Part shown: in pieces, positions 1-64,000 of the stretch
How positions within the stretch are numbered: the stretch's first letter is position 1
Layout of the letters: the number at the start of each line of letters is the position of its first letter
NCBI GenBank assembly: GCA_017417045.1
Contig: JAFPZZ010000011.1
Span: 1-64,000, forward strand
DNA length: 64,000 bases
Direction: 5' to 3'
DNA from: Bacillota bacterium
GTDB taxonomy: Bacteria > Bacillota > Clostridia > Peptostreptococcales > Anaerovoracaceae
Notes under the pieces: generated by a model
Told to the model about the DNA's origin: nothing
Database searches by the model: none
Seen by the model: only the letters and a program-made list of their open reading frames with translations
Program-made: the position numbers and the translations under genes

Positions 1-233
1 GCTGAGCTGAGAATGGCGCCAGATTCGTCTGATGTATCGCTGAGACCAGAGCCAGGATCGCTTGCGGCGTTGCTGAGTCCGGAGTCCGCAGCGCCAGCCG
101 TAAGCGAAGGCGGGCCGTCCGGTCCGTCTGCGTATGCGGCGTATGGAGCCTGCATCGGCAGGCAGCCCAGGACTAAAGTCAGCGCGACGAGCGCGGCTGC
201 GAGCTTTCTAAAATATGCTCTGTATTCTTTCAT
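1..233 (-). CDS. secreted protein, N-terminal part only
   Basis: The reverse strand opens with ATG at 231-233, six bases after an AGGTGA ribosome site, and runs off the window edge after 77 codons. The product starts MKEYRAYFRKLAAALVALTL, a classic signal peptide: basic N-terminus, hydrophobic core of about 15 residues, then a likely signal peptidase I site near AYA-DG (about residue 36). A Cys after the core (VLGC) makes a lipoprotein a weaker alternative. The rest is Ser/Gly/Asp/Ala rich and looks like an unstructured linker, as is common at the start of clostridial surface proteins. No domain is visible, so the function is unknown. A 260-base leader with its own promoter and terminator precedes it. 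Confidence 0.75.
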   Translation of the reverse strand, partial: MKEYRAYFRKLAAALVALTLVLGCLPMQAPYAAYADGPDGPPSLTAGAADSGLSNAASDPGSGLSDTSDESGAILSS

Positions 234-413
234 GGTCTTATCACCTGATGTGTCTAATCCTTTGCGGTTTAAGCGGATCACCCGTCCGTTGCGCGCAGTT
301 TCCATTTGATTTAACTTTAAATCATTTCAGGGGGAAACACAAGCGCGGCGGGAGTTGTCTGTGTAAGATATTGTAAATTGGTATCATCACGATCCTCGTG
401 TTGATAGATCATA

Positions 414-495
414 GGAAATAAAAACTACCACCGTTTGAAAAACGGTGGTAAACGCTAAATATTAGCCGGCGCCTCCGAATCGAAAGCGGCTGATT
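414..495 (-). promoter_or_regulatory. leader RNA with terminator ahead of the secreted protein gene
   Basis: Transcripts starting near 495 would hold three local hairpins: AGCCG/CGGCT, then GCTAA-tat-TTAGC, then a perfect 11-bp stem TACCACCGTTT (426-450) followed by a T-rich tail. The last is a strong intrinsic terminator on the minus strand. Either this is a short non-coding RNA of about 80 nt or an attenuator controlling the secreted protein 180 bases further on. I could not match it to a riboswitch class that I know. Confidence 0.5.
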
Positions 496-501
496 AGGTT
501 C

Positions 502-530
502 AATATATCACAATTTACAGAATTTTACAA
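502..530 (-). promoter_or_regulatory. promoter for the leader RNA
   Basis: The minus strand has -35 TTGTAA (525-530) and -10 TATATT (502-507) with a 17-base spacer. A direct repeat of GCnCTTGGAC (531-540 and 590-599) and an inverted repeat TGCGG-acgtg-CCGCA (541-555) lie just upstream and could be operator sites. The remaining sequence up to the DUF4037 stop at 676 shows no gene. Confidence 0.55.
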
Positions 531-675
531 GCGCTTGGACTGCGGACGTGCCGCACACGGGAGTATCAGGACGCTCGACATCTGGCTTAGCACTTGGACG
601 ATAAGTACATCAACATAAATATCAGAATGCCCGGCAGCCGGACCGGTCTTCGATCGACCTCCCTCCTATGACGCC

Positions 676-1671
676 CTACCCGTTTAGTCCGGCAAATATG
701 TCAGAGTTTCTGAGGAATCCATCCTCTATGCGGTCGTTCACGGAATAGGCGTGCTTTTCAAGGTCGCCGCAGGTCGCCTTCGTCAGGCTCTGCTCCTGCA
801 GAAGGCTTATGATATACGAAGATACTTCTTCGATGAGATTCGCCGTATTGTCAGGAGAGGTATCTGCAGCATCGCTCCCGGAGGAGGGATCCTCAGCAGG
901 GCGTTCCAAGGAGGCCCCGCCGGCGTCCCCTTCGAGTATCTCCTCCAGTCTGTCGGCGGCGATTGGTTCGCATTCTCTCAGCGCCCTGAAAGCCCACTTA
1001 TAATAAGGCGTATAGCGGCCATGCAGGAGCATGAGCACGTGAGTGGCCGAGCTGACGAATTCGGCTGCGGCCAGACGCGCGGCGCCTTTTTCCCCATGCG
1101 CAAGGCAGCGCGAGTAGTTATACTGCCCGCTCTGGGCGGCGAGGAGCAGATAAGACGCGAGCTTCTTCAGCCTTATATCCTCAGGCATCTCCGAAAGATA
1201 GGACCTCAGGGCTGTCATCTCTCCCAGGCCGTCGAACCAGATCTCCCCGTTCACGGCTTCGAGCAGGCTCTGCTCGGGTATCCTTAGCCACTGCTCCGCG
1301 CTGAGCGGCAGCGTCTGCGTCCCGGTGCGGGCAAGCAGGAAGTCTGCCGTCCGTATAACGCCGCGGCGGGGACCACCCGCAGGCGCGACCAGGCTCCTCC
1401 TGAGACCTTCGTATTCTTTGGGAAGCTTGTCGTAGAAGCGCTGCAGCAGGAAAGCGTCCCTGCGGCTGACCCTGTCCTCATCAGGGATGAATATGCAAAA
1501 GCCGGGCTCGAAGTCATGGTCTTTGGAGATCTCGTCGTCGTAGCCCAAACATTCTGAACCGGGCCCGCAGAGGCCGATCGCCAGATAAGGCAGCAGATGC
1601 GAAAATTCACTGCGGATGGCATCCGCAGCGAATTCCTCGTAATATTTTCTTGAGATATCAAGGCCTTTCAA
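676..1671 (-). CDS. DUF4037 domain protein (nucleotidyltransferase-like)
   Basis: 331 residues. The N-terminal third carries GYDDEISKDHDFEP (about residues 43-56), the signature region of DUF4037 proteins, which resembles the metal-binding strand of nucleotidyltransferase-fold enzymes with acidic residues in GYDDE and KDHDFE. The remainder is helical. The substrate is unknown. The start is a TTG five bases after the stop of the upstream TPR gene, so the two are surely cotranscribed; an AGGG lies about ten bases before it. The pairing of a DUF4037 protein with a TPR protein suggests a shared regulatory or stress role, but this is inference. Confidence 0.8.
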   Translation of the reverse strand: MKGLDISRKYYEEFAADAIRSEFSHLLPYLAIGLCGPGSECLGYDDEISKDHDFEPGFCIFIPDEDRVSRRDAFLLQRFYDKLPKEYEGLRRSLVAPAGGPRRGVIRTADFLLARTGTQTLPLSAEQWLRIPEQSLLEAVNGEIWFDGLGEMTALRSYLSEMPEDIRLKKLASYLLLAAQSGQYNYSRCLAHGEKGAARLAAAEFVSSATHVLMLLHGRYTPYYKWAFRALRECEPIAADRLEEILEGDAGGASLERPAEDPSSGSDAADTSPDNTANLIEEVSSYIISLLQEQSLTKATCGDLEKHAYSVNDRIEDGFLRNSDIFAGLNG

Positions 1672-1676
1672 TGATA

Positions 1677-2501
1677 CTAAGCCCTTTCGTATATCCTCTT
1701 CGCCCTAACCCTGCACTCATCGGCATATTCGGTATATCCGTAGTACTCGAACACCGGGGCGCACTTCTCGCAGACGAAGGCATAGTTGCCGCTCTGCTCC
1801 TGTCCGGGCACGTTAAGGTACACCCAGGCCTGCTCTATGGCGCCGCGGATGCGGCTCTCACCCTCGGCGAATCCGTATTTGAACACGTAGACGTCCGCTA
1901 TATTCAGCATCGTGATGGCGGCCTCGGGCTGCTGGCCCGGAATATCCCTGACGACGGAAAGGGCTTTATCGTAAACCTCCAGCGCTTCGTCGTAGCGGTC
2001 GAGGTCGAAATAGACTAAGCCGAGGTTGTTGTACATACCGCCGAGCCTCCAGTCGGAGCTCTTGACCTTTTCCTCGTATATGGGGCGGGCTTTCTCAAAG
2101 AGCTCCATTGCTCCCTGCGGATCGCCGAATGCCTTGAGCACAGTTCCCGCGTTTATATAGCAGGTGGCGCCGCTGACAGCGTCCCCGTAGCCGAGCTCGG
2201 GTATGAGAGCCAGCGCCACGTCCATGCTGGCGCGCGCCTTCTCCTCGTTTCCGAGCTTACGGTAAAGGCCCATGAGCTCGTTCTCAACGAGGAAGACACC
2301 GCGTTTATCTCCCAAGCTCTCCGCTTCGGAGATCCAGTAGCGCAGGATGCGCTCCGCTCCGGCATAGTCGCTGCGGGAGAGCAGCTCGTCCTCCTTTTCC
2401 ATGACCCTGTCCATGGGTATCATGCCGGCCGCCTCGTTTTTCTCCCACATAGAGGTGTCGAACGGACAGTCGGGCTCTAGATAATCCTCTTTTTTGAGCA
2501 T
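1677..2501 (-). CDS. tetratricopeptide repeat protein
   Basis: 274 residues, almost wholly helical hairpins. TPR-like units are visible through the middle (for example GGMYNNLGLVYFDLDRYDEAL near residue 160, with G-L-Y-A spacing), preceded by units around residues 75-150. There is no signal peptide or membrane segment, so it should be cytoplasmic. It starts at ATG 2501 behind GGGAG and lies five bases upstream of the DUF4037 gene, probably as its scaffold or partner. Exact function unknown. Confidence 0.8.
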   Translation of the reverse strand: MLKKEDYLEPDCPFDTSMWEKNEAAGMIPMDRVMEKEDELLSRSDYAGAERILRYWISEAESLGDKRGVFLVENELMGLYRKLGNEEKARASMDVALALIPELGYGDAVSGATCYINAGTVLKAFGDPQGAMELFEKARPIYEEKVKSSDWRLGGMYNNLGLVYFDLDRYDEALEVYDKALSVVRDIPGQQPEAAITMLNIADVYVFKYGFAEGESRIRGAIEQAWVYLNVPGQEQSGNYAFVCEKCAPVFEYYGYTEYADECRVRAKRIYERA

Positions 2502-2530
2502 TTCAGGCTCCCTTTTGAAAACCGGTCTCA

Positions 2531-2552
2531 GGGCGCAGACATGCCTGCGCCC
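2531..2552 (-). terminator. hairpin after the M20 operon
   Basis: GGGCGCAG/CTGCGCCC stem of 8 bp with a six-base loop lies just after the stop of the carbamoylase gene and before the TPR gene. The T-tract (TTTTC) on the minus strand is weak and distant, so termination may be partial. Confidence 0.4.
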
Positions 2553-2573
2553 CCTGCGCCGGGCTTTTATATG

Positions 2574-3791
2574 CTACTTCTTTTCCGCCAGATATCCGAG
2601 TATGACCCTGATGCCGTTCTCCATCTGCTCGAACTCGGTATGCTCCTTAACATTGTGAGAGATACCGTCCTTGCAGGGGATGAAGACCATCGCGGTCGGG
2701 CAGACCTTTGGGAACATCATGGCGTCGTGACCGGCTCCGCTGGGCATCTTGCGGCATTTGAGCCCTTCTCTCACGGCGGACTGGTAGAGATCGTCGACCA
2801 GCCTCGGGTCGAGCGTTACGGGGGTCTTGCTGTCTACGCCGATGAGCTCATAGTCGATGTTCCTCGCCTTGCATATGCCCTCTATCCTGGTCTTGACCTC
2901 GGTCTCGACGCGCGCGATGCTGTCAGCGTCTATGCCGCGTATATCGATCTGCAGCGTGACCTTCCCGGGAACCGCGTTGATTATGTTCGGACGGTTCTCG
3001 ACGACGCCGACCGTGGCGACGGAGCTGTTTCCGGACTCCCTGCGGCCGGCGTTTTCTATGGCGAGTATGATCTCCGCGGCGCAGGTGAGCGCGTCGCGCC
3101 TGATGCTCATGGGCGTGGCGCCGGAGTGATCCGCCATGCCGCTCAGATGCAGAGTGAACCTGTGGGCTGCCGCTATCGCGGTGACTATGCCTACGTCCTC
3201 GCCGGCGGCCTCGAGCACTCTCGCCTGCTCTATGTGCAGCTCAATGTACTCCTTGTATGGCAGATCTCTCTTGATATCTCCCAGGTAGCCGCGCTTTTTG
3301 AGGACCTCCGGCAGCGGCGTTCCGTCGCGGCCGACCGCCTTCTCCACGAGCTTCATGTCTATCTGGTTTGTGAGCAGCTCAGAGCCGAGTGTCGCGAGCT
3401 TGAAGTTGGCGGACTCCTCGCAGCGGAAAGCGATGACAGTGATGGGGACTTCAATGCCTCTGGCCTTGAGCTCCTCCATGACCATGAGTCCTGCCGCTAC
3501 TCCGACCGGCCCGTCGTAGGGACCGCCCTCTATGACCGAATCGAGATGCGAGGCTATGACTGTGCTCTTGTCTGCCGCCCCTTCCGCGAAATTCGCGGCG
3601 TAGCTGTTTCCTATATCGTCGGCCCAGGTGCGGTATCCGAGGCTCCGTGCGGTCTCGGTGAAGATCCTGTGCATCTCGTCCTCTTCGGGTCCGTAGGCGA
3701 GGCGCGTGTTTCCGCCTCCCTCGAGCGCCCCTACCGGCGCGAACTTGGCGAATAATTCCCTGAGCTTTTCCTTGCTGGCTATGAGTTCCAT
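2574..3791 (-). CDS. M20 family amidase, hydantoinase/carbamoylase type
   Basis: 405 residues, the usual length. Family marks: zinc-site ASHLDSV (about residue 80), GGPYDGPVG following it, FRCEES (about 125), HIEQ (about 190), the dimerisation-domain segment ADHSGATPM (about 217-225), and the C-terminal GAGHDAMMF. This group includes N-carbamoyl-L-amino acid hydrolase, allantoate amidohydrolase and beta-ureidopropionase; the sequence alone does not settle the substrate. Starts at ATG with GGAGG five bases upstream. It follows a second M20 hydrolase (84-base gap), so the pair may release amino acids from N-substituted compounds. Confidence 0.88.
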   Translation of the reverse strand: MELIASKEKLRELFAKFAPVGALEGGGNTRLAYGPEEDEMHRIFTETARSLGYRTWADDIGNSYAANFAEGAADKSTVIASHLDSVIEGGPYDGPVGVAAGLMVMEELKARGIEVPITVIAFRCEESANFKLATLGSELLTNQIDMKLVEKAVGRDGTPLPEVLKKRGYLGDIKRDLPYKEYIELHIEQARVLEAAGEDVGIVTAIAAAHRFTLHLSGMADHSGATPMSIRRDALTCAAEIILAIENAGRRESGNSSVATVGVVENRPNIINAVPGKVTLQIDIRGIDADSIARVETEVKTRIEGICKARNIDYELIGVDSKTPVTLDPRLVDDLYQSAVREGLKCRKMPSGAGHDAMMFPKVCPTAMVFIPCKDGISHNVKEHTEFEQMENGIRVILGYLAEKK

Positions 3792-3875
3792 GTTTCCTCC
3801 GTGTTTTTATCTTCGGATGGGCGGCCGCGCGTGCAGCCGCTCCTATGCTGCTTTAGGCCTTCTGCCGGCCTTCCG

Positions 3876-5174
3876 CTAGCCCTCTATCTCGAGCGCTATG
3901 GAGGCGAAGCTCCTGGCGCCTATGCCTATGACTCTCTCGTCGAGATCGAAGCGGTTGTTGTGATGCGGCGCTATGAGCGGCATTCCGAACACCATCTCGG
4001 TGACCTTGCCGCCGTGCGACTGCACCGCCTTCATGATGGTGCAGACGTCCTCGCCCGCTCCGAAATCGAAGTCCTCTATGACCTCGTCGACTCCGTCCAC
4101 GCCCTCCAGGATCTCCCTCGCGCGGGATACGACCTCGGGATCGCAGACTATGCCTCCGGCGGAGCCCATGAAGTTGATGTCGAGCCCGCACTCGTACATG
4201 TCGGCGGAGGCCTGGCAGACCCTCTTGGCGCTCTTCTCCATGTATTCGTTGATCTCGGAGGTGATGCCTCTGGTCTCTATCGTGAGCTCGGCGTATTCGG
4301 GAACGACGTTCCTGCCGGTGCCGGAGCGGAAGGTGCCGATATTGATCCTGCTGGAGCCGTCCTGGTGCCTGGGGATCGCCAGCATGTTGAGCACGGCGGT
4401 GGAAGCCGCGGCCATAGCGTTCTTCCCCAGGTTGGGCGCGAGTCCCGCGTGGGCCGAAGCTCCGTGGAACACGGCGTCGAACTTGGTGCTGGCGAGGAAG
4501 CCCGTAGAGCTCGCGGCCACCATTCCAAGGTGCGTGCTCTTGAGCCCTATATGCGCTCCGAAGAAATAGTCGCAGTCCTTGAACATACCGGTGGCGGTGA
4601 GGCTAGCTGCGCCCCTGAGGCCCTCTTCCGCGGGCTGGAACACGAGCATCACCCTGCCCTTGAGCACGTCCTTGTACGCGCTGAGTATCTTGGCCGTGCC
4701 GAGCCCTATGGCTGTGTGGGCGTCGTGACCGCAGGCATGCATGCAGTTCTTATGCTTTGAGCGGAAGCCGTTCATGACGGGCTTATGGCCGAAGTCCTCG
4801 GTCTCGCTGACGTCGTTGCAGTCTATGTCGACTCTGATGCCTATCGTCGGGCCGGGAAGAGCTCCTTCTATCATGGTGACGCAGCCGGTGTAGCCGCCTT
4901 TCATCTTTTCGATGAGCTCCGGCCTGTCGCTCTCCGCGAGGGCCCTTTCGTAGCATTCCTCGAGGGCCTCGGGCTTGGGCATCCCGTACATGCTCTCGGG
5001 CGAATGTATCTCCCTGCCGAATCTGACCGGAAGGCCTAGTTTTTCGAGCTCGGTGATTATCTTCGCCGTGGTCCTGAACTCGGTCCAGCCGGATTCGGGA
5101 TAGGTGTGCAGATCTCGTCTGAACTCTATGAGCTCCTTCTCGAGCTCGTTCATGTCTATCCTGTCGAATGTCAT
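3876..5174 (-). CDS. M20 family amidohydrolase, AbgA-like
   Basis: 432 residues. An N-terminal FRRDLHTYPESGWTEF segment, metal-binding HACGHDAH (about residue 150), FQPAEEG (about 180), the lid-domain stretch GASAHAGLAPNLG and the C-terminal GAEDVCTIM / HHNNRFD are all present. The long segment between residues 60 and 100 is typical of the p-aminobenzoyl-glutamate hydrolase subunit A group, not of aminoacylases, but the true substrate is uncertain. The start is set by AGGAGG six bases before the ATG. Its neighbour downstream is a second M20 enzyme; upstream lies fprA, separated by a hairpin. Confidence 0.85.
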   Translation of the reverse strand: MTFDRIDMNELEKELIEFRRDLHTYPESGWTEFRTTAKIITELEKLGLPVRFGREIHSPESMYGMPKPEALEECYERALAESDRPELIEKMKGGYTGCVTMIEGALPGPTIGIRVDIDCNDVSETEDFGHKPVMNGFRSKHKNCMHACGHDAHTAIGLGTAKILSAYKDVLKGRVMLVFQPAEEGLRGAASLTATGMFKDCDYFFGAHIGLKSTHLGMVAASSTGFLASTKFDAVFHGASAHAGLAPNLGKNAMAAASTAVLNMLAIPRHQDGSSRINIGTFRSGTGRNVVPEYAELTIETRGITSEINEYMEKSAKRVCQASADMYECGLDINFMGSAGGIVCDPEVVSRAREILEGVDGVDEVIEDFDFGAGEDVCTIMKAVQSHGGKVTEMVFGMPLIAPHHNNRFDLDERVIGIGARSFASIALEIEG

Positions 5175-5225
5175 ATGTGTCCTCCTGGGCTTTTTGATCT
5201 CACTTAAAACAGCTCCTATGAAATA

Positions 5226-5254
5226 CAGCCCGGCCGAAAGCTCGGCGCGGGCTG
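5226..5254 (-). terminator. hairpin between fprA and the AbgA-like gene
   Basis: CAGCCCG/CGGGCTG with a nested CCGA/TCGG stem lies directly after the fprA stop on the minus strand. The T-tract is weak (GTATTTC), so it may attenuate and not fully end transcription. Confidence 0.5.
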
Positions 5255-5267
5255 CTCTTTGTCAATG

Positions 5268-6428
5268 CTAAGCCAGGATCTCGTCTGCCAGAGCCTCGAT
5301 CTGGGCCTTGTTCTCCTCGCTCATGGAGGAAAGTATGGTAACGGTGTTCTCGCAGATGGTCAGATCCTTGCATGCCGAGAGCTTGTTCCTCATGACCTTG
5401 GCGGCCATCGGGCCCCAGCTTCCGTTCTCGATGAGGCCTATCCTGCGCTTTTTGTAGCCGCGCTCCACGAGCTGATCGATGAACTGGTTCATGAAGGGGA
5501 AGATCTCTCCGTTGTAGGTAGTGGTCGCGAGGACTATGCGTCCGTGCCTGAAGGCGTCCTCGACGCACTCCGCCATATCCTCTCTTGCGAGGTCCGCGAC
5601 GACTACCCTCTCGCAGCCCTTGGCCTTGAGGGTCTCTGCCAGGCACTCGACGGCCTTCCTGGTGTTGCCATAGACCGTGGTATAGGCGATGAACACGCCC
5701 TCGGTCTCGACTCCGTAGGAGGACCAGGTATCGTAAAGCCCGATGTAGTAGGGCAGATCCTCATTCAGCACGGGTCCGTGCAGCGGGCAAATGGTCTTGA
5801 TATCGAGAGCCGCGGCTTTTTTAAGCAGGGTCTGTACAGGCATGCCGTATTTGCCGACTATGCCGAAGTAGTAGCGCCTCGCCTCGCAGGACCAGCCTTC
5901 GTCGTCGACGGCGTCCGAGGCTCCGAACTTTCCGAAGCCGTCTGCGGAGAAGAGTACCTTCTCGCTGGACTCGTAGGTGACCATTACCTCGGGCCAGTGG
6001 ACCATAGGCGCCATGATGAACGTAAGCTCATGGCTGCCGAGGCTGAGCTTCGTGCCTTCGGCCGCGACAAGCTGTCTGCCTTCGAATTCGAGGCCGTAGA
6101 AGTTCTTCATCATAGGGAAGGCCTTGGCCGTAGCGACTACGACGGCAGCCGGGTATTTCTCGGTGAAGAGCTTGATGTTGGCGGAATGGTCGGGTTCCAT
6201 ATGCTGGACTATGAGGTAGTCCGGGGTCCTGCCGTCCAGGACGGCCTCGAGCTTGCCGAGCCACTCTTCCCCGAAGCTCGCTTCTACGGTATCGAAGACC
6301 GCGATCTTCTCGTCGAGGATGACGTAGGAGTTGTACATCATCCCGTCCGGGACTATGTACTGGCCCTCGAAAAGGTCGACCTGCTTGTCGTCGACTCCGA
6401 TATATCTGATATTCTTTGAAACATCCAT
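5268..6428 (-). CDS. fprA: FprA-type flavodiiron protein
   Basis: 386 residues with an N-terminal metallo-beta-lactamase-like di-iron domain (1-245) and a C-terminal flavodoxin domain (250-386, phosphate loop TTVYGNTRKA). All six expected iron ligands are visible: H76, E78 and D80 in HMEPDH, H144 in HWPE, D163 in FSADGFG and H217 in PLHGP. These cytoplasmic enzymes reduce O2 to water and/or NO to N2O, using electrons from rubredoxin or similar donors. No rubredoxin domain is fused. The next gene block upstream encodes a nitrite reductase, so NO detoxification is a reasonable role here. Confidence 0.93.
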   Translation of the reverse strand: MDVSKNIRYIGVDDKQVDLFEGQYIVPDGMMYNSYVILDEKIAVFDTVEASFGEEWLGKLEAVLDGRTPDYLIVQHMEPDHSANIKLFTEKYPAAVVVATAKAFPMMKNFYGLEFEGRQLVAAEGTKLSLGSHELTFIMAPMVHWPEVMVTYESSEKVLFSADGFGKFGASDAVDDEGWSCEARRYYFGIVGKYGMPVQTLLKKAAALDIKTICPLHGPVLNEDLPYYIGLYDTWSSYGVETEGVFIAYTTVYGNTRKAVECLAETLKAKGCERVVVADLAREDMAECVEDAFRHGRIVLATTTYNGEIFPFMNQFIDQLVERGYKKRRIGLIENGSWGPMAAKVMRNKLSACKDLTICENTVTILSSMSEENKAQIEALADEILA

Positions 6429-6504
6429 AGTGATCTCTCCGTAAAATGAATCATATTATAAAACGATAAACTGTCCCATATATTATACATTATCCTTATC
6501 GAAA

Positions 6505-6540
6505 TGCCTATATAAAAATGGCCCGCCTAAGCGGGCCAAA
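6505..6540 (-). terminator. terminator after ccsA
   Basis: Perfect 7-bp stem GGCCCGC/GCGGGCC (6520-6537), four-base loop, followed on the minus strand by ATTTTTATAT. A canonical intrinsic terminator closing the cytochrome maturation genes. AT-rich sequence 6440-6500 beyond it probably holds the fprA promoter (two TATAAT-like boxes), but no clear -35 box. Confidence 0.85.
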
Positions 6541-6574
6541 GCGTATTAGCGAGACAAAGATCGCGCGCCGGGTA

Positions 6575-7390
6575 TCAGGCATAGCTGTGTATGCCCGGCA
6601 GGAAGGTGTTCACGCCTATGTAGGTGAACATGACGCAGACGAAGCCCAGCGCCGCGAAAACGGCCGCCGACCTGCCCCTCCAGCCTCCGCGTATGCGAAG
6701 GTGCAGATAAGCCGCGTAGACTATCCAGGTCACGAGAGACCAGGTCTCCTTGGGATCCCAGGACCAATAGCTTCCCCAGGCCTGTTCGGCCCAGATCGCC
6801 CCTGTCAGCATGGTGAAGCTTAGAAACAGCATGCCAAGGGATACGCTTCTGTAGCCTATCATATCCAGCATCTCGCGGTCTGGTATGTGCTCATCAAAGA
6901 AGCCTCCCCGCGTCAGCCTGTCCCGCGCAAGGAAGATGAGCGCGAGCACGAAAGAGACCCCAAACGCGCCGTAGGCTATGATGGCCGTCGAAACGTGAAA
7001 GCCCAGCCAGTTGCTCCTGAGCGAAGGCATGAGCTCCTTCACGTCCTTGCTCTGCATAGCGGCGTAGCCGATTATAAGGAACATAACCGGCGAGGAGAAG
7101 GCTCCAAGCACCGGGAATCTGAAGCGGCGTATGAATATGAGACTGACCAGGCAGAGGCCCCATGCGAAGGAGGTAGCGAACTCGTACTGATTGGTCATGG
7201 GAAGCCTTCCCGCGCCCACGCCCCTGCATATGAGGGCTGCCGTGTGCAAGGCGAATCCCGCTGCCTGCACGAGCTGCGCGGCCGGGGCGAGCTTTTCCCT
7301 TTTGAACGCCACGAAGATGAAATAGAGTATCATCGAGGCGAAATAAAGGAGCATGACTATGGTAAAGAGCGTGTTCTCAGCCTTGAGCAT
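6575..7390 (-). CDS. ccsA: cytochrome c biogenesis protein CcsA (system II)
   Basis: 271 residues with about eight membrane segments and the heme-handling motif WGSYWSWDPKETW (about residues 205-217), the WWD signature of CcsA/CcmC proteins, plus conserved His residues on outer loops. Together with Ccs1 it exports heme and attaches it to CXXCH motifs outside the membrane. It overlaps ccs1 by 14 bases, so the two are translated together. Their client is almost certainly the pentaheme NrfA encoded immediately upstream. Confidence 0.93.
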   Translation of the reverse strand: MLKAENTLFTIVMLLYFASMILYFIFVAFKREKLAPAAQLVQAAGFALHTAALICRGVGAGRLPMTNQYEFATSFAWGLCLVSLIFIRRFRFPVLGAFSSPVMFLIIGYAAMQSKDVKELMPSLRSNWLGFHVSTAIIAYGAFGVSFVLALIFLARDRLTRGGFFDEHIPDREMLDMIGYRSVSLGMLFLSFTMLTGAIWAEQAWGSYWSWDPKETWSLVTWIVYAAYLHLRIRGGWRGRSAAVFAALGFVCVMFTYIGVNTFLPGIHSYA

Positions 7391-8831
7391 GATCTTCCTC
7401 CCTTTCCGATACTGACTTTGACGGGACAGCTTCGCCTTCGCGGCCCTCGCGATCGGCGCATCCTTGCGCCGCTTCCCCTTTTGCGGCTTCCGCCGCCCTG
7501 AGGAAGCTCTCCTCGAAGATCCTTCCTCCCCTGGGGCTGCTGCCGCAGACCGTCCAGCTTCCTTCCTCCTCGTAGGCCCAGACCCTTGAGGGCTGCACGT
7601 AGAACGCGAGCGCGAGCCCGAGCAGGGTTACGATCCCTCCGGCGAAGGCCAGGCCGGTGAAGCTGTCTTTTTTGACCTGTATTAGCGTGTAGGGCCGGGG
7701 CTCCGTAAAGGTAACGACGTAATCGTCTATGATCAGCGGCTCGTCCCCGATCAGGACGTTCATGCCCAGGATCTGCCCCATGTAGTAGACGGTATAGAGA
7801 TAGGCGGGGGTCTCGATATCTTCGGCCGCTGTCTCAGGGCCCGCCGGAGCAAGGGTCGGACCGCTGTAGAAGGCGTTGTAGTATATAACCAGCTCTGGCA
7901 TGTCCTCGACCGGGACGAACTCGCCGGCGCAGAGCCAGTCCTGCTGAAGGAGCTCGCCGTTCTTCGTTATCGTGATCTTCGCTGCCCAGCCCGTGGAATT
8001 CTGATAGAACTTCATCCCGTAGAGCTTGGCGGGATGGTTGACGCTGATGGAAGCGGGGCGTCCGGAAGGCGAGCCTTCTCCTCCGCCAACGGGGCTTACT
8101 CTAATGTCCGATCTGTACTGGCTCACGCTGCCGCTGCCGCTGAGCTCTATGCGGAAATCGTCTATGCTGAGCTCGTAGCCGCTGTCGCCTACGGGCTTGG
8201 TCTGTCCGGGAACGCCGTAGACCGTGTACTCGCTCTTAGTGAACTGCCCAAGGGCGAATCCCGCTATGAGCAGGAGTATCCCGAGGTGGCAGACCCAGGC
8301 TCCCCAGAGTCCGGCGGCGTTCTTGGATGCAAACAGGCCGAGACCTTTTTTTGTTGAGGAAAGACCGGCCCGCTCATTATTCGCGGAGGAACCGCTGCCC
8401 TCTTCGGATGTCAAAAGGCCTGCGGAGGGCTCGATCTTTACCGGCTCACCCATACCGAGCTTTTTGAAAATCTGCAGAGGATCCGCGATGCCGGAGGCCG
8501 AGACCTGAGGGACGCCGTCAAATGCCCTCGCAGGGTCCTTTTCAGCCCTGTAGCGGGCCGAAAGCTGCTTCACGCGCGAAATATTGCAGAAGATCAGATC
8601 GGCGCAGAGAAAGGCGCTCAGGACTACGAAGCCGGGGCTGTGGAATATGTCGTCAAGCCCCAGCGCGATGATGAGGCCCGCGATCCTCTCGGAATAGCGG
8701 GCGGCATACCAGTCGAAGCTCTGCCCCTGCGTTATGAAGCTTCCCGCAGCGCACACCGCCGCCAGCACGACTATGATGCCTATGGCGAAGCGCATGGAAG
8801 TCAGTTTTTTTAAGAGGCTTTTTTCTTTCAT
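7377..8831 (-). CDS. ccs1: cytochrome c biogenesis protein Ccs1/ResB
   Basis: 484 residues. Three membrane segments near the N-terminus (about 12-30, 53-75, 175-195), a large extracytoplasmic domain (about 200-380) and a final membrane segment (about 393-412) fit the ResB/Ccs1 layout. A low-complexity Ser/Gly/Ala insert at about 135-165 and an acidic C-terminal tail of about 60 residues are extra. The GAAGG that could serve as ribosome site touches the ATG directly, and it lies within the T-tail of the nrfA terminator, so initiation here is odd; M13 has no better site. Confidence 0.9.
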   Translation of the reverse strand: MKEKSLLKKLTSMRFAIGIIVVLAAVCAAGSFITQGQSFDWYAARYSERIAGLIIALGLDDIFHSPGFVVLSAFLCADLIFCNISRVKQLSARYRAEKDPARAFDGVPQVSASGIADPLQIFKKLGMGEPVKIEPSAGLLTSEEGSGSSANNERAGLSSTKKGLGLFASKNAAGLWGAWVCHLGILLLIAGFALGQFTKSEYTVYGVPGQTKPVGDSGYELSIDDFRIELSGSGSVSQYRSDIRVSPVGGGEGSPSGRPASISVNHPAKLYGMKFYQNSTGWAAKITITKNGELLQQDWLCAGEFVPVEDMPELVIYYNAFYSGPTLAPAGPETAAEDIETPAYLYTVYYMGQILGMNVLIGDEPLIIDDYVVTFTEPRPYTLIQVKKDSFTGLAFAGGIVTLLGLALAFYVQPSRVWAYEEEGSWTVCGSSPRGGRIFEESFLRAAEAAKGEAAQGCADREGREGEAVPSKSVSEREEDHAQG

Positions 8832-8834
8832 CCT

Positions 8835-8865
8835 TCAAAAACGGGAGTCCTTCCCGGACTCCCGT
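8835..8865 (-). terminator. terminator between nrfA and ccs1
   Basis: Perfect 10-bp stem ACGGGAGTCC/GGACTCCCGT (8841-8865) with loop of five and a TTTTTG tail on the minus strand. It ends the rnf-nrfA transcript or lets only part of it continue into ccs1, whose start codon is four bases beyond the tail. Confidence 0.85.
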
Positions 8866-8931
8866 ATTATACCATATCCAGGCTCTTCAGGAAAACACGC
8901 AGCCCTCCCGGCGACCGCTGCGAGGCTAGGC

Positions 8932-10209
8932 CTACAGCAGGCTCATGGCCTCGTCTATCTTGAGTTCGGCGGTCTCGAGGCAGCTGAAGGCAAGGTCGGA
9001 GTTGTGTGCGCCCTCAGAGTTCTCGACATAGCAGTAGTCGAAGAACCACTGGGCTTCGCGGTAGAGCTTCCTCACCGCGTCGAGCTCCTCCTCGCTCTTC
9101 TCGCCCTTGCTGACGGCCTCCGCCAGCGCGTCCTTGAGCGCCGAGAGCTTGTTTCCGACCTCGGTCTCGCGCAGCGTTACCCTCTCCTGTATCCTGCGGA
9201 CCATGGCGGTCATATCGGTGTTCTCGTGGCAGGTAGCGCAGCTGAGCAGGAGCATCTCGCTCTCAAGCGGACTCACCAGAGTGTGGCTGTGATAGACGGT
9301 GCCGTCCTCGGCCTGCTCCATGGGCATGTGGCAGTCCGCGCAGGTCAGAAGGCCCGCGTGCTTGCCCTGGGTGAAGGTCTCAAACTCGGGGTGCTGAGCC
9401 TTGAGCATCTTCGTTCCCGTGCTCGGCTGTATCCAGTCGTAGAAATCGAAGGAGTCGTAGTAAGCGAGTATGGCCTCCGGAGCCATGCCTGCGGCGTCAT
9501 GATAAGGCATCATGGTCTCGCTGTCCTCCCTCGTGAAATAGTACTCTATGTGGCACTGGCCGCAGCTGAGCACCGAGGGATCGAAGCTCGATACGTTCGC
9601 GCCGAGCGCCTTGTTCACGTAGGAATGAGTGACGACGAGCTGCCCCGCGCTGCCGGCTTCGTTTCCGTGGCAGGTATAGCAGCTGATGTTCTCCTCCATG
9701 AGAGCGTAGACCTCTTCGAAGGGCATCGAATAAACCGAGACGCCCTGATCGTTCACGAGCTTCGCGAAATTGGGGGACTTGCAGGTCAGGCAGTTGGCCT
9801 TGGCGTGAGGCCTCTGCGTTTTGTATACGTCCTCGAGGGTATACTCATGCCCCCTGGCGCTGCCGTAGTCCTTAGCGAAGCCGTAGCCCTCGTAGATGTT
9901 CACGAGATAGGGATCCTGCTCGAGATAGCTCGTGACGTATACGTTTCTGGAGTTGTCCCTCATCGTAGCCGTTATGTACGGATATATCTCGGCCCAGTCG
10001 GCGGCGCTGACCGTGCCGTCGCTGCTAGTCGCCTCGGGAGCCTGCACGTCCAGATATTCGATGTCCGCGCGCGTCAGCGGTCCAAGGGCGCCCCTGTCCC
10101 GCAGGTGGTACATCACGTCCTTCCCGCCGAAGCCTCCGAGGAGGAACAGGGCCAGCGCTATGAGCAGCGCCGACAGTATGAGTTTTATCTTTTGGTTATG
10201 TCTGTCCAT
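8932..10209 (-). CDS. nrfA: ammonia-forming pentaheme cytochrome c nitrite reductase
   Basis: 425 residues. Five heme sites: C140-L-T-C143-K144 (the Lys-ligated catalytic heme typical of NrfA), then CYTCH (177), CGQCH (216), CADCH (290) and CATCH (324). Other NrfA marks are LEQDP, ARGH with R119, HIEYYF with E222/Y223, and LKAQHPE with K270, Q272, H273, matching the catalytic and calcium-site residues of the E. coli enzyme. Reduces nitrite to ammonium with six electrons, outside the membrane. Residues 8-27 form an uncleaved-looking anchor. Shorter than the roughly 480-residue E. coli enzyme. No nrfH lies nearby; it follows rnfB by 10 bases behind GAGGAG. Confidence 0.95.
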   Translation of the reverse strand: MDRHNQKIKLILSALLIALALFLLGGFGGKDVMYHLRDRGALGPLTRADIEYLDVQAPEATSSDGTVSAADWAEIYPYITATMRDNSRNVYVTSYLEQDPYLVNIYEGYGFAKDYGSARGHEYTLEDVYKTQRPHAKANCLTCKSPNFAKLVNDQGVSVYSMPFEEVYALMEENISCYTCHGNEAGSAGQLVVTHSYVNKALGANVSSFDPSVLSCGQCHIEYYFTREDSETMMPYHDAAGMAPEAILAYYDSFDFYDWIQPSTGTKMLKAQHPEFETFTQGKHAGLLTCADCHMPMEQAEDGTVYHSHTLVSPLESEMLLLSCATCHENTDMTAMVRRIQERVTLRETEVGNKLSALKDALAEAVSKGEKSEEELDAVRKLYREAQWFFDYCYVENSEGAHNSDLAFSCLETAELKIDEAMSLL

Positions 10210-10219
10210 CTTTTTCTCC

Positions 10220-11035
10220 TCAGGAGGCGGCCTCTTCAGACCGTCCCGGCGAAGGGAGCGTTATGACCTTGGCGGGGCATTTCGCCGCGCACTTGCCGCA
10301 CTGGACGCAGCTATCGTAATCGACGTGAGCGACGTTGCCTTCTACGTGAATGGCATCCGCCCCGCACTGCTTCTCGCAGAGCCCGCAGGCTATGCACCCG
10401 GCACTGCAGACCTTCCTCACGAGGGGGCCCTTGTCCTTGTTCGAGCACTGCACCCTGACGCGCTTGCGCTCCGGGACGAGCTCTATGAGGCCCTTCGGGC
10501 AGGCCTTGGCGCAGAGTCCGCAGCCTACGCATTTTCTCTCGTCAACGGCCGCTACCCCGTCCAGGACCCTTATGGCCTTCTGCGGGCATACGGAGACGCA
10601 GCTTCCCAGTCCCATGCAGCCGTAATCGCAGTCGGCGAGGTTTATACCGGCGAACAGGGCGCTCCTGCAGTCCTGAACGCCGCTGTATTCGTTCTTATGA
10701 GTTACCGCGCAGCTGCCCTTGCAGCGCACGAAAGCGACCCTTCTCTCCCCTGCTTCGGCCTCGACGCCCATTATGGCGCCGATCTTCTCGGCGACCGGGG
10801 CTCCGCCTACGGGGCAGCCGTTTACGGGGGCGGCTCCGCTGACTATGGCGGCGGCCATGGCGTCGCAGCCTGCCTGGCCGCAAGCGCCGCAGTTGTTTCC
10901 GGGAAGTTCGGCCCTGACGGCTGCTTCCCTGGGATCCACCTCTACGTAAAACTTCTTACCCGCGGTCACGAGGCCGGCGCCGACTATTATCCCGATAAGA
11001 CCTATGACCAGAGTGGTCATCAATACTACGTTCAT
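10220..11035 (-). CDS. rnfB: Rnf complex subunit RnfB (ferredoxin-type)
   Basis: 271 residues. N-terminal membrane segment (4-26), then the RnfB Fe-S domain with CGACGQAGC (49-57) and NGCPVGG, followed by four ferredoxin-like cysteine groups: CMGLGSCVSVCP, CVGCGLCAKACP, CIACGLCEKQC and CVQCGKCAAKCP. RnfB takes electrons from reduced ferredoxin into the Rnf pump. Start fixed by AAAGGAGG seven bases upstream of ATG. It is the last rnf gene; nrfA follows at once. Confidence 0.95.
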   Translation of the reverse strand: MNVVLMTTLVIGLIGIIVGAGLVTAGKKFYVEVDPREAAVRAELPGNNCGACGQAGCDAMAAAIVSGAAPVNGCPVGGAPVAEKIGAIMGVEAEAGERRVAFVRCKGSCAVTHKNEYSGVQDCRSALFAGINLADCDYGCMGLGSCVSVCPQKAIRVLDGVAAVDERKCVGCGLCAKACPKGLIELVPERKRVRVQCSNKDKGPLVRKVCSAGCIACGLCEKQCGADAIHVEGNVAHVDYDSCVQCGKCAAKCPAKVITLPSPGRSEEAAS

Positions 11036-11047
11036 GTCAGGCCTCCT

Positions 11048-11626
11048 TTAAAACGAGAGCCCGGCGAAGCCCATGAAGGCTATCGACATGAGGGCGGCGG
11101 AGATGAGGACTATGGGGGCGCCCCTGAGGGGCTCGGGGATGTCCTCTTCGCGCATGCGCGAACGTATGCTGGCTAGCAGCACTATGGCTATGGTATAGCC
11201 GAGCGCGGTGCCGAAACCAGAGAGCACGCTCTGCACGAAGTTGTATCCGTTCTGCACGTTGGTAAGGGCCACGCCGAGCACGGCGCAGTTGGTGGTTATC
11301 AACGGCAGGAATATTCCCAGCGCCTTGTATATGGCGGGGGAACTCTTTTTGAGGAACATCTCGACTATCTGCACCAGGGCCGCGATGACCAGTATGAAGA
11401 CTATGGTCTTCATGTAGTCGAGCCCGAAGGGGTCCAGCACGTAGGTGTATACGAGGTTCGCGACGCCGGAGGCTATGGTTATGACGAATATGACCGCGCC
11501 TCCGAGGCTGGCCGAGGCCTTCATCTGCTGGGAAACGCCGAGGAATGAGCAGATCCCTAGGAACTGGTTGAGGACGACGTTGTTTATCAGCGCTCCTCCT
11601 ATGATCAGAAGTATCATTTCCTTCAT
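11048..11626 (-). CDS. rnfA: Rnf complex membrane subunit RnfA
   Basis: 192 residues, six membrane segments, with family stretches NNVVLNQFLGICSFLGVS at the N-terminus and LITTNCAVLGVALTN near 110-125. The two Cys residues (in GICSF and TNCAV) correspond to the membrane-embedded [2Fe-2S] ligands shared with RnfE/NqrDE. Overlaps the rnfE stop by one base, so translation is coupled. Confidence 0.95.
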   Translation of the reverse strand: MKEMILLIIGGALINNVVLNQFLGICSFLGVSQQMKASASLGGAVIFVITIASGVANLVYTYVLDPFGLDYMKTIVFILVIAALVQIVEMFLKKSSPAIYKALGIFLPLITTNCAVLGVALTNVQNGYNFVQSVLSGFGTALGYTIAIVLLASIRSRMREEDIPEPLRGAPIVLISAALMSIAFMGFAGLSF

Positions 11627-12339
11627 CAGATCTGTGCCTCCTTTCTTGCCTCAGCGGGATCCGGTGCGGACTCGTCCTTGTTCTCGCAGGGGCTCATGCA
11701 GGCGCTGCAGCAGCCGTCGCAGCCGCTCTCAACGAGCTGCCTCTGGCGGGTCTTTATGCCTATGGCGTTCATGATCGTAACGAACAGCGCTATGACCAGG
11801 AAGGCTCCTGGGGGCTGCACGAAGATCCCTATGGGCTCGAAGCCGTCGGGGAGCACGTTCACTCCGAACACGCTGCCGTTTCCAAGAAGCTCCCTCACGA
11901 AGCCGGCCAGGGTCAGGGCTAGCGTGAAGCCCAGTCCCATCCCGAGACCGTCCATGACCGAGAGCAGCGGGCCGTTCTTGTTGGCGTAGGCCTCTGCCCT
12001 TCCGAGTATTATGCAGTTTACTACGATGAGAGGGATGTATATTCCAAGCGCGCTGTAGAGCGAGGGAAGATAGCCCTCTATCAGAAGCTCCGTCACCGTG
12101 ACGAGCGAGGCCACTATGACTATGTAGGACGGAAGCCTCACCTCGTCGGGTATGACTTTTCTTAGCAGCGATATGATCAGATTGGAGAGGATCAGCACCG
12201 CCGTCGTAGAGAGTCCCATGCCTATGCCGTTCATGGCCCTCGTGGAGACGGCCAGGGTCGGGCACATTCCGAGCATGAGCATCAGGGTCGGGTTCTCTTT
12301 GATCAGTCCGTTGTACAGGCGTTCAACATATTTGTTCAA
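11626..12339 (-). CDS. rnfE: Rnf complex membrane subunit RnfE with Cys-rich tail
   Basis: 237 residues. About 200 residues are a standard six-helix RnfE: ENPTLMLMLGMCPTLAVS at the start and IVVNCIILGRAEAYA near 105-120, each with the Cys expected to bind the shared iron-sulfur cluster. The last 35 residues are hydrophilic and begin with GCDGCCSACMSPC, five cysteines in CxxCCxxCxxxC spacing, presumably in the cytoplasm. Lies one base after rnfDG and overlaps rnfA by one base. Confidence 0.94.
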   Translation of the reverse strand: MNKYVERLYNGLIKENPTLMLMLGMCPTLAVSTRAMNGIGMGLSTTAVLILSNLIISLLRKVIPDEVRLPSYIVIVASLVTVTELLIEGYLPSLYSALGIYIPLIVVNCIILGRAEAYANKNGPLLSVMDGLGMGLGFTLALTLAGFVRELLGNGSVFGVNVLPDGFEPIGIFVQPPGAFLVIALFVTIMNAIGIKTRQRQLVESGCDGCCSACMSPCENKDESAPDPAEARKEAQI

Positions 12340-12340
12340 A

Positions 12341-13906
12341 TCAGTTCCCTCCCTTCATGTAGTTTCTGAAGAAGTCGAGGGCCGCGTTCACGGCTCCGAC
12401 CACGGCGCCCGAGGTCGTGCTGGCACCGGAGACGGTATCTATGGAGTTATCGCCGCCTGATGACGAGCCCTTGTTGAGGACGAAGCTGTCGACCTTCCTG
12501 CCGTTGAACTGATCCCTGAATTCGGGTTCTCCGGCCCTCATGCCCATTCCGGGCGTCTCGTTCAGATGCGTGAAGGCTATGCTGATCACGGTACCGTCGG
12601 GCTCTAGTCCTACCGTCAGAGTTATGTTGCCGTCGTAGCCGTCCATGCTGGTCACGTTGACCACGTAGCCGGCGATATTCCCGGAGGCGTCTTTCCCGAC
12701 ATAAGCTTCGTTTATGTAAACTCTTCCAAAGCCCTTGCCGTAGACCTCTCCGTCCAGATCCTCGATCGCGAGATCCGCCTTTTCGACGTTCTCAAAGCTC
12801 TCCGCGGCGGGGAGCACGTTTTTGTATGAAGCCAGGCTGGCCAGCCTCTTCTGCTCGTCTATGGCGTCCTTGGTCAGGGAGTATACCCCTCCGAGGGCGA
12901 CGCCGGCGAGCACGGTGATCAGCGTGAGGGTGATCACAGGCTTGGGCACGCTCAGGCCCGTCTTATCTCCGTTTCTCGCGGCTACCGCGCTCTTTCTGTA
13001 GGCGTAGGGCTTTGGCACTACGTACATGTCGAGCAGCGGGGTGAAGAGGTTGCCTATGATTATGGCGTAGCTAAAGGAGTCGCCGGAGCCCGCTATCCTA
13101 AACAGCGCGCCGAGGCAGCCTATTATGCAGCCGTATATCACCTGGGCGGTCCTGCCGCTGGGCGAAGTCGTGTAGTCGGTGGCCATGAAGAGAGCGCCCA
13201 TCATGAGGCCGCCTCCGCAAAGATGCGCCGCGAGGAAGCGCAGGTCGAAGCCCTGCCCTCCGAAGAGCAGCATCATGAGCGAGAAGCTGACTATGACCGA
13301 AGTGCTTATCGGGGTGTGGATTATATCCAGGGACCAGAGGAAGAGCCCTCCTATGATAAGGGCGAGTATGGATCCTCCTATGAGGCTGTTCGAGGAGCCG
13401 AGGAACATCTTTGTGATGTTGACGGCCTTGCCTCCCTTGAGCAGCGCTAGAGGAGTGGCGGAAGAGACTCCGTCCACGTCGAATCTCGTCATGCTGGCTC
13501 CGAAGGAGATCAGCAGGAAGCAGCGCCCCGCGAGGGCGGGATTGATGAAGTTCTTTCCGAGTCCTCCGAAGCTGCATTTCGCTACGACTATGGCGAATAT
13601 CGCTCCAAGCACCGGCTGGTATAGCGGGACCTCGTTGGAAAGGCTGAGCCCGAGCAGCAGGCCGGTGACGACCGCGCTGCTGTCCTTTATGGTGCTCGGC
13701 TTATGGCAGGCCAGATCGAAGAGGTATTCGCTGAGCACAGCCGAGCCTATGCAGAGCGTGAGTATGATCAGGGCCCTTATGCCGTTGAAATACACTCCCG
13801 CGATAGTCGCCGGCATGAGGGATATGCATACCAGCTTCATTATCGAAGCTGTGTCGTGCCTGTCCCTGAAATGCGGGCCGGAAGAAAGTCTGAATGTATT
13901 GCTCAT
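12341..13906 (-). CDS. rnfDG: fused Rnf subunits RnfD-RnfG
   Basis: 521 residues in one uninterrupted frame. Residues 1-300 are RnfD: many membrane helices and the flavinylation site DGVSSATPLA with Thr151. After a short basic linker (301-318) comes RnfG: one membrane helix (322-343), then the extracytoplasmic FMN domain with ETPGMGM (450-456) and the flavinylation motif TVSGASTTSG (491-500). Both halves should carry covalent FMN on the outer side. In known rnf operons rnfD and rnfG are adjacent separate genes, so the fusion is a natural one, but unusual. Overlaps rnfC by four bases. Confidence 0.93.
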   Translation of the reverse strand: MSNTFRLSSGPHFRDRHDTASIMKLVCISLMPATIAGVYFNGIRALIILTLCIGSAVLSEYLFDLACHKPSTIKDSSAVVTGLLLGLSLSNEVPLYQPVLGAIFAIVVAKCSFGGLGKNFINPALAGRCFLLISFGASMTRFDVDGVSSATPLALLKGGKAVNITKMFLGSSNSLIGGSILALIIGGLFLWSLDIIHTPISTSVIVSFSLMMLLFGGQGFDLRFLAAHLCGGGLMMGALFMATDYTTSPSGRTAQVIYGCIIGCLGALFRIAGSGDSFSYAIIIGNLFTPLLDMYVVPKPYAYRKSAVAARNGDKTGLSVPKPVITLTLITVLAGVALGGVYSLTKDAIDEQKRLASLASYKNVLPAAESFENVEKADLAIEDLDGEVYGKGFGRVYINEAYVGKDASGNIAGYVVNVTSMDGYDGNITLTVGLEPDGTVISIAFTHLNETPGMGMRAGEPEFRDQFNGRKVDSFVLNKGSSSGGDNSIDTVSGASTTSGAVVGAVNAALDFFRNYMKGGN

Positions 13907-15255
13907 TTCTTCCCTCCCGCGGCTTCAGCGCGCTTCTTGGCGAGTATCTCCGCCTTCATGAGTTTAAATGTCTGCGTGAGAGGCCTCTTGGCCGGGCATA
14001 TGTAGCTGCACGAGCCGCAGAAGAAGCACTCGAGTCCGTAGAGCTTCTTTTCGTAGCGCTCCCAATCCCCGTTCTCCGCGGCCTCCATCATCATCATGGG
14101 CATGAGCCCGTTGGGGCAGACCGAACCGCAGCGTCCGCAGCTTATGCAGGGATCGTACTTTCCGTCCTTCCCTTCGTCCGGGTCCACGGAGAGTATGGTG
14201 AGGGCGTTGGTGGTCTTGACCACGGGAACGTCCAGCGAAGCCACCGCGACGCCCATCATTGGGCCTCCCGCGAGCGCTTTCTTTGGCTCCGCGCCTTCCT
14301 TAAGGCCACCGGCCTCCTCGAGCAGAGCCGAGAAGGGAGTGCCGTCGCGGACTATCAGGTTGCAGGGGGAGACCACGTCCTCGCCGCTAACGGTCAGAAC
14401 GTGTCTGAACAGCGGCTCATTGAAGGCTACGGCCCTGTAAGAGGCGTATATGGTCCCGACATTGCAGACTATGCAGCCCACGTCGGCGGGAAGCATCGAA
14501 GCGGGATAATCTATCCCTGCGACTGCCTTGATGAGGCTGCGCTCTCCGCCCTGCGGATACTTGGTCTTCATGGGCATGACGACTATCCCTTCGTGCGAAG
14601 CGGCGGCTACCTTCATGGCCGCTATGGCCTCGGGCTTGTTGTCCTCTATCGCGACGACGCCCTTAGCGTTCGGGAAGAGCCTGAGCATGAGCTCCATGCC
14701 CTTTACGATCTCCTCCGGGCAGCTCCTCATGAGCTGGTCGTTGCAGCAAAGATAGGGCTCGCATTCGGCACCGTTGGCTATGAGGTATCTGATGGCCGAG
14801 GGATCCTTGGGGCTGAGCTTGACCCTGGTCGGGAAGCCCGCTCCGCCGAGGCCTATGACGCCGGCGTCTGCGATCTTTTTGAGTATCTCCTCGCCGCTCA
14901 GGGCGTAGACGTCGCATTCCTCCCCTACTCCGGGCAGCAGCTCAAAAAGCCCGTCGCCGTCGACGACCACGCATTCCTGAATGGTGCCGGCGATGGTCCT
15001 TCGCTTTTCTATTGCCTTGACTGTGCCAGAACACGAACAGATGACGTTTGCCGACACGAATCCGTCGGCCTCGCCTATGCACTGGCCCGCCAGTACGCGG
15101 TCGCCCTTGCTTACGATGACCTTGGCCGGCTTTCCGATGTGCTGAGCAAGGGGAAAGACCATCTCCCCCGTCCAGTCGAAAGCCCTCAGCGGCGATGAGC
15201 GGCTGAGATCCTTATGATCCTGAGGATGGACCCCGCCGCGGAACAATTCTTTCAA
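13903..15255 (-). CDS. rnfC: Rnf complex subunit RnfC
   Basis: 450 residues from a TTG start at 15253-15255, chosen because GGAGG lies exactly six bases upstream and the family N-terminus (KELFRGGVHPQDHK) then begins at residue 2; an earlier in-frame TTG at 15288 has no ribosome site. Domains: barrel-sandwich region, the NADH/FMN-binding Complex I 51-kDa-like domain (GLGGAGFPTRVKL, GAECEPYL), SLBB-like region and two [4Fe-4S] motifs CISCGRCGSVCP and CFFCGSCSYICP. It exchanges electrons with NAD on the cytoplasmic face. First gene of the operon. Confidence 0.94.
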   Translation of the reverse strand: MKELFRGGVHPQDHKDLSRSSPLRAFDWTGEMVFPLAQHIGKPAKVIVSKGDRVLAGQCIGEADGFVSANVICSCSGTVKAIEKRRTIAGTIQECVVVDGDGLFELLPGVGEECDVYALSGEEILKKIADAGVIGLGGAGFPTRVKLSPKDPSAIRYLIANGAECEPYLCCNDQLMRSCPEEIVKGMELMLRLFPNAKGVVAIEDNKPEAIAAMKVAAASHEGIVVMPMKTKYPQGGERSLIKAVAGIDYPASMLPADVGCIVCNVGTIYASYRAVAFNEPLFRHVLTVSGEDVVSPCNLIVRDGTPFSALLEEAGGLKEGAEPKKALAGGPMMGVAVASLDVPVVKTTNALTILSVDPDEGKDGKYDPCISCGRCGSVCPNGLMPMMMMEAAENGDWERYEKKLYGLECFFCGSCSYICPAKRPLTQTFKLMKAEILAKKRAEAAGGKK

Positions 15256-15307
15256 AGCGAGCCTCCATATGTTGAATATAGAAAACAAAATGCTATGCGA
15301 TCATAAA

Positions 15308-15356
15308 AGGATATGATCCTGAAAATAGTATACCAGACCATTCCGAAATGCCGCAA
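15308..15356 (-). promoter_or_regulatory. rnf operon promoter
   Basis: On the minus strand: -35 TTGCGG (15351-15356), 18-base spacer, extended -10 TGgTATACT (box at 15327-15332). The leader contains an imperfect palindrome AGGAT-atg-ATCCT (15308-15320). Confidence 0.6.
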
Positions 15357-15371
15357 GTGCAGCGGAAAAGG

Positions 15372-15385
15372 TTAGCAATCGCTAA
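15372..15385. promoter_or_regulatory. palindromic operator candidate
   Basis: TTAGC-aatc-GCTAA, a perfect 5-bp inverted repeat 15 bases upstream of the rnf -35 box. It could bind a dimeric regulator of rnf-nrfA or of the divergent MATE gene. No known consensus recognised. Confidence 0.4.
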
Positions 15386-15389
15386 TCCG

Positions 15390-15441
15390 TTGAATTATTT
15401 ACGCTTTATCATCATTTGAATAATTTACGCTTTATCATCAT
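15390..15441. repeat. two tandem 26-bp direct repeats
   Basis: Copies at 15390-15415 and 15416-15441 differ at a single base. Each contains TTTACGCTTTATCATCAT. They lie in the divergent gap between rnfC and the MATE gene, upstream of a TATACT box (15461-15466) that could be the MATE -10, and may be paired regulator sites. Confidence 0.85.
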
Positions 15442-15531
15442 ACAGGACGCGCTTTGGGTGTATACTGTTTGCCGCGGACGCCGTCCTGGCGGGGTGAAGC
15501 TGCAGGCTTATCGTCAGCCCCTTCCGCTTAA

Positions 15532-16908
15532 ATGGATCGCGCCGCCCTCACAGACACGATGAAAAAAGACAACACCGAACTCTTTGAAAAAACGCCTGTG
15601 CTCAAAGCCGTCATGACGCTGGTGATCCCGACTGTCATCAGCCAGATGATCACCGTCGTCTACAACATGGCGGATACCTTCTTCATAGGCCAGATGAACG
15701 ACCCGGACCAGGTGGCCGCGGCTACGCTCGTCATGCCGCCCTTCGTCATGCTGACGGGCTTTGCGAACATCTTCGGCATAGGAGGAGCCAGCCTCATATC
15801 AAGGAGCCTGGGCATGGGCGATAGGGAAAAGGCCTCTCAGTGCGCCGCGTTCAGCATATGGACCTCGGCCGGCGTCGCCCTGGTCTACGGCATACTGATA
15901 TTCTCCCTGCGTTCAGCGATATTCCCCTTCCTTGGGGCCAACGATGCTACCTACGGCTACTGCACGGACTACGTGCTCTGGACCATAGGCATAGGCAGCG
16001 TTCCGACGGTGCTCAGCGCCTGCCTCGCGCATCTCGTGAGATCCGAGGGATATTCAAAGGAGGCGAGCTTCGGCGTAGCGTTCGGCGGCATACTCAACAT
16101 GCTGCTGGACCCGCTGTTCATATTCGGACTGCACATGGGAGTTATAGGTGCCGCGGCCGCCACTATGCTTTCCAACACAGCGGCCCTTCTCTATTTCGTG
16201 ATACTACTTAGAAAAAACAGGGAGAGCAGCGTGATAGGCTTCTCGCCCTCGCGCTATCCTCGCGGCCTCGCAATTCCCAGGGAGATACTGCTCGTCGGGC
16301 TGCCCAGCTTCATCATGAACATGATGAGCATACTCTCGAATACCGTGCTGAACAGGATGGTCGTCTCCTACTCCAACCAGGCGATAGCCGGCATGGGCAT
16401 AGCCAAGAAGATAGACATGCTCGCCTTCGCCATAGCAGGCGGCATGACGCAGGGCGTGCTCCCTCTTATAGGATATAACTACGCCTCGGGCAACAGGGAG
16501 AGGATGCGCTCGGTCATAAGGACGGCCTTCCGCTGCAGCCTTACGGCAGCGGCAGTCGGCACGCTCTTCCTCTTTACCTGCGCTGTGCCGGTAGTGAAGG
16601 CCTTTATAGACGACCCCGCGACCGTGGAATTCGGCCAGCACTTCCTCAGGATAGTCAGCCTCAGCTGCCCCGCCCTCTCTGTCACTATGATGACGATATC
16701 GATCTTCCAGGCCACCGGGAGCAAAAGGACCCCTATGTTCCTTTCGATGCTGAGGAAGGGCGGCCTCGACATACCCTTCATGTTCATCATGAACTCCATC
16801 GCCGGCGCATACGGGATACCCTGGGCGACGCCTATAGCGGACTTCCTCGCGATGGCCTTCTCTCTCGCCTTTTTCATACCCTACTGGAGGAAGCTGGACG
16901 TCCGATAG
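15532..16908 (+). CDS. MATE family multidrug/cation efflux transporter
   Basis: 458 residues, twelve predicted membrane segments in two six-helix halves. The N-terminus ELFEKTPVLKAVMTLVIPTV followed by YNMADTFFIGQ is characteristic of the MATE family in Clostridia. Exports drugs or metabolites using a Na+ or H+ gradient; the Rnf pump divergent to it could supply that gradient. No good ribosome site precedes either ATG 15532 or ATG 15559 (MKKDNTELF), so the start is uncertain and translation may be weak. Opposite strand to nearly all neighbours. Confidence 0.9.
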   Translation: MDRAALTDTMKKDNTELFEKTPVLKAVMTLVIPTVISQMITVVYNMADTFFIGQMNDPDQVAAATLVMPPFVMLTGFANIFGIGGASLISRSLGMGDREKASQCAAFSIWTSAGVALVYGILIFSLRSAIFPFLGANDATYGYCTDYVLWTIGIGSVPTVLSACLAHLVRSEGYSKEASFGVAFGGILNMLLDPLFIFGLHMGVIGAAAATMLSNTAALLYFVILLRKNRESSVIGFSPSRYPRGLAIPREILLVGLPSFIMNMMSILSNTVLNRMVVSYSNQAIAGMGIAKKIDMLAFAIAGGMTQGVLPLIGYNYASGNRERMRSVIRTAFRCSLTAAAVGTLFLFTCAVPVVKAFIDDPATVEFGQHFLRIVSLSCPALSVTMMTISIFQATGSKRTPMFLSMLRKGGLDIPFMFIMNSIAGAYGIPWATPIADFLAMAFSLAFFIPYWRKLDVR

Positions 16909-16921
16909 CGGCGAGCGGACT

Positions 16922-17080
16922 TAAAAGCCTCTGCCGCAGGGCTTTACCTGGACAAAAGCCAACTCTGCGCCAAACGCGGAGTTCTACCCAGATAAAAAAA
17001 CGACCCGCGTCAAACGCGGGGTTCTACCCAGATAAATAACCGACCCCGCGCCAAACGCGGGGTCTTACCCAGACAAAAAG
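16922..17080 (-). repeat. tandem array of about 41-bp hairpin units
   Basis: Three clear copies (stems at 16962-16982, 17003-17022 and 17042-17064) plus a decayed fourth at 16922-16958. Each has a GC-rich stem around a CAAA loop (for example CCCCGCG/CGCGGGG) followed by TCTACCCAGAtAAA. On the minus strand at least one copy carries a T7 tail, so the units can act as serial terminators for the maltodextrin operon. On the plus strand they follow the MATE gene. Confidence 0.85.
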
Positions 17081-17105
17081 CCGGACCTATCGGGTCCGGC
17101 TTTAA
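17078..17105 (-). terminator. terminator after the ABC ATPase gene
   Basis: AAAGCCGGACC-tatc-GGTCCGGCTTT, an 11-bp stem (17079-17103 region) with TTTTTG on the minus strand and TTTAAT on the plus strand; likely works in both directions between the convergent MATE and msmX-type genes. Confidence 0.9.
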
Positions 17106-17130
17106 TGTTTGCATATTAGGATGTGAAGCC

Positions 17131-18321
17131 CTATTCGAACTTCTCCAGGTTCTCTCCGCTCTCCTTGCTGAACATGTGGATCACGTTGCCGCCGAATTCG
17201 TAGGCGATATCCTGTCCGGTCTTGAAGCCCTCTCTGTGCTCGCCCTGAAGGTCCATGGTCTGGACTATGACGATCACGTTCTGTCCGAGAGAGTTCAGGT
17301 GCAGGTGCACGGAGCTTCCCATCATCTCGCTCACCTCCACGGTGCCGTGGAAGCTGTTCGCGTCTTCGCCGAAGAGCGCGATGTGCTCCGGGCGCACGCC
17401 GAGGGTTATGGGCTGGCTCTCCGCGCCGTTCGCGGCCAGCCTGGCCTGCTTCTCGGCGGAGACAGCTATGCTCTTGCCATCGAGAACGACCTCGTAGCCG
17501 CCGTCCTTCTTTACGAGCTCCGCGTCGAAGTAGTTCATCTGCGGTACTCCGATGAAGCCGGATACGAAGAGATTGGCCGGATGGTCGAAGACCTCCTGCG
17601 GGGTGCCTATCTGCTGCACTACGCCGTCCTTCATGATCACGATGCGGTCGCCGAGGGTCATGGCCTCGGTCTGGTCGTGCGTTACGTAGATGAAGGTAGT
17701 GTTGATGCGCTGGCGCAGCTTGATGATCTCGGCCCTCATCTGGTTCCTCAGCTTTGCGTCGAGGTTGGAGAGAGGCTCGTCCATGAGCAGCACCTTGGGC
17801 TCTCTTACGATAGCGCGGCCTATGGCGACCCTCTGGCGCTGTCCGCCGGAAAGGTTCTTGGGCTTGCGCTCCATGTATTCGGTAATGCCGAGGATCTCGG
17901 CGGCCTCCTGGACCTTCTCGTCTATGGTCTTCTGGTCGACCTTCTTGAGCTTGAGCGGGAAGGCCATGTTCTCCTTCACGGTCATATGCGGGTACAGGGC
18001 GTAGCTCTGGAATACCATCGCGATGTCCCTGTCCTTTGGCGCGACGTCGTTGACCAGCCTGCCGTCGATGTAGAGCTCTCCGCCGGAGATCTCCTCAAGG
18101 CCTGCTATCATTCTCAGGGTCGTGGATTTTCCGCAGCCGGAGGGGCCTACGAGGACGATGAACTCGCGGTCGGCGATCTCGAGATTGAAGTCCTGGACGG
18201 CGAGCACGCCTTCCTCGGTCACCTTGAGGTTGGTACCTCTCTGGATCTCGCCCTTCTTTCTCTTCTTGGGCTCCGTGTACGGATATACTTTCTTGATATG
18301 TCTTAAACTGACTTCTGACAT
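17131..18321 (-). CDS. sugar ABC transporter ATPase (MsmX/UgpC/MalK type)
   Basis: 396 residues. Walker A GPSGCGKST (59-67), Q-loop MVFQSYALYP, signature LSGGQRQRV (157-165), Walker B VLLMDEP (177-183) and the H-loop YVTHDQ; from about 240 a TOBE/OB regulatory domain that contacts the permeases. A basic insert at residues 15-35 (EPKKRKKGEIQRG) is seen in many clostridial members. Energises uptake by the permeases encoded just upstream and may serve several sugar transporters. Starts at ATG behind AAGGAG, overlapping malQ by 19 bases. Confidence 0.93.
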   Translation of the reverse strand: MSEVSLRHIKKVYPYTEPKKRKKGEIQRGTNLKVTEEGVLAVQDFNLEIADREFIVLVGPSGCGKSTTLRMIAGLEEISGGELYIDGRLVNDVAPKDRDIAMVFQSYALYPHMTVKENMAFPLKLKKVDQKTIDEKVQEAAEILGITEYMERKPKNLSGGQRQRVAIGRAIVREPKVLLMDEPLSNLDAKLRNQMRAEIIKLRQRINTTFIYVTHDQTEAMTLGDRIVIMKDGVVQQIGTPQEVFDHPANLFVSGFIGVPQMNYFDAELVKKDGGYEVVLDGKSIAVSAEKQARLAANGAESQPITLGVRPEHIALFGEDANSFHGTVEVSEMMGSSVHLHLNSLGQNVIVIVQTMDLQGEHREGFKTGQDIAYEFGGNVIHMFSKESGENLEKFE

Positions 18322-19808
18322 TCTTCTTCACTCCTTCCGTAGAGTTTCGTCATCCTTGCTATCTTAGCGGCGAGCTTTTTGTCGAGCTGCCCGGGGAGCA
18401 GCCTCCACATCCAGTTCCCGCCGAGTATTCCGGGGGTATTCATGCGGGCTTCTTTTCCGAGCCCGAGCCAGTCCTGCATCTGGGCTACGAACAGCTCCGC
18501 GACGCTTCCCATCCCGGCCCTTATCATGGCCTCGGAAAGATCCTGCCCCTTGGCGAGGCCGAGGTATTCGCGGGCTATCTTTATCTCCGAAGGCTCCGCG
18601 ATCTTCTCCCAGGCTTTGACCGGGGGATTGTCGTGGGTGCCCGTGTAGCATATGCATCCGGGCTTATGCCTGAAGGGCATGTCGGTGCTCTCCAGCTTCT
18701 CGTCAAAGGCGAACTCCAGGACCTTCATCCCGGGGAAGCCCGAATCCGCGAGCAGCTGCTTGACCTCGTCGGTCGGATAGCCCAGATCCTCCGCTATGAA
18801 GTTCAGGTCTCTGAACCAGCCCTTGAGCGGGCCTATCAGGTCCATCCCCGGGCCCTTGATCCATTCGCCGTTTCTCGCGGTGGTCTCGCCGTAGGGAACG
18901 GCCCAGTAGCTCTCGAAGCCCCTGAAGTGGTCTATCCTGATGACGTCGTAGAGCCTGGCGGCGCCGCCTATCCTGCGTATCCACCAGCCGTATCCGTCCT
19001 GCTTCATGCGCTCGTAATCGTAGAGCGGATTGCCCCAGAGCTGCCCGTCCTCGTTGAAGTAATCGGGCGGTACTCCCGCGACCTTGTCCGGAAGGCCGTC
19101 CTCCCCGATCTGGAAGAACTCCCTCTCTGCCCAGACGTCTGCCGAATCCAGCGCCACGTATATTGGAAGGTCGCCTATTATGCCTATGCCTTTCTCGTGG
19201 GCGTAGTCCCTGAGATCGTTCCACTGTCTGAAGAAGAGATACTGGATATAGCTTATGATCTCGATCTCTCCCGCGAGCTGCTGCCTGCATCGATCCAAAG
19301 TCTCAGGATCTCTCATCCGGGCGCCCTCGTCGGGCCATTCGGTCCAGGAGACCATTCCGAAGCTCTGCTTGAGGGCCATGAAGAGGCTGTACTCTTGGAG
19401 CCAGCCGGAGTTCTCGGCTTTGAAGCTCTCAAAGCCGGGGTCATCTCTCTTCAGTCCCCTTATGGCGGCCTTTCTCAGCAGAGGGCCTCTTTTCTCATAA
19501 AGCAGAGCGTAGTCGACGTACATGGGGTCGTCTCCCCACGTGATATCGTCGATCTCGTTTTTCTTCAGCAGCCCTTCCCTTTTCAGGATATCCAGGTCTA
19601 TGAAGTACGGATTCCCGGCAAAGGTAGAAGGACACTGATAGGGCGAGTCGCCGTAGCTCGTCGGGCCTACCGGCAGTATCTGCCACCATGACTGCTTCGC
19701 TTCGTGCAGGAAGTCTATGAATCTGCGCGCCTCCCGTCCGAGGGTGCCTATGCCCCCTTTGGACGGAAGGGATGATATCGGCAAAAGTATGCCGCTGCTT
19801 CTTTTCAT
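18303..19808 (-). CDS. malQ: 4-alpha-glucanotransferase (GH77)
   Basis: 501 residues, full length for MalQ. Visible landmarks: RSSGILLPISSLPSKGGIGT at the N-terminus, the WWQILPVGPTSYGDSPYQ substrate loop, the region YDVIRIDHFRGFESYW holding the catalytic nucleophile Asp (RIDHFRG), FIAEDLG with the acid/base Glu, and YTGTHDNPP with the third carboxylate. A cytoplasmic enzyme that disproportionates imported maltodextrins. Start chosen by GGGAG eight bases upstream. Sits between the permeases and the ATPase, a typical maltodextrin operon position. Confidence 0.95.
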   Translation of the reverse strand: MKRSSGILLPISSLPSKGGIGTLGREARRFIDFLHEAKQSWWQILPVGPTSYGDSPYQCPSTFAGNPYFIDLDILKREGLLKKNEIDDITWGDDPMYVDYALLYEKRGPLLRKAAIRGLKRDDPGFESFKAENSGWLQEYSLFMALKQSFGMVSWTEWPDEGARMRDPETLDRCRQQLAGEIEIISYIQYLFFRQWNDLRDYAHEKGIGIIGDLPIYVALDSADVWAEREFFQIGEDGLPDKVAGVPPDYFNEDGQLWGNPLYDYERMKQDGYGWWIRRIGGAARLYDVIRIDHFRGFESYWAVPYGETTARNGEWIKGPGMDLIGPLKGWFRDLNFIAEDLGYPTDEVKQLLADSGFPGMKVLEFAFDEKLESTDMPFRHKPGCICYTGTHDNPPVKAWEKIAEPSEIKIAREYLGLAKGQDLSEAMIRAGMGSVAELFVAQMQDWLGLGKEARMNTPGILGGNWMWRLLPGQLDKKLAAKIARMTKLYGRSEEECQKSV

Positions 19809-19820
19809 TATACGCGCTCC

Positions 19821-20678
19821 CTAGCCCTTTACAGCGCCCGCAGCAACGCCCTTTATGATGTACTTCTGGCAGCTGAGGTAGAAAACGATGACGGGGATTA
19901 TGGAAAGCAGTATCAGCGCCATAGTCGCGCCCAGGTCTACCGTACCGTAGCTTCCTTTGAGGTACTGGATATGTATCGGCAGGGTCCTGTACTTGTTGAT
20001 ATCGAGCACGAGCACGGGGAGCAGATAGTCGTTCCATACCCACATGATCTCGAGTATCCCGACGGAGATCATGGTCGGGCGAAGCATGGGGAATACTACG
20101 GAGAAATAGGTGCGTATGGGGCCGCAGCCGTCTATGGACGCCGCCTCCTCGATCTCCAGAGGTATCGATTTGACGAAGCCTACGAACATGAAGATCGCGA
20201 GGCCCGCGCCGAAGCCGAGGTATACGATGGGTATGGTCCAGGGGGTGTTGAGATGGAGCTTGTCCGCGGTCTTGGATAGCGTGAACATTACCATCTGGAA
20301 CGGGACCACCATCGAGAATACGCAGAGGAAATACACCGCTTTGCAGAACTTCGAATTGACCCTGGCGATGTACCAGGCCGCCATCGAGGTGAAGAGCAGT
20401 ATCAGAGCCGTCGAGGCTATAGTTATGACGACGCTGTACCAGACGCTCTTGAGGAAGGGGTAGTTTCCGAAGGTCATGCCCTTCACGAAGTTTGAGGTCC
20501 CAGCCCACATCTCGCCGGTCGGAAGATCGAAGGTGTTGGTCTTTACGTAGGTATTGAGCTTGAACGAGTTGATGACTACGGCCAGCACAGGCAGCACGTA
20601 GATCACGCAAATGATAGAGAGGACCACCGAAAGTATGGTCTTGGTGCGGTTCTCAGCGGAAAGTGTCTTGGCGTTCAT
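19821..20678 (-). CDS. carbohydrate ABC transporter permease (MalG type)
   Basis: 285 residues with six membrane segments. Carries the binding-protein-dependent transport EAA loop EEAASIDGCGPIRTYFSVVFPMLRP (around residues 185-210), which docks to the ATPase. Shares its start with the stop of the MalF-type gene (overlap of one base at 20678). Works as a heterodimer with that permease to import maltodextrin-like oligosaccharides; substrate is inferred from malQ and amylase neighbours. Confidence 0.93.
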   Translation of the reverse strand: MNAKTLSAENRTKTILSVVLSIICVIYVLPVLAVVINSFKLNTYVKTNTFDLPTGEMWAGTSNFVKGMTFGNYPFLKSVWYSVVITIASTALILLFTSMAAWYIARVNSKFCKAVYFLCVFSMVVPFQMVMFTLSKTADKLHLNTPWTIPIVYLGFGAGLAIFMFVGFVKSIPLEIEEAASIDGCGPIRTYFSVVFPMLRPTMISVGILEIMWVWNDYLLPVLVLDINKYRTLPIHIQYLKGSYGTVDLGATMALILLSIIPVIVFYLSCQKYIIKGVAAGAVKG

Positions 20679-21586
20679 CAGTTCTGCACCTCCCTCTTTC
20701 TGGTAAAGGCGAGCTGAGCGAGGCCCAGTCCCGCGACTAATATGAAGAAGATAACGGCCTTAGCCTGGGCTACGCCTGGCGAGGTCGAGCTCGAGCCGTA
20801 GAAGGTGTTGTAGATGTTCAGCGCGAGCATCTCGGTAGTCTTGATAACCGTTCCGTCGGCCTGGATTATGAACGGCTGGCCCGCCGTGAGGGCGAGGTTC
20901 TGGTCGAAGAGCTTGAAGCCGTTCGTAAGTCCGAGGAACGTGCATATGGTGATGGACGGCATAACGTTGGGTATGGTGACCTTGAAGAGGGTCTGCCACT
21001 TGGTGGCGCCGTCTATCTTGGCGGCCTCGAGCATGTCCTCTGGGACTGCCTGCAGGCCGGCTATGTAGATTATCATCATATAACCTATCTGCTGCCAGCA
21101 CATCAGTATTATCAGTCCCCAGAAGCCGTATTTGGTCTCGAGGAGTATCGACGTGTTGTATTTTGAGAGAATGCCGTCGAATATCATGGACCAGATGTAT
21201 CCGAGGACTATGCCGCCGATGAGGTTGGGCATGAAGAACACCGTCCTGAAGACGTTGCTCCCTTTAAGTCCCTGCGTCAGCAGGTAGGCGACCGTGAAGG
21301 CGAGCACGTTTATCAGCACCAGCGAAACGACGGCGAATAGCGCGGTGTACCAGAACGAATGCCTGAAGCTTTCGTCCGCGAAGACCGCCGTGTAGTTCGA
21401 GAGTCCTGTGAACTTCGCGTCACGTATGAGCCTGAATTTGCAGAACGACAGATAGATACCCTGGAAGAACGGCCATACGAAGCCAATAGCGAAGGCCGCG
21501 AGCACGGGGCCCATGAAGAGCCAGCACCAGCGGCGCAGGGGATTCTTGAAGAATCTCGCTATGGGGGATCTTTTCTTGCTTTCCAA
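20678..21586 (-). CDS. carbohydrate ABC transporter permease (MalF type)
   Basis: 302 residues from a TTG start at 21584-21586, chosen because AGGAGG lies six bases upstream and the typical N-terminus (ESKKRSPIARFFKNPLRRW) follows. The longer open frame to 21709 only translates the 30-bp repeats. Six membrane segments and the EAA loop EAAKIDGATKWQTLFKVTIPN near residue 200. Pairs with the MalG-type permease. Its translation start is separated from the binding-protein gene by a terminator and a hairpin array, which should lower its expression relative to the binding protein. Confidence 0.92.
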   Translation of the reverse strand: MESKKRSPIARFFKNPLRRWCWLFMGPVLAAFAIGFVWPFFQGIYLSFCKFRLIRDAKFTGLSNYTAVFADESFRHSFWYTALFAVVSLVLINVLAFTVAYLLTQGLKGSNVFRTVFFMPNLIGGIVLGYIWSMIFDGILSKYNTSILLETKYGFWGLIILMCWQQIGYMMIIYIAGLQAVPEDMLEAAKIDGATKWQTLFKVTIPNVMPSITICTFLGLTNGFKLFDQNLALTAGQPFIIQADGTVIKTTEMLALNIYNTFYGSSSTSPGVAQAKAVIFFILVAGLGLAQLAFTRKREVQN

Positions 21587-21617
21587 AGCGTTCCTCCTTT
21601 TATTTGAGATAAGTTCC

Positions 21618-21735
21618 AGAGGCCGGGGCATCCGGCCGTAATGATCTATAGACCGGGGCGTCCGGCCGAAATGGTGCAGAGGCCGGGGCATCCGGCCGTA
21701 ACGATTCAAAGGCCGAGGATATCCGGCGGTAATAA
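21618..21735 (-). repeat. four tandem 30-bp hairpin repeats
   Basis: Copies begin near 21620, 21650, 21680 and 21710, exactly 30 bp apart. Each holds GGCCGG/CCGGCC arms around GGCAT (first and third perfect, second and fourth slightly decayed), followed by TAATGAT-like spacer. They lie in the transcript between the binding-protein gene and the MalF-type gene and would form a row of stems in the mRNA. Confidence 0.9.
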
Positions 21736-21773
21736 GATGAGAGCGTCCCTGGAGAAGGCCCTGGGCTCCGCCT

Positions 21774-21808
21774 TATAAAAAGCGGGGCGGGCGCAGAGGC
21801 CCGCCCCG
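21774..21808 (-). terminator. attenuating terminator between binding protein and permease genes
   Basis: CGGGGCGGGC/GCCCGCCCCG, a 10-bp GC stem (21782-21808) with six-base loop and a T5 tail on the minus strand. Since the permease genes have no promoter visible here, part of the transcripts presumably read through; this would give more binding protein than permease. Confidence 0.88.
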
Positions 21809-21838
21809 TGATCTCGCATCTATGGGTGCGCTTTAAGG

Positions 21839-23128
21839 CTACTGATTAGCCTTCTGATACTGAACGGCCCAGCCGTCTACGAAAGCGGTCCTTACGAGCT
21901 CCCAGTTGGCGTCGCTCTGGTCGGCGTTGTACTGGTTGAGAGCGGAAACGAGGGCTGCTCTGTAGTCGTCTACGTTCGGCTGATAGTTGGTCGCCCAATC
22001 CATGATGTAGCAGCCATCCGCAGCGTACTGGTTGGCAGCGTCGAGGAAGCCGTTGGTGGAAGCGGGAGCATTCTTGTAGGGCAGGACGCCGAGCTGCTCG
22101 ACCATTTTGCCTGCAGCCTCGGGGTCGGAAACGAGCCATACCATAAAGTCGATGGTGGCCTGCTGGTCAGCTTCGGAAGCGTTGGCGTTCACAGCCCAGC
22201 AGTTCTCGGTACCGCAGTTGAGACCGGCCTTTTCCTCGCCGGCGACTCCGCAGTAGTACGGGATCATGGTAGCTCTGGGCACGTCGCCGGAAACAGCGGC
22301 ATACTCCCAGGAGCCGTTTACGAAGAACGCGGCCTTGCCGGTCTTGAATTCGTTCTCGGCGTCGTGTCCGCCGGTCGCGAGATCGGTCGGAGCGGTGAGG
22401 GAGTTGTTGATGCAGAGGTCGTAGAGGTTCTTGAAGTTCTGCATGTAAGCGCCGGTAAGGGAAGCGGGGCACTCGGTCCAGCCGCCGGCGTCTCTCTCTT
22501 CATAGAAGTACTCGAGGTTGGCCATGTGTCCGGTGAATCTCCAGGAGGAGCTTCCATCCATATCGGAGGAGGAGAATGCATCGAATCCGAGTTCGGCGGC
22601 GCGGGCGTGGATGTCTTCGGCGACAGCCTTGAGGCCGTCGAAGTTCTTGATCTCATCCATGCTGTGTCCGGCCTTCTCGATCAGGTCGGGGTTGACGATG
22701 ATGCCGTAGCACTCATAGCAGTATCCGATGGATACGAGCTTGCCGGTCTCATCATAGAGGTTGAAGCCGTCGGTGTTGAGCTCGGCCTCGATAGCGGTGC
22801 CTCTGAGGTCAAGGGCGTAGTCCTTCCAATCCTTTACGCCGGCCTGGTTGCCGATGACGAAGAGGGTCGGAGCGGCGCTCTTATCCATTTCAGCGGTGAG
22901 GGTCTGGCTGTAGGTTCCGGAAGCCGCGGTGACGACCTTTACGGCAACGCCGGTCTTCTCGGTGTAGGTCTTGGCAAGAGCCTGAGCGGTCTCATCGAGC
23001 TCGGGCTTGAAGTTGAGCCAGTACACGGATCCCTTCTCGGGCTCCTTGTTTTCTTCTTTCTTTTCTCCGCACGCGGCAAGGCTGAATACCATTACCAGGG
23101 CGAGGAGAAGAGCAACGATCTTTTTCAT
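21839..23128 (-). CDS. sugar ABC transporter substrate-binding lipoprotein
   Basis: 429 residues. Lipoprotein signal MKKIVALLLALVMVFSLAAC with lipobox LAAC (Cys20), then a charged linker and a periplasmic-binding-protein fold of the MalE/extracellular family 1 type (for example TGKAAFFVNGSWEYA near 275 and the WLVSDPEAAGKM region). Anchored outside the membrane, it delivers maltodextrin-like sugars to the two permeases. It has its own strong promoter and is followed by a terminator. Confidence 0.93.
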   Translation of the reverse strand: MKKIVALLLALVMVFSLAACGEKKEENKEPEKGSVYWLNFKPELDETAQALAKTYTEKTGVAVKVVTAASGTYSQTLTAEMDKSAAPTLFVIGNQAGVKDWKDYALDLRGTAIEAELNTDGFNLYDETGKLVSIGYCYECYGIIVNPDLIEKAGHSMDEIKNFDGLKAVAEDIHARAAELGFDAFSSSDMDGSSSWRFTGHMANLEYFYEERDAGGWTECPASLTGAYMQNFKNLYDLCINNSLTAPTDLATGGHDAENEFKTGKAAFFVNGSWEYAAVSGDVPRATMIPYYCGVAGEEKAGLNCGTENCWAVNANASEADQQATIDFMVWLVSDPEAAGKMVEQLGVLPYKNAPASTNGFLDAANQYAADGCYIMDWATNYQPNVDDYRAALVSALNQYNADQSDANWELVRTAFVDGWAVQYQKANQ

Positions 23129-23191
23129 GTTTTTTACATCTCCTTAACTATAACTGATCGATAATTGCAATAAATGCTCCACTATCTATAA

Positions 23192-23220
23192 ATTATATAA
23201 AACAAGCCAAAAATCGTCAA
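23192..23220 (-). promoter_or_regulatory. strong promoter of the binding-protein gene
   Basis: Minus strand -35 TTGACG (23215-23220), 17-base spacer, -10 TATAAT (23192-23197), followed by AAGGAG ahead of the ATG. Directly upstream of the -35 box are a LacI-family-like AAAGCGTTCG (about 23223-23238) and the palindrome TTACATTTGTAA (23242-23253), candidate binding sites for a sugar-responsive regulator. Confidence 0.8.
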
Positions 23221-23359
23221 TAAAACGAACGCTTTGTGTTATTACATTTGTAAATGAATCGCGGGCTTATATATATCTTTTTTATTAATGATAGCCGTTT
23301 TTTACACATCTGTTTCCGATATAGAGGGCTTTTTTCGTTCTCATGAGCGTATAGATGGA

Positions 23360-24664
23360 CTATACCTGGCCCTTCACCGCGTCAGATACTATCAGCATGG
23401 GCCTTCCTTCGCAGAGCAGCCTTCCGTCCTTCACCTCGGCCGCCGCACCGAAGAGCAGGTCCTCGTATATGCCGTCCGGCAGCCTCACGCCGAGCTCGGA
23501 GGGCTGTGCCCTGAGCGGGAATATCCCGGTCTTCACCCCTGCCCCGCTCTGCCTCGTCATCACGGCCGTGCAGGATGCGTCGTCCGCAGCGGCGTAGAAG
23601 ATATCGTCCGGCTCCAGATATTCTTTCTTGAAGGCTGCGAGCTTACTGATCATAGGGCTGATATCGGTCCCATCGCTCCAGTCGATAGTATCCTTGTCGA
23701 AGAGGCTCGGACGGTGCTTTAAAGCTCTCTCCTGCCCTGCGTAGAGCAGCGTCGTCCCTTTGAGGAAGAACTGCATGGCTGTGAAGCTCTCGAGCTCAGC
23801 CTCTCCACTTACCAGCGATGCTATGCGCGGCTGGTCGTGGTTCTCTAGGCAGCGCAGCTTGTTGTAATTCGCGGGATAAGCCTGCTCCTGCAGGTTCAGA
23901 AGCTCAGTCCAGGCGCTCAGCGGGAGCTCTCCTCTCAGAAATCGGTCGAAGCTCTCCCTTATGTCGTAGTCGTATTCTATGTCGAAGGCCTCGTAGGCGT
24001 CTGCGTCCCTGGAGGCGTACATGCCGTTCATGCGGCAGAAGCTGTTAAAGGAGCTGTGTACGCTCTCAGCGAGCCATACGCATCCCGGGCGGACCTTCTC
24101 CACCTCGGCGCGCGCCCTCTTCCAAAGATCCAGGGGCACGAGCGAGGCAACGTCGCAGCGGAAGCCGTCGACCGTGCCCGCCCAGTATTTCAGGCTCTCG
24201 ATCTGGTAATCCCAAAGTCCGGGAGCGCCGTAGTCCAGATCGATGATATCCGACCAGTCCCCGACGCGGTTCCCGGGGCTTCCGTCGGGCCTCTTATAGA
24301 AGAACTCCGGATGGGTCTCCCAGAGCACGGAATCGGGGGAAGTGTGGTTGTACACGACGTCTATCATGAGCTTCATGCCGTTTTCATGCACGGCTTCCGC
24401 GAGGGCCCTGAAGTCCTCTATGCTTCCGCAAGCCGGGTCTACCCTGCGGTAATCCCTGTTCGCGTAAGGGCTCCCCAGGCTCCCCTTCCTGGCCTTCTCT
24501 CCTACGGGGTGTATGGGCATGAGCCAGACTATGTCAGCGCCCAGCTCCCTGATACGCGGAAGGTCGGGGATGAGCGCTCTGAAAGTGCCCTCCGGCGTGT
24601 GGTTCCTTACGAAGACGCTGTATATGATCTGCTTCTGAAGACCGGGATCAGTATCCTTTGCCAT
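23360..24664 (-). CDS. alpha-amylase family glycoside hydrolase (GH13)
   Basis: 434 residues, no signal peptide, so cytoplasmic. Conserved GH13 regions are present: DVVYNHTS (102-109), nucleophile D171 in GFRCD, acid/base E200 in WLAES, and D277 in LENHD. Shorter than secreted amylases and with a short C-terminal domain; a role in trimming imported maltodextrins (neopullulanase/oligo-glucosidase-like) is likely but the exact bond specificity is open. Begins behind CGGAGG, just after the dagK terminator; no separate promoter is evident. Confidence 0.92.
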   Translation of the reverse strand: MAKDTDPGLQKQIIYSVFVRNHTPEGTFRALIPDLPRIRELGADIVWLMPIHPVGEKARKGSLGSPYANRDYRRVDPACGSIEDFRALAEAVHENGMKLMIDVVYNHTSPDSVLWETHPEFFYKRPDGSPGNRVGDWSDIIDLDYGAPGLWDYQIESLKYWAGTVDGFRCDVASLVPLDLWKRARAEVEKVRPGCVWLAESVHSSFNSFCRMNGMYASRDADAYEAFDIEYDYDIRESFDRFLRGELPLSAWTELLNLQEQAYPANYNKLRCLENHDQPRIASLVSGEAELESFTAMQFFLKGTTLLYAGQERALKHRPSLFDKDTIDWSDGTDISPMISKLAAFKKEYLEPDDIFYAAADDASCTAVMTRQSGAGVKTGIFPLRAQPSELGVRLPDGIYEDLLFGAAAEVKDGRLLCEGRPMLIVSDAVKGQV

Positions 24665-24683
24665 CTTTTTTCCTCCGATAAGT

Positions 24684-24710
24684 ACAAAAAATCCCGGCGC
24701 GGGCCGGGAT
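24684..24710 (-). terminator. terminator after the diacylglycerol kinase-like gene
   Basis: ATCCCGGC-gcgg-GCCGGGAT stem (24691-24710) with TTTTTTG on the minus strand. Separates the housekeeping operon from the amylase gene. Confidence 0.88.
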
Positions 24711-24716
24711 AGTATT

Positions 24717-25634
24717 CTAGCTGTTTATGAGCTCGCAGCCCTCAGGCACGGCGAAGCGCACTGCACCCGGAAGGACCTCAAAGCTGCTCTCCTCGTAGGG
24801 CCCTATCTCCCCGTCCACGCAGACGTTGGCCGGGATGAGCGGGGTGAGGGTGAGCCTGTCCGTCTGTATGTATTCGATGTATTTCCAGGCCTCTTTGTCC
24901 TGCAGCTGCTTTCCCTCATGGTACTTGGCCAGCATGCGCAGAAGGGTGAAGCCCTTCAGCGGCCTTACGTATTCCACGTCGATGAGTCCGTCCGTGAGGC
25001 TGGCCATGGGGCTGCTCTTAAAGCCTCCGCCGCAGTACATGCCGTTCGCTATGGCCGTGAGCAGCACGTCCTCTTCCCTTATCTCGCCGCCTATATCGTA
25101 GCGCATCCTGTAGGTCGTCCTGCGCGGAAGTATGTCTAGAGCCGCCTTGAGATAGGTCGCGGAGCCCTTGAGCCTGTCGCTCTTGATCCTGGCCGCCCTA
25201 TCGGCTATGTCGCAGTCAACGCCAATATTGACCATGTTTACCGCGTAGCGCTCGCCGAACTTTATGACGTCTATATCCAGGGTCTCGGCCGCGAGCTGCC
25301 TGTCCAGGTCGAGGAAATATTCTTTGTGCTTGAAATTGCGGACGAAATCGTTTCCGCTTCCGCAGGGCACGACGGCCAGCTGCGCATTTTCAAAGCCCAC
25401 GAGTCCGCTCAGGACGTCGTTTATCGTGCCGTCGCCGCCGACCGCGTAGAACCTGGCCTCCTCTCCCGAGCAGGCTCTCTTCCTGACGTACTCGGTGGTC
25501 TCGTCCTTGCTGAGCGTCCTGTGGATCTCAAAGTCGAGCTCCTTGCTCTTGGCGAGGCTCCTTATGCGGGAGAGCAGCTCGGATTCGGCTGCCCCGCTGC
25601 CCGCGGCCGGATTGACTACGAATATGTGCTTCAC
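24717..25634 (-). CDS. diacylglycerol kinase/YegS-family lipid kinase
   Basis: 305 residues from a GTG start at 25632-25634 that overlaps the stop of the TPR gene (GTGA). This start gives the family N-terminus KHIFVVNPAAGSG; a longer frame inside the TPR gene is spurious. Further marks: YAVGGDGTINDVLSGL (about 60-75) and VVPCGSGNDFVRNF (about 87-100), the nucleotide-binding signatures of DgkB/YegS/LcbK-type kinases. Phosphorylates a lipid, most likely diacylglycerol recycled from cell envelope synthesis. Confidence 0.9.
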   Translation of the reverse strand: MKHIFVVNPAAGSGAAESELLSRIRSLAKSKELDFEIHRTLSKDETTEYVRKRACSGEEARFYAVGGDGTINDVLSGLVGFENAQLAVVPCGSGNDFVRNFKHKEYFLDLDRQLAAETLDIDVIKFGERYAVNMVNIGVDCDIADRAARIKSDRLKGSATYLKAALDILPRRTTYRMRYDIGGEIREEDVLLTAIANGMYCGGGFKSSPMASLTDGLIDVEYVRPLKGFTLLRMLAKYHEGKQLQDKEAWKYIEYIQTDRLTLTPLIPANVCVDGEIGPYEESSFEVLPGAVRFAVPEGCELINS

Positions 25635-26647
25635 TGATCCTGCCCTTCTTTCAAAAGCTGCGATTTGTTCATATATTTCTCGGCCATATCCGCCCTGCCG
25701 CATTCTGCGTAAAGCCTGGCGAGCGCGTCGTAGACGTCGGTGTTCGAGGGTGACAGCGCAGCCGTCCTCTCGTATTCCTCTATGGCGAGCTCCGTCATCC
25801 CGAGCTCGTCGTACGCGCCGGCGAGGTAGAAATGCAGCGGCCACCAATTGTCGAAGTTTGTATCCTCGTAGGGCCTCAGCACGTCTATACCCTGCTCCAG
25901 ATAGCCCGCCGCGAGCAGGTTCACGCCCTCCTCTATCTTGACGGGATCTATGAGGCTCTCCATGCGCTCCTTCACGTCCTTTACCGGCTCGCTTTCCGGG
26001 TCGTCCGAAAGCCTCAGGAAGCGTTCCCAGGCCAGCTCGGCCTTTTTGTATGAGCCGGCGTTGAGATAGGCGTAGCCGAGGTAATACCAGGCCGGGGCGA
26101 AGGAATCATCCGCGTCCGCAGTGTATTCGAAAAAGAGATTAGCCTCGCTCTTCAGCAGGGCTATGAGCTCTTCCTCATCCTCTCCTTCGAGGCTGAGGTA
26201 CCACTCCCTGCAGCAGCAGGCGTAGCCGAAGAGCGCGTTCACGTCTTCGTCATCCAAAAGCAGCGCGGCCCTGTGATACACGCAGGCCGTTCTGAACCTG
26301 CGCTCCCTCATGGCCGACGCGGCGTGCGAGAGCAGCACCTGCAGCAGCTTGTCCGGGCTGAAGAAGCTGACCAAAAACTCGAGATACTCGTCCCTGTATC
26401 TGAAGCCGGTATCGGCTCCTATCACCATGACCATGTTGTCAGAGATCCTGGTGACGTCGAGTCCGCCCTCCCTCTGCGAGCCGAGCAGATCCTCTGCGCT
26501 GAAGGGCACAGGGATGCCTATCATATAGCCCATATCGTTGGCGGCGCAGAACTCCTCCGAGAGCTCCGCAAACACGAGCTTTTCTATCTCCCTGCCCAGG
26601 TAGGCCTTGAGCAGGTCCTTTCTTTCAGCGAAAGCCACGGAAGCCAT
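25631..26647 (-). CDS. tetratricopeptide repeat protein
   Basis: 338 residues, soluble, with a mixed N-terminal region (1-110) and TPR-like helical pairs from about 115 onward; the clearest are AWYYLGYAYLNAGSYKKAELAWERF and the last one around ALARLYAECGRADMAEKYM. No catalytic motif seen. It lies one base after argS and is coupled by a four-base overlap to the lipid kinase gene. Function unknown. Confidence 0.75.
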   Translation of the reverse strand: MASVAFAERKDLLKAYLGREIEKLVFAELSEEFCAANDMGYMIGIPVPFSAEDLLGSQREGGLDVTRISDNMVMVIGADTGFRYRDEYLEFLVSFFSPDKLLQVLLSHAASAMRERRFRTACVYHRAALLLDDEDVNALFGYACCCREWYLSLEGEDEEELIALLKSEANLFFEYTADADDSFAPAWYYLGYAYLNAGSYKKAELAWERFLRLSDDPESEPVKDVKERMESLIDPVKIEEGVNLLAAGYLEQGIDVLRPYEDTNFDNWWPLHFYLAGAYDELGMTELAIEEYERTAALSPSNTDVYDALARLYAECGRADMAEKYMNKSQLLKEGQDQ

Positions 26648-26648
26648 G

Positions 26649-28361
26649 CTACATCTTCTCCGGCGCCTTTATGCCGAGCAGCGCGAGGCCGTTCCTTATG
26701 GTCTGCATCGCCGCGTAGGTGAGCAGCAGCTTGGCGTTCTTCTCGTCCTCGTTCTTGGTGAGTATGTGCTCGTCGTGATAGAACTTGTTGAAGGCCTGAG
26801 CTATGTCCACAACGTGCCTCGTCACGACGGAAGGCTCGTATTTCTCGGCGGCGTCCGCCACGATCTCCGGGAAGCGGTATATGAGCTTGACGAGCTCGTA
26901 GGCCGCGTCGCCGCAGACGTAGGAGAGATCCAGGTCACGCGCGGAGAGCTTCGATATATCCGCTCCAGCGTTCCTGAGCACGGAGCAGGCCCTGGCGTGG
27001 GTGTACTGGACGTAGGGGCCGGTCTCGCCGTCGAAGTTGAGAACGGTATCCCAGCTGAACACGTAGTCCTTGATCCTGTTGTTCGAGAGCTCCTGGAACA
27101 TCACGGCGCCTATGCCGACGGTCTTGGCGGTCTCGTCCACGTTGTCGGTGTTTACGCCCTTCTCGATTATGATCTCGCGGGTCTTCTCGACGGCGCGGCG
27201 AAGGACTTCCTCCAAAAATACCACGCGGCCCTTCCTGGTCGACATGGTGCCCTCTTCGAGGCTCACGAGCCCGAAGGGGACGTGCACGCAGTCCTTGTAC
27301 CACTCCCTTCCCATGAGCTCGAGCACCTTGAACCACTGCTGGAAGTGCAGGTTCTGCTGGGAAGCGACGACGTAGATGTTCTTTTCGAAATCGTAGGTCT
27401 CCTTGCGGTATATCGCGGCGGCTATGTCTCTGGTGATATACAGCGACGAGCCGTCGCTCTTGGTAATGAGCGCGGGGCTCATGTTCCACTGCGATAGATC
27501 GACTATCTGGGCGCCCTGGGATTCCTGAAGCAGGCCCTTTTCCCTGAGCTCTTCAAGTACCGCGGGCATCTTGTCCGAATAGAAGCTCTCTCCGGCGTAG
27601 GAATCGAAGCTGATCCCCATCATATCGTAGACCCTGCTGAACTCCTTGAGGGATTCCTCCCTGAACCAGCGCCAGAGCTCGGTCTCCTCCTTTTCGCCGT
27701 GCTCGAGCCTCGCGAAGGTCTCCCTGGCCTCGTCCTCGAGGGAGGGATCCTTTTCGGCCTCCTCGTGGAACTTCACGTAGTACGAGAGCAGGGTCTTGAT
27801 GGGCTCCCTGCGCACGTCTTCCTCGCAGCCCCAGCGGCGGTAAGCGGTGATCATCTTTCCGAACTGGGTGCCGTAGTCGCCGAGGTGGTTGATACGGACG
27901 ACCTTGTAGCCGACCGCGTCGTAGAGCTTGTAGATGGAGTTGCCTATGACGGTGCTCCTGATATGTCCTATGTGGAAAGGCTTTGCGATATTCGGGGAGC
28001 TGTACTCGACTATGACGGTCTTCCCGCCGCCTATGTCGCTGCGCCCGAAATCGTCTCCGCCGGCCGCGACCTCAGAGAGCGTCGCCGCGGCGAAGGCCTT
28101 CCTGTCTATGAACATGTTTACGTAGGCGTTGACGTTCTGGACCTTTTCAAAGAGCCCGGAGCCGCCCAGCGAGGAGGCTATATCCGCTGCGATGAGGGGC
28201 GGGGCTTTTCTGAGCAGCTTCGCCAGCCTGAAGCAGGGAAAAGCGTAATCTCCCAGCGAAGGATCGGTGGGGATCTCTATGAGCGCCTCGATCTCAGCGG
28301 CTTCCATCCCGTCTATGCAGCCCGAAAGCAGCCCGGCGATCTCCTTTTTGATATCTATCAT
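26649..28361 (-). CDS. argS: arginyl-tRNA synthetase
   Basis: 570 residues, full length. N-terminal Arg-tRNA-binding domain, then the class I signature SPNIAKPFHIGHIRST (HIGH motif HIGH at about 133), the KMSKS-equivalent MSTRKG (about 373) and a C-terminal anticodon-binding helical domain (DALRF-like region). Charges tRNA-Arg with arginine. No T-box leader is visible upstream, only 12 bases separate it from mutS2. Confidence 0.97.
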   Translation of the reverse strand: MIDIKKEIAGLLSGCIDGMEAAEIEALIEIPTDPSLGDYAFPCFRLAKLLRKAPPLIAADIASSLGGSGLFEKVQNVNAYVNMFIDRKAFAAATLSEVAAGGDDFGRSDIGGGKTVIVEYSSPNIAKPFHIGHIRSTVIGNSIYKLYDAVGYKVVRINHLGDYGTQFGKMITAYRRWGCEEDVRREPIKTLLSYYVKFHEEAEKDPSLEDEARETFARLEHGEKEETELWRWFREESLKEFSRVYDMMGISFDSYAGESFYSDKMPAVLEELREKGLLQESQGAQIVDLSQWNMSPALITKSDGSSLYITRDIAAAIYRKETYDFEKNIYVVASQQNLHFQQWFKVLELMGREWYKDCVHVPFGLVSLEEGTMSTRKGRVVFLEEVLRRAVEKTREIIIEKGVNTDNVDETAKTVGIGAVMFQELSNNRIKDYVFSWDTVLNFDGETGPYVQYTHARACSVLRNAGADISKLSARDLDLSYVCGDAAYELVKLIYRFPEIVADAAEKYEPSVVTRHVVDIAQAFNKFYHDEHILTKNEDEKNAKLLLTYAAMQTIRNGLALLGIKAPEKM

Positions 28362-28373
28362 GGATACTCCTCT

Positions 28374-30767
28374 CTATTTCTTCAGTGTGACTATAGTCAC
28401 GCCATCTCCGCCCTCTCCCATGCTTCCTGAGCGGAGGGAGGCAACATGCTTGTTTTTTTTGAGCATGGCCTGAAGGCCTGCCTTCAGCGTCCCGGTCCCC
28501 CTTCCGTGTATGACGGAAACGGTCTCGAGGCCCGCCATGAAGGCGTCGTCTATATATTTATCCACGAGCAGCTCCGCGTCGTCAAGCGTTTTTCCAATGA
28601 CGTTGACCGACATGGGCACGCTGAGCGACTTGCTGACGTACATCCTGGAGTATTTGAGCTTCTCCTTTTCCTTTTTGGTCACATTCTCCTTGACTACGCT
28701 CACGTCCTTTACGTTGACCTTGAGCTTCATCGGGCCTACCTGGACGCTGAAATCGCCCTTGTCGTCGGGCTCGCTGAGAACAGTTCCCTTCTGATCTACG
28801 CTGAGCACGTTCACCCTGATGCCGGGGACTATCTGCTCAGCGGAGGGCGCGTGGTCGTTGGACTGGGGCTTCTTGCCGCTCGAATAGCGGCTCTGCCTCT
28901 CCTTCAGCCTGCGCTTTCCGGCCTCTATGCTGCGGCTGAGCTCCTTTTCAGCGGCTTCGGCCTTGACGTCGTCGAAGTATTCGCGCGCGTCGGCTATCTC
29001 TTTCTGCACCGCCGCGACTTCGGCTCTGGCCTCCTCCACGAGGGCCCTGGCCTCTTCCCTGGCCTCCTCCATGAGGAGCTCCTTCTGCCTGGCGTAGCGC
29101 TTCTCGAGATCGTCCATGCGGGCCTTCTGCCCGGCCATCTCGGACTTGATCTTCTCGGCCTCGGCGAGCTTCGCCTCGGCCTCTTTTTTGTCGTCCTCTA
29201 TGGACCTTAGGACGTCCTCGAAGGCTATGTCGCCGCTCTCGAGATAATTGCCGGCGGCGGAGATGATCTTCTCCGGCAGTCCGAGCTTTCTGGAGATCTC
29301 AAAGGCGTTGGATTTGCCCGGTATGCCTATCATCAGCCTGTAGGTCGGAGAAAGGGTCTCGACGTCGAACTGCATCGAGGCGTTTTCCACGCCCTCGGTG
29401 GATATGGCGTATTTCTTGAGCTCGGTGTAATGCGTGGTAGCCAGCGTAGAGGCCCCTCTTCTGTAGAGATGGTCCAGTATGGATATCGCTAGCGCGGCGC
29501 CCTCGGTGGGATCGGTCCCTGCTCCCAGCTCGTCCAGGAGCACCAGGCAGCCCGTTCCCGCGTGCCTCACTATACCGACTATCGTGCTCATGTGCGAGCT
29601 GAAGGTCGAGAGGCTCTGCTCTATGCTCTGCTCGTCGCCTATATCCGCGAAGATATCCCTGTAAACGGGGACGGTAGATCCGTCGGAAGCCGGAATGAAG
29701 AGCCCAGACTGGGCCATCAGGCAGAGCAGGCCGGCGGTCTTGAGCGTTACGGTCTTGCCGCCTGTGTTCGGGCCCGTTATGACCAGGGTCCTGTAGGAGC
29801 CCCCCAGGGCTATATCCACGGGGACGACCTTCTTCTTGTCTATGAGCGGATGGCGGGCCTTTCTCAGCTCCAGCAGCCCCCTGTCGTTTATGGACGGGCG
29901 CATGGCGTTCATGGAGTACGCGAGCCTCGCCTTGGCGAACATGAAGTCGAGCTTTACCAGTATCTCCTGGTTGGCCCTTATCCTGAGCTCTTCGGCACCC
30001 ACCATCGCGGAGAGCTCCCTTAAGATGCGCAGTATCTCCTGCTGCTCGGCGAGCTCGAGCTCCCTGAGCTCGTTGTTCATGTCGACTATGGACTGCGGCT
30101 CTATGAAGAGGGTCGCGCCCGAGGCCGACTGATCGTGGACTATGCCAGGGACCCTCGCCTTGTGCTCCAGCTTGACGGGGATGACGTACCTCCCCTGCCT
30201 CAGTGTAACTATCGAATCCTGGAGTATCTCCCTGTTCGCGGAGGAGGATACTATCTGCGAGAGCTTTGACTTGATGGCTTCGTTCTGTCTCAGTATGGAG
30301 TTCCTTATCCTGCGAAGCTCCGAGCTTGCGGAGTCCGCTATCTCGTCCTCAGAGATGACGCAGCGCTCGATCTCGCCCTCGAGCTGCTTGAGCTCCGAGA
30401 GGGTCTGCCTGTATTCGTCTATGTATCTGAGCTCCGGAAGATCGGAGCCGAGGAAGGACTTTGTCCTTCTCGCCGAAGCGAGGTTGTATCCCACCTGGAG
30501 CAGCTGCCTCTGGGTGAGCATGCCGTCCTTGGACGCGAGCCTCGCGAGCCCGCTTATATCGTAGAAATTGCCGAGGGGCGGAGCGCTCTTTTTGAGCAGC
30601 ACCTCCATGGCCTCGGCTGTCTTTTCGAGCTCCTCGCCTATCTCGGCCGCATCACAAGACGGAAGAAGCCGTCCGGCTTCTTCCCTGGTCATGCCCGACA
30701 TGCACTCGGCGGCGAGCAGCTCCTTGATCTTGTCGTACTCGAGTATCCTCAGAGCTTTTTTGTTCAT
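28374..30767 (-). CDS. mutS2: MutS2 ATPase with Smr domain
   Basis: 797 residues. MutS core with Walker A GPNTGGKT (332-339), Walker B LVLLDELGAGTDP (about 410) and a following long coiled coil (about 510-640), then a KOW-like segment and C-terminal Smr nuclease domain (about 720-797) with the LDDAELLVDKYIDDA and VIHGRGTG motifs. In Bacillota this protein acts on collided ribosomes (RqcU) and/or DNA recombination. GAGG six bases before the ATG. Upstream neighbour is zapA. Confidence 0.95.
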   Translation of the reverse strand: MNKKALRILEYDKIKELLAAECMSGMTREEAGRLLPSCDAAEIGEELEKTAEAMEVLLKKSAPPLGNFYDISGLARLASKDGMLTQRQLLQVGYNLASARRTKSFLGSDLPELRYIDEYRQTLSELKQLEGEIERCVISEDEIADSASSELRRIRNSILRQNEAIKSKLSQIVSSSANREILQDSIVTLRQGRYVIPVKLEHKARVPGIVHDQSASGATLFIEPQSIVDMNNELRELELAEQQEILRILRELSAMVGAEELRIRANQEILVKLDFMFAKARLAYSMNAMRPSINDRGLLELRKARHPLIDKKKVVPVDIALGGSYRTLVITGPNTGGKTVTLKTAGLLCLMAQSGLFIPASDGSTVPVYRDIFADIGDEQSIEQSLSTFSSHMSTIVGIVRHAGTGCLVLLDELGAGTDPTEGAALAISILDHLYRRGASTLATTHYTELKKYAISTEGVENASMQFDVETLSPTYRLMIGIPGKSNAFEISRKLGLPEKIISAAGNYLESGDIAFEDVLRSIEDDKKEAEAKLAEAEKIKSEMAGQKARMDDLEKRYARQKELLMEEAREEARALVEEARAEVAAVQKEIADAREYFDDVKAEAAEKELSRSIEAGKRRLKERQSRYSSGKKPQSNDHAPSAEQIVPGIRVNVLSVDQKGTVLSEPDDKGDFSVQVGPMKLKVNVKDVSVVKENVTKKEKEKLKYSRMYVSKSLSVPMSVNVIGKTLDDAELLVDKYIDDAFMAGLETVSVIHGRGTGTLKAGLQAMLKKNKHVASLRSGSMGEGGDGVTIVTLKK

Positions 30768-30778
30768 ATCCTCAGAAA

Positions 30779-30800
30779 GGCGCCTTCAAAAAGGCGCATA
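30779..30800 (-). other. hairpin in the zapA-mutS2 gap
   Basis: GGCGCCTT-caa-AAAGGCGC just before mutS2. The 160-base gap is GC-rich, also holds imperfect arms GCAAAGCT-GCGG (30815) and CCGC-AGAGCTTTGC (about 30901-30917), and shows no gene. Confidence 0.4.
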
Positions 30801-30928
30801 TATCAGCAAAGCTGCGGTATCCGGGAAAATACAGGCCACGTGCGAAGCGCGGCGGCCCGCAAAAAGGCGCGCTCATCCGCGGCGGTCCCCATACGGGCAA
30901 GCCGCCGCAGAGCTTTGCGTCTTTATAG

Positions 30929-31537
30929 CTATCTGCGCAGAGAAGCGAGCTCGTTCTTGAGGTGGATGTTCTCCATCTGCAGATCGAAGAAGCTGCTCTC
31001 GATGTCCCTGCACTTGTTCTCGAGCTGCTGTATCATCTCGCTCTGCTCGTCCGGAGCGTTCTGGCTCTGCTCGAGCGCGGCGTTCAGCTCGGAGATGCGG
31101 GCCTTGAGCCCTTCGTTCTGAGCAGCGAGGGAGTTGAGCTGGTCTATGAGCTGCTTGTTCTGGCTGTCCTTCTCGAGGAACTGCTTCTGCAGGGCGTCTC
31201 TCTGTCCGGAGGCTCCGCTGATCTGCTCCTGATAGGAGGACATGGTCCTCTGGGCCTCCTGCCAGAGCTCCTCGTACTTCTGCGAGGCTTCCTTGAAGCT
31301 GTAGTTCTCCGCTATCGTATCCTCATAGGCCTTCTCGGTGTTGAAGAGCTCGTCGGCCAGATTGATGGCGGTCAGGACCGCTACCGAAGAGGTCGACTGA
31401 TAAGTGCCGCCGCCTATCTCATTCATCTTGGAATCGACGTAGTCCGCGACCTTCATGATGTACTCACGCGGCTTGTCGCTCGCTATAGAGTATTCCTGAC
31501 CGAAGATCTTTACGGACACCACATTCTTGCTGTCCAT
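30929..31537 (-). CDS. zapA: cell division protein ZapA
   Basis: 202 residues. The N-terminal 90 residues match ZapA: VSVKIFGQEYSIAS, the YVDSKM helix, and VAVLTAINLADELF. The rest (about 95-202) is one long coiled coil rich in Gln/Glu, longer than in ordinary ZapA. It promotes FtsZ filament bundling at the division site. Starts behind AAGGAG; pheT lies 12 bases upstream. Presence between pheT and mutS2 is common in Bacillota. Confidence 0.9.
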   Translation of the reverse strand: MDSKNVVSVKIFGQEYSIASDKPREYIMKVADYVDSKMNEIGGGTYQSTSSVAVLTAINLADELFNTEKAYEDTIAENYSFKEASQKYEELWQEAQRTMSSYQEQISGASGQRDALQKQFLEKDSQNKQLIDQLNSLAAQNEGLKARISELNAALEQSQNAPDEQSEMIQQLENKCRDIESSFFDLQMENIHLKNELASLRR

Positions 31538-31549
31538 TGCTGCTCCTTT

Positions 31550-33988
31550 CTACATTTCTCTGAGAGTTGCGTTATAGTCTTCCCTGAGGGCCGCGAGGAC
31601 CCTGGAATTGATCTCGTTTACTTCCGCCTCCTTGAGCGTCCTGTCGGCGGCTCTGTAGGAGAGCGTGAAGGCCACGCTCTTGAAGCCGGGCAGTATCGGT
31701 GCTCCCCTGTACACGTCGAAGAGCTGCGCGCTCTCGAGCAGTTCGCCCGCGTTCTTCTTTATGGTCTTCTCGAGGTCGCCGACCTGGGTGGCCTCCGTAA
31801 CGACCATGGCGAAATCCCTGGTCATCGCCGGGAACTTGGGCAGCGGAGTGTATCTGGGGCCCTTCCTGTCGGCCGCGAAGAGCTTCTCAAAGTCGATCTC
31901 GGCGGCGTATACCTCGGCGTCTATTCCGTAGGCCGCGCATACGTCGGGATGCACCTGTCCGAGGCGGCCGAGCTCGGTATCTCCGAGCATCAGAGCCGCG
32001 CAGCGGCCGGGATGGAAGCGTCCGTCGTCCTTGACGGCCGTATAATCGGCGTTTTCTATGCCGGCGGCAGCCATGAGCTCTTCTGCAATGCCCTTAAGGC
32101 TGTAGAAGTCCTCTCCCTCGCCGTAAAGGCCTATGCAGAGCGAGTATCTCTCGCGGGGCAGCTCAGGCTCCGAAGGATCCGGCTCGTTCACGAAGGTGTT
32201 TCCGAGCTCGAACATCCTCACGGCGGGGATGCTCCTGGAATAGTTCGTATAGAGCACGTCGAGCAGGTTCGGAAGTATCATAGTCCTCATGACTGAGGTG
32301 TCCTCGCCCAGCGGGTTGAGCAGCTTGACGAAGTTCCTGTTCACGCCGTCTTCGGGGGCGTTCACCTTCTCGACGGACTTGGGGCTCACGAAGCTGTAGG
32401 TCATGATCTCGCTCGCGCCGAGGGCTCTGAGAGTGTCCTTGACGAGGTTCCTGAACCTCTGCCTCTCGTTGAGACCGCCCATATATGCTCCCTTGGGAAG
32501 CGTTCCGGGGATCTTGTCGTAGCCGTACATCCTGGCTACTTCCTCGATGTAGTCCTCCTCGATGTTGAGGTCCTGGCGCACAGTGGGAGCCGTGCAGGTA
32601 ATGACGTCGCCGTCAAGCTCCGTCTTGATATCCAGACCCTCGAGATAGGCGCACATCTGCTCAGCGCTGATCTCGGTGCCTATGACCTTGTTGACCCTGG
32701 AGACCCTTACCTTGGTGACTACGGGCTTCGCGGGGTTCGGATATACGTCCACGTCTCCGCTGAGCACGGTGCCCGCTCCGAGCAGCTCCACGAGGTAGCA
32801 GAAGCGGTCGCAGGCGTCCTTGGCGAGGTTCGGGTCTATGCCCTTCTCGAACCTTCCGGAGGCCTCGGTCCTTTGCTTGAGGAAGGCGCTGGACTTTCTC
32901 ACGGAATCTCCGTTGAAGTTCGCGGACTCCACGAGAACTGTGGTCGTGTCGGCCTCTATCTCGGAGTCGAGTCCGCCCATGATGCCGGCTATGGCTATGG
33001 GCCTATCGGCGTCGTTTATCATGAGTACGCTGCCACTCAGCTCCCTCTCTACCCCGTCCAGGGTGGTGAACTTATCGCCGCTCCTCGCGGTGTCGACTAT
33101 GATCTTCCCGCCCTTGACGGTCCTGATATCGAAGGCGTGCAGGGGCTGGCCGTACTCGAGCATCACGTAGTTGGTGATGTCTACGATATTGTTGATCGGT
33201 CTCATGCCGGCTAGCATGAGGCTCCTCTGCATCCACCAGGGGGACTGCTCGATCTTTATGTCCTTGATGACCCTGCAGCAGTATCTGGGGCAGAGCTCGG
33301 GCTTTCTGATCTCGACACTGATGTAGTCGGCGCTCTTTTCGGGAGAGACCTTGGTGCACTCGGTCTTCGGGTACCTCATCTCGGTGCCGAAGGTCGCGGC
33401 GGATTCCCTGGCTATGCCGAGCATGGAGAGGCAGTCGGGCCTGTTCGGGGTGATCTCGAAATCTACCGTGGGCTCCTCCACTCCGAGGGCTTCAACTATG
33501 GGTGTGCCGGGGACGAAGCATTCGTCGTCCAGCAGCCAGAGGCCTTCCCTGTCCCTGTAGGGAGCGATCTTGTCGGGGAAGCCGAGCTCGGTGCAGCCGC
33601 ACATCATACCGTCCGATACCACTCCTCTGAGCTCTCCGGCCCTGATGGTCTCGCCGCCCTCGCTCTTCGGCTTTCCGTGAAGGGGTCCGGGGATCTTCGC
33701 TCCGTCTAGAGCTACGGCGACCTTGTCGCCCTCCTTCATGTTGTCCGCGCCTGTGACGATCTGCACGGGCTCGGCCCTGCCCACGTCCACGCTGCAGACT
33801 ACGAGCTTATCGGCGTTGGGATGCCTGTCTATCTTCAGGATCTTCCCTACGACTACGTTCTCTATCCCCTTGTCCCACCAGTCGATGACCTCAAGGTTCG
33901 TTCCGCTGAGAACCATCCCATCGACCCACTCGCCGACCGGGACGTTTATATCTGTATATTCTCTAAGCCATTTTACGGGTACTAACAT
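31550..33988 (-). CDS. pheT: phenylalanyl-tRNA synthetase beta subunit
   Basis: 812 residues: N-terminal EMAP/OB tRNA-binding domain (about 40-150), B3/B4 editing domain with NRPDCLS (about 185), B5 domain, catalytic-like core and C-terminal ferredoxin-fold anticodon-binding domain ending near FTLSYRAADRTLKEAEV. With PheS it forms the alpha2-beta2 enzyme. Located 12 bases after pheS. Confidence 0.97.
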   Translation of the reverse strand: MLVPVKWLREYTDINVPVGEWVDGMVLSGTNLEVIDWWDKGIENVVVGKILKIDRHPNADKLVVCSVDVGRAEPVQIVTGADNMKEGDKVAVALDGAKIPGPLHGKPKSEGGETIRAGELRGVVSDGMMCGCTELGFPDKIAPYRDREGLWLLDDECFVPGTPIVEALGVEEPTVDFEITPNRPDCLSMLGIARESAATFGTEMRYPKTECTKVSPEKSADYISVEIRKPELCPRYCCRVIKDIKIEQSPWWMQRSLMLAGMRPINNIVDITNYVMLEYGQPLHAFDIRTVKGGKIIVDTARSGDKFTTLDGVERELSGSVLMINDADRPIAIAGIMGGLDSEIEADTTTVLVESANFNGDSVRKSSAFLKQRTEASGRFEKGIDPNLAKDACDRFCYLVELLGAGTVLSGDVDVYPNPAKPVVTKVRVSRVNKVIGTEISAEQMCAYLEGLDIKTELDGDVITCTAPTVRQDLNIEEDYIEEVARMYGYDKIPGTLPKGAYMGGLNERQRFRNLVKDTLRALGASEIMTYSFVSPKSVEKVNAPEDGVNRNFVKLLNPLGEDTSVMRTMILPNLLDVLYTNYSRSIPAVRMFELGNTFVNEPDPSEPELPRERYSLCIGLYGEGEDFYSLKGIAEELMAAAGIENADYTAVKDDGRFHPGRCAALMLGDTELGRLGQVHPDVCAAYGIDAEVYAAEIDFEKLFAADRKGPRYTPLPKFPAMTRDFAMVVTEATQVGDLEKTIKKNAGELLESAQLFDVYRGAPILPGFKSVAFTLSYRAADRTLKEAEVNEINSRVLAALREDYNATLREM

Positions 33989-34000
33989 CGCTCCGCCTCC

Positions 34001-35023
34001 TTACTTGAACTGGCTGATGAAACGGATGTCGTTCTCATACAGCAGCCTCATGTCGTCTATACCGTATCTGAGCATGGCGATCCTCTCGACGCCTATGCCG
34101 AAGGCAAAGCCGGTATATTTCTCGGTATCTATCCCGCCCTCTCTGAGCACGTTCGGATGGACCATGCCGCAGCCGAGGATCTCTATCCAGCCGGAGCCCT
34201 TGCAGACGTTGCAGCCCTTGCCTCCGCACTTGAAGCACTCCACGTCCATCTCGGCGCTGGGCTCGGTGAACGGGAAGTGGTGCGGCCTGAGCTTGGTCGC
34301 GAGCGAGCTTCCGAAGAGGAACTTCGCGTACTTGTCGAGGACTCCCTTGAGGTCGGCCATGGTGATGTCCTCGTCTACCACGAGGCCCTCGATCTGATGG
34401 AACATCGGGGAATGCGTGGCGTCCGGGGTGTCGCAGCGGAATACCCTTCCCGGAGAGATCAGCCTGATAGGAGGCTGCTGGGAAGCGATGATCCTGGCCT
34501 GCACGTCGGAAGTCTGGGTCCTGAGCAGTACGTTGTCGTTGATGTAGAAGGTGTCGGTCATATCCCTGGAGGGATGGTTGGGACCGGCGTTGAGCGCGTC
34601 AAAGTTGTTGTGCACCGTATCGATCTCCGGGCCCTCGGCTATGGTGTAGCCCATGGCCGTGAAGAAATCGATGGTCTCGTCTATGGTGAGGCTGACGAGG
34701 TGCTTGAAGCCGGGAGCAGCAGTCCTGCCCGGCTCAGTGACGTCTATGGTCTCAGCGAGGAACCTCGCTTTTTTCTGGGCGTCCTTGAGCATTGCGACGG
34801 TGTCGGCGAGGCTCTTTTCGATCTGGGCCTTGGCCTCGTTCGCGGCCTGTCCGAACTCCTTGCGCTCCTCGGGCTTAAGGTCCTTCATGGACTTGAGCAT
34901 CTCGGTGAGCTGCCCCTTCTTGCCCAGTATCTTCACTCTGAGGGCTTCGGCTTCCTCGAGGCTCGCGGCCTCCTTTATGCTATTGACCGACTCCTCCAGA
35001 AGCGTCTTCAATCTTTCATTCAT
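34001..35023 (-). CDS. pheS: phenylalanyl-tRNA synthetase alpha subunit
   Basis: 340 residues. N-terminal coiled-coil tRNA-binding region (1-85), then the class II core with HPSRDMTDTFY (motif 2 region), FRCDTPDATHSPMFHQIEG and the motif 3 GFAFGIGVERIAML near the C-terminus. A short metal-like CFKCGGKGCNVCKGSGW segment lies around 265-282, usual in bacterial PheS. Catalyses Phe-tRNA formation with PheT. No T-box is seen ahead of it. Confidence 0.97.
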   Translation of the reverse strand: MNERLKTLLEESVNSIKEAASLEEAEALRVKILGKKGQLTEMLKSMKDLKPEERKEFGQAANEAKAQIEKSLADTVAMLKDAQKKARFLAETIDVTEPGRTAAPGFKHLVSLTIDETIDFFTAMGYTIAEGPEIDTVHNNFDALNAGPNHPSRDMTDTFYINDNVLLRTQTSDVQARIIASQQPPIRLISPGRVFRCDTPDATHSPMFHQIEGLVVDEDITMADLKGVLDKYAKFLFGSSLATKLRPHHFPFTEPSAEMDVECFKCGGKGCNVCKGSGWIEILGCGMVHPNVLREGGIDTEKYTGFAFGIGVERIAMLRYGIDDMRLLYENDIRFISQFK

Positions 35024-35037
35024 GTAAAATAACCTCT

Positions 35038-35838
35038 TTATTTCCCGCGGAGGCGCTGCCTCTGCGATTCATACATCATCATTCCGGCCGCGAGAGCCGC
35101 GTTGAGCGATTCTATCTTTCCGCTCATCGGGATCTTTATGGGCTCTGCCGCTTCCAGCAGCTCGGCGGAGATCCCATTGCCCTCGTTGCCTATGACTATG
35201 GCGGCGCCGCATGCGAGATCGGCGTCGAAGCATTCCTTCTCGGCCTCCATCTCGGCGGCGTATATCTTCTTTCCATGCTTTTTCAAAAGATCAGCTGCCT
35301 CGGAGGGGCTGCCCGCGAAGAACGCCGGCAGTCTGAAAATGCTGCCCGCAGCCGCTCTCACGGCCTTTGGACCGTAGAGATCGGCGCTGCCCTTCACGAT
35401 GAGTACACCCGAAAAGCCCATGGCCTCGGCGCTCCTTATCATGGTGCCGAGATTGCCGGGGTCCTGGACCCTGTCTAGCACGAGCAGGTCGCCCGCGGGA
35501 TCGGAGAAGAACTCCTCCTCGCTGCATTCAGCCTTCTCGGCGGCAGCTATTATCCCCTGGCTGTGCTCTGTGGTGCTCAGCTTCGAAAAAGCTTCGTCCG
35601 TTAGACTGTAAACGGCCGGGCCTTCAGCGGAGGCCATGGAGACGATGTCCATGATCTCGCCGCTCATCGCCGCGGCCCTGATAAAGATGAACCGGAGCCT
35701 TCCGCCGTACAGCACGGCGTCTCTTACGAAATTCGGACCCTCTATCAAATACATGCCAAAAGCGTCTCTGTATTTCTTTTCGGACAGAGACGCCGCCTGT
35801 CTTATGATCCTGTTGTCCTTAGAGCTTATCTCCTTCAT
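35038..35838 (-). CDS. SpoU/TrmH-family RNA 2'-O-methyltransferase
   Basis: 266 residues. N-terminal SpoU substrate-binding domain (about 1-95), then the SPOUT fold with LDRVQDPGNLGTMIRSAEAMGF, VIGNEGNGIS (motif 2) and IPMSGKIESLNAALAAGMMMYE (motif 3, knot region). Methylates a ribose in rRNA or tRNA; the target is not evident. I set the start at ATG 35838 (MKEISSKDNRIIR) from family length; the frame extension to 35871 lies in the ftsZ terminator. No ribosome site precedes it, so it may be poorly translated or leaderless. Confidence 0.9.
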   Translation of the reverse strand: MKEISSKDNRIIRQAASLSEKKYRDAFGMYLIEGPNFVRDAVLYGGRLRFIFIRAAAMSGEIMDIVSMASAEGPAVYSLTDEAFSKLSTTEHSQGIIAAAEKAECSEEEFFSDPAGDLLVLDRVQDPGNLGTMIRSAEAMGFSGVLIVKGSADLYGPKAVRAAAGSIFRLPAFFAGSPSEAADLLKKHGKKIYAAEMEAEKECFDADLACGAAIVIGNEGNGISAELLEAAEPIKIPMSGKIESLNAALAAGMMMYESQRQRLRGK

Positions 35839-35852
35839 GCGGGACTGTATTA

Positions 35853-35882
35853 TTAAACGAAGCCGGTGCAAGCACCGGCTTC
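35853..35882 (-). terminator. terminator after ftsZ
   Basis: Perfect 11-bp stem GAAGCCGGTGC/GCACCGGCTTC (35859-35882) with a two-base loop, followed by GTTTAATAAT on the minus strand. Ends the dcw transcript. Confidence 0.8.
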
Positions 35883-35898
35883 TGTATGCCTTCGTGTC

Positions 35899-37074
<1,176 letters not shown>

Positions 37075-37113
37075 ATTAAGGCCTCCTGTTCAGCATACAT
37101 ATATATTGTGTTT

Positions 37114-37144
37114 ATTTTAGCATATAAGGGGCCTGTATGCACAA
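37114..37144 (-). promoter_or_regulatory. candidate ftsZ promoter
   Basis: Minus strand -35 TTGTGC (37139-37144), 19-base spacer, extended -10 TGcTAAAAT (box 37114-37119) in the 88-base gap between ftsQ and ftsZ. The spacer is a little long. Confidence 0.5.
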
Positions 37145-37162
37145 GATATTAACAAAAAGTTT

Positions 37163-38200
37163 TTAATTAATTTGGGGACTGAAGGCTAAATAATTATTGT
37201 TTCCCACCTTGATAACACCGCGGGTTATGCCCTGCTTGTAGTGCTCCTCCAGCAGCTGGCGTATGCCCTGCATATTGGCGATGATGTTGGAGGGAGTCCC
37301 CTCGAAATAATAATTGTCGTAGATATAAGCCCTGATTATGACCGTCGAGAAGTAGATCTTCTTGAAATAGAGGTCGTTCTCGTCCATCACGGATATGAGG
37401 TCAAGGGTGCCCGGGAGAAGATAGGACTGCTCGATCTGAAGGGGCGAACCCGGGGTCATCTCGATTATGGACATGCCCATCAGGAGAGGGAGCGCGGGCT
37501 CGCTGTCCGAGATCCTCAGCACCAGGCCATCCTCGTCCAGGAGCACGTATTCGTCGCCGTAGGGCACTGCGGCGTATTCAGTCCTCTCCTCGACCGTTAT
37601 CCTGATGGTGTTCCTCGGGACGCGGTCTATCTTGCAGTACTTGATATACGGATCCGAGAGTATAGCGTCCCTCGCCGGCCTGGTCTGTACCTCGAAGAGG
37701 TTGTAGCCCGTGCGAAGGCCCGAGAGCTCTATTACCTGAGCCTTCGTATAGAAACGGTTGCCCTCCACCTCGATCTTGGTGACCGTGAAGAGCTGCGACT
37801 TCAGAGTAAAATATGCGCCTGTAAGCAGCATGGCGAAGATGAGGAGATTGAGGAAGGGATGCTTCTTCCTTCTCCTTCTGCGCTTCTTCGGAGCCGGCTC
37901 TGCGTAACCGGGAAGCTCCTGATCGCCTCCGCCGTAGGCCATCTCCTCCTCTAGGCGGTCGTGGGGAGTGCGCTCCTCCGCGTTTACGCCATCGGATCCG
38001 CCGTTTTTCCCTTGATCAGCCTCAGGCAAAGTAACGCCTTCAGAAGAGCCCGAAGGAGCCTCATCTGAGGCCTTCTTTCGATCCCTGAAGACGTCGAGCG
38101 TGTCGGCGCCATACTCTTTGAAGGAGCTCTCGTCGGAGGCTAGGCCCTTCGAGAGGTTCTCCTGTCCGTTTTCCTGAGATATAACATCCCTGTCTGCCAT
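37163..38200 (-). CDS. ftsQ: cell division protein FtsQ/DivIB
   Basis: 345 residues. A long charged cytoplasmic segment (1-115, ending in a KKRRRRRKK cluster), one membrane helix (about 120-137), a POTRA domain starting VTKIEVEGNRFYTKAQVIEL, and the FtsQ beta domain (YCKIDRVPRNTIRITVEERTE). It helps recruit and regulate septal wall synthesis with FtsL. The acidic N-terminal region is longer than usual. One base separates it from murG. Confidence 0.93.
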   Translation of the reverse strand: MADRDVISQENGQENLSKGLASDESSFKEYGADTLDVFRDRKKASDEAPSGSSEGVTLPEADQGKNGGSDGVNAEERTPHDRLEEEMAYGGGDQELPGYAEPAPKKRRRRRKKHPFLNLLIFAMLLTGAYFTLKSQLFTVTKIEVEGNRFYTKAQVIELSGLRTGYNLFEVQTRPARDAILSDPYIKYCKIDRVPRNTIRITVEERTEYAAVPYGDEYVLLDEDGLVLRISDSEPALPLLMGMSIIEMTPGSPLQIEQSYLLPGTLDLISVMDENDLYFKKIYFSTVIIRAYIYDNYYFEGTPSNIIANMQGIRQLLEEHYKQGITRGVIKVGNNNYLAFSPQIN

Positions 38201-38201
38201 C

Positions 38202-39293
38202 TCAGATCTCCAGATCCTGATATATAAGCTCCGCCGCGTCCGGCTTAGCGAGCCTTGCGGCGTTTTCCCTCATGCTTTCGAGCGCCGCGTCGTCGGCGAG
38301 CAGCGCGAAGGCCTTTTCGGCCAGAAGCCCCGGATCATCCGCGAGCTCCTTATCCTCTATCAGCAGCGCGGCGCCTTCGTCCGCGACCGCCTTGGCGTTC
38401 TTGAACTGATGGTTGTTGGTGACGTTTGGCGACGGGACGAGTATAGACGGTTTGGCGCATACCAGTATCTCGGATACCGCTATGGCCCCCGCCCTGCTGA
38501 CCACGAGGTCCGAGGCCGTCATGAGCTCAGGCATATCGTCCGCATAGGATATGACTTCTACGGACGGAGAGAGCTGGGGAAAGTCCTTTCTGGCGCTTAT
38601 CTCCTCGAAATACCTTCGCCCGGTCACGAAAATGAAGCGTATATTCCTGTCTCCTATGCTCTTTCCGAGCTCCATGGCGGCGTCGTTCAGTATGCCCGCC
38701 CCGAGACTGCCTCCGAAGAGCAGTATGAGCCTGCAGTCGTCGTCCAGGCCGAGCTTTTCCCTGCAGCTCTTCCTGTCCAACGCGCTGAAGGCCGCCCTTA
38801 CGGGATTGCCCGTGAGCACGGTCTTTTCGGGATGCCTGAATAGCTGCGCGGACTGCTCGAAGCTTATGAAGACCTTGTCCACCCTGGACTCGAGCAGCTT
38901 GTTCGTCACGCCGGGTACGGCGTTCTGCTCGTGTATGTAGCAGGGGATCTTTTTCTTGTGCGCCTGCGTCATGACGGAGCCCGTCACGTATCCGCCCGTC
39001 CCTATCGCGAGGTCGGGCTTGAAGCGCTCTATTATGCGGGCCGCCTCGCGGCTGCCCTTTATGACGTTTTCAAGAGTTTTTATATTGGCCGCCAGGTTCC
39101 TGCGGTCTAGGCCCGAGGCGTCGATGCCCTCGATCTCATAGCCCGCCGCGGGCACGAGCCTGTTCTCCATGCCGTGCCTGGTTCCTATGAAGAGTATCTC
39201 AGCTTCCGGATGATGCTCTTTTATCTTGTCGGCGATGGAGATGGCCGGGTATATGTGCCCGCCCGTTCCGCCGCAGGTCAGAAGTACCCTCAT
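38202..39293 (-). CDS. murG: MurG N-acetylglucosaminyltransferase
   Basis: 363 residues, full length. GT28 fold with the N-terminal glycine loop TCGGTGGHIYPA, middle LLFGGSLGA and the donor-site stretch VSRAGAIAVSEI plus LVPSPNVTNNHQFKNA. Adds GlcNAc to lipid I to make lipid II at the inner membrane face. Overlaps ftsW by one base. Confidence 0.97.
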   Translation of the reverse strand: MRVLLTCGGTGGHIYPAISIADKIKEHHPEAEILFIGTRHGMENRLVPAAGYEIEGIDASGLDRRNLAANIKTLENVIKGSREAARIIERFKPDLAIGTGGYVTGSVMTQAHKKKIPCYIHEQNAVPGVTNKLLESRVDKVFISFEQSAQLFRHPEKTVLTGNPVRAAFSALDRKSCREKLGLDDDCRLILLFGGSLGAGILNDAAMELGKSIGDRNIRFIFVTGRRYFEEISARKDFPQLSPSVEVISYADDMPELMTASDLVVSRAGAIAVSEILVCAKPSILVPSPNVTNNHQFKNAKAVADEGAALLIEDKELADDPGLLAEKAFALLADDAALESMRENAARLAKPDAAELIYQDLEI

Positions 39294-40426
39294 CAGGCCT
39301 CCGCTTCTATCTCATCTATCGTGTGCTTGGATATGTTGACTATTATACCCATCTCCGCCAGGAAAAGTACAGTCGCATTTCCCCCGAGGCTAACCAGCGG
39401 CAGGGCCACTCCCGTCGGGAAGAAGGACGCGGAGACGACCGCGACGTTAAGTATGACCTGTATGGCCAGATGCAGCGTTATCCCCCCGGCCAGGAGCATC
39501 CCGAAATAATCCTTGGCGCCCATGGCTACCTTAAAGCAGTTGTATATGAGCATGAGGTAGACAAGCAGCAGCGCGAGCACGCCGACGAAGCCGAGCTCCT
39601 CACCTATTATTGCGATTATGAAGTCGTTCTGAGGTTCGGGCAGGTAGAGCGTCTTTTGTATGCTCTGCCCTGGGCCCACTCCGAGGAAGCCTCCGGAGCC
39701 AAGCGCGAGCAGTCCCTGCACGACCTGGTAGCCGGAGCCGAGCGCGTCCTTGAAGGGATCGAAAAAGGTCTCTACCCTTTCAAGCATATACGCCCCCTTC
39801 GGGGACAGTATGATGAGCACGAAGCCGCCTACGCCGAGGGCGCCGACCAGCAGTATGAGCTTAAGCGAAAAGCCCGCTATGAACATCATTCCAATGCCGA
39901 TCAGAACGACCGTTCCCGCGGTAGAGAGGTTCGGTTGGAGAACTATCAGCGCCGCGCAGAAGGCAAGCACTGCGAGCACCGCGGCGTTGGGCTTTAAGCG
40001 GTGTATGCGATCAGGATCCTTCGCGTAGAAAGACGCGATCCAGAACACGAGGCAGCTCTTTATGATCTCTCCCGGCATGACCGTAAAGTACTTGAAATCA
40101 AGCCATCTGGTCGCGTTGTTGAGGGTTATCCCCAAGGGAGTGAATATCAGAAGCAGGAGTACGACGCCTATGCCGAGCAGCGGCCAGGCGAAGACTGAAT
40201 AGATGTGATAGTTGAGCAGACCGCAGATAATGAACGCCGCCATGCCTATGCCAAGCCACATGAGGTCATCCTTCACGTAGTGGTAGTAATTTCCGAACTT
40301 GCTCAGCGACTGGTAATAGCTCGCGCTGAAGACCATAGCGACGCCAAAAAGGGCCAGTATCACGGTGAATATGGTCACGTAGAAGTTGCTCTTTTTCCTG
40401 TTTTTGGTCTCAAGCAGTCTAGCCAT
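39293..40426 (-). CDS. ftsW: SEDS glycosyltransferase FtsW (FtsW/SpoVE/RodA family)
   Basis: 377 residues with about ten membrane helices. SEDS marks: the early GNYYHYVKDDLMWLGIG segment, the catalytic-loop region AYMLERVETFFDPFKDALGSGYQVVQGLLALGSGG, and the late QNDFIIAIIGEELGFVG. Polymerises glycan strands at the septum with the PBP encoded upstream. Placement in the dcw cluster favours FtsW; SpoVE is the alternative. No clear ribosome site precedes the ATG. Confidence 0.92.
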   Translation of the reverse strand: MARLLETKNRKKSNFYVTIFTVILALFGVAMVFSASYYQSLSKFGNYYHYVKDDLMWLGIGMAAFIICGLLNYHIYSVFAWPLLGIGVVLLLLIFTPLGITLNNATRWLDFKYFTVMPGEIIKSCLVFWIASFYAKDPDRIHRLKPNAAVLAVLAFCAALIVLQPNLSTAGTVVLIGIGMMFIAGFSLKLILLVGALGVGGFVLIILSPKGAYMLERVETFFDPFKDALGSGYQVVQGLLALGSGGFLGVGPGQSIQKTLYLPEPQNDFIIAIIGEELGFVGVLALLLVYLMLIYNCFKVAMGAKDYFGMLLAGGITLHLAIQVILNVAVVSASFFPTGVALPLVSLGGNATVLFLAEMGIIVNISKHTIDEIEAEA

Positions 40427-40535
40427 TTATTATCAAATGCGCTGCGCGGGCACGCTCCGCGGTCCGCGGGGAATGCTGCGCGGTATGCGGTCGTCACCCC
40501 TGCGCGGCCGTCAGTCCTGCGCGCGGGGCTGCGCC
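40427..40535. other. GC-rich spacer between ftsW and murD
   Basis: 109 bases with recurrent CTGCGCGG words (at least four) and several short stems. No ORF, terminator T-tract or promoter is evident. Confidence 0.4.
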
Positions 40536-41915
40536 TTATTCTCCCAGGGCGTTCGCAAGCCTTCTGAAATGCTCGCCCCTCTCCTCGTAGCTGCCGTACA
40601 TATCCCAGCTCGCGCAGGCGGGCGAGAGCAGCACGGTCGCGCCGGGGACGGCGAGCTCGCTGCCTCTGCCGACGCATTCGTCCAGATCTTTGCAGCGCAC
40701 TATCCTCTCCTTCGGAAAACCTCCGGCGAGGGCCGCGGCTTCGATCTTGTCCGCTGTCTTTCCAAGAAGCAGAAGGTATTCCACCTTGCCGCCAAACTTC
40801 GATATGAGCTCATCGAAGGAAGAGCCTTTGTCGTATCCGCCGGCTATGAGCAGTATCGGAGCCTTGACGGCCTCGATGGCTTTCTCGGTGGAATCGGGGT
40901 TGGTGCCTTTGGAATCGTTGACGTACCTGACGCCCTTATATTCACGTATGAATTCTATCCTGTGCTCGACGCCCTTAAAGCTCCTAAGACATTCCGCTAT
41001 GCAGGGGATGTCCACGCCGGAGAAGAAGGCCATGGCCGAAGCCGCGAGGGCGTTCTCCAGATTGTGAGTTCCGGGTATATATATCTCGTCTTTAGTGCAG
41101 ATAAAGCGCTTTCTGCTCTGGTTTACGATATAAAACTTTCCGTCGTCTTCTATGGCATAGCAATGCGAACCCCTCGAAAGCTTTTCAAGCTCGTCGAAGC
41201 CCAGCTTGTGCGAGAACGGAACGAGCTTAGGCGTGATATCCATGGCCTTCACGCTCTCCAGCGTAGCGGGATCGTCCGCGTTGAACACGAAATACTGATC
41301 CGGAGTTTGGTTCGCGTGCACAAGGTGCTTGACCCTGGTGTACTCCTCGATGGTCTTGTGCCTGTCCATGTGGTCCGGCGTGATATTGAGTATCGCCGAG
41401 ACCTCGGGCCTAAAGCTGCTTATAGTTGACAGCTGGAAGCTCGACACCTCGGTCACGAGCCAGGTGTCCTCATCGGAAGTCTCTGCCACCGATGTCACGG
41501 GAAGCCCTATATTCCCAACGACCTCGGTCTTCCTGCCGGCGGCCTTTTCCATCTCGCCCAGCAGGGCCGTAGTCGTAGTCTTTCCGTTGGTGCCGGTTAT
41601 CGCGAGGAAGTGTCCGCGCGCGTTCTCATAGGCGAGCTGCAGCTCCCCCGAGATCACGGCGCCGCCTTCTGCGGCCTTCCTGACCGGCTCTATCTCCGGG
41701 GGCACGCCCGGGCTGAGCACGAGCTCGTCGTAGCTCTCCTGCGGGAAATCTCCGAAATAGAGCTTAACTCCGAGAGCCCTGAGCCTTGCCGTGAGCTCCG
41801 GGGAGAATTTTTCCTCAGCCTTGGAATCCCAGGCGGAAACGTCCGCGCTTTTAGCGAGCAGCTCCGCCGCCGCGACGCCCGATCTTCCCAGTCCCAGTAC
41901 GAGATACTTTTTCAT
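40536..41915 (-). CDS. murD: UDP-MurNAc-L-alanine:D-glutamate ligase
   Basis: 459 residues from ATG 41915, chosen for the AGGTGA five bases upstream (a GTG three codons earlier is the alternative). N-terminal Rossmann-like domain LVLGLGRSGVAAAELL, the Mur ligase ATP loop ITGTNGKTTT (about 108-117), and KGTNPDSTEKAI at the start of the C-terminal domain. Adds D-Glu to the peptidoglycan precursor in the cytoplasm. Confidence 0.97.
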   Translation of the reverse strand: MKKYLVLGLGRSGVAAAELLAKSADVSAWDSKAEEKFSPELTARLRALGVKLYFGDFPQESYDELVLSPGVPPEIEPVRKAAEGGAVISGELQLAYENARGHFLAITGTNGKTTTTALLGEMEKAAGRKTEVVGNIGLPVTSVAETSDEDTWLVTEVSSFQLSTISSFRPEVSAILNITPDHMDRHKTIEEYTRVKHLVHANQTPDQYFVFNADDPATLESVKAMDITPKLVPFSHKLGFDELEKLSRGSHCYAIEDDGKFYIVNQSRKRFICTKDEIYIPGTHNLENALAASAMAFFSGVDIPCIAECLRSFKGVEHRIEFIREYKGVRYVNDSKGTNPDSTEKAIEAVKAPILLIAGGYDKGSSFDELISKFGGKVEYLLLLGKTADKIEAAALAGGFPKERIVRCKDLDECVGRGSELAVPGATVLLSPACASWDMYGSYEERGEHFRRLANALGE

Positions 41916-41943
41916 CTTTGTCACCTGTCCGTCCTGCCGCGCC

Positions 41944-42918
41944 CTACAGAGCCAGCGCGCCTACTATCCCGAGCAATACCGTGATGACCGAGAACGTGAG
42001 GACCACCCTCACCTCGGACCAGCCGCCTAGCTCAAAATGATGATGCAGCGGGGCCATCCTGAAGAAGCGCCTGCCGTTCTGCGTCTTGAATACGTAGACC
42101 TGTATTATGACCGAGAGCGCCTCGGCCACGTATATGCCTCCGACTATAGGGAGGAAGAGATCGAGCCCGTCGGATACAGCTATGGCCGCCATCGCGCCGC
42201 CCAGGGCCAGCGAGCCGGTGTCTCCCATGAATACCTTGGCCGGATGCCAGTTGAAGCAGAGAAAGGCCAGACATGCCCCCATCACGGCGAAGGCCATCGC
42301 CGAGGAGGCGAAGCTCTGCGGCCCCTTTCCCCTGAAGATCTGAAGGGCAAAGAACGCCGCCGCAGCGACCGTGACGCTGCTGCTGAGCCCGTCGAGTCCG
42401 TCCGTGAGGTTCACCGCGTTGGTCATCGCGACCATTACGAATACCAGGAAAGGCACCGTGAATATGCCCAGGCTCACAGCCTTGCCCCAAAAAGGCACGT
42501 ATACCATATGGCCAGAGGCATATTCGACCCAGGCGTATACCGCGGCGACTATTATCTGGAGGATGAGCTTCTGCCTTGGCTTGAGCCCCTCGTTGTTCTT
42601 TTTGACGACTATGATGAAGTCATCCACGAAGCCTATTAGGCCGTAGCAGAGGGTCATTATCGCGATCCATACGAAGCTGGGCCTTTCCGCCGCCGAAACA
42701 CGGCTGAGCCATATCCCGGTAAAGACCACGGGAAGTATTATGGCAATGCCGCCCATGGTCGGGGTCCCGGCCTTCTTGAGATGCTCCTTGGGTCCGTCTT
42801 CCCTGATGCTCTGCCCCGCCTTGAGCCTTCGAAGCAGAGGCAGCAGCATCGACTGGAGCAGGACGCCCAGCGCGAAGTTTATGACCAGTATGTAGATGAC
42901 TTTGCTGTTTTCTATCAT
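41944..42918 (-). CDS. mraY: phospho-MurNAc-pentapeptide transferase
   Basis: 324 residues, ten membrane segments. Typical MraY motifs: KKAGTPTMGG near residue 47, FVDDFIIV (magnesium-binding Asp pair), NLTDGLDGLSS, FMGDTGSLALGG and the final MAPLHHHFELGGW. Makes lipid I by moving the MurNAc-pentapeptide onto undecaprenyl phosphate. Confidence 0.98.
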   Translation of the reverse strand: MIENSKVIYILVINFALGVLLQSMLLPLLRRLKAGQSIREDGPKEHLKKAGTPTMGGIAIILPVVFTGIWLSRVSAAERPSFVWIAIMTLCYGLIGFVDDFIIVVKKNNEGLKPRQKLILQIIVAAVYAWVEYASGHMVYVPFWGKAVSLGIFTVPFLVFVMVAMTNAVNLTDGLDGLSSSVTVAAAAFFALQIFRGKGPQSFASSAMAFAVMGACLAFLCFNWHPAKVFMGDTGSLALGGAMAAIAVSDGLDLFLPIVGGIYVAEALSVIIQVYVFKTQNGRRFFRMAPLHHHFELGGWSEVRVVLTFSVITVLLGIVGALAL

Positions 42919-42924
42919 GTCTTT

Positions 42925-44334
42925 TCAGTATCCCAGCTCTTTTCTGAGCCTCGCGGCCAGCTCGTGTATGCCGGTGGCGAGCGAGCCCTTCACCAAAACG
43001 GCGTCGCCGGGGGCGAGCAGGCTCTCGACGAAGTCCGCAGCGGAGTCCATGTCCGGGAAGCTCGAGACACTGCAGCTCTCCTCGGAGCGCATTATGCCCT
43101 CCGCGTAGAGCTCCCTGTCCGGGCCGACCAGAACGGCTATATCCATGCCCCTGTCCGCGATCAGCTTTCCTATGGCAAGGTGGCTCTCTTTGTGCACGGG
43201 GCCGAGCTCGCCCATCCTCGCAAGCACGCATATCCTGCGCTTCGCGTCTATGGCCGCCATCGTAGATATGGCCGAGGCGACGGAGTCGGGATTCGCGTTG
43301 TAGCTGTCGTCGACGAGCAGTATATCACCCTTCAGCCTGATGGGGGTAAGTCTTTTGTTCTCAACGGAGGCCTTTGAGAGGGCTTTTGCGGCGTTTTCGA
43401 GGCTTATGCCGTAAAGATGCCCTATCGCGGCCGCTAAGGCGCCGTTGTGGGCGTTGTGAAGCCCCATGACGGGCATCTCGCAGTGAGCACTCTCGCCCTC
43501 AAGAATCATATCGAAACTGATCCCCTCGAGCCCCAGGTCCTTCGCATTTTCTATCTTCAGCAGAGCTCCTCCGCCTTCCCCGACCGGAAAGCGCTTGAAA
43601 GCCCCGGAGGAGAGCTTATCTATGCTCTCGTCATCCATGAAGGGCGAGTCGCAGTTGTAGACAAGTGTGTTCTCCGGCCCGAAGAAGCTCGTTATCTTGA
43701 GCTTCTCGGCGGCTATGCCCTCCTGGCTGCCTATGTATTCCATGTGCACGGTGCCGACGTTCGTGATGACCGCGGCGTCCGGCCTTATGCGCTTGCAGTA
43801 TTCGTAGATCTCGTTCTTCCTGTCCATGCCCATCTCGAGGACGAGAGCCTCCGTGTCCTCGTCCATGGAGAAGATAGTCATCGAGATCCCGAGGTAGGTG
43901 TTGAGGTTCTTTTTGGCAGTGTGGATCCTGTACTTTTCGGACAGCACGGCAGCTACACGAGCCCTCGTCGAAGTCTTTCCGGTGCTTCCGGTTATGCCCA
44001 CGACCAGGGGATCTACTTCCCTGAGATATGCCGCGGCGAGCTCCATCGCTCCGAATTCGGTATTGCCGCACACTATCCGGGAAACGTCGTCATGTTTTTC
44101 AAAAAAGGCGCGGCTCTGCGCCATATCCGAGACGAGGAAGGCCCTGCAGCCTCCCGCGTAGGCGCCTTCAAGGTACTTATGCCCATCGTTGCTCGGGCCC
44201 TTTACCGCTACGAAAAGCTGGCCTTCTGAGGCCTCTCTAGAATCTATGGCTATGCCGTTTATCTCCGTATCCTGTTTTCCGAGAAGCTCCATCCCCGCGA
44301 GGGACGCCAGCTCCTTCAGCTTTCTGTATCTCAT
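42925..44334 (-). CDS. murF: UDP-MurNAc-tripeptide:D-Ala-D-Ala ligase
   Basis: 469 residues, normal length. N-terminal MurF domain with GIAIDSREASEGQLFVAVKG, the ATP loop GITGSTGKTST (about 113-123), the MDRKNEIYEYCKRIRPDAAVITN stretch and the C-terminal domain beginning DDSYNANPDSV. Completes the pentapeptide precursor. Lies six bases upstream of mraY. Confidence 0.97.
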   Translation of the reverse strand: MRYRKLKELASLAGMELLGKQDTEINGIAIDSREASEGQLFVAVKGPSNDGHKYLEGAYAGGCRAFLVSDMAQSRAFFEKHDDVSRIVCGNTEFGAMELAAAYLREVDPLVVGITGSTGKTSTRARVAAVLSEKYRIHTAKKNLNTYLGISMTIFSMDEDTEALVLEMGMDRKNEIYEYCKRIRPDAAVITNVGTVHMEYIGSQEGIAAEKLKITSFFGPENTLVYNCDSPFMDDESIDKLSSGAFKRFPVGEGGGALLKIENAKDLGLEGISFDMILEGESAHCEMPVMGLHNAHNGALAAAIGHLYGISLENAAKALSKASVENKRLTPIRLKGDILLVDDSYNANPDSVASAISTMAAIDAKRRICVLARMGELGPVHKESHLAIGKLIADRGMDIAVLVGPDRELYAEGIMRSEESCSVSSFPDMDSAADFVESLLAPGDAVLVKGSLATGIHELAARLRKELGY

Positions 44335-44346
44335 GATAACTCCGTA

Positions 44347-46359
44347 TTATTTGTAATAGATGGTGACCGTGGATCCCTTTGGCACGTCCTCGCCGGCCTT
44401 AGGATACTGGTCTATGACGGCCAGCTCCTCGTAGCTCTCGACCTCCGGGGAGACCTCGCAGTTCAGATATCTGCCGGCCGCGTAACCCATCGCGTCCTCG
44501 ACGCTCATGCCGACGAAGTCGGGCACAGTAGTGCGCTGGCTCCTCAACTGCCTGAGCTCCTCCGCACTGTAATCAGGCTCTATGTCCATATACTGAAGCA
44601 GCTCGGTGAGTATGGCCTTGCATATGGGGCCCGCAGAGGTCGAACCGTACCTCGTGGTCCTCATCGTATCGACTATGCAGAGCATGACGATCTTCGGGTC
44701 GTCCACGGGCGCGACGACCATCACCGAACCGATGAGGTCGGTCTTGGAATAGCCGCCTGCCTCAGGCTTGTTAGCCGTACCGGTCTTGGCCCCTATCCTG
44801 TAGCCGGGGATCTTGACGGCGCCCGCGCCGCCCTGCCTGACGTTGTATTCCATGATGCTGAGCATGTCGCTCGCGGTCTGGGCCGAGATCGAGATGCTCT
44901 TGACGGTATTTTCGTATTCATAGACAACGTTGCCGTCGGTATCGCGCAGCTCCTTGAGGAAGTGCGGCTGCATGACCTTGCCGCCGTTTGCGATCGAGCA
45001 TACCGCGGTCGTGATGCTAATCGGGGTGACCGCGATGCCCTGGCCGTAGGACATGGTCGCGAGCTCGACAGGGCCCGCGCTGGTCAGATTCTGCAGCATG
45101 TTGAGCCCTTCGCCCGGATAATCGACGCCGGTCTTCTCGGTGAGGCCGAACCCGGCGAGCCCGTCGGCAAAACGTTTAAGGCCCATGCGCTGCACCAGGC
45201 CTATCATCGTGACGTTGCAGGAATTCGAGACCGCCTGCGTAAGGGTCTGTACGCCGTGAGCCGCGGGGTAGTTCCAGCAGTGGAGCGTCCAGTCAGCCAC
45301 GCGCACGTAGCCCGGGCAGTAGAAGGTCTCGTTCATATAGGTGACGCCGTAGTCCAGCGCCAGAGAGGTCGTGAAGAGCTTGAACACGGAGCCCGGCTCG
45401 TAGGTGTCGCTGATATTGAAATTGCGCCAGACCTTGTTCCAGTAGGCCACTTTCTCCTCGCTGGTCATGGCTTCGAATTTCGCCTCGTCTCCCGCGAGGG
45501 GCGCCCTGGGGTCGTTCGGGTCGTACTCGCCGGTCTGGGCCATGGCTAATATGCCTCCGGTCTTGGGATCCATGATGAGGCACATGACGCCGTCGGCCTT
45601 GTTTTTGATCTTGCCGATCTCTATCTGCTCCTCGACTATGTGCTGGATGTTCTCGTCTATGGTCAGCACCAGGTCGTTGCCGTCCTGGGCCGCGTAGTAC
45701 TGGTTGGTGCCGTAGGAGAGCGCGTTCGCGGCGCTGTCCTTGCTCGTGATCCACCTGCCGTTGAGCCCGGCCAGGTAGTTGTTGTAGTAGAGCTCGATGC
45801 CCGTAAGGCCGACGTTGTCGTCGTTGGTCATGCCGAGTATGTGCGACGCGAAGGTCTTCATGGGATAGCTGCGGCTGTCGGTCTCCACGACCTCTATGCC
45901 GGCGAGCTGCTCGTCCCTGATGAGCTTCGCGGTCTCCTCGTCGATATTCTTGGCGAGCCTTATGAGCCTGCGGTCCGAGGTAATGGTGTCGTAGACGTCG
46001 TCGTAGCCCATCTCAAGAAACTCCGCCAGAGCGTTCGTCTCGTTCTGGATGTTGACGATGCGGTCGTTCTCGGTCTTGCCGTTGGACTTGACAGTGTCGG
46101 GCCTCACCCAGATCGTGTAGCTGGTGGCGCTGGCAGCGAGCACGCTGCCGTTTCTGTCCAGTATGGAGCCGCGGCGCGCGGTGACCACCTGATCCGCGGT
46201 CTGCTGGCGCACGGCCCTCTGAGCGTATTCGTCGCCCTTGATGATCTGATGGTAAGCGAGCCTGGCCGTAAGCGCCAAAAAAAGCAGGCATACGATGCCG
46301 AATGCCGCGAGTATCCTCTTTCTGTTCTGCTGTGTGGTCTTAGCTCTTTCCTTCGCCAT
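44347..46359 (-). CDS. septal transpeptidase with PASTA domain (SpoVD/FtsI-like class B PBP)
   Basis: 670 residues. Short cytoplasmic tail, membrane helix (15-37), class B PBP dimerisation domain starting TARRGSILDRNGSVLA, then the transpeptidase with SVFK (324-327, catalytic Ser324), SCN (380-382) and KTGT (525-528). A single PASTA domain occupies about 612-670 (PDFVGMSVEDAM ... KGSTVTIYYK). The PASTA tail is more typical of SpoVD than of vegetative FtsI/Pbp2B in Clostridia, yet it is the only PBP in the cluster, so it may serve division generally. Confidence 0.93.
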   Translation of the reverse strand: MAKERAKTTQQNRKRILAAFGIVCLLFLALTARLAYHQIIKGDEYAQRAVRQQTADQVVTARRGSILDRNGSVLAASATSYTIWVRPDTVKSNGKTENDRIVNIQNETNALAEFLEMGYDDVYDTITSDRRLIRLAKNIDEETAKLIRDEQLAGIEVVETDSRSYPMKTFASHILGMTNDDNVGLTGIELYYNNYLAGLNGRWITSKDSAANALSYGTNQYYAAQDGNDLVLTIDENIQHIVEEQIEIGKIKNKADGVMCLIMDPKTGGILAMAQTGEYDPNDPRAPLAGDEAKFEAMTSEEKVAYWNKVWRNFNISDTYEPGSVFKLFTTSLALDYGVTYMNETFYCPGYVRVADWTLHCWNYPAAHGVQTLTQAVSNSCNVTMIGLVQRMGLKRFADGLAGFGLTEKTGVDYPGEGLNMLQNLTSAGPVELATMSYGQGIAVTPISITTAVCSIANGGKVMQPHFLKELRDTDGNVVYEYENTVKSISISAQTASDMLSIMEYNVRQGGAGAVKIPGYRIGAKTGTANKPEAGGYSKTDLIGSVMVVAPVDDPKIVMLCIVDTMRTTRYGSTSAGPICKAILTELLQYMDIEPDYSAEELRQLRSQRTTVPDFVGMSVEDAMGYAAGRYLNCEVSPEVESYEELAVIDQYPKAGEDVPKGSTVTIYYK

Positions 46360-46361
46360 AA

Positions 46362-46394
46362 AACAGAAAAAACGGCGCGAAGTCTCCGCGCCGT
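46362..46394 (-). terminator. attenuator between ftsL and the PBP gene
   Basis: ACGGCGCG/CGCGCCGT stem (46372-46393) with a TTTTTTCTGTTTT tail on the minus strand, only a few bases ahead of the PBP start. No promoter is visible behind it, so it probably reduces but does not block expression of the downstream cell wall genes. Confidence 0.8.
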
Positions 46395-46404
46395 ATGCGT
46401 CTCC

Positions 46405-46731
46405 TTATCTGTAGATGGTCTCCATAAGTGCGAGTGCGAATTCCTCGATGTCGGCGTCTCCCTGGTCGTAGTAGACTATCTGATCGAAGTCCGGATAGAT
46501 CAGCCCGAGCTCCAGCGCCCTCGACTCGAGGTTGGTGATGTTGGTCGCGCTCTTGATGCGGACCTCGAGGTTCTGTATCTGCCTCTCGCTCTCCTGTATC
46601 TGCCTGCTGAGGCTGTTGATCTCGTACTGCAGTTTTGCGGTGTAGGCGTTCACCCCTATTATCAGGAGGAATACCATGAATACCGCCACTATGACTGCTA
46701 TTATCCTTGCCCTGTCTTTGAATGCTGTCAC
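46405..46731 (-). CDS. ftsL: cell division protein FtsL-like
   Basis: 108 residues: short N-terminus, one membrane helix (10-29), then a leucine-zipper-like coiled coil (35-70) and the short NLESRALELGLIYP motif of the FtsL/DivIC septum-initiator group. Forms the FtsQLB-type complex with FtsQ. Assigned by layout and position between rsmH and the PBP; sequence conservation in this family is low. Confidence 0.85.
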   Translation of the reverse strand: MTAFKDRARIIAVIVAVFMVFLLIIGVNAYTAKLQYEINSLSRQIQESERQIQNLEVRIKSATNITNLESRALELGLIYPDFDQIVYYDQGDADIEEFALALMETIYR

Positions 46732-46767
46732 TTTTGCTCTCCTGTAAAAGCGGCCGGTCCTTTGGGG

Positions 46768-47703
46768 TCAGATCTTTTCGATCACCCTCAGCTTCGCGCT
46801 GCGCGAGCGCGGATTGATATCGAGTTCTTCTTTGGAAGCGGTCACGGGCTTTCTCGTGACCTTCCTCATGTCCGGCTTCCGTCCGCAGACGCAGACCGGA
46901 AGATCCGGCGGGCATATGCAGGGGTCGAGCCTCCTCGCGAAGCACTCCTTGACTATGCGGTCCTCGAGGGAGTGGAAGCTTATGATAGCGAGCCTTCCCC
47001 CCGGCGCGAGCACGTCGACGAAGTCGTCCACTGCGGTCTTAAGCTGCCCGAGCTCGTCGTTGACCTCTATCCTCAGCGCCTGAAAGGTGCGCTTCGCGGG
47101 ATGTGGTCCGTCCCTTCTGGCGGAGGCCGGGACCGCCGCCTTTATGATCTCAACGAGCTGAAGGGTGCCCGTTATCCTCGTTTTCTTTCGTTCTCTGGCA
47201 ATGAAGGAAGCTATCCTTGAAGCCCAGCGCTCCTCGCCGTACTCTTTGATGATCCTGGCGAGCTCCTCTTCGCTGTAGCCGTTCACGACGTCCTCGGCAG
47301 TAAGGGAATCGTCCGCGTTCATCCTCATGTCCAGAGGCGCGTCCTGCATATACGAGAAGCCGCGCTCGGGATTGTCCAGCTGGAAGGACGATACCCCCAG
47401 ATCCAGCAGAGCGCCGTCCAGGGCGTTTATCCCCAGTTCCCTCAGGACCTGCTTGATCTGCGAGTAATTGCTCTGAACGAGCTCCACCCTGCAAGGGAGA
47501 CCTTCGAGCCTTTCGGACGAGGCGTCCAACGCGTCGCGGTCCCTGTCTATCCCGATGAAGACGCCCTCAGGCCCGAGCCTTGAAGCTATCTCCTTTCCGT
47601 GGCCCGCTCCTCCGAGCGTGCCGTCCGCGTATATGCCGTTTTGCTTTATATCCAGCCCCTCAAGCACCTCGCCGAGCAGCACCGGTACGTGAGAGAACTC
47701 CAT
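46768..47703 (-). CDS. rsmH: 16S rRNA m4C1402 methyltransferase RsmH
   Basis: 311 residues. Starts with [16 protein letters not shown]-binding [10 protein letters not shown] (about 28-37), [12 protein letters not shown] (about 100) and [14 protein letters not shown], then the C-terminal [14 protein letters not shown]. Methylates C1402 of 16S rRNA. Usual second gene of the dcw cluster, three bases after mraZ. Confidence 0.97.
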
Positions 47704-47706
47704 GTC

Positions 47707-48138
47707 CTATACCTGATACTTTTCGCTGATCTCGCTCAGCACGTCCGCGGAGAGCTGTCCGCCGTTAGGATCGCTGTCGTAAACGGACTTGGCCCAGATC
47801 TCTATGCGGTCCAGCATACCTATGGTGACGGTCTCCTTCTCTATCCCGGCGAAATCCCTGAGATTCTTGGGGATGACCGTGCGCCCCTGCTTGTCTATCT
47901 CGCAGTCCTCGGCGTTCTGGTAGGTGTAGCGGAGGAAGGCCCTGGCCTTCTCGTCGGATCTGGGGAGCTTCGCCAGCCTGTCCTGCTGCTCCTGCCAGGT
48001 CTGCATCGGATAGATGACCAGGCAGTTGTCAAGGCCCCTGGAGATGACGCACTTAAAGCCGAGCTCATCCCTGAATTTAGCGGGGATAATGAGCCTGCTC
48101 TTGGCGTCTATGGAGTTTTGATAAGTCCCCATCAGCAT
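47707..48138 (-). CDS. mraZ: transcriptional regulator MraZ
   Basis: 143 residues with two AbrB-like SpoVT units: MGTYQNSIDAKSRLIIPAKFRDELG and the second DCEIDKQGRTVIPKNLRDFAGI. DNA-binding regulator of the dcw cluster that binds repeats upstream of its own gene. GGGAGG lies 12 bases from ATG 48138; ATG 48132 is an alternative. First gene of the cluster. Confidence 0.96.
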   Translation of the reverse strand: MLMGTYQNSIDAKSRLIIPAKFRDELGFKCVISRGLDNCLVIYPMQTWQEQQDRLAKLPRSDEKARAFLRYTYQNAEDCEIDKQGRTVIPKNLRDFAGIEKETVTIGMLDRIEIWAKSVYDSDPNGGQLSADVLSEISEKYQV

Positions 48139-48170
48139 AGCTGCAGCTGACCTCCCAGATTGATGTCTCC

Positions 48171-48199
48171 ACTATACACCACTTTTCGACTCAAAGCAA
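48171..48199 (-). promoter_or_regulatory. dcw cluster promoter upstream of mraZ
   Basis: Minus strand -35 TTGCTT (48194-48199), 17-base spacer, -10 TATAGT (48171-48176), with the start expected near 48163. TGGGA and GGGAG words nearby could be MraZ boxes, though a clean repeat set was not seen. Confidence 0.6.
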
Positions 48200-48403
48200 T
48201 GATTTTAAGCAGAAAAATGGGATTTCACATCCACTTTTTTGCCCTGCGCTCCACTGCATGAAGGAATGAAGATCGAAACCGGGAGAGACGTGGGAATGAT
48301 CGGAAGAAATGTGCGGCGTGATAAGGGATCACGCAGGCAAAAGGGATGAGACCGCGATCCTGCAGTGAGTGATCAAGACTGCAGAGCAGTGCCTTAAAGC
48401 AAT

Positions 48404-48428
48404 AAAAAAAGCCCTGTTCCCAGGGCTG
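48404..48428 (-). terminator. terminator upstream of the dcw promoter
   Basis: GCCCTG-ttc-CAGGGC stem followed by T7 on the minus strand (A7 at about 48404-48410). It insulates the mraZ promoter from the lipoprotein transcript. The 410-base gap 48139-48549 holds this, the promoter and a large inverted repeat, but no convincing gene. Confidence 0.75.
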
Positions 48429-48470
48429 GATCTTTTACGCAGATTTTTGCCGATCGGATATCTAAAGTGC

Positions 48471-48550
48471 GTTATCGACGAAAAAGCGTGTCTTTTATAC
48501 ATTTTTTCGTCGGAAAAAGTGCGCCGGGAGCGCACTTTTTCGCCGATAAC
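48471..48550 (-). repeat. large imperfect inverted repeat enclosing a terminator hairpin
   Basis: Arms 48471-48490 and 48531-48550 match at 17 of 20 positions (GTTATCG-n-CGAAAAAG core). Inside, AAAAAGTGCGC/GCGCACTTTTT (48514-48540) is a perfect 11-bp stem that alone would be a bidirectional terminator. The two folds compete for the same right arm. Lies directly after the lipoprotein gene stop. Confidence 0.8.
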
Positions 48551-48966
48551 TATTTTTTCTTGACTTCGACCGTCACCTTTCCGTTCGTATTGCCTATGGC
48601 TGTAAGCTGCAGGACGTAATCGTCCCTCGGGATCTCCAGGTCCTTCGTTTCGTTCGGCCCGACGGTCTCGGTCGCGACGATATCGCCGTAGATGATCTCG
48701 TCGCTCTTGTCCGCGCGGGTGATCTTTGTGATCTCCACGAACTCTATCTGAAGCTGCCCCTTGTCAAGGGCAGACGCTATATTCACGTATCTGTCCTTGC
48801 CTACGGAGATGTCGAAGCTCTCGGCATACGCGCCATCCTCGGCGTCGGACACCTCTATGCTCACCTTGCTCCCGCTTCCGGTCATGGTAAAGGTCGCGCC
48901 CTTGCAGCCGCTAAGAAGCAGCGTCAGCGCCATGACTATAATAAGTGCCAAACATACTTTTTTCAT
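48550..48966 (-). CDS. small lipoprotein of unknown function
   Basis: 138 residues. Lipoprotein signal MKKVCLALIIVMALTLLLSGC with lipobox LSGC (Cys21). The mature part is a predicted all-beta domain of about 115 residues ending in a bipartite repeat-like strand pattern (VTVEVKKK); it contains no cysteine beyond the lipidated one. No family recognised. Exposed on the outer face of the membrane. Single gene with its own terminator. Confidence 0.75.
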   Translation of the reverse strand: MKKVCLALIIVMALTLLLSGCKGATFTMTGSGSKVSIEVSDAEDGAYAESFDISVGKDRYVNIASALDKGQLQIEFVEITKITRADKSDEIIYGDIVATETVGPNETKDLEIPRDDYVLQLTAIGNTNGKVTVEVKKK

Positions 48967-49119
48967 TTCAGAGCCCTCATAAATAGAATTGCTGTTACGC
49001 GGGAGGCCCTGGCGCCGCCCGCTCCATATATTATTACACCATTTTCGGGTTTTGCAAGGGAGCTGCGCACTCCGATATCCGGGCCGCTATCGCCGGTTCT
49101 TACTCGCAGCCCCTCGCTT

Positions 49120-49569
49120 TCACACTTTCTTAAACAGCCTCGCGTTCCAGAACTCCATGCCGAGCTCATCGAGGTAGAAGTGAAGTATCGCTCTCCAGTT
49201 CTTCGTGGCGGTGCTGAGCATGATGAATTCCACGCTGCCGGAGACTGCCTGCTCGGCGCAGCTGAACAGCTTGGAGCCTACTCCGAGGCTTCGGTACTGC
49301 GGCCTTACGTAGATCTCCTCGACCTCGAAAAACTGCGTACCTGCAGGCATGATAGTGCTCGCCTTTTTGGAGATCTCCGCGTGCCCGAAGAGATAAGCTA
49401 CGGTCTTTCCGCAGTCCTCCGCGACGAAGATCCTGTTGCCCTCGATGTCGGAGCGTTCGTTTTTGCGGTAGCCGTGGCAGCTTCCCTCGGCTTCCCAGTC
49501 TGCAGACAGCCGTATGAGCGTTTCCAAAAGCTCTTCCGTGAGCTCTGCTTCTTTGATCTTGATATCCAT
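49120..49569 (-). CDS. GNAT family N-acetyltransferase
   Basis: 149 residues from ATG 49569 (MDIKIKEAEL), preferred over the upstream ATG because AAGG lies eight bases before it and GNAT folds begin here. The acetyl-CoA loop is VRPQYRSLGVGSKLF (about 95-109, R/QxxGxG/A), and the strand FFEVEEIYV precedes it. Substrate not predictable. Flanking gaps 48967-49119 and 49570-49707 show no gene. Confidence 0.85.
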   Translation of the reverse strand: MDIKIKEAELTEELLETLIRLSADWEAEGSCHGYRKNERSDIEGNRIFVAEDCGKTVAYLFGHAEISKKASTIMPAGTQFFEVEEIYVRPQYRSLGVGSKLFSCAEQAVSGSVEFIMLSTATKNWRAILHFYLDELGMEFWNARLFKKV

Positions 49570-49707
49570 GGGGATCCTTCCGTTTTCCTTTTCAGCTCCG
49601 AGCATGCATTGCGCCTTCCTTACTTTTTGACCGCTGATCTATACTTCTTTTTAATCCAGCTGATCTATCCTTGCTTTTAAACCCCTGATACCTGAAGAGT
49701 CTGGAGT

Positions 49708-50733
49708 TTATTCTTCCATCCTTTCCAGATGAGTGTTCAGAAGATACATACGCAGGTCTTCCTCCTCGAAAGCTTTTTCCGAGAACGGGTCGGCGTAGCG
49801 GCGGACTAGTTCACCGAGCGTGATGCTTCGGGCTTCTCTGAGCGCGGGGATATCTTCTTCTACGACCCTGCGGATCAGTTCGTCTATCAGATCTGTCTTC
49901 AGATTCCCTATCCGCCATTCCGGACGCATGTGCGTGAAATTGAAGAACAGATCGTAGTTGTTTGTGACATAGAGCACGATCCCTTCGCTGTTGTGCGGGA
50001 CCACATGGGAAGTATCGTCCTTCCACATTTCATACCATTGTTTTTCCGGATACAGCTCGTCGTAGTTCAGGAAATAAGGTATCAGCTCTTCGGGGATGTG
50101 CTCCTTTATGATGCGGATCGGGTAAAGCTTGCGGTTCTCCCCGTCGCAGCTTCCCGGATGGACAAAGAATCTGAAAACCCCGCCGAAGGCCTCACAGCGT
50201 TTAGCCAGCTCCAGATCCTTTGAAAGCTGCAGGAGCGCGGGCAGCTCGTCTTTATTCTCCTCGTTGATGAACGTCTGCCAGCGGGGGCTGATATCGTGAT
50301 CAAGCAGGATCTCCGTCGCTTTCAGCAGCTCCGAAAAGGCGCCTTTGCGCCCTACGTAGCGGTCGGTGGTCGCTTCCATGCCAAAGAAAGTCAGCTGGAC
50401 GCAATTTACGCCAACTTCCTTCAGAAAGCCCGCATACTCCGGGTCCCGGACGATACGCCAGAAGCTGGCCAGCTCAAAACGCGGCGGAACGGCGTTTGCG
50501 GAAAGCATCTTGTCGCGTTCCCACCTGCCGCGGTAGTCCGGGCAGAAATCCGGCTCCCTGAGCCAGCTGAAGAACTCGATCTCATCAAAATAGGGCTTAA
50601 ACAGGTCGGCGATCCATTCGTCAGCATTTGGCTCCATCGCTCTGTTTGGCATGTGAGACAGCCAGCAGTGCAGGCATCGGTTTGGGCAGCCGTACATATC
50701 TACGGCAAGCGTCAGCGCCTTCTTGTTTTTCAT
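49708..50733 (-). CDS. radical SAM protein
   Basis: 341 residues from ATG 50733, chosen for GAGGGGG about seven bases upstream. The CPNRCLHC motif (CxxxCxxC, about residues 15-22) binds the SAM-cleaving [4Fe-4S] cluster. The following barrel contains a GMEATTDRYVGRKGAF segment. The C-terminal third (around HNSEGIVLYVTNNYDLFFN) has no extra cysteine cluster, so it is not a clear SPASM enzyme. Substrate unknown; no precursor peptide gene was spotted next to it. Confidence 0.85.
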   Translation of the reverse strand: MKNKKALTLAVDMYGCPNRCLHCWLSHMPNRAMEPNADEWIADLFKPYFDEIEFFSWLREPDFCPDYRGRWERDKMLSANAVPPRFELASFWRIVRDPEYAGFLKEVGVNCVQLTFFGMEATTDRYVGRKGAFSELLKATEILLDHDISPRWQTFINEENKDELPALLQLSKDLELAKRCEAFGGVFRFFVHPGSCDGENRKLYPIRIIKEHIPEELIPYFLNYDELYPEKQWYEMWKDDTSHVVPHNSEGIVLYVTNNYDLFFNFTHMRPEWRIGNLKTDLIDELIRRVVEEDIPALREARSITLGELVRRYADPFSEKAFEEEDLRMYLLNTHLERMEE

Positions 50734-50775
50734 TGCATTACCCCCTCGATACTGTCTTTTCAGATCTATGCAGGT

Positions 50776-50781
50776 ATTATA
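50776..50781 (-). promoter_or_regulatory. extended -10 promoter of the radical SAM gene
   Basis: TGgTATAAT on the minus strand, 42 bases before the start codon. The -35 region is weak, consistent with an extended -10 type. Confidence 0.5.
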
Positions 50782-50858
50782 CCAAATCATCTTTCCCATT
50801 TTGCCCTTATTTTCGCCTCGCCTCTAACATCTGCCCTTATCTTCCCCCTTCCCGCATC

Positions 50859-50887
50859 TTGGCGCTTCCTCACTACTGCGGTATAAT
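50859..50887 (+). promoter_or_regulatory. promoter of the acyltransferase gene
   Basis: -35 TTGGCG (50859-50864), 17-base spacer, -10 TATAAT (50882-50887). An AGGAG lies 12 bases before ATG 50940. Confidence 0.75.
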
Positions 50888-50939
50888 CGGTCCAAAGGGC
50901 CCTCGCGGCCCGGGTAAAAAGACAGGAGCGTAACGCGCC

Positions 50940-52205
50940 ATGAAGATAAAAAACAGACCCCTTTCCTACGAGGAAGTCCTCGCCCTACCGGAGCAGGCGC
51001 ATATGCAGCCCAAGAGGCCGAACATGTTCTTTCGGACGCTGCTTAAGGCGGTCGGAGCTTCGGATCTGAAGGCCACGGACTTCACCTATGAGACCGAGGG
51101 CATGGAGAGGCTCGGCAAGGACGAGCCCGCGCTCTTTCTGATGAACCATTCGAGCATCATAGACCTCAAGATCGCCTGCACCATACTCTATCCCAGGCCC
51201 TTCAACATCATCTGCACCTCGGACGGCTTCGTCGGAAAGAACTGGCTCATGCGCGAGCTCGGCTGCGTCCCGACGCAGAAATTCGTAAGCGACGTGCGCC
51301 TCGTGCGCGACATGAAGTTCATCGCTGACAAACTGCAGGATTCCATACTGATGTACCCGGAGGCGAGCTACAGCTTCGACGGCACCGCGACTCCCCTTCC
51401 GGAGTCCGTCGGAAAGCTCCTTAAGCTGCTCAAGATCCCCGTCGTCATGATAAAGACCTCCGGGGCCTTCCTGCGCGACCCGCTCTACAACATGCTGCAG
51501 CTGAGGAAGGTCAAGGTCAGCGCCAAGATGACTTACGTGCTGTCGCCCGAGGATATCAAAGAGAAGAGCGTGGACGAGCTGAACGCCGTCCTGAAGGAGC
51601 TCTTCACCTTCGACAACTTCCGCGATCAGCAGGAAGCGGGCGTCATCGTGGACGAGCCCTTCCGCGCGGACGGGCTGAACCGCGTGCTGTATAAATGCCC
51701 CGCCTGCGAAGCGGAGGGCCGCATGACAGGCAAAGGCACTGAGCTTCGCTGCGAGAGCTGCGGCAAAGTCTGGGAGCTCACCGAGACCGGCTTTTTGAAG
51801 GCCGCGGATGGTGAGGATATATTCGACCATATCCCTGACTGGTACGCCTGGGAGCGGCAGCAGGTGCGCGAAGAGCTCTTAAGCGGCAGCTACAGACTGG
51901 ATATCCCCGTGCTTATCCGCGTCCTGAAGGACACGAAGAGCCTTTACACCGTCGGTGAAGGCAGGCTGCTGCATACGGCCGAAGGCTTCCATCTGACGGG
52001 CGGCGGCGGCGCGCTCGACTACTCGCAGGATCCCTCGGACTCATACAGCCTCTACTCGGACTATTTCTGGTACGAGCTGGGCGACATGATATGCATAGGC
52101 ACGAACAAGCTTCTGTACTACTGCTTCCCGCTCGAAGGCGGAGACGTCGTCGCAAAGACCAGGCTCGCGGCGGAGGAGCTGTTCAAGCTGAAGAGGAAGG
52201 GATAA
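50940..52205 (+). CDS. lysophospholipid acyltransferase family protein with zinc ribbon
   Basis: 421 residues. The PlsC-type active-site motif is NHSSIIDLK (HxxxxD, about residue 64), followed by YPEASYSFDGT (about 139), the counterpart of the EGTR motif. After the acyltransferase fold, a zinc ribbon CPACEAEGRM ... CESCGKVWEL (about 252-280) and a further 140-residue domain rich in Gly/Tyr are appended. Likely acylates lysophosphatidate or a related lipid at the membrane. The C-terminal domain is of unknown role. Confidence 0.85.
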   Translation: MKIKNRPLSYEEVLALPEQAHMQPKRPNMFFRTLLKAVGASDLKATDFTYETEGMERLGKDEPALFLMNHSSIIDLKIACTILYPRPFNIICTSDGFVGKNWLMRELGCVPTQKFVSDVRLVRDMKFIADKLQDSILMYPEASYSFDGTATPLPESVGKLLKLLKIPVVMIKTSGAFLRDPLYNMLQLRKVKVSAKMTYVLSPEDIKEKSVDELNAVLKELFTFDNFRDQQEAGVIVDEPFRADGLNRVLYKCPACEAEGRMTGKGTELRCESCGKVWELTETGFLKAADGEDIFDHIPDWYAWERQQVREELLSGSYRLDIPVLIRVLKDTKSLYTVGEGRLLHTAEGFHLTGGGGALDYSQDPSDSYSLYSDYFWYELGDMICIGTNKLLYYCFPLEGGDVVAKTRLAAEELFKLKRKG

Positions 52206-52218
52206 AAGAGAAGACGAT

Positions 52219-52448
52219 ATGATGGCTGATATATGACGCTGTGAGTCGATCTTCCGGGATGAGCTCGAAGGAAAACATGTAAGGGTGATCTCTGTCGAAA
52301 TGGGCGAAAAGCCTTTTGAACTCATAATGAAAGGGTATATTGAAGGTAAGTATACCCGGTCAGTGAGATAAACGAATTTCCGGCGGCTATCCGGCAGCTA
52401 GGTGAAGCCGCGGAAGAGCTTGCAGAGTTCATAAAGAAAAATCGATAA
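52219..52448 (+). pseudogene. decayed small gene with a stop and a frameshift
   Basis: From ATG 52219 the frame meets TGA at 52234-52236, then continues open as RDELEGKHVRVISVEMGE and FELIMKGYIEGK. Near 52345-52355 the coding sense shifts frame and runs on as SEINEFPAAIRQLGEAAEEL to TAA 52446. Joined, the two parts look like one compact protein of about 75 residues with a hydrophilic C-terminal helix. I do not recognise the family. The intact form may persist elsewhere in the genome or in relatives. The gap 52449-52560 is otherwise empty. Confidence 0.45.
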
Positions 52449-52560
52449 CAGTATCGATCGGATCATCAGCCATAGTACAAATTTATGTACCTGCCCTGTG
52501 ATAATATTATTTTGCCGAACAAATAACGCGTTTCGCTTAATTAGGGAAGGGATCAGGACT

Positions 52561-52773
52561 ATGATCGCGCTTGCAGGTATACTGATGATGGCATTCATCG
52601 GGCTCATAATGCGTCTGATGCTGTACGCTTCAGAGCTCATTCTATGGCTGGCATTCGGTCCCTTCATAGCCTTGTTTAAACTAGGCCTCGCGGCGGTCAG
52701 TCTCCTCTTTTGGCCCGTCACCGCATTTCTTAACCTCCTCTGCGGAAGATCTGCAGATGTGAAAAAAGGCTGA
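52561..52773 (+). CDS. small hydrophobic membrane protein
   Basis: 70 residues from ATG 52561 (AGGGAAGG about ten bases upstream; an earlier ATG at 52498 has no ribosome site). Three near-continuous hydrophobic stretches (1-22, 25-40, 42-60) give at least two membrane helices, with a short basic tail. No family recognised. A terminator follows at once, so it is a stand-alone transcript. Confidence 0.55.
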   Translation: MIALAGILMMAFIGLIMRLMLYASELILWLAFGPFIALFKLGLAAVSLLFWPVTAFLNLLCGRSADVKKG

Positions 52774-52790
52774 GGAATATCTTGTAACGA

Positions 52791-52820
52791 AAAGTGCCGG
52801 TGCTGATGCGCCGGCACTTT
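52791..52820. terminator. bidirectional terminator
   Basis: AAAGTGCCGG/CCGGCACTTT, a 10-bp stem with ten-base loop, between the convergent small membrane protein gene (plus, TCGTTTT tail) and the lipase gene (minus). Confidence 0.85.
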
Positions 52821-52894
52821 CGTTTTACACATTATTCGTTGGGTTTAGATCAGTTCATGCATTCAAAGCGGTCATGACCCATCTGCCCGGACTC

Positions 52895-53710
52895 TCATCT
52901 CGCGGATCCGCTGCCGTGCGCTGCGTTCAGGTCAGGGCCCATGATCCCGGCTCCAGGATCGAGCCCCTCGTAGAGCTCTGCCTGGTCGTAGCCTGTGTGG
53001 TAGCGGTAGGGATCGAGCAGCCTGAAAAGCGACCTGCGCTTATCCGTCCCGACGTCCACCCTGTTCAGCATCGTGAAGCCCTTAAACGGCGGCATATAGG
53101 TCACGATGTCGTTGATATCGGCGAAGTTCCAGCACTCCTCGCAGAGGGTCCCGAAGTATTTTTTCATACGCTCCGCGTTGGAGCTCACGCTCTTGAAGGG
53201 CCTTACGCTTCCGTAGGTGAAGAGGTGCGGCCTCACGCCGAAGTTGTAGTTCAGATCCTGGCAGCAGAGTATGGCCTGACCCGAACCCAGGGACCAGCCC
53301 AGGATCTCGGTCTCGGCGTCAGGGTGCTTGTCGTGAAGTTTCTGCCACTGCTTCCTGACCTCGCGCTTGATGGTGAGGTACATGTCGCCCCAGCCGCGGT
53401 GCACCCTCAGCTGCAGAGGCTCGCCTTCGAATTCTATGGCGTCGTAGTATTTGACGGAGAATTCGCCGACATTGGCGACCCAGTCCGAAAAGCCCGCCGT
53501 CCTCTGGAAATTGAGCTGGATGACGTTCCTGTCCTCCTCGTAATGGATCTCGTAGTTGACCTCGTGGCTGATCCCAAAGAGCCTCTCCCAAAACGTGTTG
53601 CTGTAAGCGACTGCGGTGTAGCTCACGGCGTAAGAGACCGTGCCCTTGTGGTTGTAGTCCTCGCTGGTGTTTATGAAATACTGCTCGAAAGGCAGCCTGC
53701 GGTAGTCCAT
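52895..53710 (-). CDS. class 3 lipase-like alpha/beta hydrolase
   Basis: 271 residues, no signal peptide. The nucleophile elbow GWSLGSG (about residues 138-144, Ser140) lies after a VHRGWGDMYLTIKREV segment typical of fungal-type class 3 lipases (lid/oxyanion region), with NDIVTYMPP (about 202) supplying the Asp and a later His (RYHTG) likely completing the triad. Probably an intracellular esterase or phospholipase. Promoter at 53792-53820. Confidence 0.85.
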   Translation of the reverse strand: MDYRRLPFEQYFINTSEDYNHKGTVSYAVSYTAVAYSNTFWERLFGISHEVNYEIHYEEDRNVIQLNFQRTAGFSDWVANVGEFSVKYYDAIEFEGEPLQLRVHRGWGDMYLTIKREVRKQWQKLHDKHPDAETEILGWSLGSGQAILCCQDLNYNFGVRPHLFTYGSVRPFKSVSSNAERMKKYFGTLCEECWNFADINDIVTYMPPFKGFTMLNRVDVGTDKRRSLFRLLDPYRYHTGYDQAELYEGLDPGAGIMGPDLNAAHGSGSAR

Positions 53711-53791
53711 GCGCTTTCCCCTTTTCCGCGCTCCGGCGCCCAGGCCTCCGGAAACTCACGGATCGGATGATATTTTAAAACCTTTTGTTTT

Positions 53792-53820
53792 ATTATATCA
53801 CCAGGGAAACGCCTGTTCAA
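53792..53820 (-). promoter_or_regulatory. promoter of the lipase gene
   Basis: Minus strand -35 TTGAAC (53815-53820), 17-base spacer, -10 TATAAT (53792-53797). GGGGA serves as ribosome site ahead of ATG 53710. Confidence 0.8.
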
Positions 53821-53851
53821 CCGGCTATACCTTTGCCAGCCGCCCCGTGTC

Positions 53852-54502
53852 CTATATCTTCGCCAGCCTCTTCGCGAACTCCTCGCCCGCCTTCTTTCCT
53901 CTCTCGAGGTCGGAAGGCCATCTTTTGGCTCGTATCTCCTCGGAGATCGCGGCGGCCTCGGGGCCGGGGCTGATGTAGATATCCGACTTGCCGCTCTCCC
54001 AGGTCTGCGTCTGGTTGACCGCAAGCTCGGTCCAGTTTATATTCTTCAGGAAGCCTTTGGCGTTGCCGCTCAGGGCCTGCGCGTGCAGCGGGAGCTTGAC
54101 CTCGGACACGATCTCCGGCTGGTACATGGTGTATATCGCGGCGATCTCGATGTGGTGGTCCAGCTCTCCTGGGTATATGAAGCGCTCGAGCAGACATTTC
54201 AGCTGAGCGGAAGGCTCCCAGAAATACACAGGGGTGGCGAAGACTATGCCGTCCGCCGCCCTCATGCGCTCCAGAAGCTCGCTCGCCCCGTCGCGCTGGA
54301 CGCAGCCTATGCCCTTGCGGCTCTTGAGCCCGCAGCCCATGCATCCCCTGCAGCCCTTGTAGTCGAGGTCGAAAACGTCGACCCTCTCTATCTCGGCGTC
54401 CGGGCTTACGGCCCTGATCCCCTCGATGAACGAATCCAGCATGGACGCGCTGTTTCTGTGTTTGTTCGCGCTCCCGTTGAGCGCTATGATCTTCTTTGAC
54501 AT
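53852..54502 (-). CDS. flavodoxin-fold NAD(P)H/iron-sulfur flavoprotein
   Basis: 216 residues. FMN-binding N-terminus KKIIALNGSANKHRNSASML (flavodoxin-like phosphate loop), then CRGCMGCGLKSRKGIGC (about 50-66), four cysteines of the kind that bind an iron-sulfur cluster in iron-sulfur flavoproteins, and FATPVYFWEPSAQLKCLLER. Likely a redox enzyme using FMN; partner unknown. AGGAGG eight bases before ATG. Confidence 0.85.
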   Translation of the reverse strand: MSKKIIALNGSANKHRNSASMLDSFIEGIRAVSPDAEIERVDVFDLDYKGCRGCMGCGLKSRKGIGCVQRDGASELLERMRAADGIVFATPVYFWEPSAQLKCLLERFIYPGELDHHIEIAAIYTMYQPEIVSEVKLPLHAQALSGNAKGFLKNINWTELAVNQTQTWESGKSDIYISPGPEAAAISEEIRAKRWPSDLERGKKAGEEFAKRLAKI

Positions 54503-54581
54503 GATGTCTCCTCCCCTCAGGACCTGCGCGGCGCCCTGTGCGCCCTTTTATCTCGATTTTATCACGGACGGACGTTTTCTG

Positions 54582-54611
54582 TTGAAATGACTTGCGTTTA
54601 GATGGTATAAT
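54582..54611 (+). promoter_or_regulatory. promoter of the coiled-coil membrane protein pair
   Basis: -35 TTGAAA (54582-54587), 18-base spacer, -10 TATAAT (54606-54611); AAGGAGG six bases before ATG 54642. Confidence 0.8.
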
Positions 54612-54641
54612 CCTTTTCGATTTTTCTTAAGGAGGACCCCC

Positions 54642-54968
54642 ATGTTCCGAAAGATGGGATACGCTATATTCTGCGTGCTCGTGATAGTCATCGCGATGGC
54701 CATGCAGTACAACACCACTGAGACCAGGAAGCTGAACACCCAGCTCAGCGAGATGAACGACAAGGTCGCAGAGGCCCAGGCCGAGCTCGCCGAAAAGGAG
54801 CAGACGCTCGAAGCCCTTCAAAGCAGGCTCGCGGAGCTCGAAGCAGAGGCGGAAGCTGAATCGGCCGAGCAGGCTGGCTCCGATGAAGACGCCGAAAGCG
54901 GCACGGCTGACAGCACGGACGCCCCTGCATACGGCACGGCGGCAAACGAAGGAAAGGAGGCTCTGTGA
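54642..54968 (+). CDS. small membrane-anchored coiled-coil protein 1
   Basis: 108 residues: short basic start, one membrane helix (5-22, GYAIFCVLVIVIAMAM), a heptad-rich coiled coil (28-72, LNTQLSEMNDKVAEAQAEL and onward) and an acidic Ala/Glu/Ser/Asp tail to the C-terminus. The layout resembles FtsB/FtsL-like division proteins, but no signature of that family is clear. Its stop overlaps the start of the next gene (TGATG), so the two proteins are made together and may pair through their coiled coils. Confidence 0.7.
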   Translation: MFRKMGYAIFCVLVIVIAMAMQYNTTETRKLNTQLSEMNDKVAEAQAELAEKEQTLEALQSRLAELEAEAEAESAEQAGSDEDAESGTADSTDAPAYGTAANEGKEAL

Positions 54969-55222
54969 TGGCTTATACCGGAAGAGGACAGAGATACGGG
55001 GATTCCAACTCTGATACCGCGGCCCTGATCCTGTGGGTCGTGAACGTCGCTCTCGCCTTCGGCTCGACCCAGATCAACTCGACCTTCGAGGCGACCAACG
55101 CGGAGCTTACTGAGCAGCTTACCGCCGCGCAGCAGGTGTACGAGGAGACCGAGACGAGCATAGCCGAGGCGGATGACGCTATAGCGGAGCTTGAAGCACG
55201 CATAGCTGAGATGAAAAGATGA
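54968..55222 (+). CDS. small membrane-anchored coiled-coil protein 2
   Basis: 84 residues from ATG 54968, behind AAGGAGG. Hydrophilic Gly/Arg/Asp start (1-18), one membrane helix (19-33, ALILWVVNVALAFGS), then a coiled coil (40-84) of LTAAQQVYEETETSIAEAD type. Same architecture as the gene before it, without obvious sequence identity. Translation is coupled by a TGATG overlap. Function unknown. Confidence 0.7.
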   Translation: MAYTGRGQRYGDSNSDTAALILWVVNVALAFGSTQINSTFEATNAELTEQLTAAQQVYEETETSIAEADDAIAELEARIAEMKR

Positions 55223-55257
55223 AAAGACGGCACGGTCGACCGTGCCGTCTTATTTTA
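55222..55257. terminator. terminator between the coiled-coil pair and pyrE
   Basis: Perfect 12-bp stem AAGACGGCACGG/CCGTGCCGTCTT (55224-55251), loop TCGA, TTATTTTA tail on plus and CTTTTC on minus. Serves both convergent operons. Confidence 0.9.
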
Positions 55258-55314
55258 GATCTTAATTTATGGCTGTTTGAAGCGCTGAAGCAGATCTGCC
55301 CCGCTGCCGGCATC

Positions 55315-55962
55315 CTACTTACCTATCCAGCTCTCGTCTGAAGGATCGTTTCTGAAGGCTATGAGGGCGGGGATCTGTTCCTCGCGTATATAGCCCTGCT
55401 CGGCCGCTACCTGAAGCAGCGTATCGTAATCTGAAGCGGAGTGGTTCACGAGCTCATGCTCCTTGAGCCTTGCGTCCGCTTTTTTCATGCCGTAGGTGAA
55501 TATCGACGCGATCCCTAGGACCTCGGCCCCGGCCTCTCTGAGCGCCTCGCATACGTCTACGCAGCTTCCGGCCGTCGAGATGAGGTCTTCGATCACGACG
55601 ACCTTTGTGCCCGGTTCGCAGCGCCCCTCGATCTGATTGCTGCGGCCGTGATCCTTAGCCGCGGCGCGCACGTAGCCCATGGGCAGGCCGAGTATGGTCG
55701 CGACTATCGCGGCGTGGGCTATCCCGGCGGTGCTGGTGCCCATGACGGATTCGCACTGCGGGTAGTATTCCCTGATGATCTGCGCAAGCGCCATCTCGAC
55801 ATCGCCGCGCACGTCTACGTCTGAAAGGGTCAGGCGGTTGTCGCAGTAGATGGGCGATTTGATCCCGCTTGCCCATATAAATGGCTGCTCGGGGCGGAGG
55901 AACACCGCCTTGATCTTGAGAAGATCGGACGCTATCGTCTTTTTGATCTCGCTGCTGTTCAT
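55315..55962 (-). CDS. pyrE: orotate phosphoribosyltransferase
   Basis: 215 residues. Substrate loop KDHGRSNQIEG (about 109-119) and the PRPP-binding signature VVVIEDLISTAGS (about 126-138); start region FIWASGIKSPIYCDNR. Converts orotate to OMP. Last gene of the pyrK-pyrD-pyrF-pyrE operon; overlaps pyrF by four bases. Confidence 0.96.
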   Translation of the reverse strand: MNSSEIKKTIASDLLKIKAVFLRPEQPFIWASGIKSPIYCDNRLTLSDVDVRGDVEMALAQIIREYYPQCESVMGTSTAGIAHAAIVATILGLPMGYVRAAAKDHGRSNQIEGRCEPGTKVVVIEDLISTAGSCVDVCEALREAGAEVLGIASIFTYGMKKADARLKEHELVNHSASDYDTLLQVAAEQGYIREEQIPALIAFRNDPSDESWIGK

Positions 55963-56663
55963 TGTTTCCCCTCCTCGAATTCCCTGCTCGCACGCTCGTA
56001 GGCCTTTACGGGATCGGCCGCCGCTGTGATGGCCCGTCCTACGACTATGAAGCTCGATCCGAGATCATGCGCCATGGCCGGAGTAGTCACCCTCTTCTGA
56101 TCGCCCCTGTCGCCGCCCGCGAATCTTATGCCCGGGGTAACGGTCAGAAAATCGCTGCCGCAGGCTTCGTGTACGAGCGCGGATTCGAGCGGGGAGCATA
56201 CGACTCCGTCACAGCCGGCCTCCATGGCATTCTGCGCGTAGTGCTTTACTGTGTCCGCCATGCTGTGGTCTATCCAGAGCTCTTTTTTCATGACTTCTTC
56301 GCTGGTGCTGGTCAGCTGGGTCACGGCGAGGAGCAGAGCCTTTGATCCCCTTTCGTCGAGGGCGCGCCTCGCGGCCCTCATCATCTCTATGGAACCTGCC
56401 GCATGGACGTTCACCATGTCCACATCGAGCTCCGCAAGCTGAAGCATGGACTTGTGGACCGTGTTAGGTATGTCATGGAGCTTCAGATCGAGGAATATCT
56501 TGTGTCCCCTTGTTTTTATCTGCCTGACTATCTCAGGCCCTCCGCCGTAAAAGACCTCCATGCCTATCTTGACAAAGGGCTTTACCTCTCCGAAGCTGTC
56601 CAGAAATCCCAAAAGCTGATCTCTGCTCTCAAAATCACAGGCGATGATGACTTCTCTCTTCAT
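55959..56663 (-). CDS. pyrF: orotidine-5'-phosphate decarboxylase
   Basis: 234 residues. Starts IIACDFESRDQLL, active-site stretch FLDLKLHDIPNTV with the D-x-K-x-x-D charge network, and the phosphate-binding TPGIRF loop near 165. Makes UMP from OMP. Overlaps pyrD and pyrE by four bases each. Confidence 0.97.
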   Translation of the reverse strand: MKREVIIACDFESRDQLLGFLDSFGEVKPFVKIGMEVFYGGGPEIVRQIKTRGHKIFLDLKLHDIPNTVHKSMLQLAELDVDMVNVHAAGSIEMMRAARRALDERGSKALLLAVTQLTSTSEEVMKKELWIDHSMADTVKHYAQNAMEAGCDGVVCSPLESALVHEACGSDFLTVTPGIRFAGGDRGDQKRVTTPAMAHDLGSSFIVVGRAITAAADPVKAYERASREFEEGKQ

Positions 56664-57574
56664 TTGAATGCTCTCCCGATAATCTCGTTTATATCATCTA
56701 TGCCGAGCTCTTCGAGCGCTGCCTCGAGCTCATTTTTTATCCTTGGCACACTCATTGGGTCGATGAGGTTCGAGGTGCCGATCTCAACGGCGCTCGCTCC
56801 CGCGGACATCATTTCTATGACGTCCCGTCCGCTGCAGACCCCTCCGCAGCCTATTATCGGTATGCTCACGCGCGGCGAGATCTGGTATATCCTCTGCAGC
56901 GCCAGCGGGAATATCCCGGGGCCGCTCACCCCTCCGGTGACGTTGGCGAGCACCGGCTTTCCAGTCCTGTAGTCCAGGCGCATGCCGAGGAAGGTGTTCA
57001 GCAGGACCAATCCGTCCGCACCGGCTTCCTCCAACGCTTCACACATGGCCGGCAGGTCCGGACACTGCGGCGTGCATTTGACATATACAGGTTTGTCTGA
57101 TGTCTTCTTGACGGCTCTGAGCACTTCCGCGGCAGTCTTTGGATCCGTTCCGAAGCTCATCCCTCCTCCGTGGACGTTTGGGCATGAGATGTTAAGCTCT
57201 ATGGCCCCGACGATATCTTCCGCTGCCAGAAGGCGGGCACACTCTGCGTATTCTTCCACGGAAAAGCCGCTGACGTTAGCGAATATCTTCCCCCTGTATA
57301 TCTTCCTGAGCTCGGGGAAAACACTCTCTATGACTTCGCGCGCCCCGGGATTTTGAAGTCCCACGGCGTTGAGCATCCCGCCGGCACATTCCGCTATCCT
57401 TGGAAGGGCGTTGCCTTCTCTCGGCTCGAGCGTAGTGCCCTTCATGGAAAAGCTTCCGCATTCGTTGACGTCGAAGAAGTCCAGATGGTCCATTCCGTAG
57501 CCGAAGGTCCCGCTCGCTGGGATCAGGGGATTTTTGAGCTCCATCCCGGGAAGCTTTACCGCAAGCTCTGCCAT
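56660..57574 (-). CDS. pyrD: dihydroorotate dehydrogenase, type 1B catalytic subunit
   Basis: 304 residues. PASGTFGYG near the start, ELNISCPNVHGGG (about 126) with the catalytic Cys of class 1 enzymes, and the FMN phosphate loop IPIIGCGGVCSG near 240. Forms a heterotetramer with PyrK and reduces NAD. Overlaps pyrK by 19 bases and pyrF by four. Confidence 0.97.
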   Translation of the reverse strand: MAELAVKLPGMELKNPLIPASGTFGYGMDHLDFFDVNECGSFSMKGTTLEPREGNALPRIAECAGGMLNAVGLQNPGAREVIESVFPELRKIYRGKIFANVSGFSVEEYAECARLLAAEDIVGAIELNISCPNVHGGGMSFGTDPKTAAEVLRAVKKTSDKPVYVKCTPQCPDLPAMCEALEEAGADGLVLLNTFLGMRLDYRTGKPVLANVTGGVSGPGIFPLALQRIYQISPRVSIPIIGCGGVCSGRDVIEMMSAGASAVEIGTSNLIDPMSVPRIKNELEAALEELGIDDINEIIGRAFK

Positions 57575-58362
57575 ACGATCTCCCCTTTCCTGAACACCGG
57601 ACCGTCCTTGCAGACGCGCTTCATTCCGGAGACTGTCCTTATGCTGCAGCCCATGCAGGCCCCGAATCCGCAGCCCATGCGCGTTTCGACCGAAAACTCC
57701 CCGTCCGAGCTCATTGCCGATGCCAGCCCTTCCATCATCGGAAGCGGCCCGCAGGCCCTGAACGGAAGATCTGTGAGCCCTTCGCGTCTCACGACGGACA
57801 CAGCGTCGTCTCCTTCGCTGTCGAAGCAGTATATGCTCCTTAATGCCAGGGCCTTCATTTCCCTCTCAAAGAGCGCGTGCTCCCTGTCCCGGAAACCGAA
57901 GACCGCCGTCACCTCCAGTCCGGCCTTAACGGCCTCCTCTGCTAGCAGCAGCAGCGGGGCGCAGCCTATGCCTCCTCCGACTATGAGCAGCCTGCTCTCG
58001 GCCGCGGAGCCCTCTTTGTACATACCGCTCCCGTGTCCGCAGCCCGCGGCGCCGGAGGTGCAGCAGGGGTCCTTGCCCGGGAGGCTGAAACCGTTTCCAA
58101 GAGGCCCTATAGCGTTTATCACGCCGTTTTTGAGCCCGCTCAGGATCACTGTCCCCTCTCCCGCCGCGCGCACACAGAGCCTGAGGATCCTGCCGTCCCG
58201 TCCGCAGACTGAGACCGGCCTCCTGAGCGTTTTGCCCGGCACCGAAAGCTCAAGGAACTGCCCCGGCCGGACATCCAGATCTTCCCAAGGCTCCAGCGAG
58301 AGCTCGAAACAGTCCGGAGAGACCCATTCATTTTTAAGTATTTTGAAGTCTGTTATCTTCAT
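57556..58362 (-). CDS. pyrK: dihydroorotate dehydrogenase electron transfer subunit
   Basis: 268 residues. FAD domain with RRPVSVCG (about 47), NAD domain with LLIVGGGIGCAPLL (about 124), and the C-terminal [2Fe-2S] loop CGFGACMGCSIR ... C (about 231-249). Between the FAD and NAD domains lies an unusual insert of about 25 residues (98-123) with CCTSGAAGCGHGSG, adding three cysteines. Passes electrons from PyrD to NAD. First gene of the operon; no strong ribosome site is visible ahead of the ATG. Confidence 0.94.
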   Translation of the reverse strand: MKITDFKILKNEWVSPDCFELSLEPWEDLDVRPGQFLELSVPGKTLRRPVSVCGRDGRILRLCVRAAGEGTVILSGLKNGVINAIGPLGNGFSLPGKDPCCTSGAAGCGHGSGMYKEGSAAESRLLIVGGGIGCAPLLLLAEEAVKAGLEVTAVFGFRDREHALFEREMKALALRSIYCFDSEGDDAVSVVRREGLTDLPFRACGPLPMMEGLASAMSSDGEFSVETRMGCGFGACMGCSIRTVSGMKRVCKDGPVFRKGEIVWQSLR

Positions 58363-58395
58363 TTTCAGCGCAGCTTTTCTTGCCGCAGCTCAGCG

Positions 58396-58420
58396 GTCCG
58401 GCTAAGTCCGACCGCCGATA
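58396..58420 (-). other. bulged hairpin before pyrK
   Basis: GCGGT-CGG/CCG-ACCGC stem with one bulge in the 69-base gap after the symporter gene. No T-tract; it may weaken readthrough or be an attenuator remnant. No PyrR-type leader is evident. Confidence 0.35.
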
Positions 58421-58431
58421 CGTTTTCAATC

Positions 58432-59769
58432 CTATGCGTTGTACTTCTGCTCGTCGAGAGCTCCTTCGCTCTTGGCGACGGCCATGGCGCAGGCGCTGTC
58501 TCCGACCACGTTGAGTGCGGTGACGAGCATCTCGATCGGCCTGTTGATGGCAAGGATGAGGCTGTAGGCCATGAGCGCAAGCTCATTGTTGAAGCCTACT
58601 CCGCTCAGTATCGTGAAGAGTATCACGGCGCCGGCTCCGGGAGCCGCGGGAGTTCCGATGGACGCGATGATCGCCAGGAGCCCTATGAGGAGCAGAGTGG
58701 AGAAACTGATCTCATATCCGCTGCAGCCCGCTATGAAGATCGTCGCTATGACCTGCATTATAGCCGTTCCGTCCATGTTTACGGTCATTCCGAGCGGAAG
58801 CACGAAGGACGCCACCTCTTCATTCACTCCAAGGTCCTCGGTAGCGGTCTTGAGGTTGAGCGGCAGAGTCGCAGCGCTTGAGGAGGTGGAGAATCCGAAG
58901 AGGGCCACCTTGCCGATCTTCTTTACGAAATTTGCCGGGGATAGCCCGGTAGTCACCTTCACAAAGAGCGCGTACCCTGCGAAGAGCACTATGAGGAGCA
59001 GCGCTACGGTCAGGATCACGTAGGCGATCGCCGGACGCAGATGTGCTATGCCGTAAGTCGCGCAGGTCCTGGTCAGAAGACAGAAGATCGCTGCTGGGCC
59101 GAATCTGTTCACTATGAAATTGAGGAATACGTTGATGATCTCACCGATCTCGCCGCAGAGCGCGGGTATGATCTTTACCTTGTCTCCGAGCTTGTTAACG
59201 GAGAGCCCGACAGCTGCGGCGGTAACGACTATCGCGAGCACGCCGCCGTTATTGGTGAGCGCCGAAGCGAAGTTATTCGGCACCGCGTTGAGGATTATGT
59301 TGAGGGGATTGCTTCCCGTCTTTCCTGTGCTTCCGGCCATATCGAGCGCGGTATTGCGGAAGGCTCCTGCATTAAAGGCCGTCATTCCTGCTACAGCCGC
59401 GAGGATTATGGCCAAAACAGTCGTCGTGAGGAACAGCCCGATGGTCCTGGACGAGATCCTTCCGAGCTTTCTGGAATCGGAGATGCGCACCATGGCGCTC
59501 ACGATGCTGGTGAATACCATGGGGACGATGACGAGCTGAAGGGCTTTGACGAAGAGCTGCCCCACGATATAGAAGAGTCCAAGAGCGCTCTCATTTCCTT
59601 CCGCGGTGATGTCCGCGAAGAGCAGGCTGTTTATGGTATTCCAGGTCTGAGCGTTTCCCCCGGAAATCAGCGATTCGCGAAGCGCTATGACACCCAGGCC
59701 GCATATTACCGCCGCGGCCATTGCGATGAGCATCTTTGCTGTTAGGTCTCTGGAGCCGTTTTTCTGCAT
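58432..59769 (-). CDS. dicarboxylate/amino acid:cation symporter (DAACS family)
   Basis: 445 residues from ATG 59769 (MQKNGSRDL), set by AGGAGG six bases upstream. About eight membrane helices plus two re-entrant hairpins; family motifs SSSAATLPLNL (about 305-315, first hairpin) and the GMTVNMDGTAIMQ stretch with the Na+/substrate-binding NMDGT. Imports glutamate, aspartate, serine or C4-dicarboxylates with Na+ or H+. Placed upstream of the pyr operon, though with its own promoter and leader. Confidence 0.93.
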   Translation of the reverse strand: MQKNGSRDLTAKMLIAMAAAVICGLGVIALRESLISGGNAQTWNTINSLLFADITAEGNESALGLFYIVGQLFVKALQLVIVPMVFTSIVSAMVRISDSRKLGRISSRTIGLFLTTTVLAIILAAVAGMTAFNAGAFRNTALDMAGSTGKTGSNPLNIILNAVPNNFASALTNNGGVLAIVVTAAAVGLSVNKLGDKVKIIPALCGEIGEIINVFLNFIVNRFGPAAIFCLLTRTCATYGIAHLRPAIAYVILTVALLLIVLFAGYALFVKVTTGLSPANFVKKIGKVALFGFSTSSSAATLPLNLKTATEDLGVNEEVASFVLPLGMTVNMDGTAIMQVIATIFIAGCSGYEISFSTLLLIGLLAIIASIGTPAAPGAGAVILFTILSGVGFNNELALMAYSLILAINRPIEMLVTALNVVGDSACAMAVAKSEGALDEQKYNA

Positions 59770-59784
59770 TTTGTACCTCCTGTT

Positions 59785-59821
59785 AAAAAACAACCTCCAT
59801 AGTATGAGCCTACAGAGGTTG
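59785..59821 (-). terminator. attenuator-like terminator in the symporter leader
   Basis: On the minus strand CAACCTC (pairing with GAGGTTG, 59791-59821) with a 17-base loop and a T6 tail ends only a few bases before the AGGAGG of the symporter gene. A transcript from the promoter at 59918-59947 must pass it to express the gene. Confidence 0.75.
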
Positions 59822-59917
59822 CACATTCCAGTACTGTCCCGGATCCGGACCCGAGATGTTTCAGATATGATCGCCTTTATAGTATCCCGTACTATATTAA
59901 AGTCTTTTGCCGCAATG

Positions 59918-59947
59918 ATTATATGAAACGCGCCGCCGCCGTGTCAA
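59918..59947 (-). promoter_or_regulatory. consensus promoter of the symporter gene
   Basis: Minus strand -35 TTGACA (59942-59947), 18-base spacer, -10 TATAAT (59918-59923). The resulting leader is about 140 nt and contains TATAGT/ACTATA and a GTCCGGATCC-GGGAC stem (59836-59852) before the terminator, a layout typical of regulated leaders. Class not recognised. Confidence 0.85.
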
Positions 59948-60069
59948 TAAAAAGTTTGACGCGCGATCTATTCAAATATCGCATTGATGGGGCCTGCTTA
60001 TTCACAAACCTGACGCATACTGTACTGGGGGACGCGCCCGGCACGGGAAAGCCCGTCACGGCTCATGCG

Positions 60070-60100
60070 GCTGAAGTAAGCGTTTTTCAGCGCGTTTTTT
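60070..60100 (+). terminator. terminator upstream of the phosphoribosyltransferase gene
   Basis: GCTGAA/TTCAGC stem (60070-60091) followed by GCGTTTTTT. It lies 94 bases before the gene, after a GC-rich stretch with ACGGG-aaag-CCCGT (about 60043-60056). It may end a short leader RNA; a separate promoter (TTGATT, 18 bases, TAATAT) follows at about 60121-60150. Confidence 0.5.
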
Positions 60101-60193
60101 GATACCGCAGTAAAAAGCTGTTGATTTGGCGCATGTTTTGATATTAATATTGAGCGTGATTTTATTTATCGACGCAACAAGGAGAGCAACCAA

Positions 60194-60787
60194 ATGAGCG
60201 AACAATGGAAATACTTTGATTTTGAGATCTATGGGATCAAGAGGCAGCTGCCCTACGTAAAGATCGCCGACGATCTGGCGCTTGCGAGCTTCGTATGCAT
60301 ATCCGACACGGAACTGGTGCAGACCTGCGCGCCCAAGCTCGTCGAGAGGCTCCCCGAGGTCGATTACCTCGTGACAGCCGAGGCCAAAGGCATCATCCTC
60401 ACCTACGAGATGTCCAGGCTCATGGGCATGAAGGACTTCATCATCGCCCGCAAGAGCAAGAAGCCTTATATGCAGGACGCCATCGGCTGCACCGTGTACT
60501 CCATCACCACGCAGAAGGAGCAGACCCTCTATCTCAACGGCGTCGACGCCGAGAAGATCAGGGGCAAGAGAGTCGCCATCATCGACGACGTCATCGCGAC
60601 CGGTGACTCAGTGAGGGCCGTAGAGGAGCTCGTTAAGAAGGCCGGCGCAGAGGTCGTCGCCAGAGCTGCGATCCTTGCAGAGCTCGAGACTGTGGGCCGC
60701 GACGACGTCATCTACCTCAAGGAGCACTACGTCTTCCGCCCGAACGAGGACGGGAGCTTCACCCCGATCTCTTCGCTGAAGAAGTAA
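60194..60787 (+). CDS. adenine/xanthine-type purine phosphoribosyltransferase
   Basis: 197 residues. PRPP-binding signature VAIIDDVIATGDSV (about 126-139) and the EAKGIILTYEMSRLMG segment (about 63-78), as in Apt/Xpt-like type I PRTases. The C-terminus differs from standard Apt, and length fits a variant subgroup, so base specificity (adenine, xanthine or other) is open. AGGAG nine bases before ATG. No purine riboswitch was found ahead of it. Followed by a strong terminator. Confidence 0.88.
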   Translation: MSEQWKYFDFEIYGIKRQLPYVKIADDLALASFVCISDTELVQTCAPKLVERLPEVDYLVTAEAKGIILTYEMSRLMGMKDFIIARKSKKPYMQDAIGCTVYSITTQKEQTLYLNGVDAEKIRGKRVAIIDDVIATGDSVRAVEELVKKAGAEVVARAAILAELETVGRDDVIYLKEHYVFRPNEDGSFTPISSLKK

Positions 60788-60809
60788 TGCGAAAAGCCGC
60801 AAGATACAG

Positions 60810-60843
60810 CGATCCCCGCGCGGCCGCGCGGGGATCTTTTTCA
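60810..60843 (+). terminator. terminator of the phosphoribosyltransferase gene
   Basis: GATCCCCGCGC/GCGCGGGGATC stem (60810-60835), loop of four, T5 tail on the plus strand. Confidence 0.9.
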
Positions 60844-60846
60844 TCG

Positions 60847-60906
60847 TATCCGTTATCATATCCGTTTCCGTATCAGTTATCGCATCAATTATCGCATCAG
60901 TTTTGC
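60847..60906. repeat. five degenerate tandem 12-bp repeats
   Basis: Units at 60847, 60859, 60871, 60883 and 60895 follow the pattern TATCcGTTaTCg (for example TATCAGTTATCG, CATCAATTATCG). Sits between two convergent genes. Confidence 0.8.
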
Positions 60907-60920
60907 GGCTTCCCTGCCCC

Positions 60921-61919
60921 TCACGAATAGATCATCATATCCGTCCTGCCTATGGCGAAGCAGCACAGGAACACCGCGCTGAGGTCCTTTTCGTCCGTCC
61001 AGATGCGGAAGAAGCCCTGCGATGGGACGCTCGAGAGCATGCCGCCCTTTTCGGCGTCTTCCTCGTGGACGAGCCTGCCGGAGGACTCTATATGGGCGAC
61101 CTGCACGCCGTCCCTGTATATCTCGTAGCTCCATTTGAGACCGGAAAGCCCGGTCTATATCTCTATGCCGTTTTCATGCAGGCTCTTCCATACGTCCTCG
61201 CCGTTAAGGCTGAAGGTCGAATGGTTGTCGAGCACCCAGGGGGCGTCGGAGGACGAAGTGACCGTCTTGCTCACGAGGAACTTCCTGCTGCGTCCGTTCT
61301 CATGGTCTGTGAAGGTATATTCGGAGTCCGAGATCAGGGAGAAGTCCGTCGCGTCGGCCTCATAAAGCACCCTGCGGTCAGGATCTTCGATATGGCAGCC
61401 GCCCTTGGCCGTGCCGAGGTCCGTCAGGAAATAAAGCTCTCGCTCCCCTCCCGCGCGCCGCGGCCCGAAGAGCCCTTCGTCAGCGCCGGACTGCTCTTTC
61501 AGCTTAGCCAGTTTTCTCTTTGCCCGCAGAAGTGAGTACAGGGAGCCCGCCGCAAGGAGCGTCCCGGCTCCAGTCAGATAGATGAGCATGCCAGGCGAGT
61601 CCTCTGCTATACGCGTGGGATCCGCGGGATCGTATTTGATGCTTATGCACTTGCCGGGCATGTAGCCATCCTGGTAAAAGCCTATGCTTCCCGTATAACT
61701 TTTTCCGTCAACCTCATAGTCAACGTAAGTGGTATAGCTGCTGTCGTCGCCTCCTTCGCTCTCCACTTCGATGCGCGTGATCACGGCTTCTGTCTTCTCA
61801 AAGCCCCTGGTGTCAAATGTGAATTTTATGCCAAGGCCGAGCATCGCGAGCCCTGCTATGAGCAGCACGACTGTCATCCCTTTGGCCGAAAGATCGATGC
61901 GGGGCTTATACCATTTCAT
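60921..61919 (-). pseudogene. DUF3592-like membrane protein gene interrupted by an amber codon
   Basis: ATG 61917-61919 opens a 254-residue protein: membrane helix (15-33), a DUF3592-like beta domain (VDYEVDGKSYTGSIGFYQDG, KYDPADPTRI), second helix (108-128), and a cytoplasmic beta-rich domain from about 160. TAG at 61155-61157 then stops it, but the same frame stays open for 77 more codons to TGA 60921 with clearly protein-like sequence (LKWSYEIYRDGVQVAHIES, AFLCC-type core). The full product would be about 332 residues. A one-base change of a GAG or CAG codon explains it; the shortened protein may still be made. The substrate or role is unknown. Confidence 0.75.
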
Positions 61920-61970
61920 TTCCGGTCTCCTCTTTAGTCATTGTTATGTCTTGATCTTTGTTTTGTCGTT

Positions 61971-61998
61971 CGCGGAGGGACCGGGCGGCCCCTCCGCG
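61971..61998 (-). terminator. hairpin after the M42 fragment
   Basis: CGCGGAGGG/CCCTCCGCG stem, and just before it a second 10-bp stem CTTTTTCGCC/GGCGAAAAAG (62003-62029) that spans the stop codon of the peptidase fragment. Together they should end transcription on the minus strand. Confidence 0.6.
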
Positions 61999-62012
61999 AT
62001 CCTTTTTCGCCT

Positions 62013-62390
62013 TTACTCGGCGAAAAAGTCATAGCTTATCCTGCCGTTATTTTTGATGAAGCCCTCGAGCATGCGGTACTCGTTGGCCAGGTCGTTCATG
62101 TCGAGGAGCTCCGACTGCGAGTGTGAATAGCGCCTCGGGATAATGATCCCTATGGCCGGGCAGTGGCTGCCGGAGAAATTCACCCCGCCCGCGTCGTTGT
62201 TTCCCGCTCCGGGCGAGGGCACCCTCTGCAGGGGTATGAGATTCTCCTTCGCGTACTTTTTAGCGAAGGCCAGCAGGCCGCGGTTCGGGAAGATCTTCGC
62301 GACGGGGCTAGTCATATCCCCTACCGTTATGATCGGGCCGCCGCCCATTCTGGTAGGAAGCCTGCGCTCCGGCTCCTGCCGGCGTCGCAA
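62013..62390 (-). pseudogene. C-terminal fragment of an M42 family aminopeptidase
   Basis: About 120 residues match only the last third of M42 (glutamyl aminopeptidase/CelM) peptidases: GGGPIITVGD, IPLQRVPSPGAGNNDAGG (metal-site NDAG region), CPAIGIIIPRRYSHSQSE with the final metal-binding His, and the closing helix. The N-terminal two thirds, including the first zinc ligands, are missing; the fragment begins directly at the end of the alcohol dehydrogenase gene. A deletion joined the two. It has no ribosome site and should be non-functional as a peptidase. Confidence 0.8.
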
Positions 62391-62396
62391 GCCCTG

Positions 62397-63566
62397 CTAC
62401 AGGCAGTCCCTGAATATCTCCTCGACGTCCTCCTTGGTAAGGGGGACCCACGCGTTGGTGAGCCTTCCGCCTACATCCGCATGAGCGGCCATGTCCGCGA
62501 AGTGCTCGGTGCCTATGCCGAGTTCGGACAGGCTCATCGGGATGCCGCAGCTCCTGAAGAAGTCCTCGAGCGCGTCTATGCCCTTCAGGGCGAGCCCGTG
62601 ATCATCCTCCCCTTCGATGCCCCAGACGTTCTTCGCGAAGCGGACGAACCTCCATTCAGTCGAGGGATCGTTCCGCAGTACGAACCTCATCCATCGCGGC
62701 GTGAGTATGGCGAGGCCGACGCCGTGGGTTATGTCGTAATACGCCGAGAGCTCGTGCTCCATCGCGTGGCAGGGCCAGCCGGAGTACTTCTTGCCGTAGG
62801 CGAGTATGCCCGAGCAGGCTATCGACTCGGCGTGCATGAGGTTCGCCCTTGCCGTGTAATCATCTGGAGTCTTAAGAGCGACCGGCGTATATCTTATAAC
62901 GGTCTTAAGTATGGTCTCGGAGAGTCCTTCGGTCAGGCCGCTGTCTCCCGGGGAAGAGAAATAGCACTCCATCGTATGGGACATGATGTCCGCAGAGCCG
63001 GCCGCAGTCTGGTATTTCGAGACGGTGAAGGTGTAGCTCGGGTCCAGTATCGAGACCGAGGGATGGGTGAAGAAAGCGCCAAGCTTTTCATGGGTCTTAA
63101 GGTTGGTGATGACCCCGCCCCCGTCGAAGTCCGAGCCCGTGGCGCTGATGGTGAGTATGTCGACCAGCGGGAGGGACTTCTTGGGCCCGGGCACGTTTTT
63201 GACCATGTACCAGAGGTCATCGCCCTCGTAGTAATAACCGGAGCAGATGGCCTTGGAGCAGTCTATGGTGCTCCCGCCGCCTACGGCGAGGACCACCTCT
63301 ATGCCGTTCTCCCTGCAGAGCCTGACGCCCTTTTCGACGGACTCGATGCGGGGATTCGGCTCGACTCCGGCGAGCTCGGTGACCGTGAAGCCTCCTTCGC
63401 TTAAGATCTTCATGATCTCGTCGTAGAGCCCGGTCTTTTTTATGGAGCCCCCTCCGTAGACCAGGAGCACCTTGGTCCCGTACTGCCTGAGAGCCTCGTC
63501 AAGATGGGATATCTGGCCCTTGCCGAAATAGACTTTGGTTGGTATGGAGTGGATAAAGTTTTCCAT
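62397..63566 (-). CDS. iron-containing alcohol dehydrogenase (butanol dehydrogenase-like)
   Basis: 389 residues. NAD(P)-binding GGGSTIDCSKAI (about 95-106), the central FDGGGVITN / GSADIMSHTMECYF stretch and the metal-binding CHAMEHELSAYYDITHGVGLA (about 268-288) with the conserved His residues. Reduces aldehydes to alcohols in fermentation, typically NADPH-linked in the BdhA/YugJ group. GGAG six bases before ATG. Its TAG stop is followed, in the same frame, by the M42 fragment. Confidence 0.93.
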   Translation of the reverse strand: MENFIHSIPTKVYFGKGQISHLDEALRQYGTKVLLVYGGGSIKKTGLYDEIMKILSEGGFTVTELAGVEPNPRIESVEKGVRLCRENGIEVVLAVGGGSTIDCSKAICSGYYYEGDDLWYMVKNVPGPKKSLPLVDILTISATGSDFDGGGVITNLKTHEKLGAFFTHPSVSILDPSYTFTVSKYQTAAGSADIMSHTMECYFSSPGDSGLTEGLSETILKTVIRYTPVALKTPDDYTARANLMHAESIACSGILAYGKKYSGWPCHAMEHELSAYYDITHGVGLAILTPRWMRFVLRNDPSTEWRFVRFAKNVWGIEGEDDHGLALKGIDALEDFFRSCGIPMSLSELGIGTEHFADMAAHADVGGRLTNAWVPLTKEDVEEIFRDCL

Positions 63567-63599
63567 GCGTTCTCCTTTCTGCTTAAAACTATTGCTCTG

Positions 63600-63653
63600 C
63601 CGTTCGCATGATCTGTGCTGTTCGTATGATCTGTGCCGTTCGTATGATCAAAG
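63600..63653. repeat. three tandem 18-bp repeats
   Basis: Units at 63600, 63618 and 63636 (CcGTTCGtATGATCtGTG pattern; third unit diverges in its last four bases). They lie just upstream of the alcohol dehydrogenase gene and reach into the end of rnhB. Confidence 0.85.
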
Positions 63654-64000
63654 AAAGGTCCTGCGGTGTATCGGGCAGGGACCGAGCCTGGCCAGCCCCT
63701 CGTAATGCGCTTTGGTGCCGTAGCCCTTGTTGCTCTCGAAAGCGTAGCCCGGGTAGACTACGGCCATGCGCTCCATCTCCCTGTCCCTCGTGACCTTGGC
63801 GAGTATGGACGCCGCGGCAATGGATACCGAGAGCGCGTCGCCGTGGATAATAGAGCTCTGCGGAGCGTCGAGCCCGGGAAGCCGCACGGCGTCTATGAGC
63901 ACGTGATCGGGCTTTACGCTGAGGCCGCTTACAGCCTCCAGCATGGCTTCCTTCGTGGCTTCGAGTATGTTTATCTCGTCGATGCGCTGAGGCTCCCTCC
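63648..64000 (-). CDS. rnhB: ribonuclease HII, C-terminal part
   Basis: 117 codons visible; the gene continues past the window end. Family motifs: INILEATKEAM, LIDAV (catalytic Asp), IIHGDALSVSIAAASILAKVTRD (DALS and AKV/TRD core), and NKGYGTKAHYEGLARLGPCPIHR at the C-terminus. Removes RNA from RNA-DNA hybrids. The stop falls within the 18-bp repeat array. Confidence 0.95.
   Translation of the reverse strand, partial: REPQRIDEINILEATKEAMLEAVSGLSVKPDHVLIDAVRLPGLDAPQSSIIHGDALSVSIAAASILAKVTRDREMERMAVVYPGYAFESNKGYGTKAHYEGLARLGPCPIHRRTFL

Follow-up and report, generated by a model that had tools for sequence, protein, structure and literature searches.

A single-chain RnfD-RnfG protein in a complete Rnf operon that adjoins genes for a nitrite reductase and for cytochrome c maturation

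Rnf complexes, the nitrite reductase NrfA, multi-flavinylated forms of RnfG and links between Rnf and multiheme cytochromes are all known already. Electrons enter Rnf from ferredoxin; RnfB relays them to the 2Fe-2S cluster located between RnfA and RnfE, which hands them to the FMN of RnfG at the outer face of the membrane; from there they travel to the flavins of RnfD, to RnfC and finally to NAD+, with RnfG shuttling between RnfA/E and RnfD (PMC11889175, PMC12174285). The swing of RnfG between these partners is thought to cover about 35 Å (PMC12174285). In the structure from Acetobacterium woodii RnfG contacts mainly RnfA/E and the helix of RnfB, RnfD only slightly, and the loose C-terminus of RnfD docks into RnfC (PMC11889175).

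Several described systems resemble the locus that is discussed here. The Rnf complexes of A. woodii (9ERI) and Clostridium tetanomorphum (7ZC6) have the same six subunit types and the same cofactor motifs; their RnfD and RnfG, however, are separate chains, and their operon lacks NrfA. The Rnf of Methanosarcina acetivorans is believed to deliver electrons to MmcA, a multiheme cytochrome of the c type on the extracytoplasmic side (PMC12174285, PMC11024163). MmcA carries them onward to methanophenazine or to outside acceptors, whereas at our locus the cytochrome is itself the terminal nitrite reductase and RnfD is joined to RnfG. For Christensenellales with multi-flavinylated or multiheme RnfG, Rnf was likewise proposed to branch electrons outward via RnfG, but there the extra FMN or heme domains sit on RnfG, a fusion with RnfD is absent and no nitrite reductase was named for Rnf (PMC8238504). 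The two-subunit NQR/RNF-like systems combine a membrane domain of the RnfD/NqrB type with an FMN domain of the RnfG/NqrC type (PMC8238504, PMC11334425). In these, an NAD-binding domain is attached to the RnfD-like one, which lacks the flavinylation site; here, in contrast, RnfD is fused to RnfG, the site is kept and the full Rnf set is present. The NrfA-NrfH systems, finally, share the pentaheme NrfA with a CXXCK catalytic heme; our NrfA differs by a conserved N-terminal stretch of about 50 residues and by the lack of a detectable NrfH quinol dehydrogenase in its genome.

The window, i.e., the whole stretch of DNA analysed, comprises 64,000 nucleotides of contig JAFPZZ010000011.1 from a member of the Anaerovoracaceae (assembly GCA_017417045.1). 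On its minus strand the genes follow each other in the order rnfC-rnfDG-rnfE-rnfA-rnfB-nrfA-resB-ccsA (Table 1). Up to nrfA they overlap or leave gaps of no more than about 12 bases; nrfA and resB are about 100 bases apart. The strong terminator-like hairpin behind ccsA likely marks the end of the operon. Still further 3', at 5268-6428 of the same strand, lies the gene of a flavodiiron-type protein with an ODP beta-lactamase and a flavodoxin domain and with promoter-like sites of its own. Flavodiiron-type proteins can reduce NO or O2.

Table 1. Position and characteristics of the features of the rnf-nrfA region in the window
Feature	Position	Strand	Characteristics
terminator-like hairpin	6519-6538	minus	8 pairs, 7 of them G-C, followed by T5; 3' of ccsA
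ccsA/ccsB	6575-7390	minus	cytochrome c maturation system II
resB (Ccs1)	7377-8831	minus	cytochrome c maturation system II
nrfA	8932-10209	minus	ammonia-forming cytochrome c nitrite reductase; CXXCK and four CXXCH; N-terminal membrane anchor or signal
rnfB	10220-11035	minus	271 aa; membrane helix and polyferredoxin
rnfA	11048-11626	minus	192 aa
rnfE	11626-12339	minus	237 aa; TTG start
rnfDG	12341-13906	minus	single chain: RnfD 1-301, linker about 302-322, RnfG 325-521; predicted FMN at Thr151 and Ser496
rnfC	13903-15288	minus	461 aa; TTG start; intact flavin/NAD loop (GLGGAGFPT) and two intact 4Fe-4S motifs
weak promoter-like site	15437-15464	minus	upstream of rnfC; 9/12, near chance level

In the list of open reading frames rnfDG is a single unbroken frame of 521 codons. 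That it holds both RnfD and RnfG had been claimed in a sequence-only reading of the window and is borne out by curated subunit profiles: TIGR01946 (rnfD) of NCBIfam matches residues 11-301 with 230.8 bits (cut-off 207) and TIGR01947 (rnfG) residues 325-514 with 110.8 bits (cut-off 102). The extent of the latter match implies that the RnfG half is whole, its membrane helix included. The Pfam domains are PF03116 at residues 7-301 (305 bits) and PF04205, FMN_bind, at residues 423-511 (63 bits). In a comparison with the sequences of solved structures, residues 4-305 correspond to RnfD chains and residues 325-520 to RnfG chains; the RnfD part aligns over its full length with 7zc6_D and 9eri_D, the RnfG part with 9eri_G and 7zc6_G. 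For the whole chain, AlphaFold gave a model of moderate confidence (mean pLDDT 72). Its halves, matched separately, yield a TM score (by target length) of 0.84 against solved RnfD and of 0.72-0.76 against solved RnfG.

Such a gene might be an assembly error, hide a missed stop codon or give rise to two proteins by means of an internal start. Most of the genomes concerned are drafts, and the linker of L016 indeed contains an in-frame ATG with AGGA upstream. The same fusion, however, is present in 24 other genomes or contigs. The 25 genes, each from a separate genome, are that of the window, those of a second species of its genus (G005) and of a second genus of its family (G074), those of the 20 named contigs L024-L043, and G677 and G495. 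None of the 25 has an internal stop. Their linkers can be aligned and vary in length, from about 19 to 29 residues in the main clade and more in L042 and L104. In three pairs of relatives the linker has a pN/pS of 0.09-0.25, similar to that of the flanking domains; a fourth pair was too alike to be informative. A conserved internal start was not found among the 25 genes, and the sole ATG near the junction in the window falls within the end of RnfD and lacks a ribosome-binding site. Because 25 genes are free of stops and purifying selection acts along the linker, a missed stop or a frameshift between the halves, which the first reading had named as its own refutation, is effectively excluded. 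The chance that any of these artefacts explains the locus is negligible, and the fusion is confirmed as a genuine one.

The fused chain has both motifs for flavinylation by ApbE, and a single ApbE gene occurs in the genome, on a different contig. Thr151, rightly picked out before as the site of the RnfD half, belongs to the motif D145-G-V-S-S-A-T151. For the RnfG half, SGAST at 493-497 had been given; the motif exists, but this span ends one residue too late. D490-T-V-S-G-A-S496 matches exactly the published ApbE rule, D-x-x-[S/T]-G-A-[S/T], in which serine is accepted less well than threonine (PMC12052999), and according to this rule the acceptor is Ser496. The other fused RnfG halves have serine or threonine at this position.

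The proposed topology, with the C-terminus of RnfD and the N-terminus of RnfG inside and the FMN domain outside, fits both halves and agrees with the cytoplasmic linker assumed at the outset. That the linker is basic is true for the window's protein (net charge +4), but not for fusions in general (-2 to +8 among the 25). A short cytoplasmic linker ties the RnfG helix, which anchors the mobile FMN domain in the membrane, at its cytoplasmic end to the final helix of RnfD. Since in A. woodii the C-terminus of RnfD docks into RnfC, the linker must replace or bypass this contact. RnfD and RnfG are already present at a ratio of 1:1 in solved Rnf complexes. The fusion therefore leaves the stoichiometry unchanged, and a 1:1 ratio "by design", as had been suggested, is no gain.

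The fusion is not a trait of the whole clade, a case that the first reading had named as a further ground for refutation. In the family sample it was seen in 3 of 248 genomes, 181 of which gave some match to the fused profile; in the order sample it was confined to the window's genome, and in the phylum sample to this genome, G677 and G495. Clade-wide occurrence is thus rejected. It does occur in some gut and rumen Clostridia. In many unfused relatives, e.g., G268, G257 and G314, rnfD and rnfG lie side by side in one reading frame with just one stop codon between them. A change of this one codon would fuse the two, a small step; probably, the fusion came about through the loss of this stop. 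In a tree of the D domain, 22 of the 25 fusions group together behind a branch supported at 100/99. Within this main fused clade of a wider, quick tree, only L044 does not read as fused, and there the contig ends directly after the RnfD part. The pair L042 and L104 (Lachnospiraceae) branches nearby among unfused sequences; by its position it may be of separate origin, yet in an AU test (p 0.25) its union with the main clade was not rejected. L105 is distant and adjoins, with support, RnfD of the Halanaerobium and Omnitrophota types, a placement that marks its fusion as independent and leads us to reject a single origin of all fusions. With L105 far away and the union of L042 and L104 with the main clade not rejected, the fusion arose at least twice, i.e., in two or three events.

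Otherwise, the complex is a complete Rnf. All six subunits (A, B, C, D, E, G) are co-encoded and exceed the NCBIfam subfamily cut-offs; D and G form a single chain instead of two in all 25 genes, and the subunit set is unchanged. An identity as Na+-NQR was rejected: nqrB scored 121 (cut-off 350) and nqrC 45 (cut-off 144), and RnfC and RnfB are present in place of NqrA and NqrF. The two-subunit NQR/RNF-like type was equally rejected, as the fused chain has no PF00175 NAD-binding domain. RnfC of the window keeps the flavin/NAD loop and two 4Fe-4S motifs. The loop is kept in every fused member examined except G074, and NAD+ reduction is thus probably retained. In G074 (L015:986-2347 and 182-967) the RnfC of the fused, NrfA-linked operon lacks GLGGAGFPT, and a divergent Crp/Fnr-type regulator lies upstream. 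As L015 is the only such case among fused members, we reject a lost NAD site as a sign of rerouting in general.

The genome also harbours a second Rnf, which is not fused (L021:10912-15072, contig C58). Its ApbE motifs are degenerate both in RnfD (TSGDTPL) and in RnfG (ADEAS), its RnfC lacks the GLGGAGFPT loop and its RnfG has no Pfam match. RnfD and RnfG of G002 (L114) likewise lack the ApbE motif pattern; both motifs are retained in G001 and G004, which belong to the genus. An ApbE gene was found in three of the six genomes of the genus (G000, G004, G005). G001, which has the Rnf flavinylation motifs, gave no ApbE match, perhaps due to its completeness of 86%. RnfG-type proteins of 371 to 879 residues with at least two FMN-binding-like regions were seen in L018 (9243-10355), L019 (9107-10219), L060 and L098. 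They adjoin an unfused RnfD and resemble the multi-flavinylated RnfGs described before (PMC8238504).

The NrfA of the operon matches PF02335 with 271.6 bits and aligns with 3ubr and 1gu6. Its CXXCK and four CXXCH motifs are invariant in nine relatives. The N-terminus is hydrophobic and precedes the conserved stretch of about 50 residues, which is followed by the part alignable to solved NrfA. With 224 bits for NF008339 (cut-off 595) and 186 for TIGR03152 (cut-off 692), the protein stays below both equivalog cut-offs and is therefore a divergent member. Its predicted fold was too poor to use (pLDDT 47).

The eight-gene rnf-nrfA-resB-ccsA module is found again, complete or truncated where the contig stops, in ten other members of the fused clade, G074 and L024-L032. 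In the flanks of these 11 operons no further gene is common to the contigs. The nrfA-linked members form one clade with support 100/99 if G005 is counted in, which falls within or beside it and has an ApbE-matching frame 3' of its fused operon. Fused operons that do not belong to this group gave no NrfA match 3' of rnfB; the contigs of L033, L034 and L044 end too early to judge. Many fused operons are thus devoid of nrfA. The fusion is more widely distributed than the link to nrfA, and we reject the idea that the fusion itself is an adaptation to NrfA.

What, then, reduces NrfA? NrfH (PF03264) was not matched in the window's genome, nor in 16 other genomes tested, nine of them NrfA-linked; MqnA/MqnD and MenD were not found in the window's genome. 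The latter is 96.5% complete, so that a donor may have been missed. In three other genera of the family (L126-L137) resB and ccsA stand behind an NrfA of a different type, and rnf genes are missing from its vicinity. Seven genomes of the family, with either the rnf-free or the NrfA-linked arrangement, were tested and none has NrfH. As the relatives with nrfA-resB-ccsA distant from rnf also lack it, NrfA in this family can evidently work without adjacent rnf, perhaps with another donor.

We propose the following sequence of events. ApbE would attach FMN to Thr151 of the RnfD part and to Ser496 of the RnfG part. Electrons from ferredoxin would pass via RnfB and the iron-sulfur cluster of RnfA/E to the FMN of the RnfG part, and this flow would drive export of Na+ or H+, as in other Rnf complexes. 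From the FMN they could proceed through the RnfD part and RnfC to NAD+ and/or reach the membrane-anchored pentaheme NrfA, which would convert nitrite to ammonium without quinone or NrfH. Direct transfer to NrfA is proposed because neither NrfH nor MqnA/MqnD or MenD was detected and the FMN of RnfG is the remaining extracytoplasmic donor beside nrfA. The pump adjoining nrfA suggests that electrons are handed straight to nitrite; if the RnfG part touches NrfA and reduces it, this would have its analogue in the Rnf-multiheme cytochrome link of M. acetivorans (PMC12174285). That a single-chain RnfDG works within a complete Rnf and delivers electrons to NAD+ and/or directly to NrfA, compatible with normal Rnf function, we hold to be somewhat probable. 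The more demanding version, a quinone-free respiratory chain in one module, in which the fused Rnf oxidises ferredoxin, exports ions and directly reduces the anchored NrfA by its FMN, is an evenly balanced matter.

The fusion may also be neutral, a mere loss of a stop codon in an ordinary ferredoxin:NAD+ Rnf, with the co-expressed nrfA being fed from elsewhere, e.g., by a soluble flavoprotein or by a membrane cytochrome that escaped recognition. The intact RnfC would be in line with this, as would the relatives in which a single stop parts the in-frame rnfD and rnfG, the nrfA-resB-ccsA clusters without adjacent rnf and a fusion that extends beyond the nrfA link. Yet the rnf-nrfA module stays together in 11 operons despite unlike flanks, and no NrfH or quinone-pathway marker turned up; we consider neutrality rather unlikely. 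Distinctly improbable is a wire from NADH to nitrite, in which RnfC and the RnfD part would feed the tethered FMN of RnfG, the RnfB/A/E half working separately. The two parts joined by the fusion are precisely those that carry flavin in the RnfC-RnfD-RnfG half, and a one-way path of this kind was proposed for the two-subunit NQR/RNF-like systems (PMC8238504, PMC11334425). But RnfA, RnfE and RnfB are all retained in the operon and are among the best-conserved subunits, and this path would skip the presumed ion-pumping step. The transfer from ferredoxin through the fused Rnf to NAD+ and/or NrfA remains the preferred reading.

In the open-access literature searched, neither an RnfD-RnfG fusion nor an Rnf-NrfA operon was found to be described; there was no sign in it that the fusion is already catalogued, although silence of this kind weighs little. 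The sequence-only reading had missed the clade of fused Rnf and its two or more origins, the operon with nrfA and cytochrome c maturation genes, and the second, unfused Rnf.

The fusion amounts to a natural experiment on the mechanism of Rnf and Nqr. With the anchor of RnfG tied to RnfD by only about 20-30 residues in the main clade, it tests how far RnfG must move. If the link to NrfA is functional, it would explain how quinone-less gut anaerobes could respire nitrite without NrfH; Clostridia of rumen and gut that lack both quinones and NrfH would then conserve energy by nitrite ammonification, and this would bear on nitrite removal in the rumen and on the control of methane.
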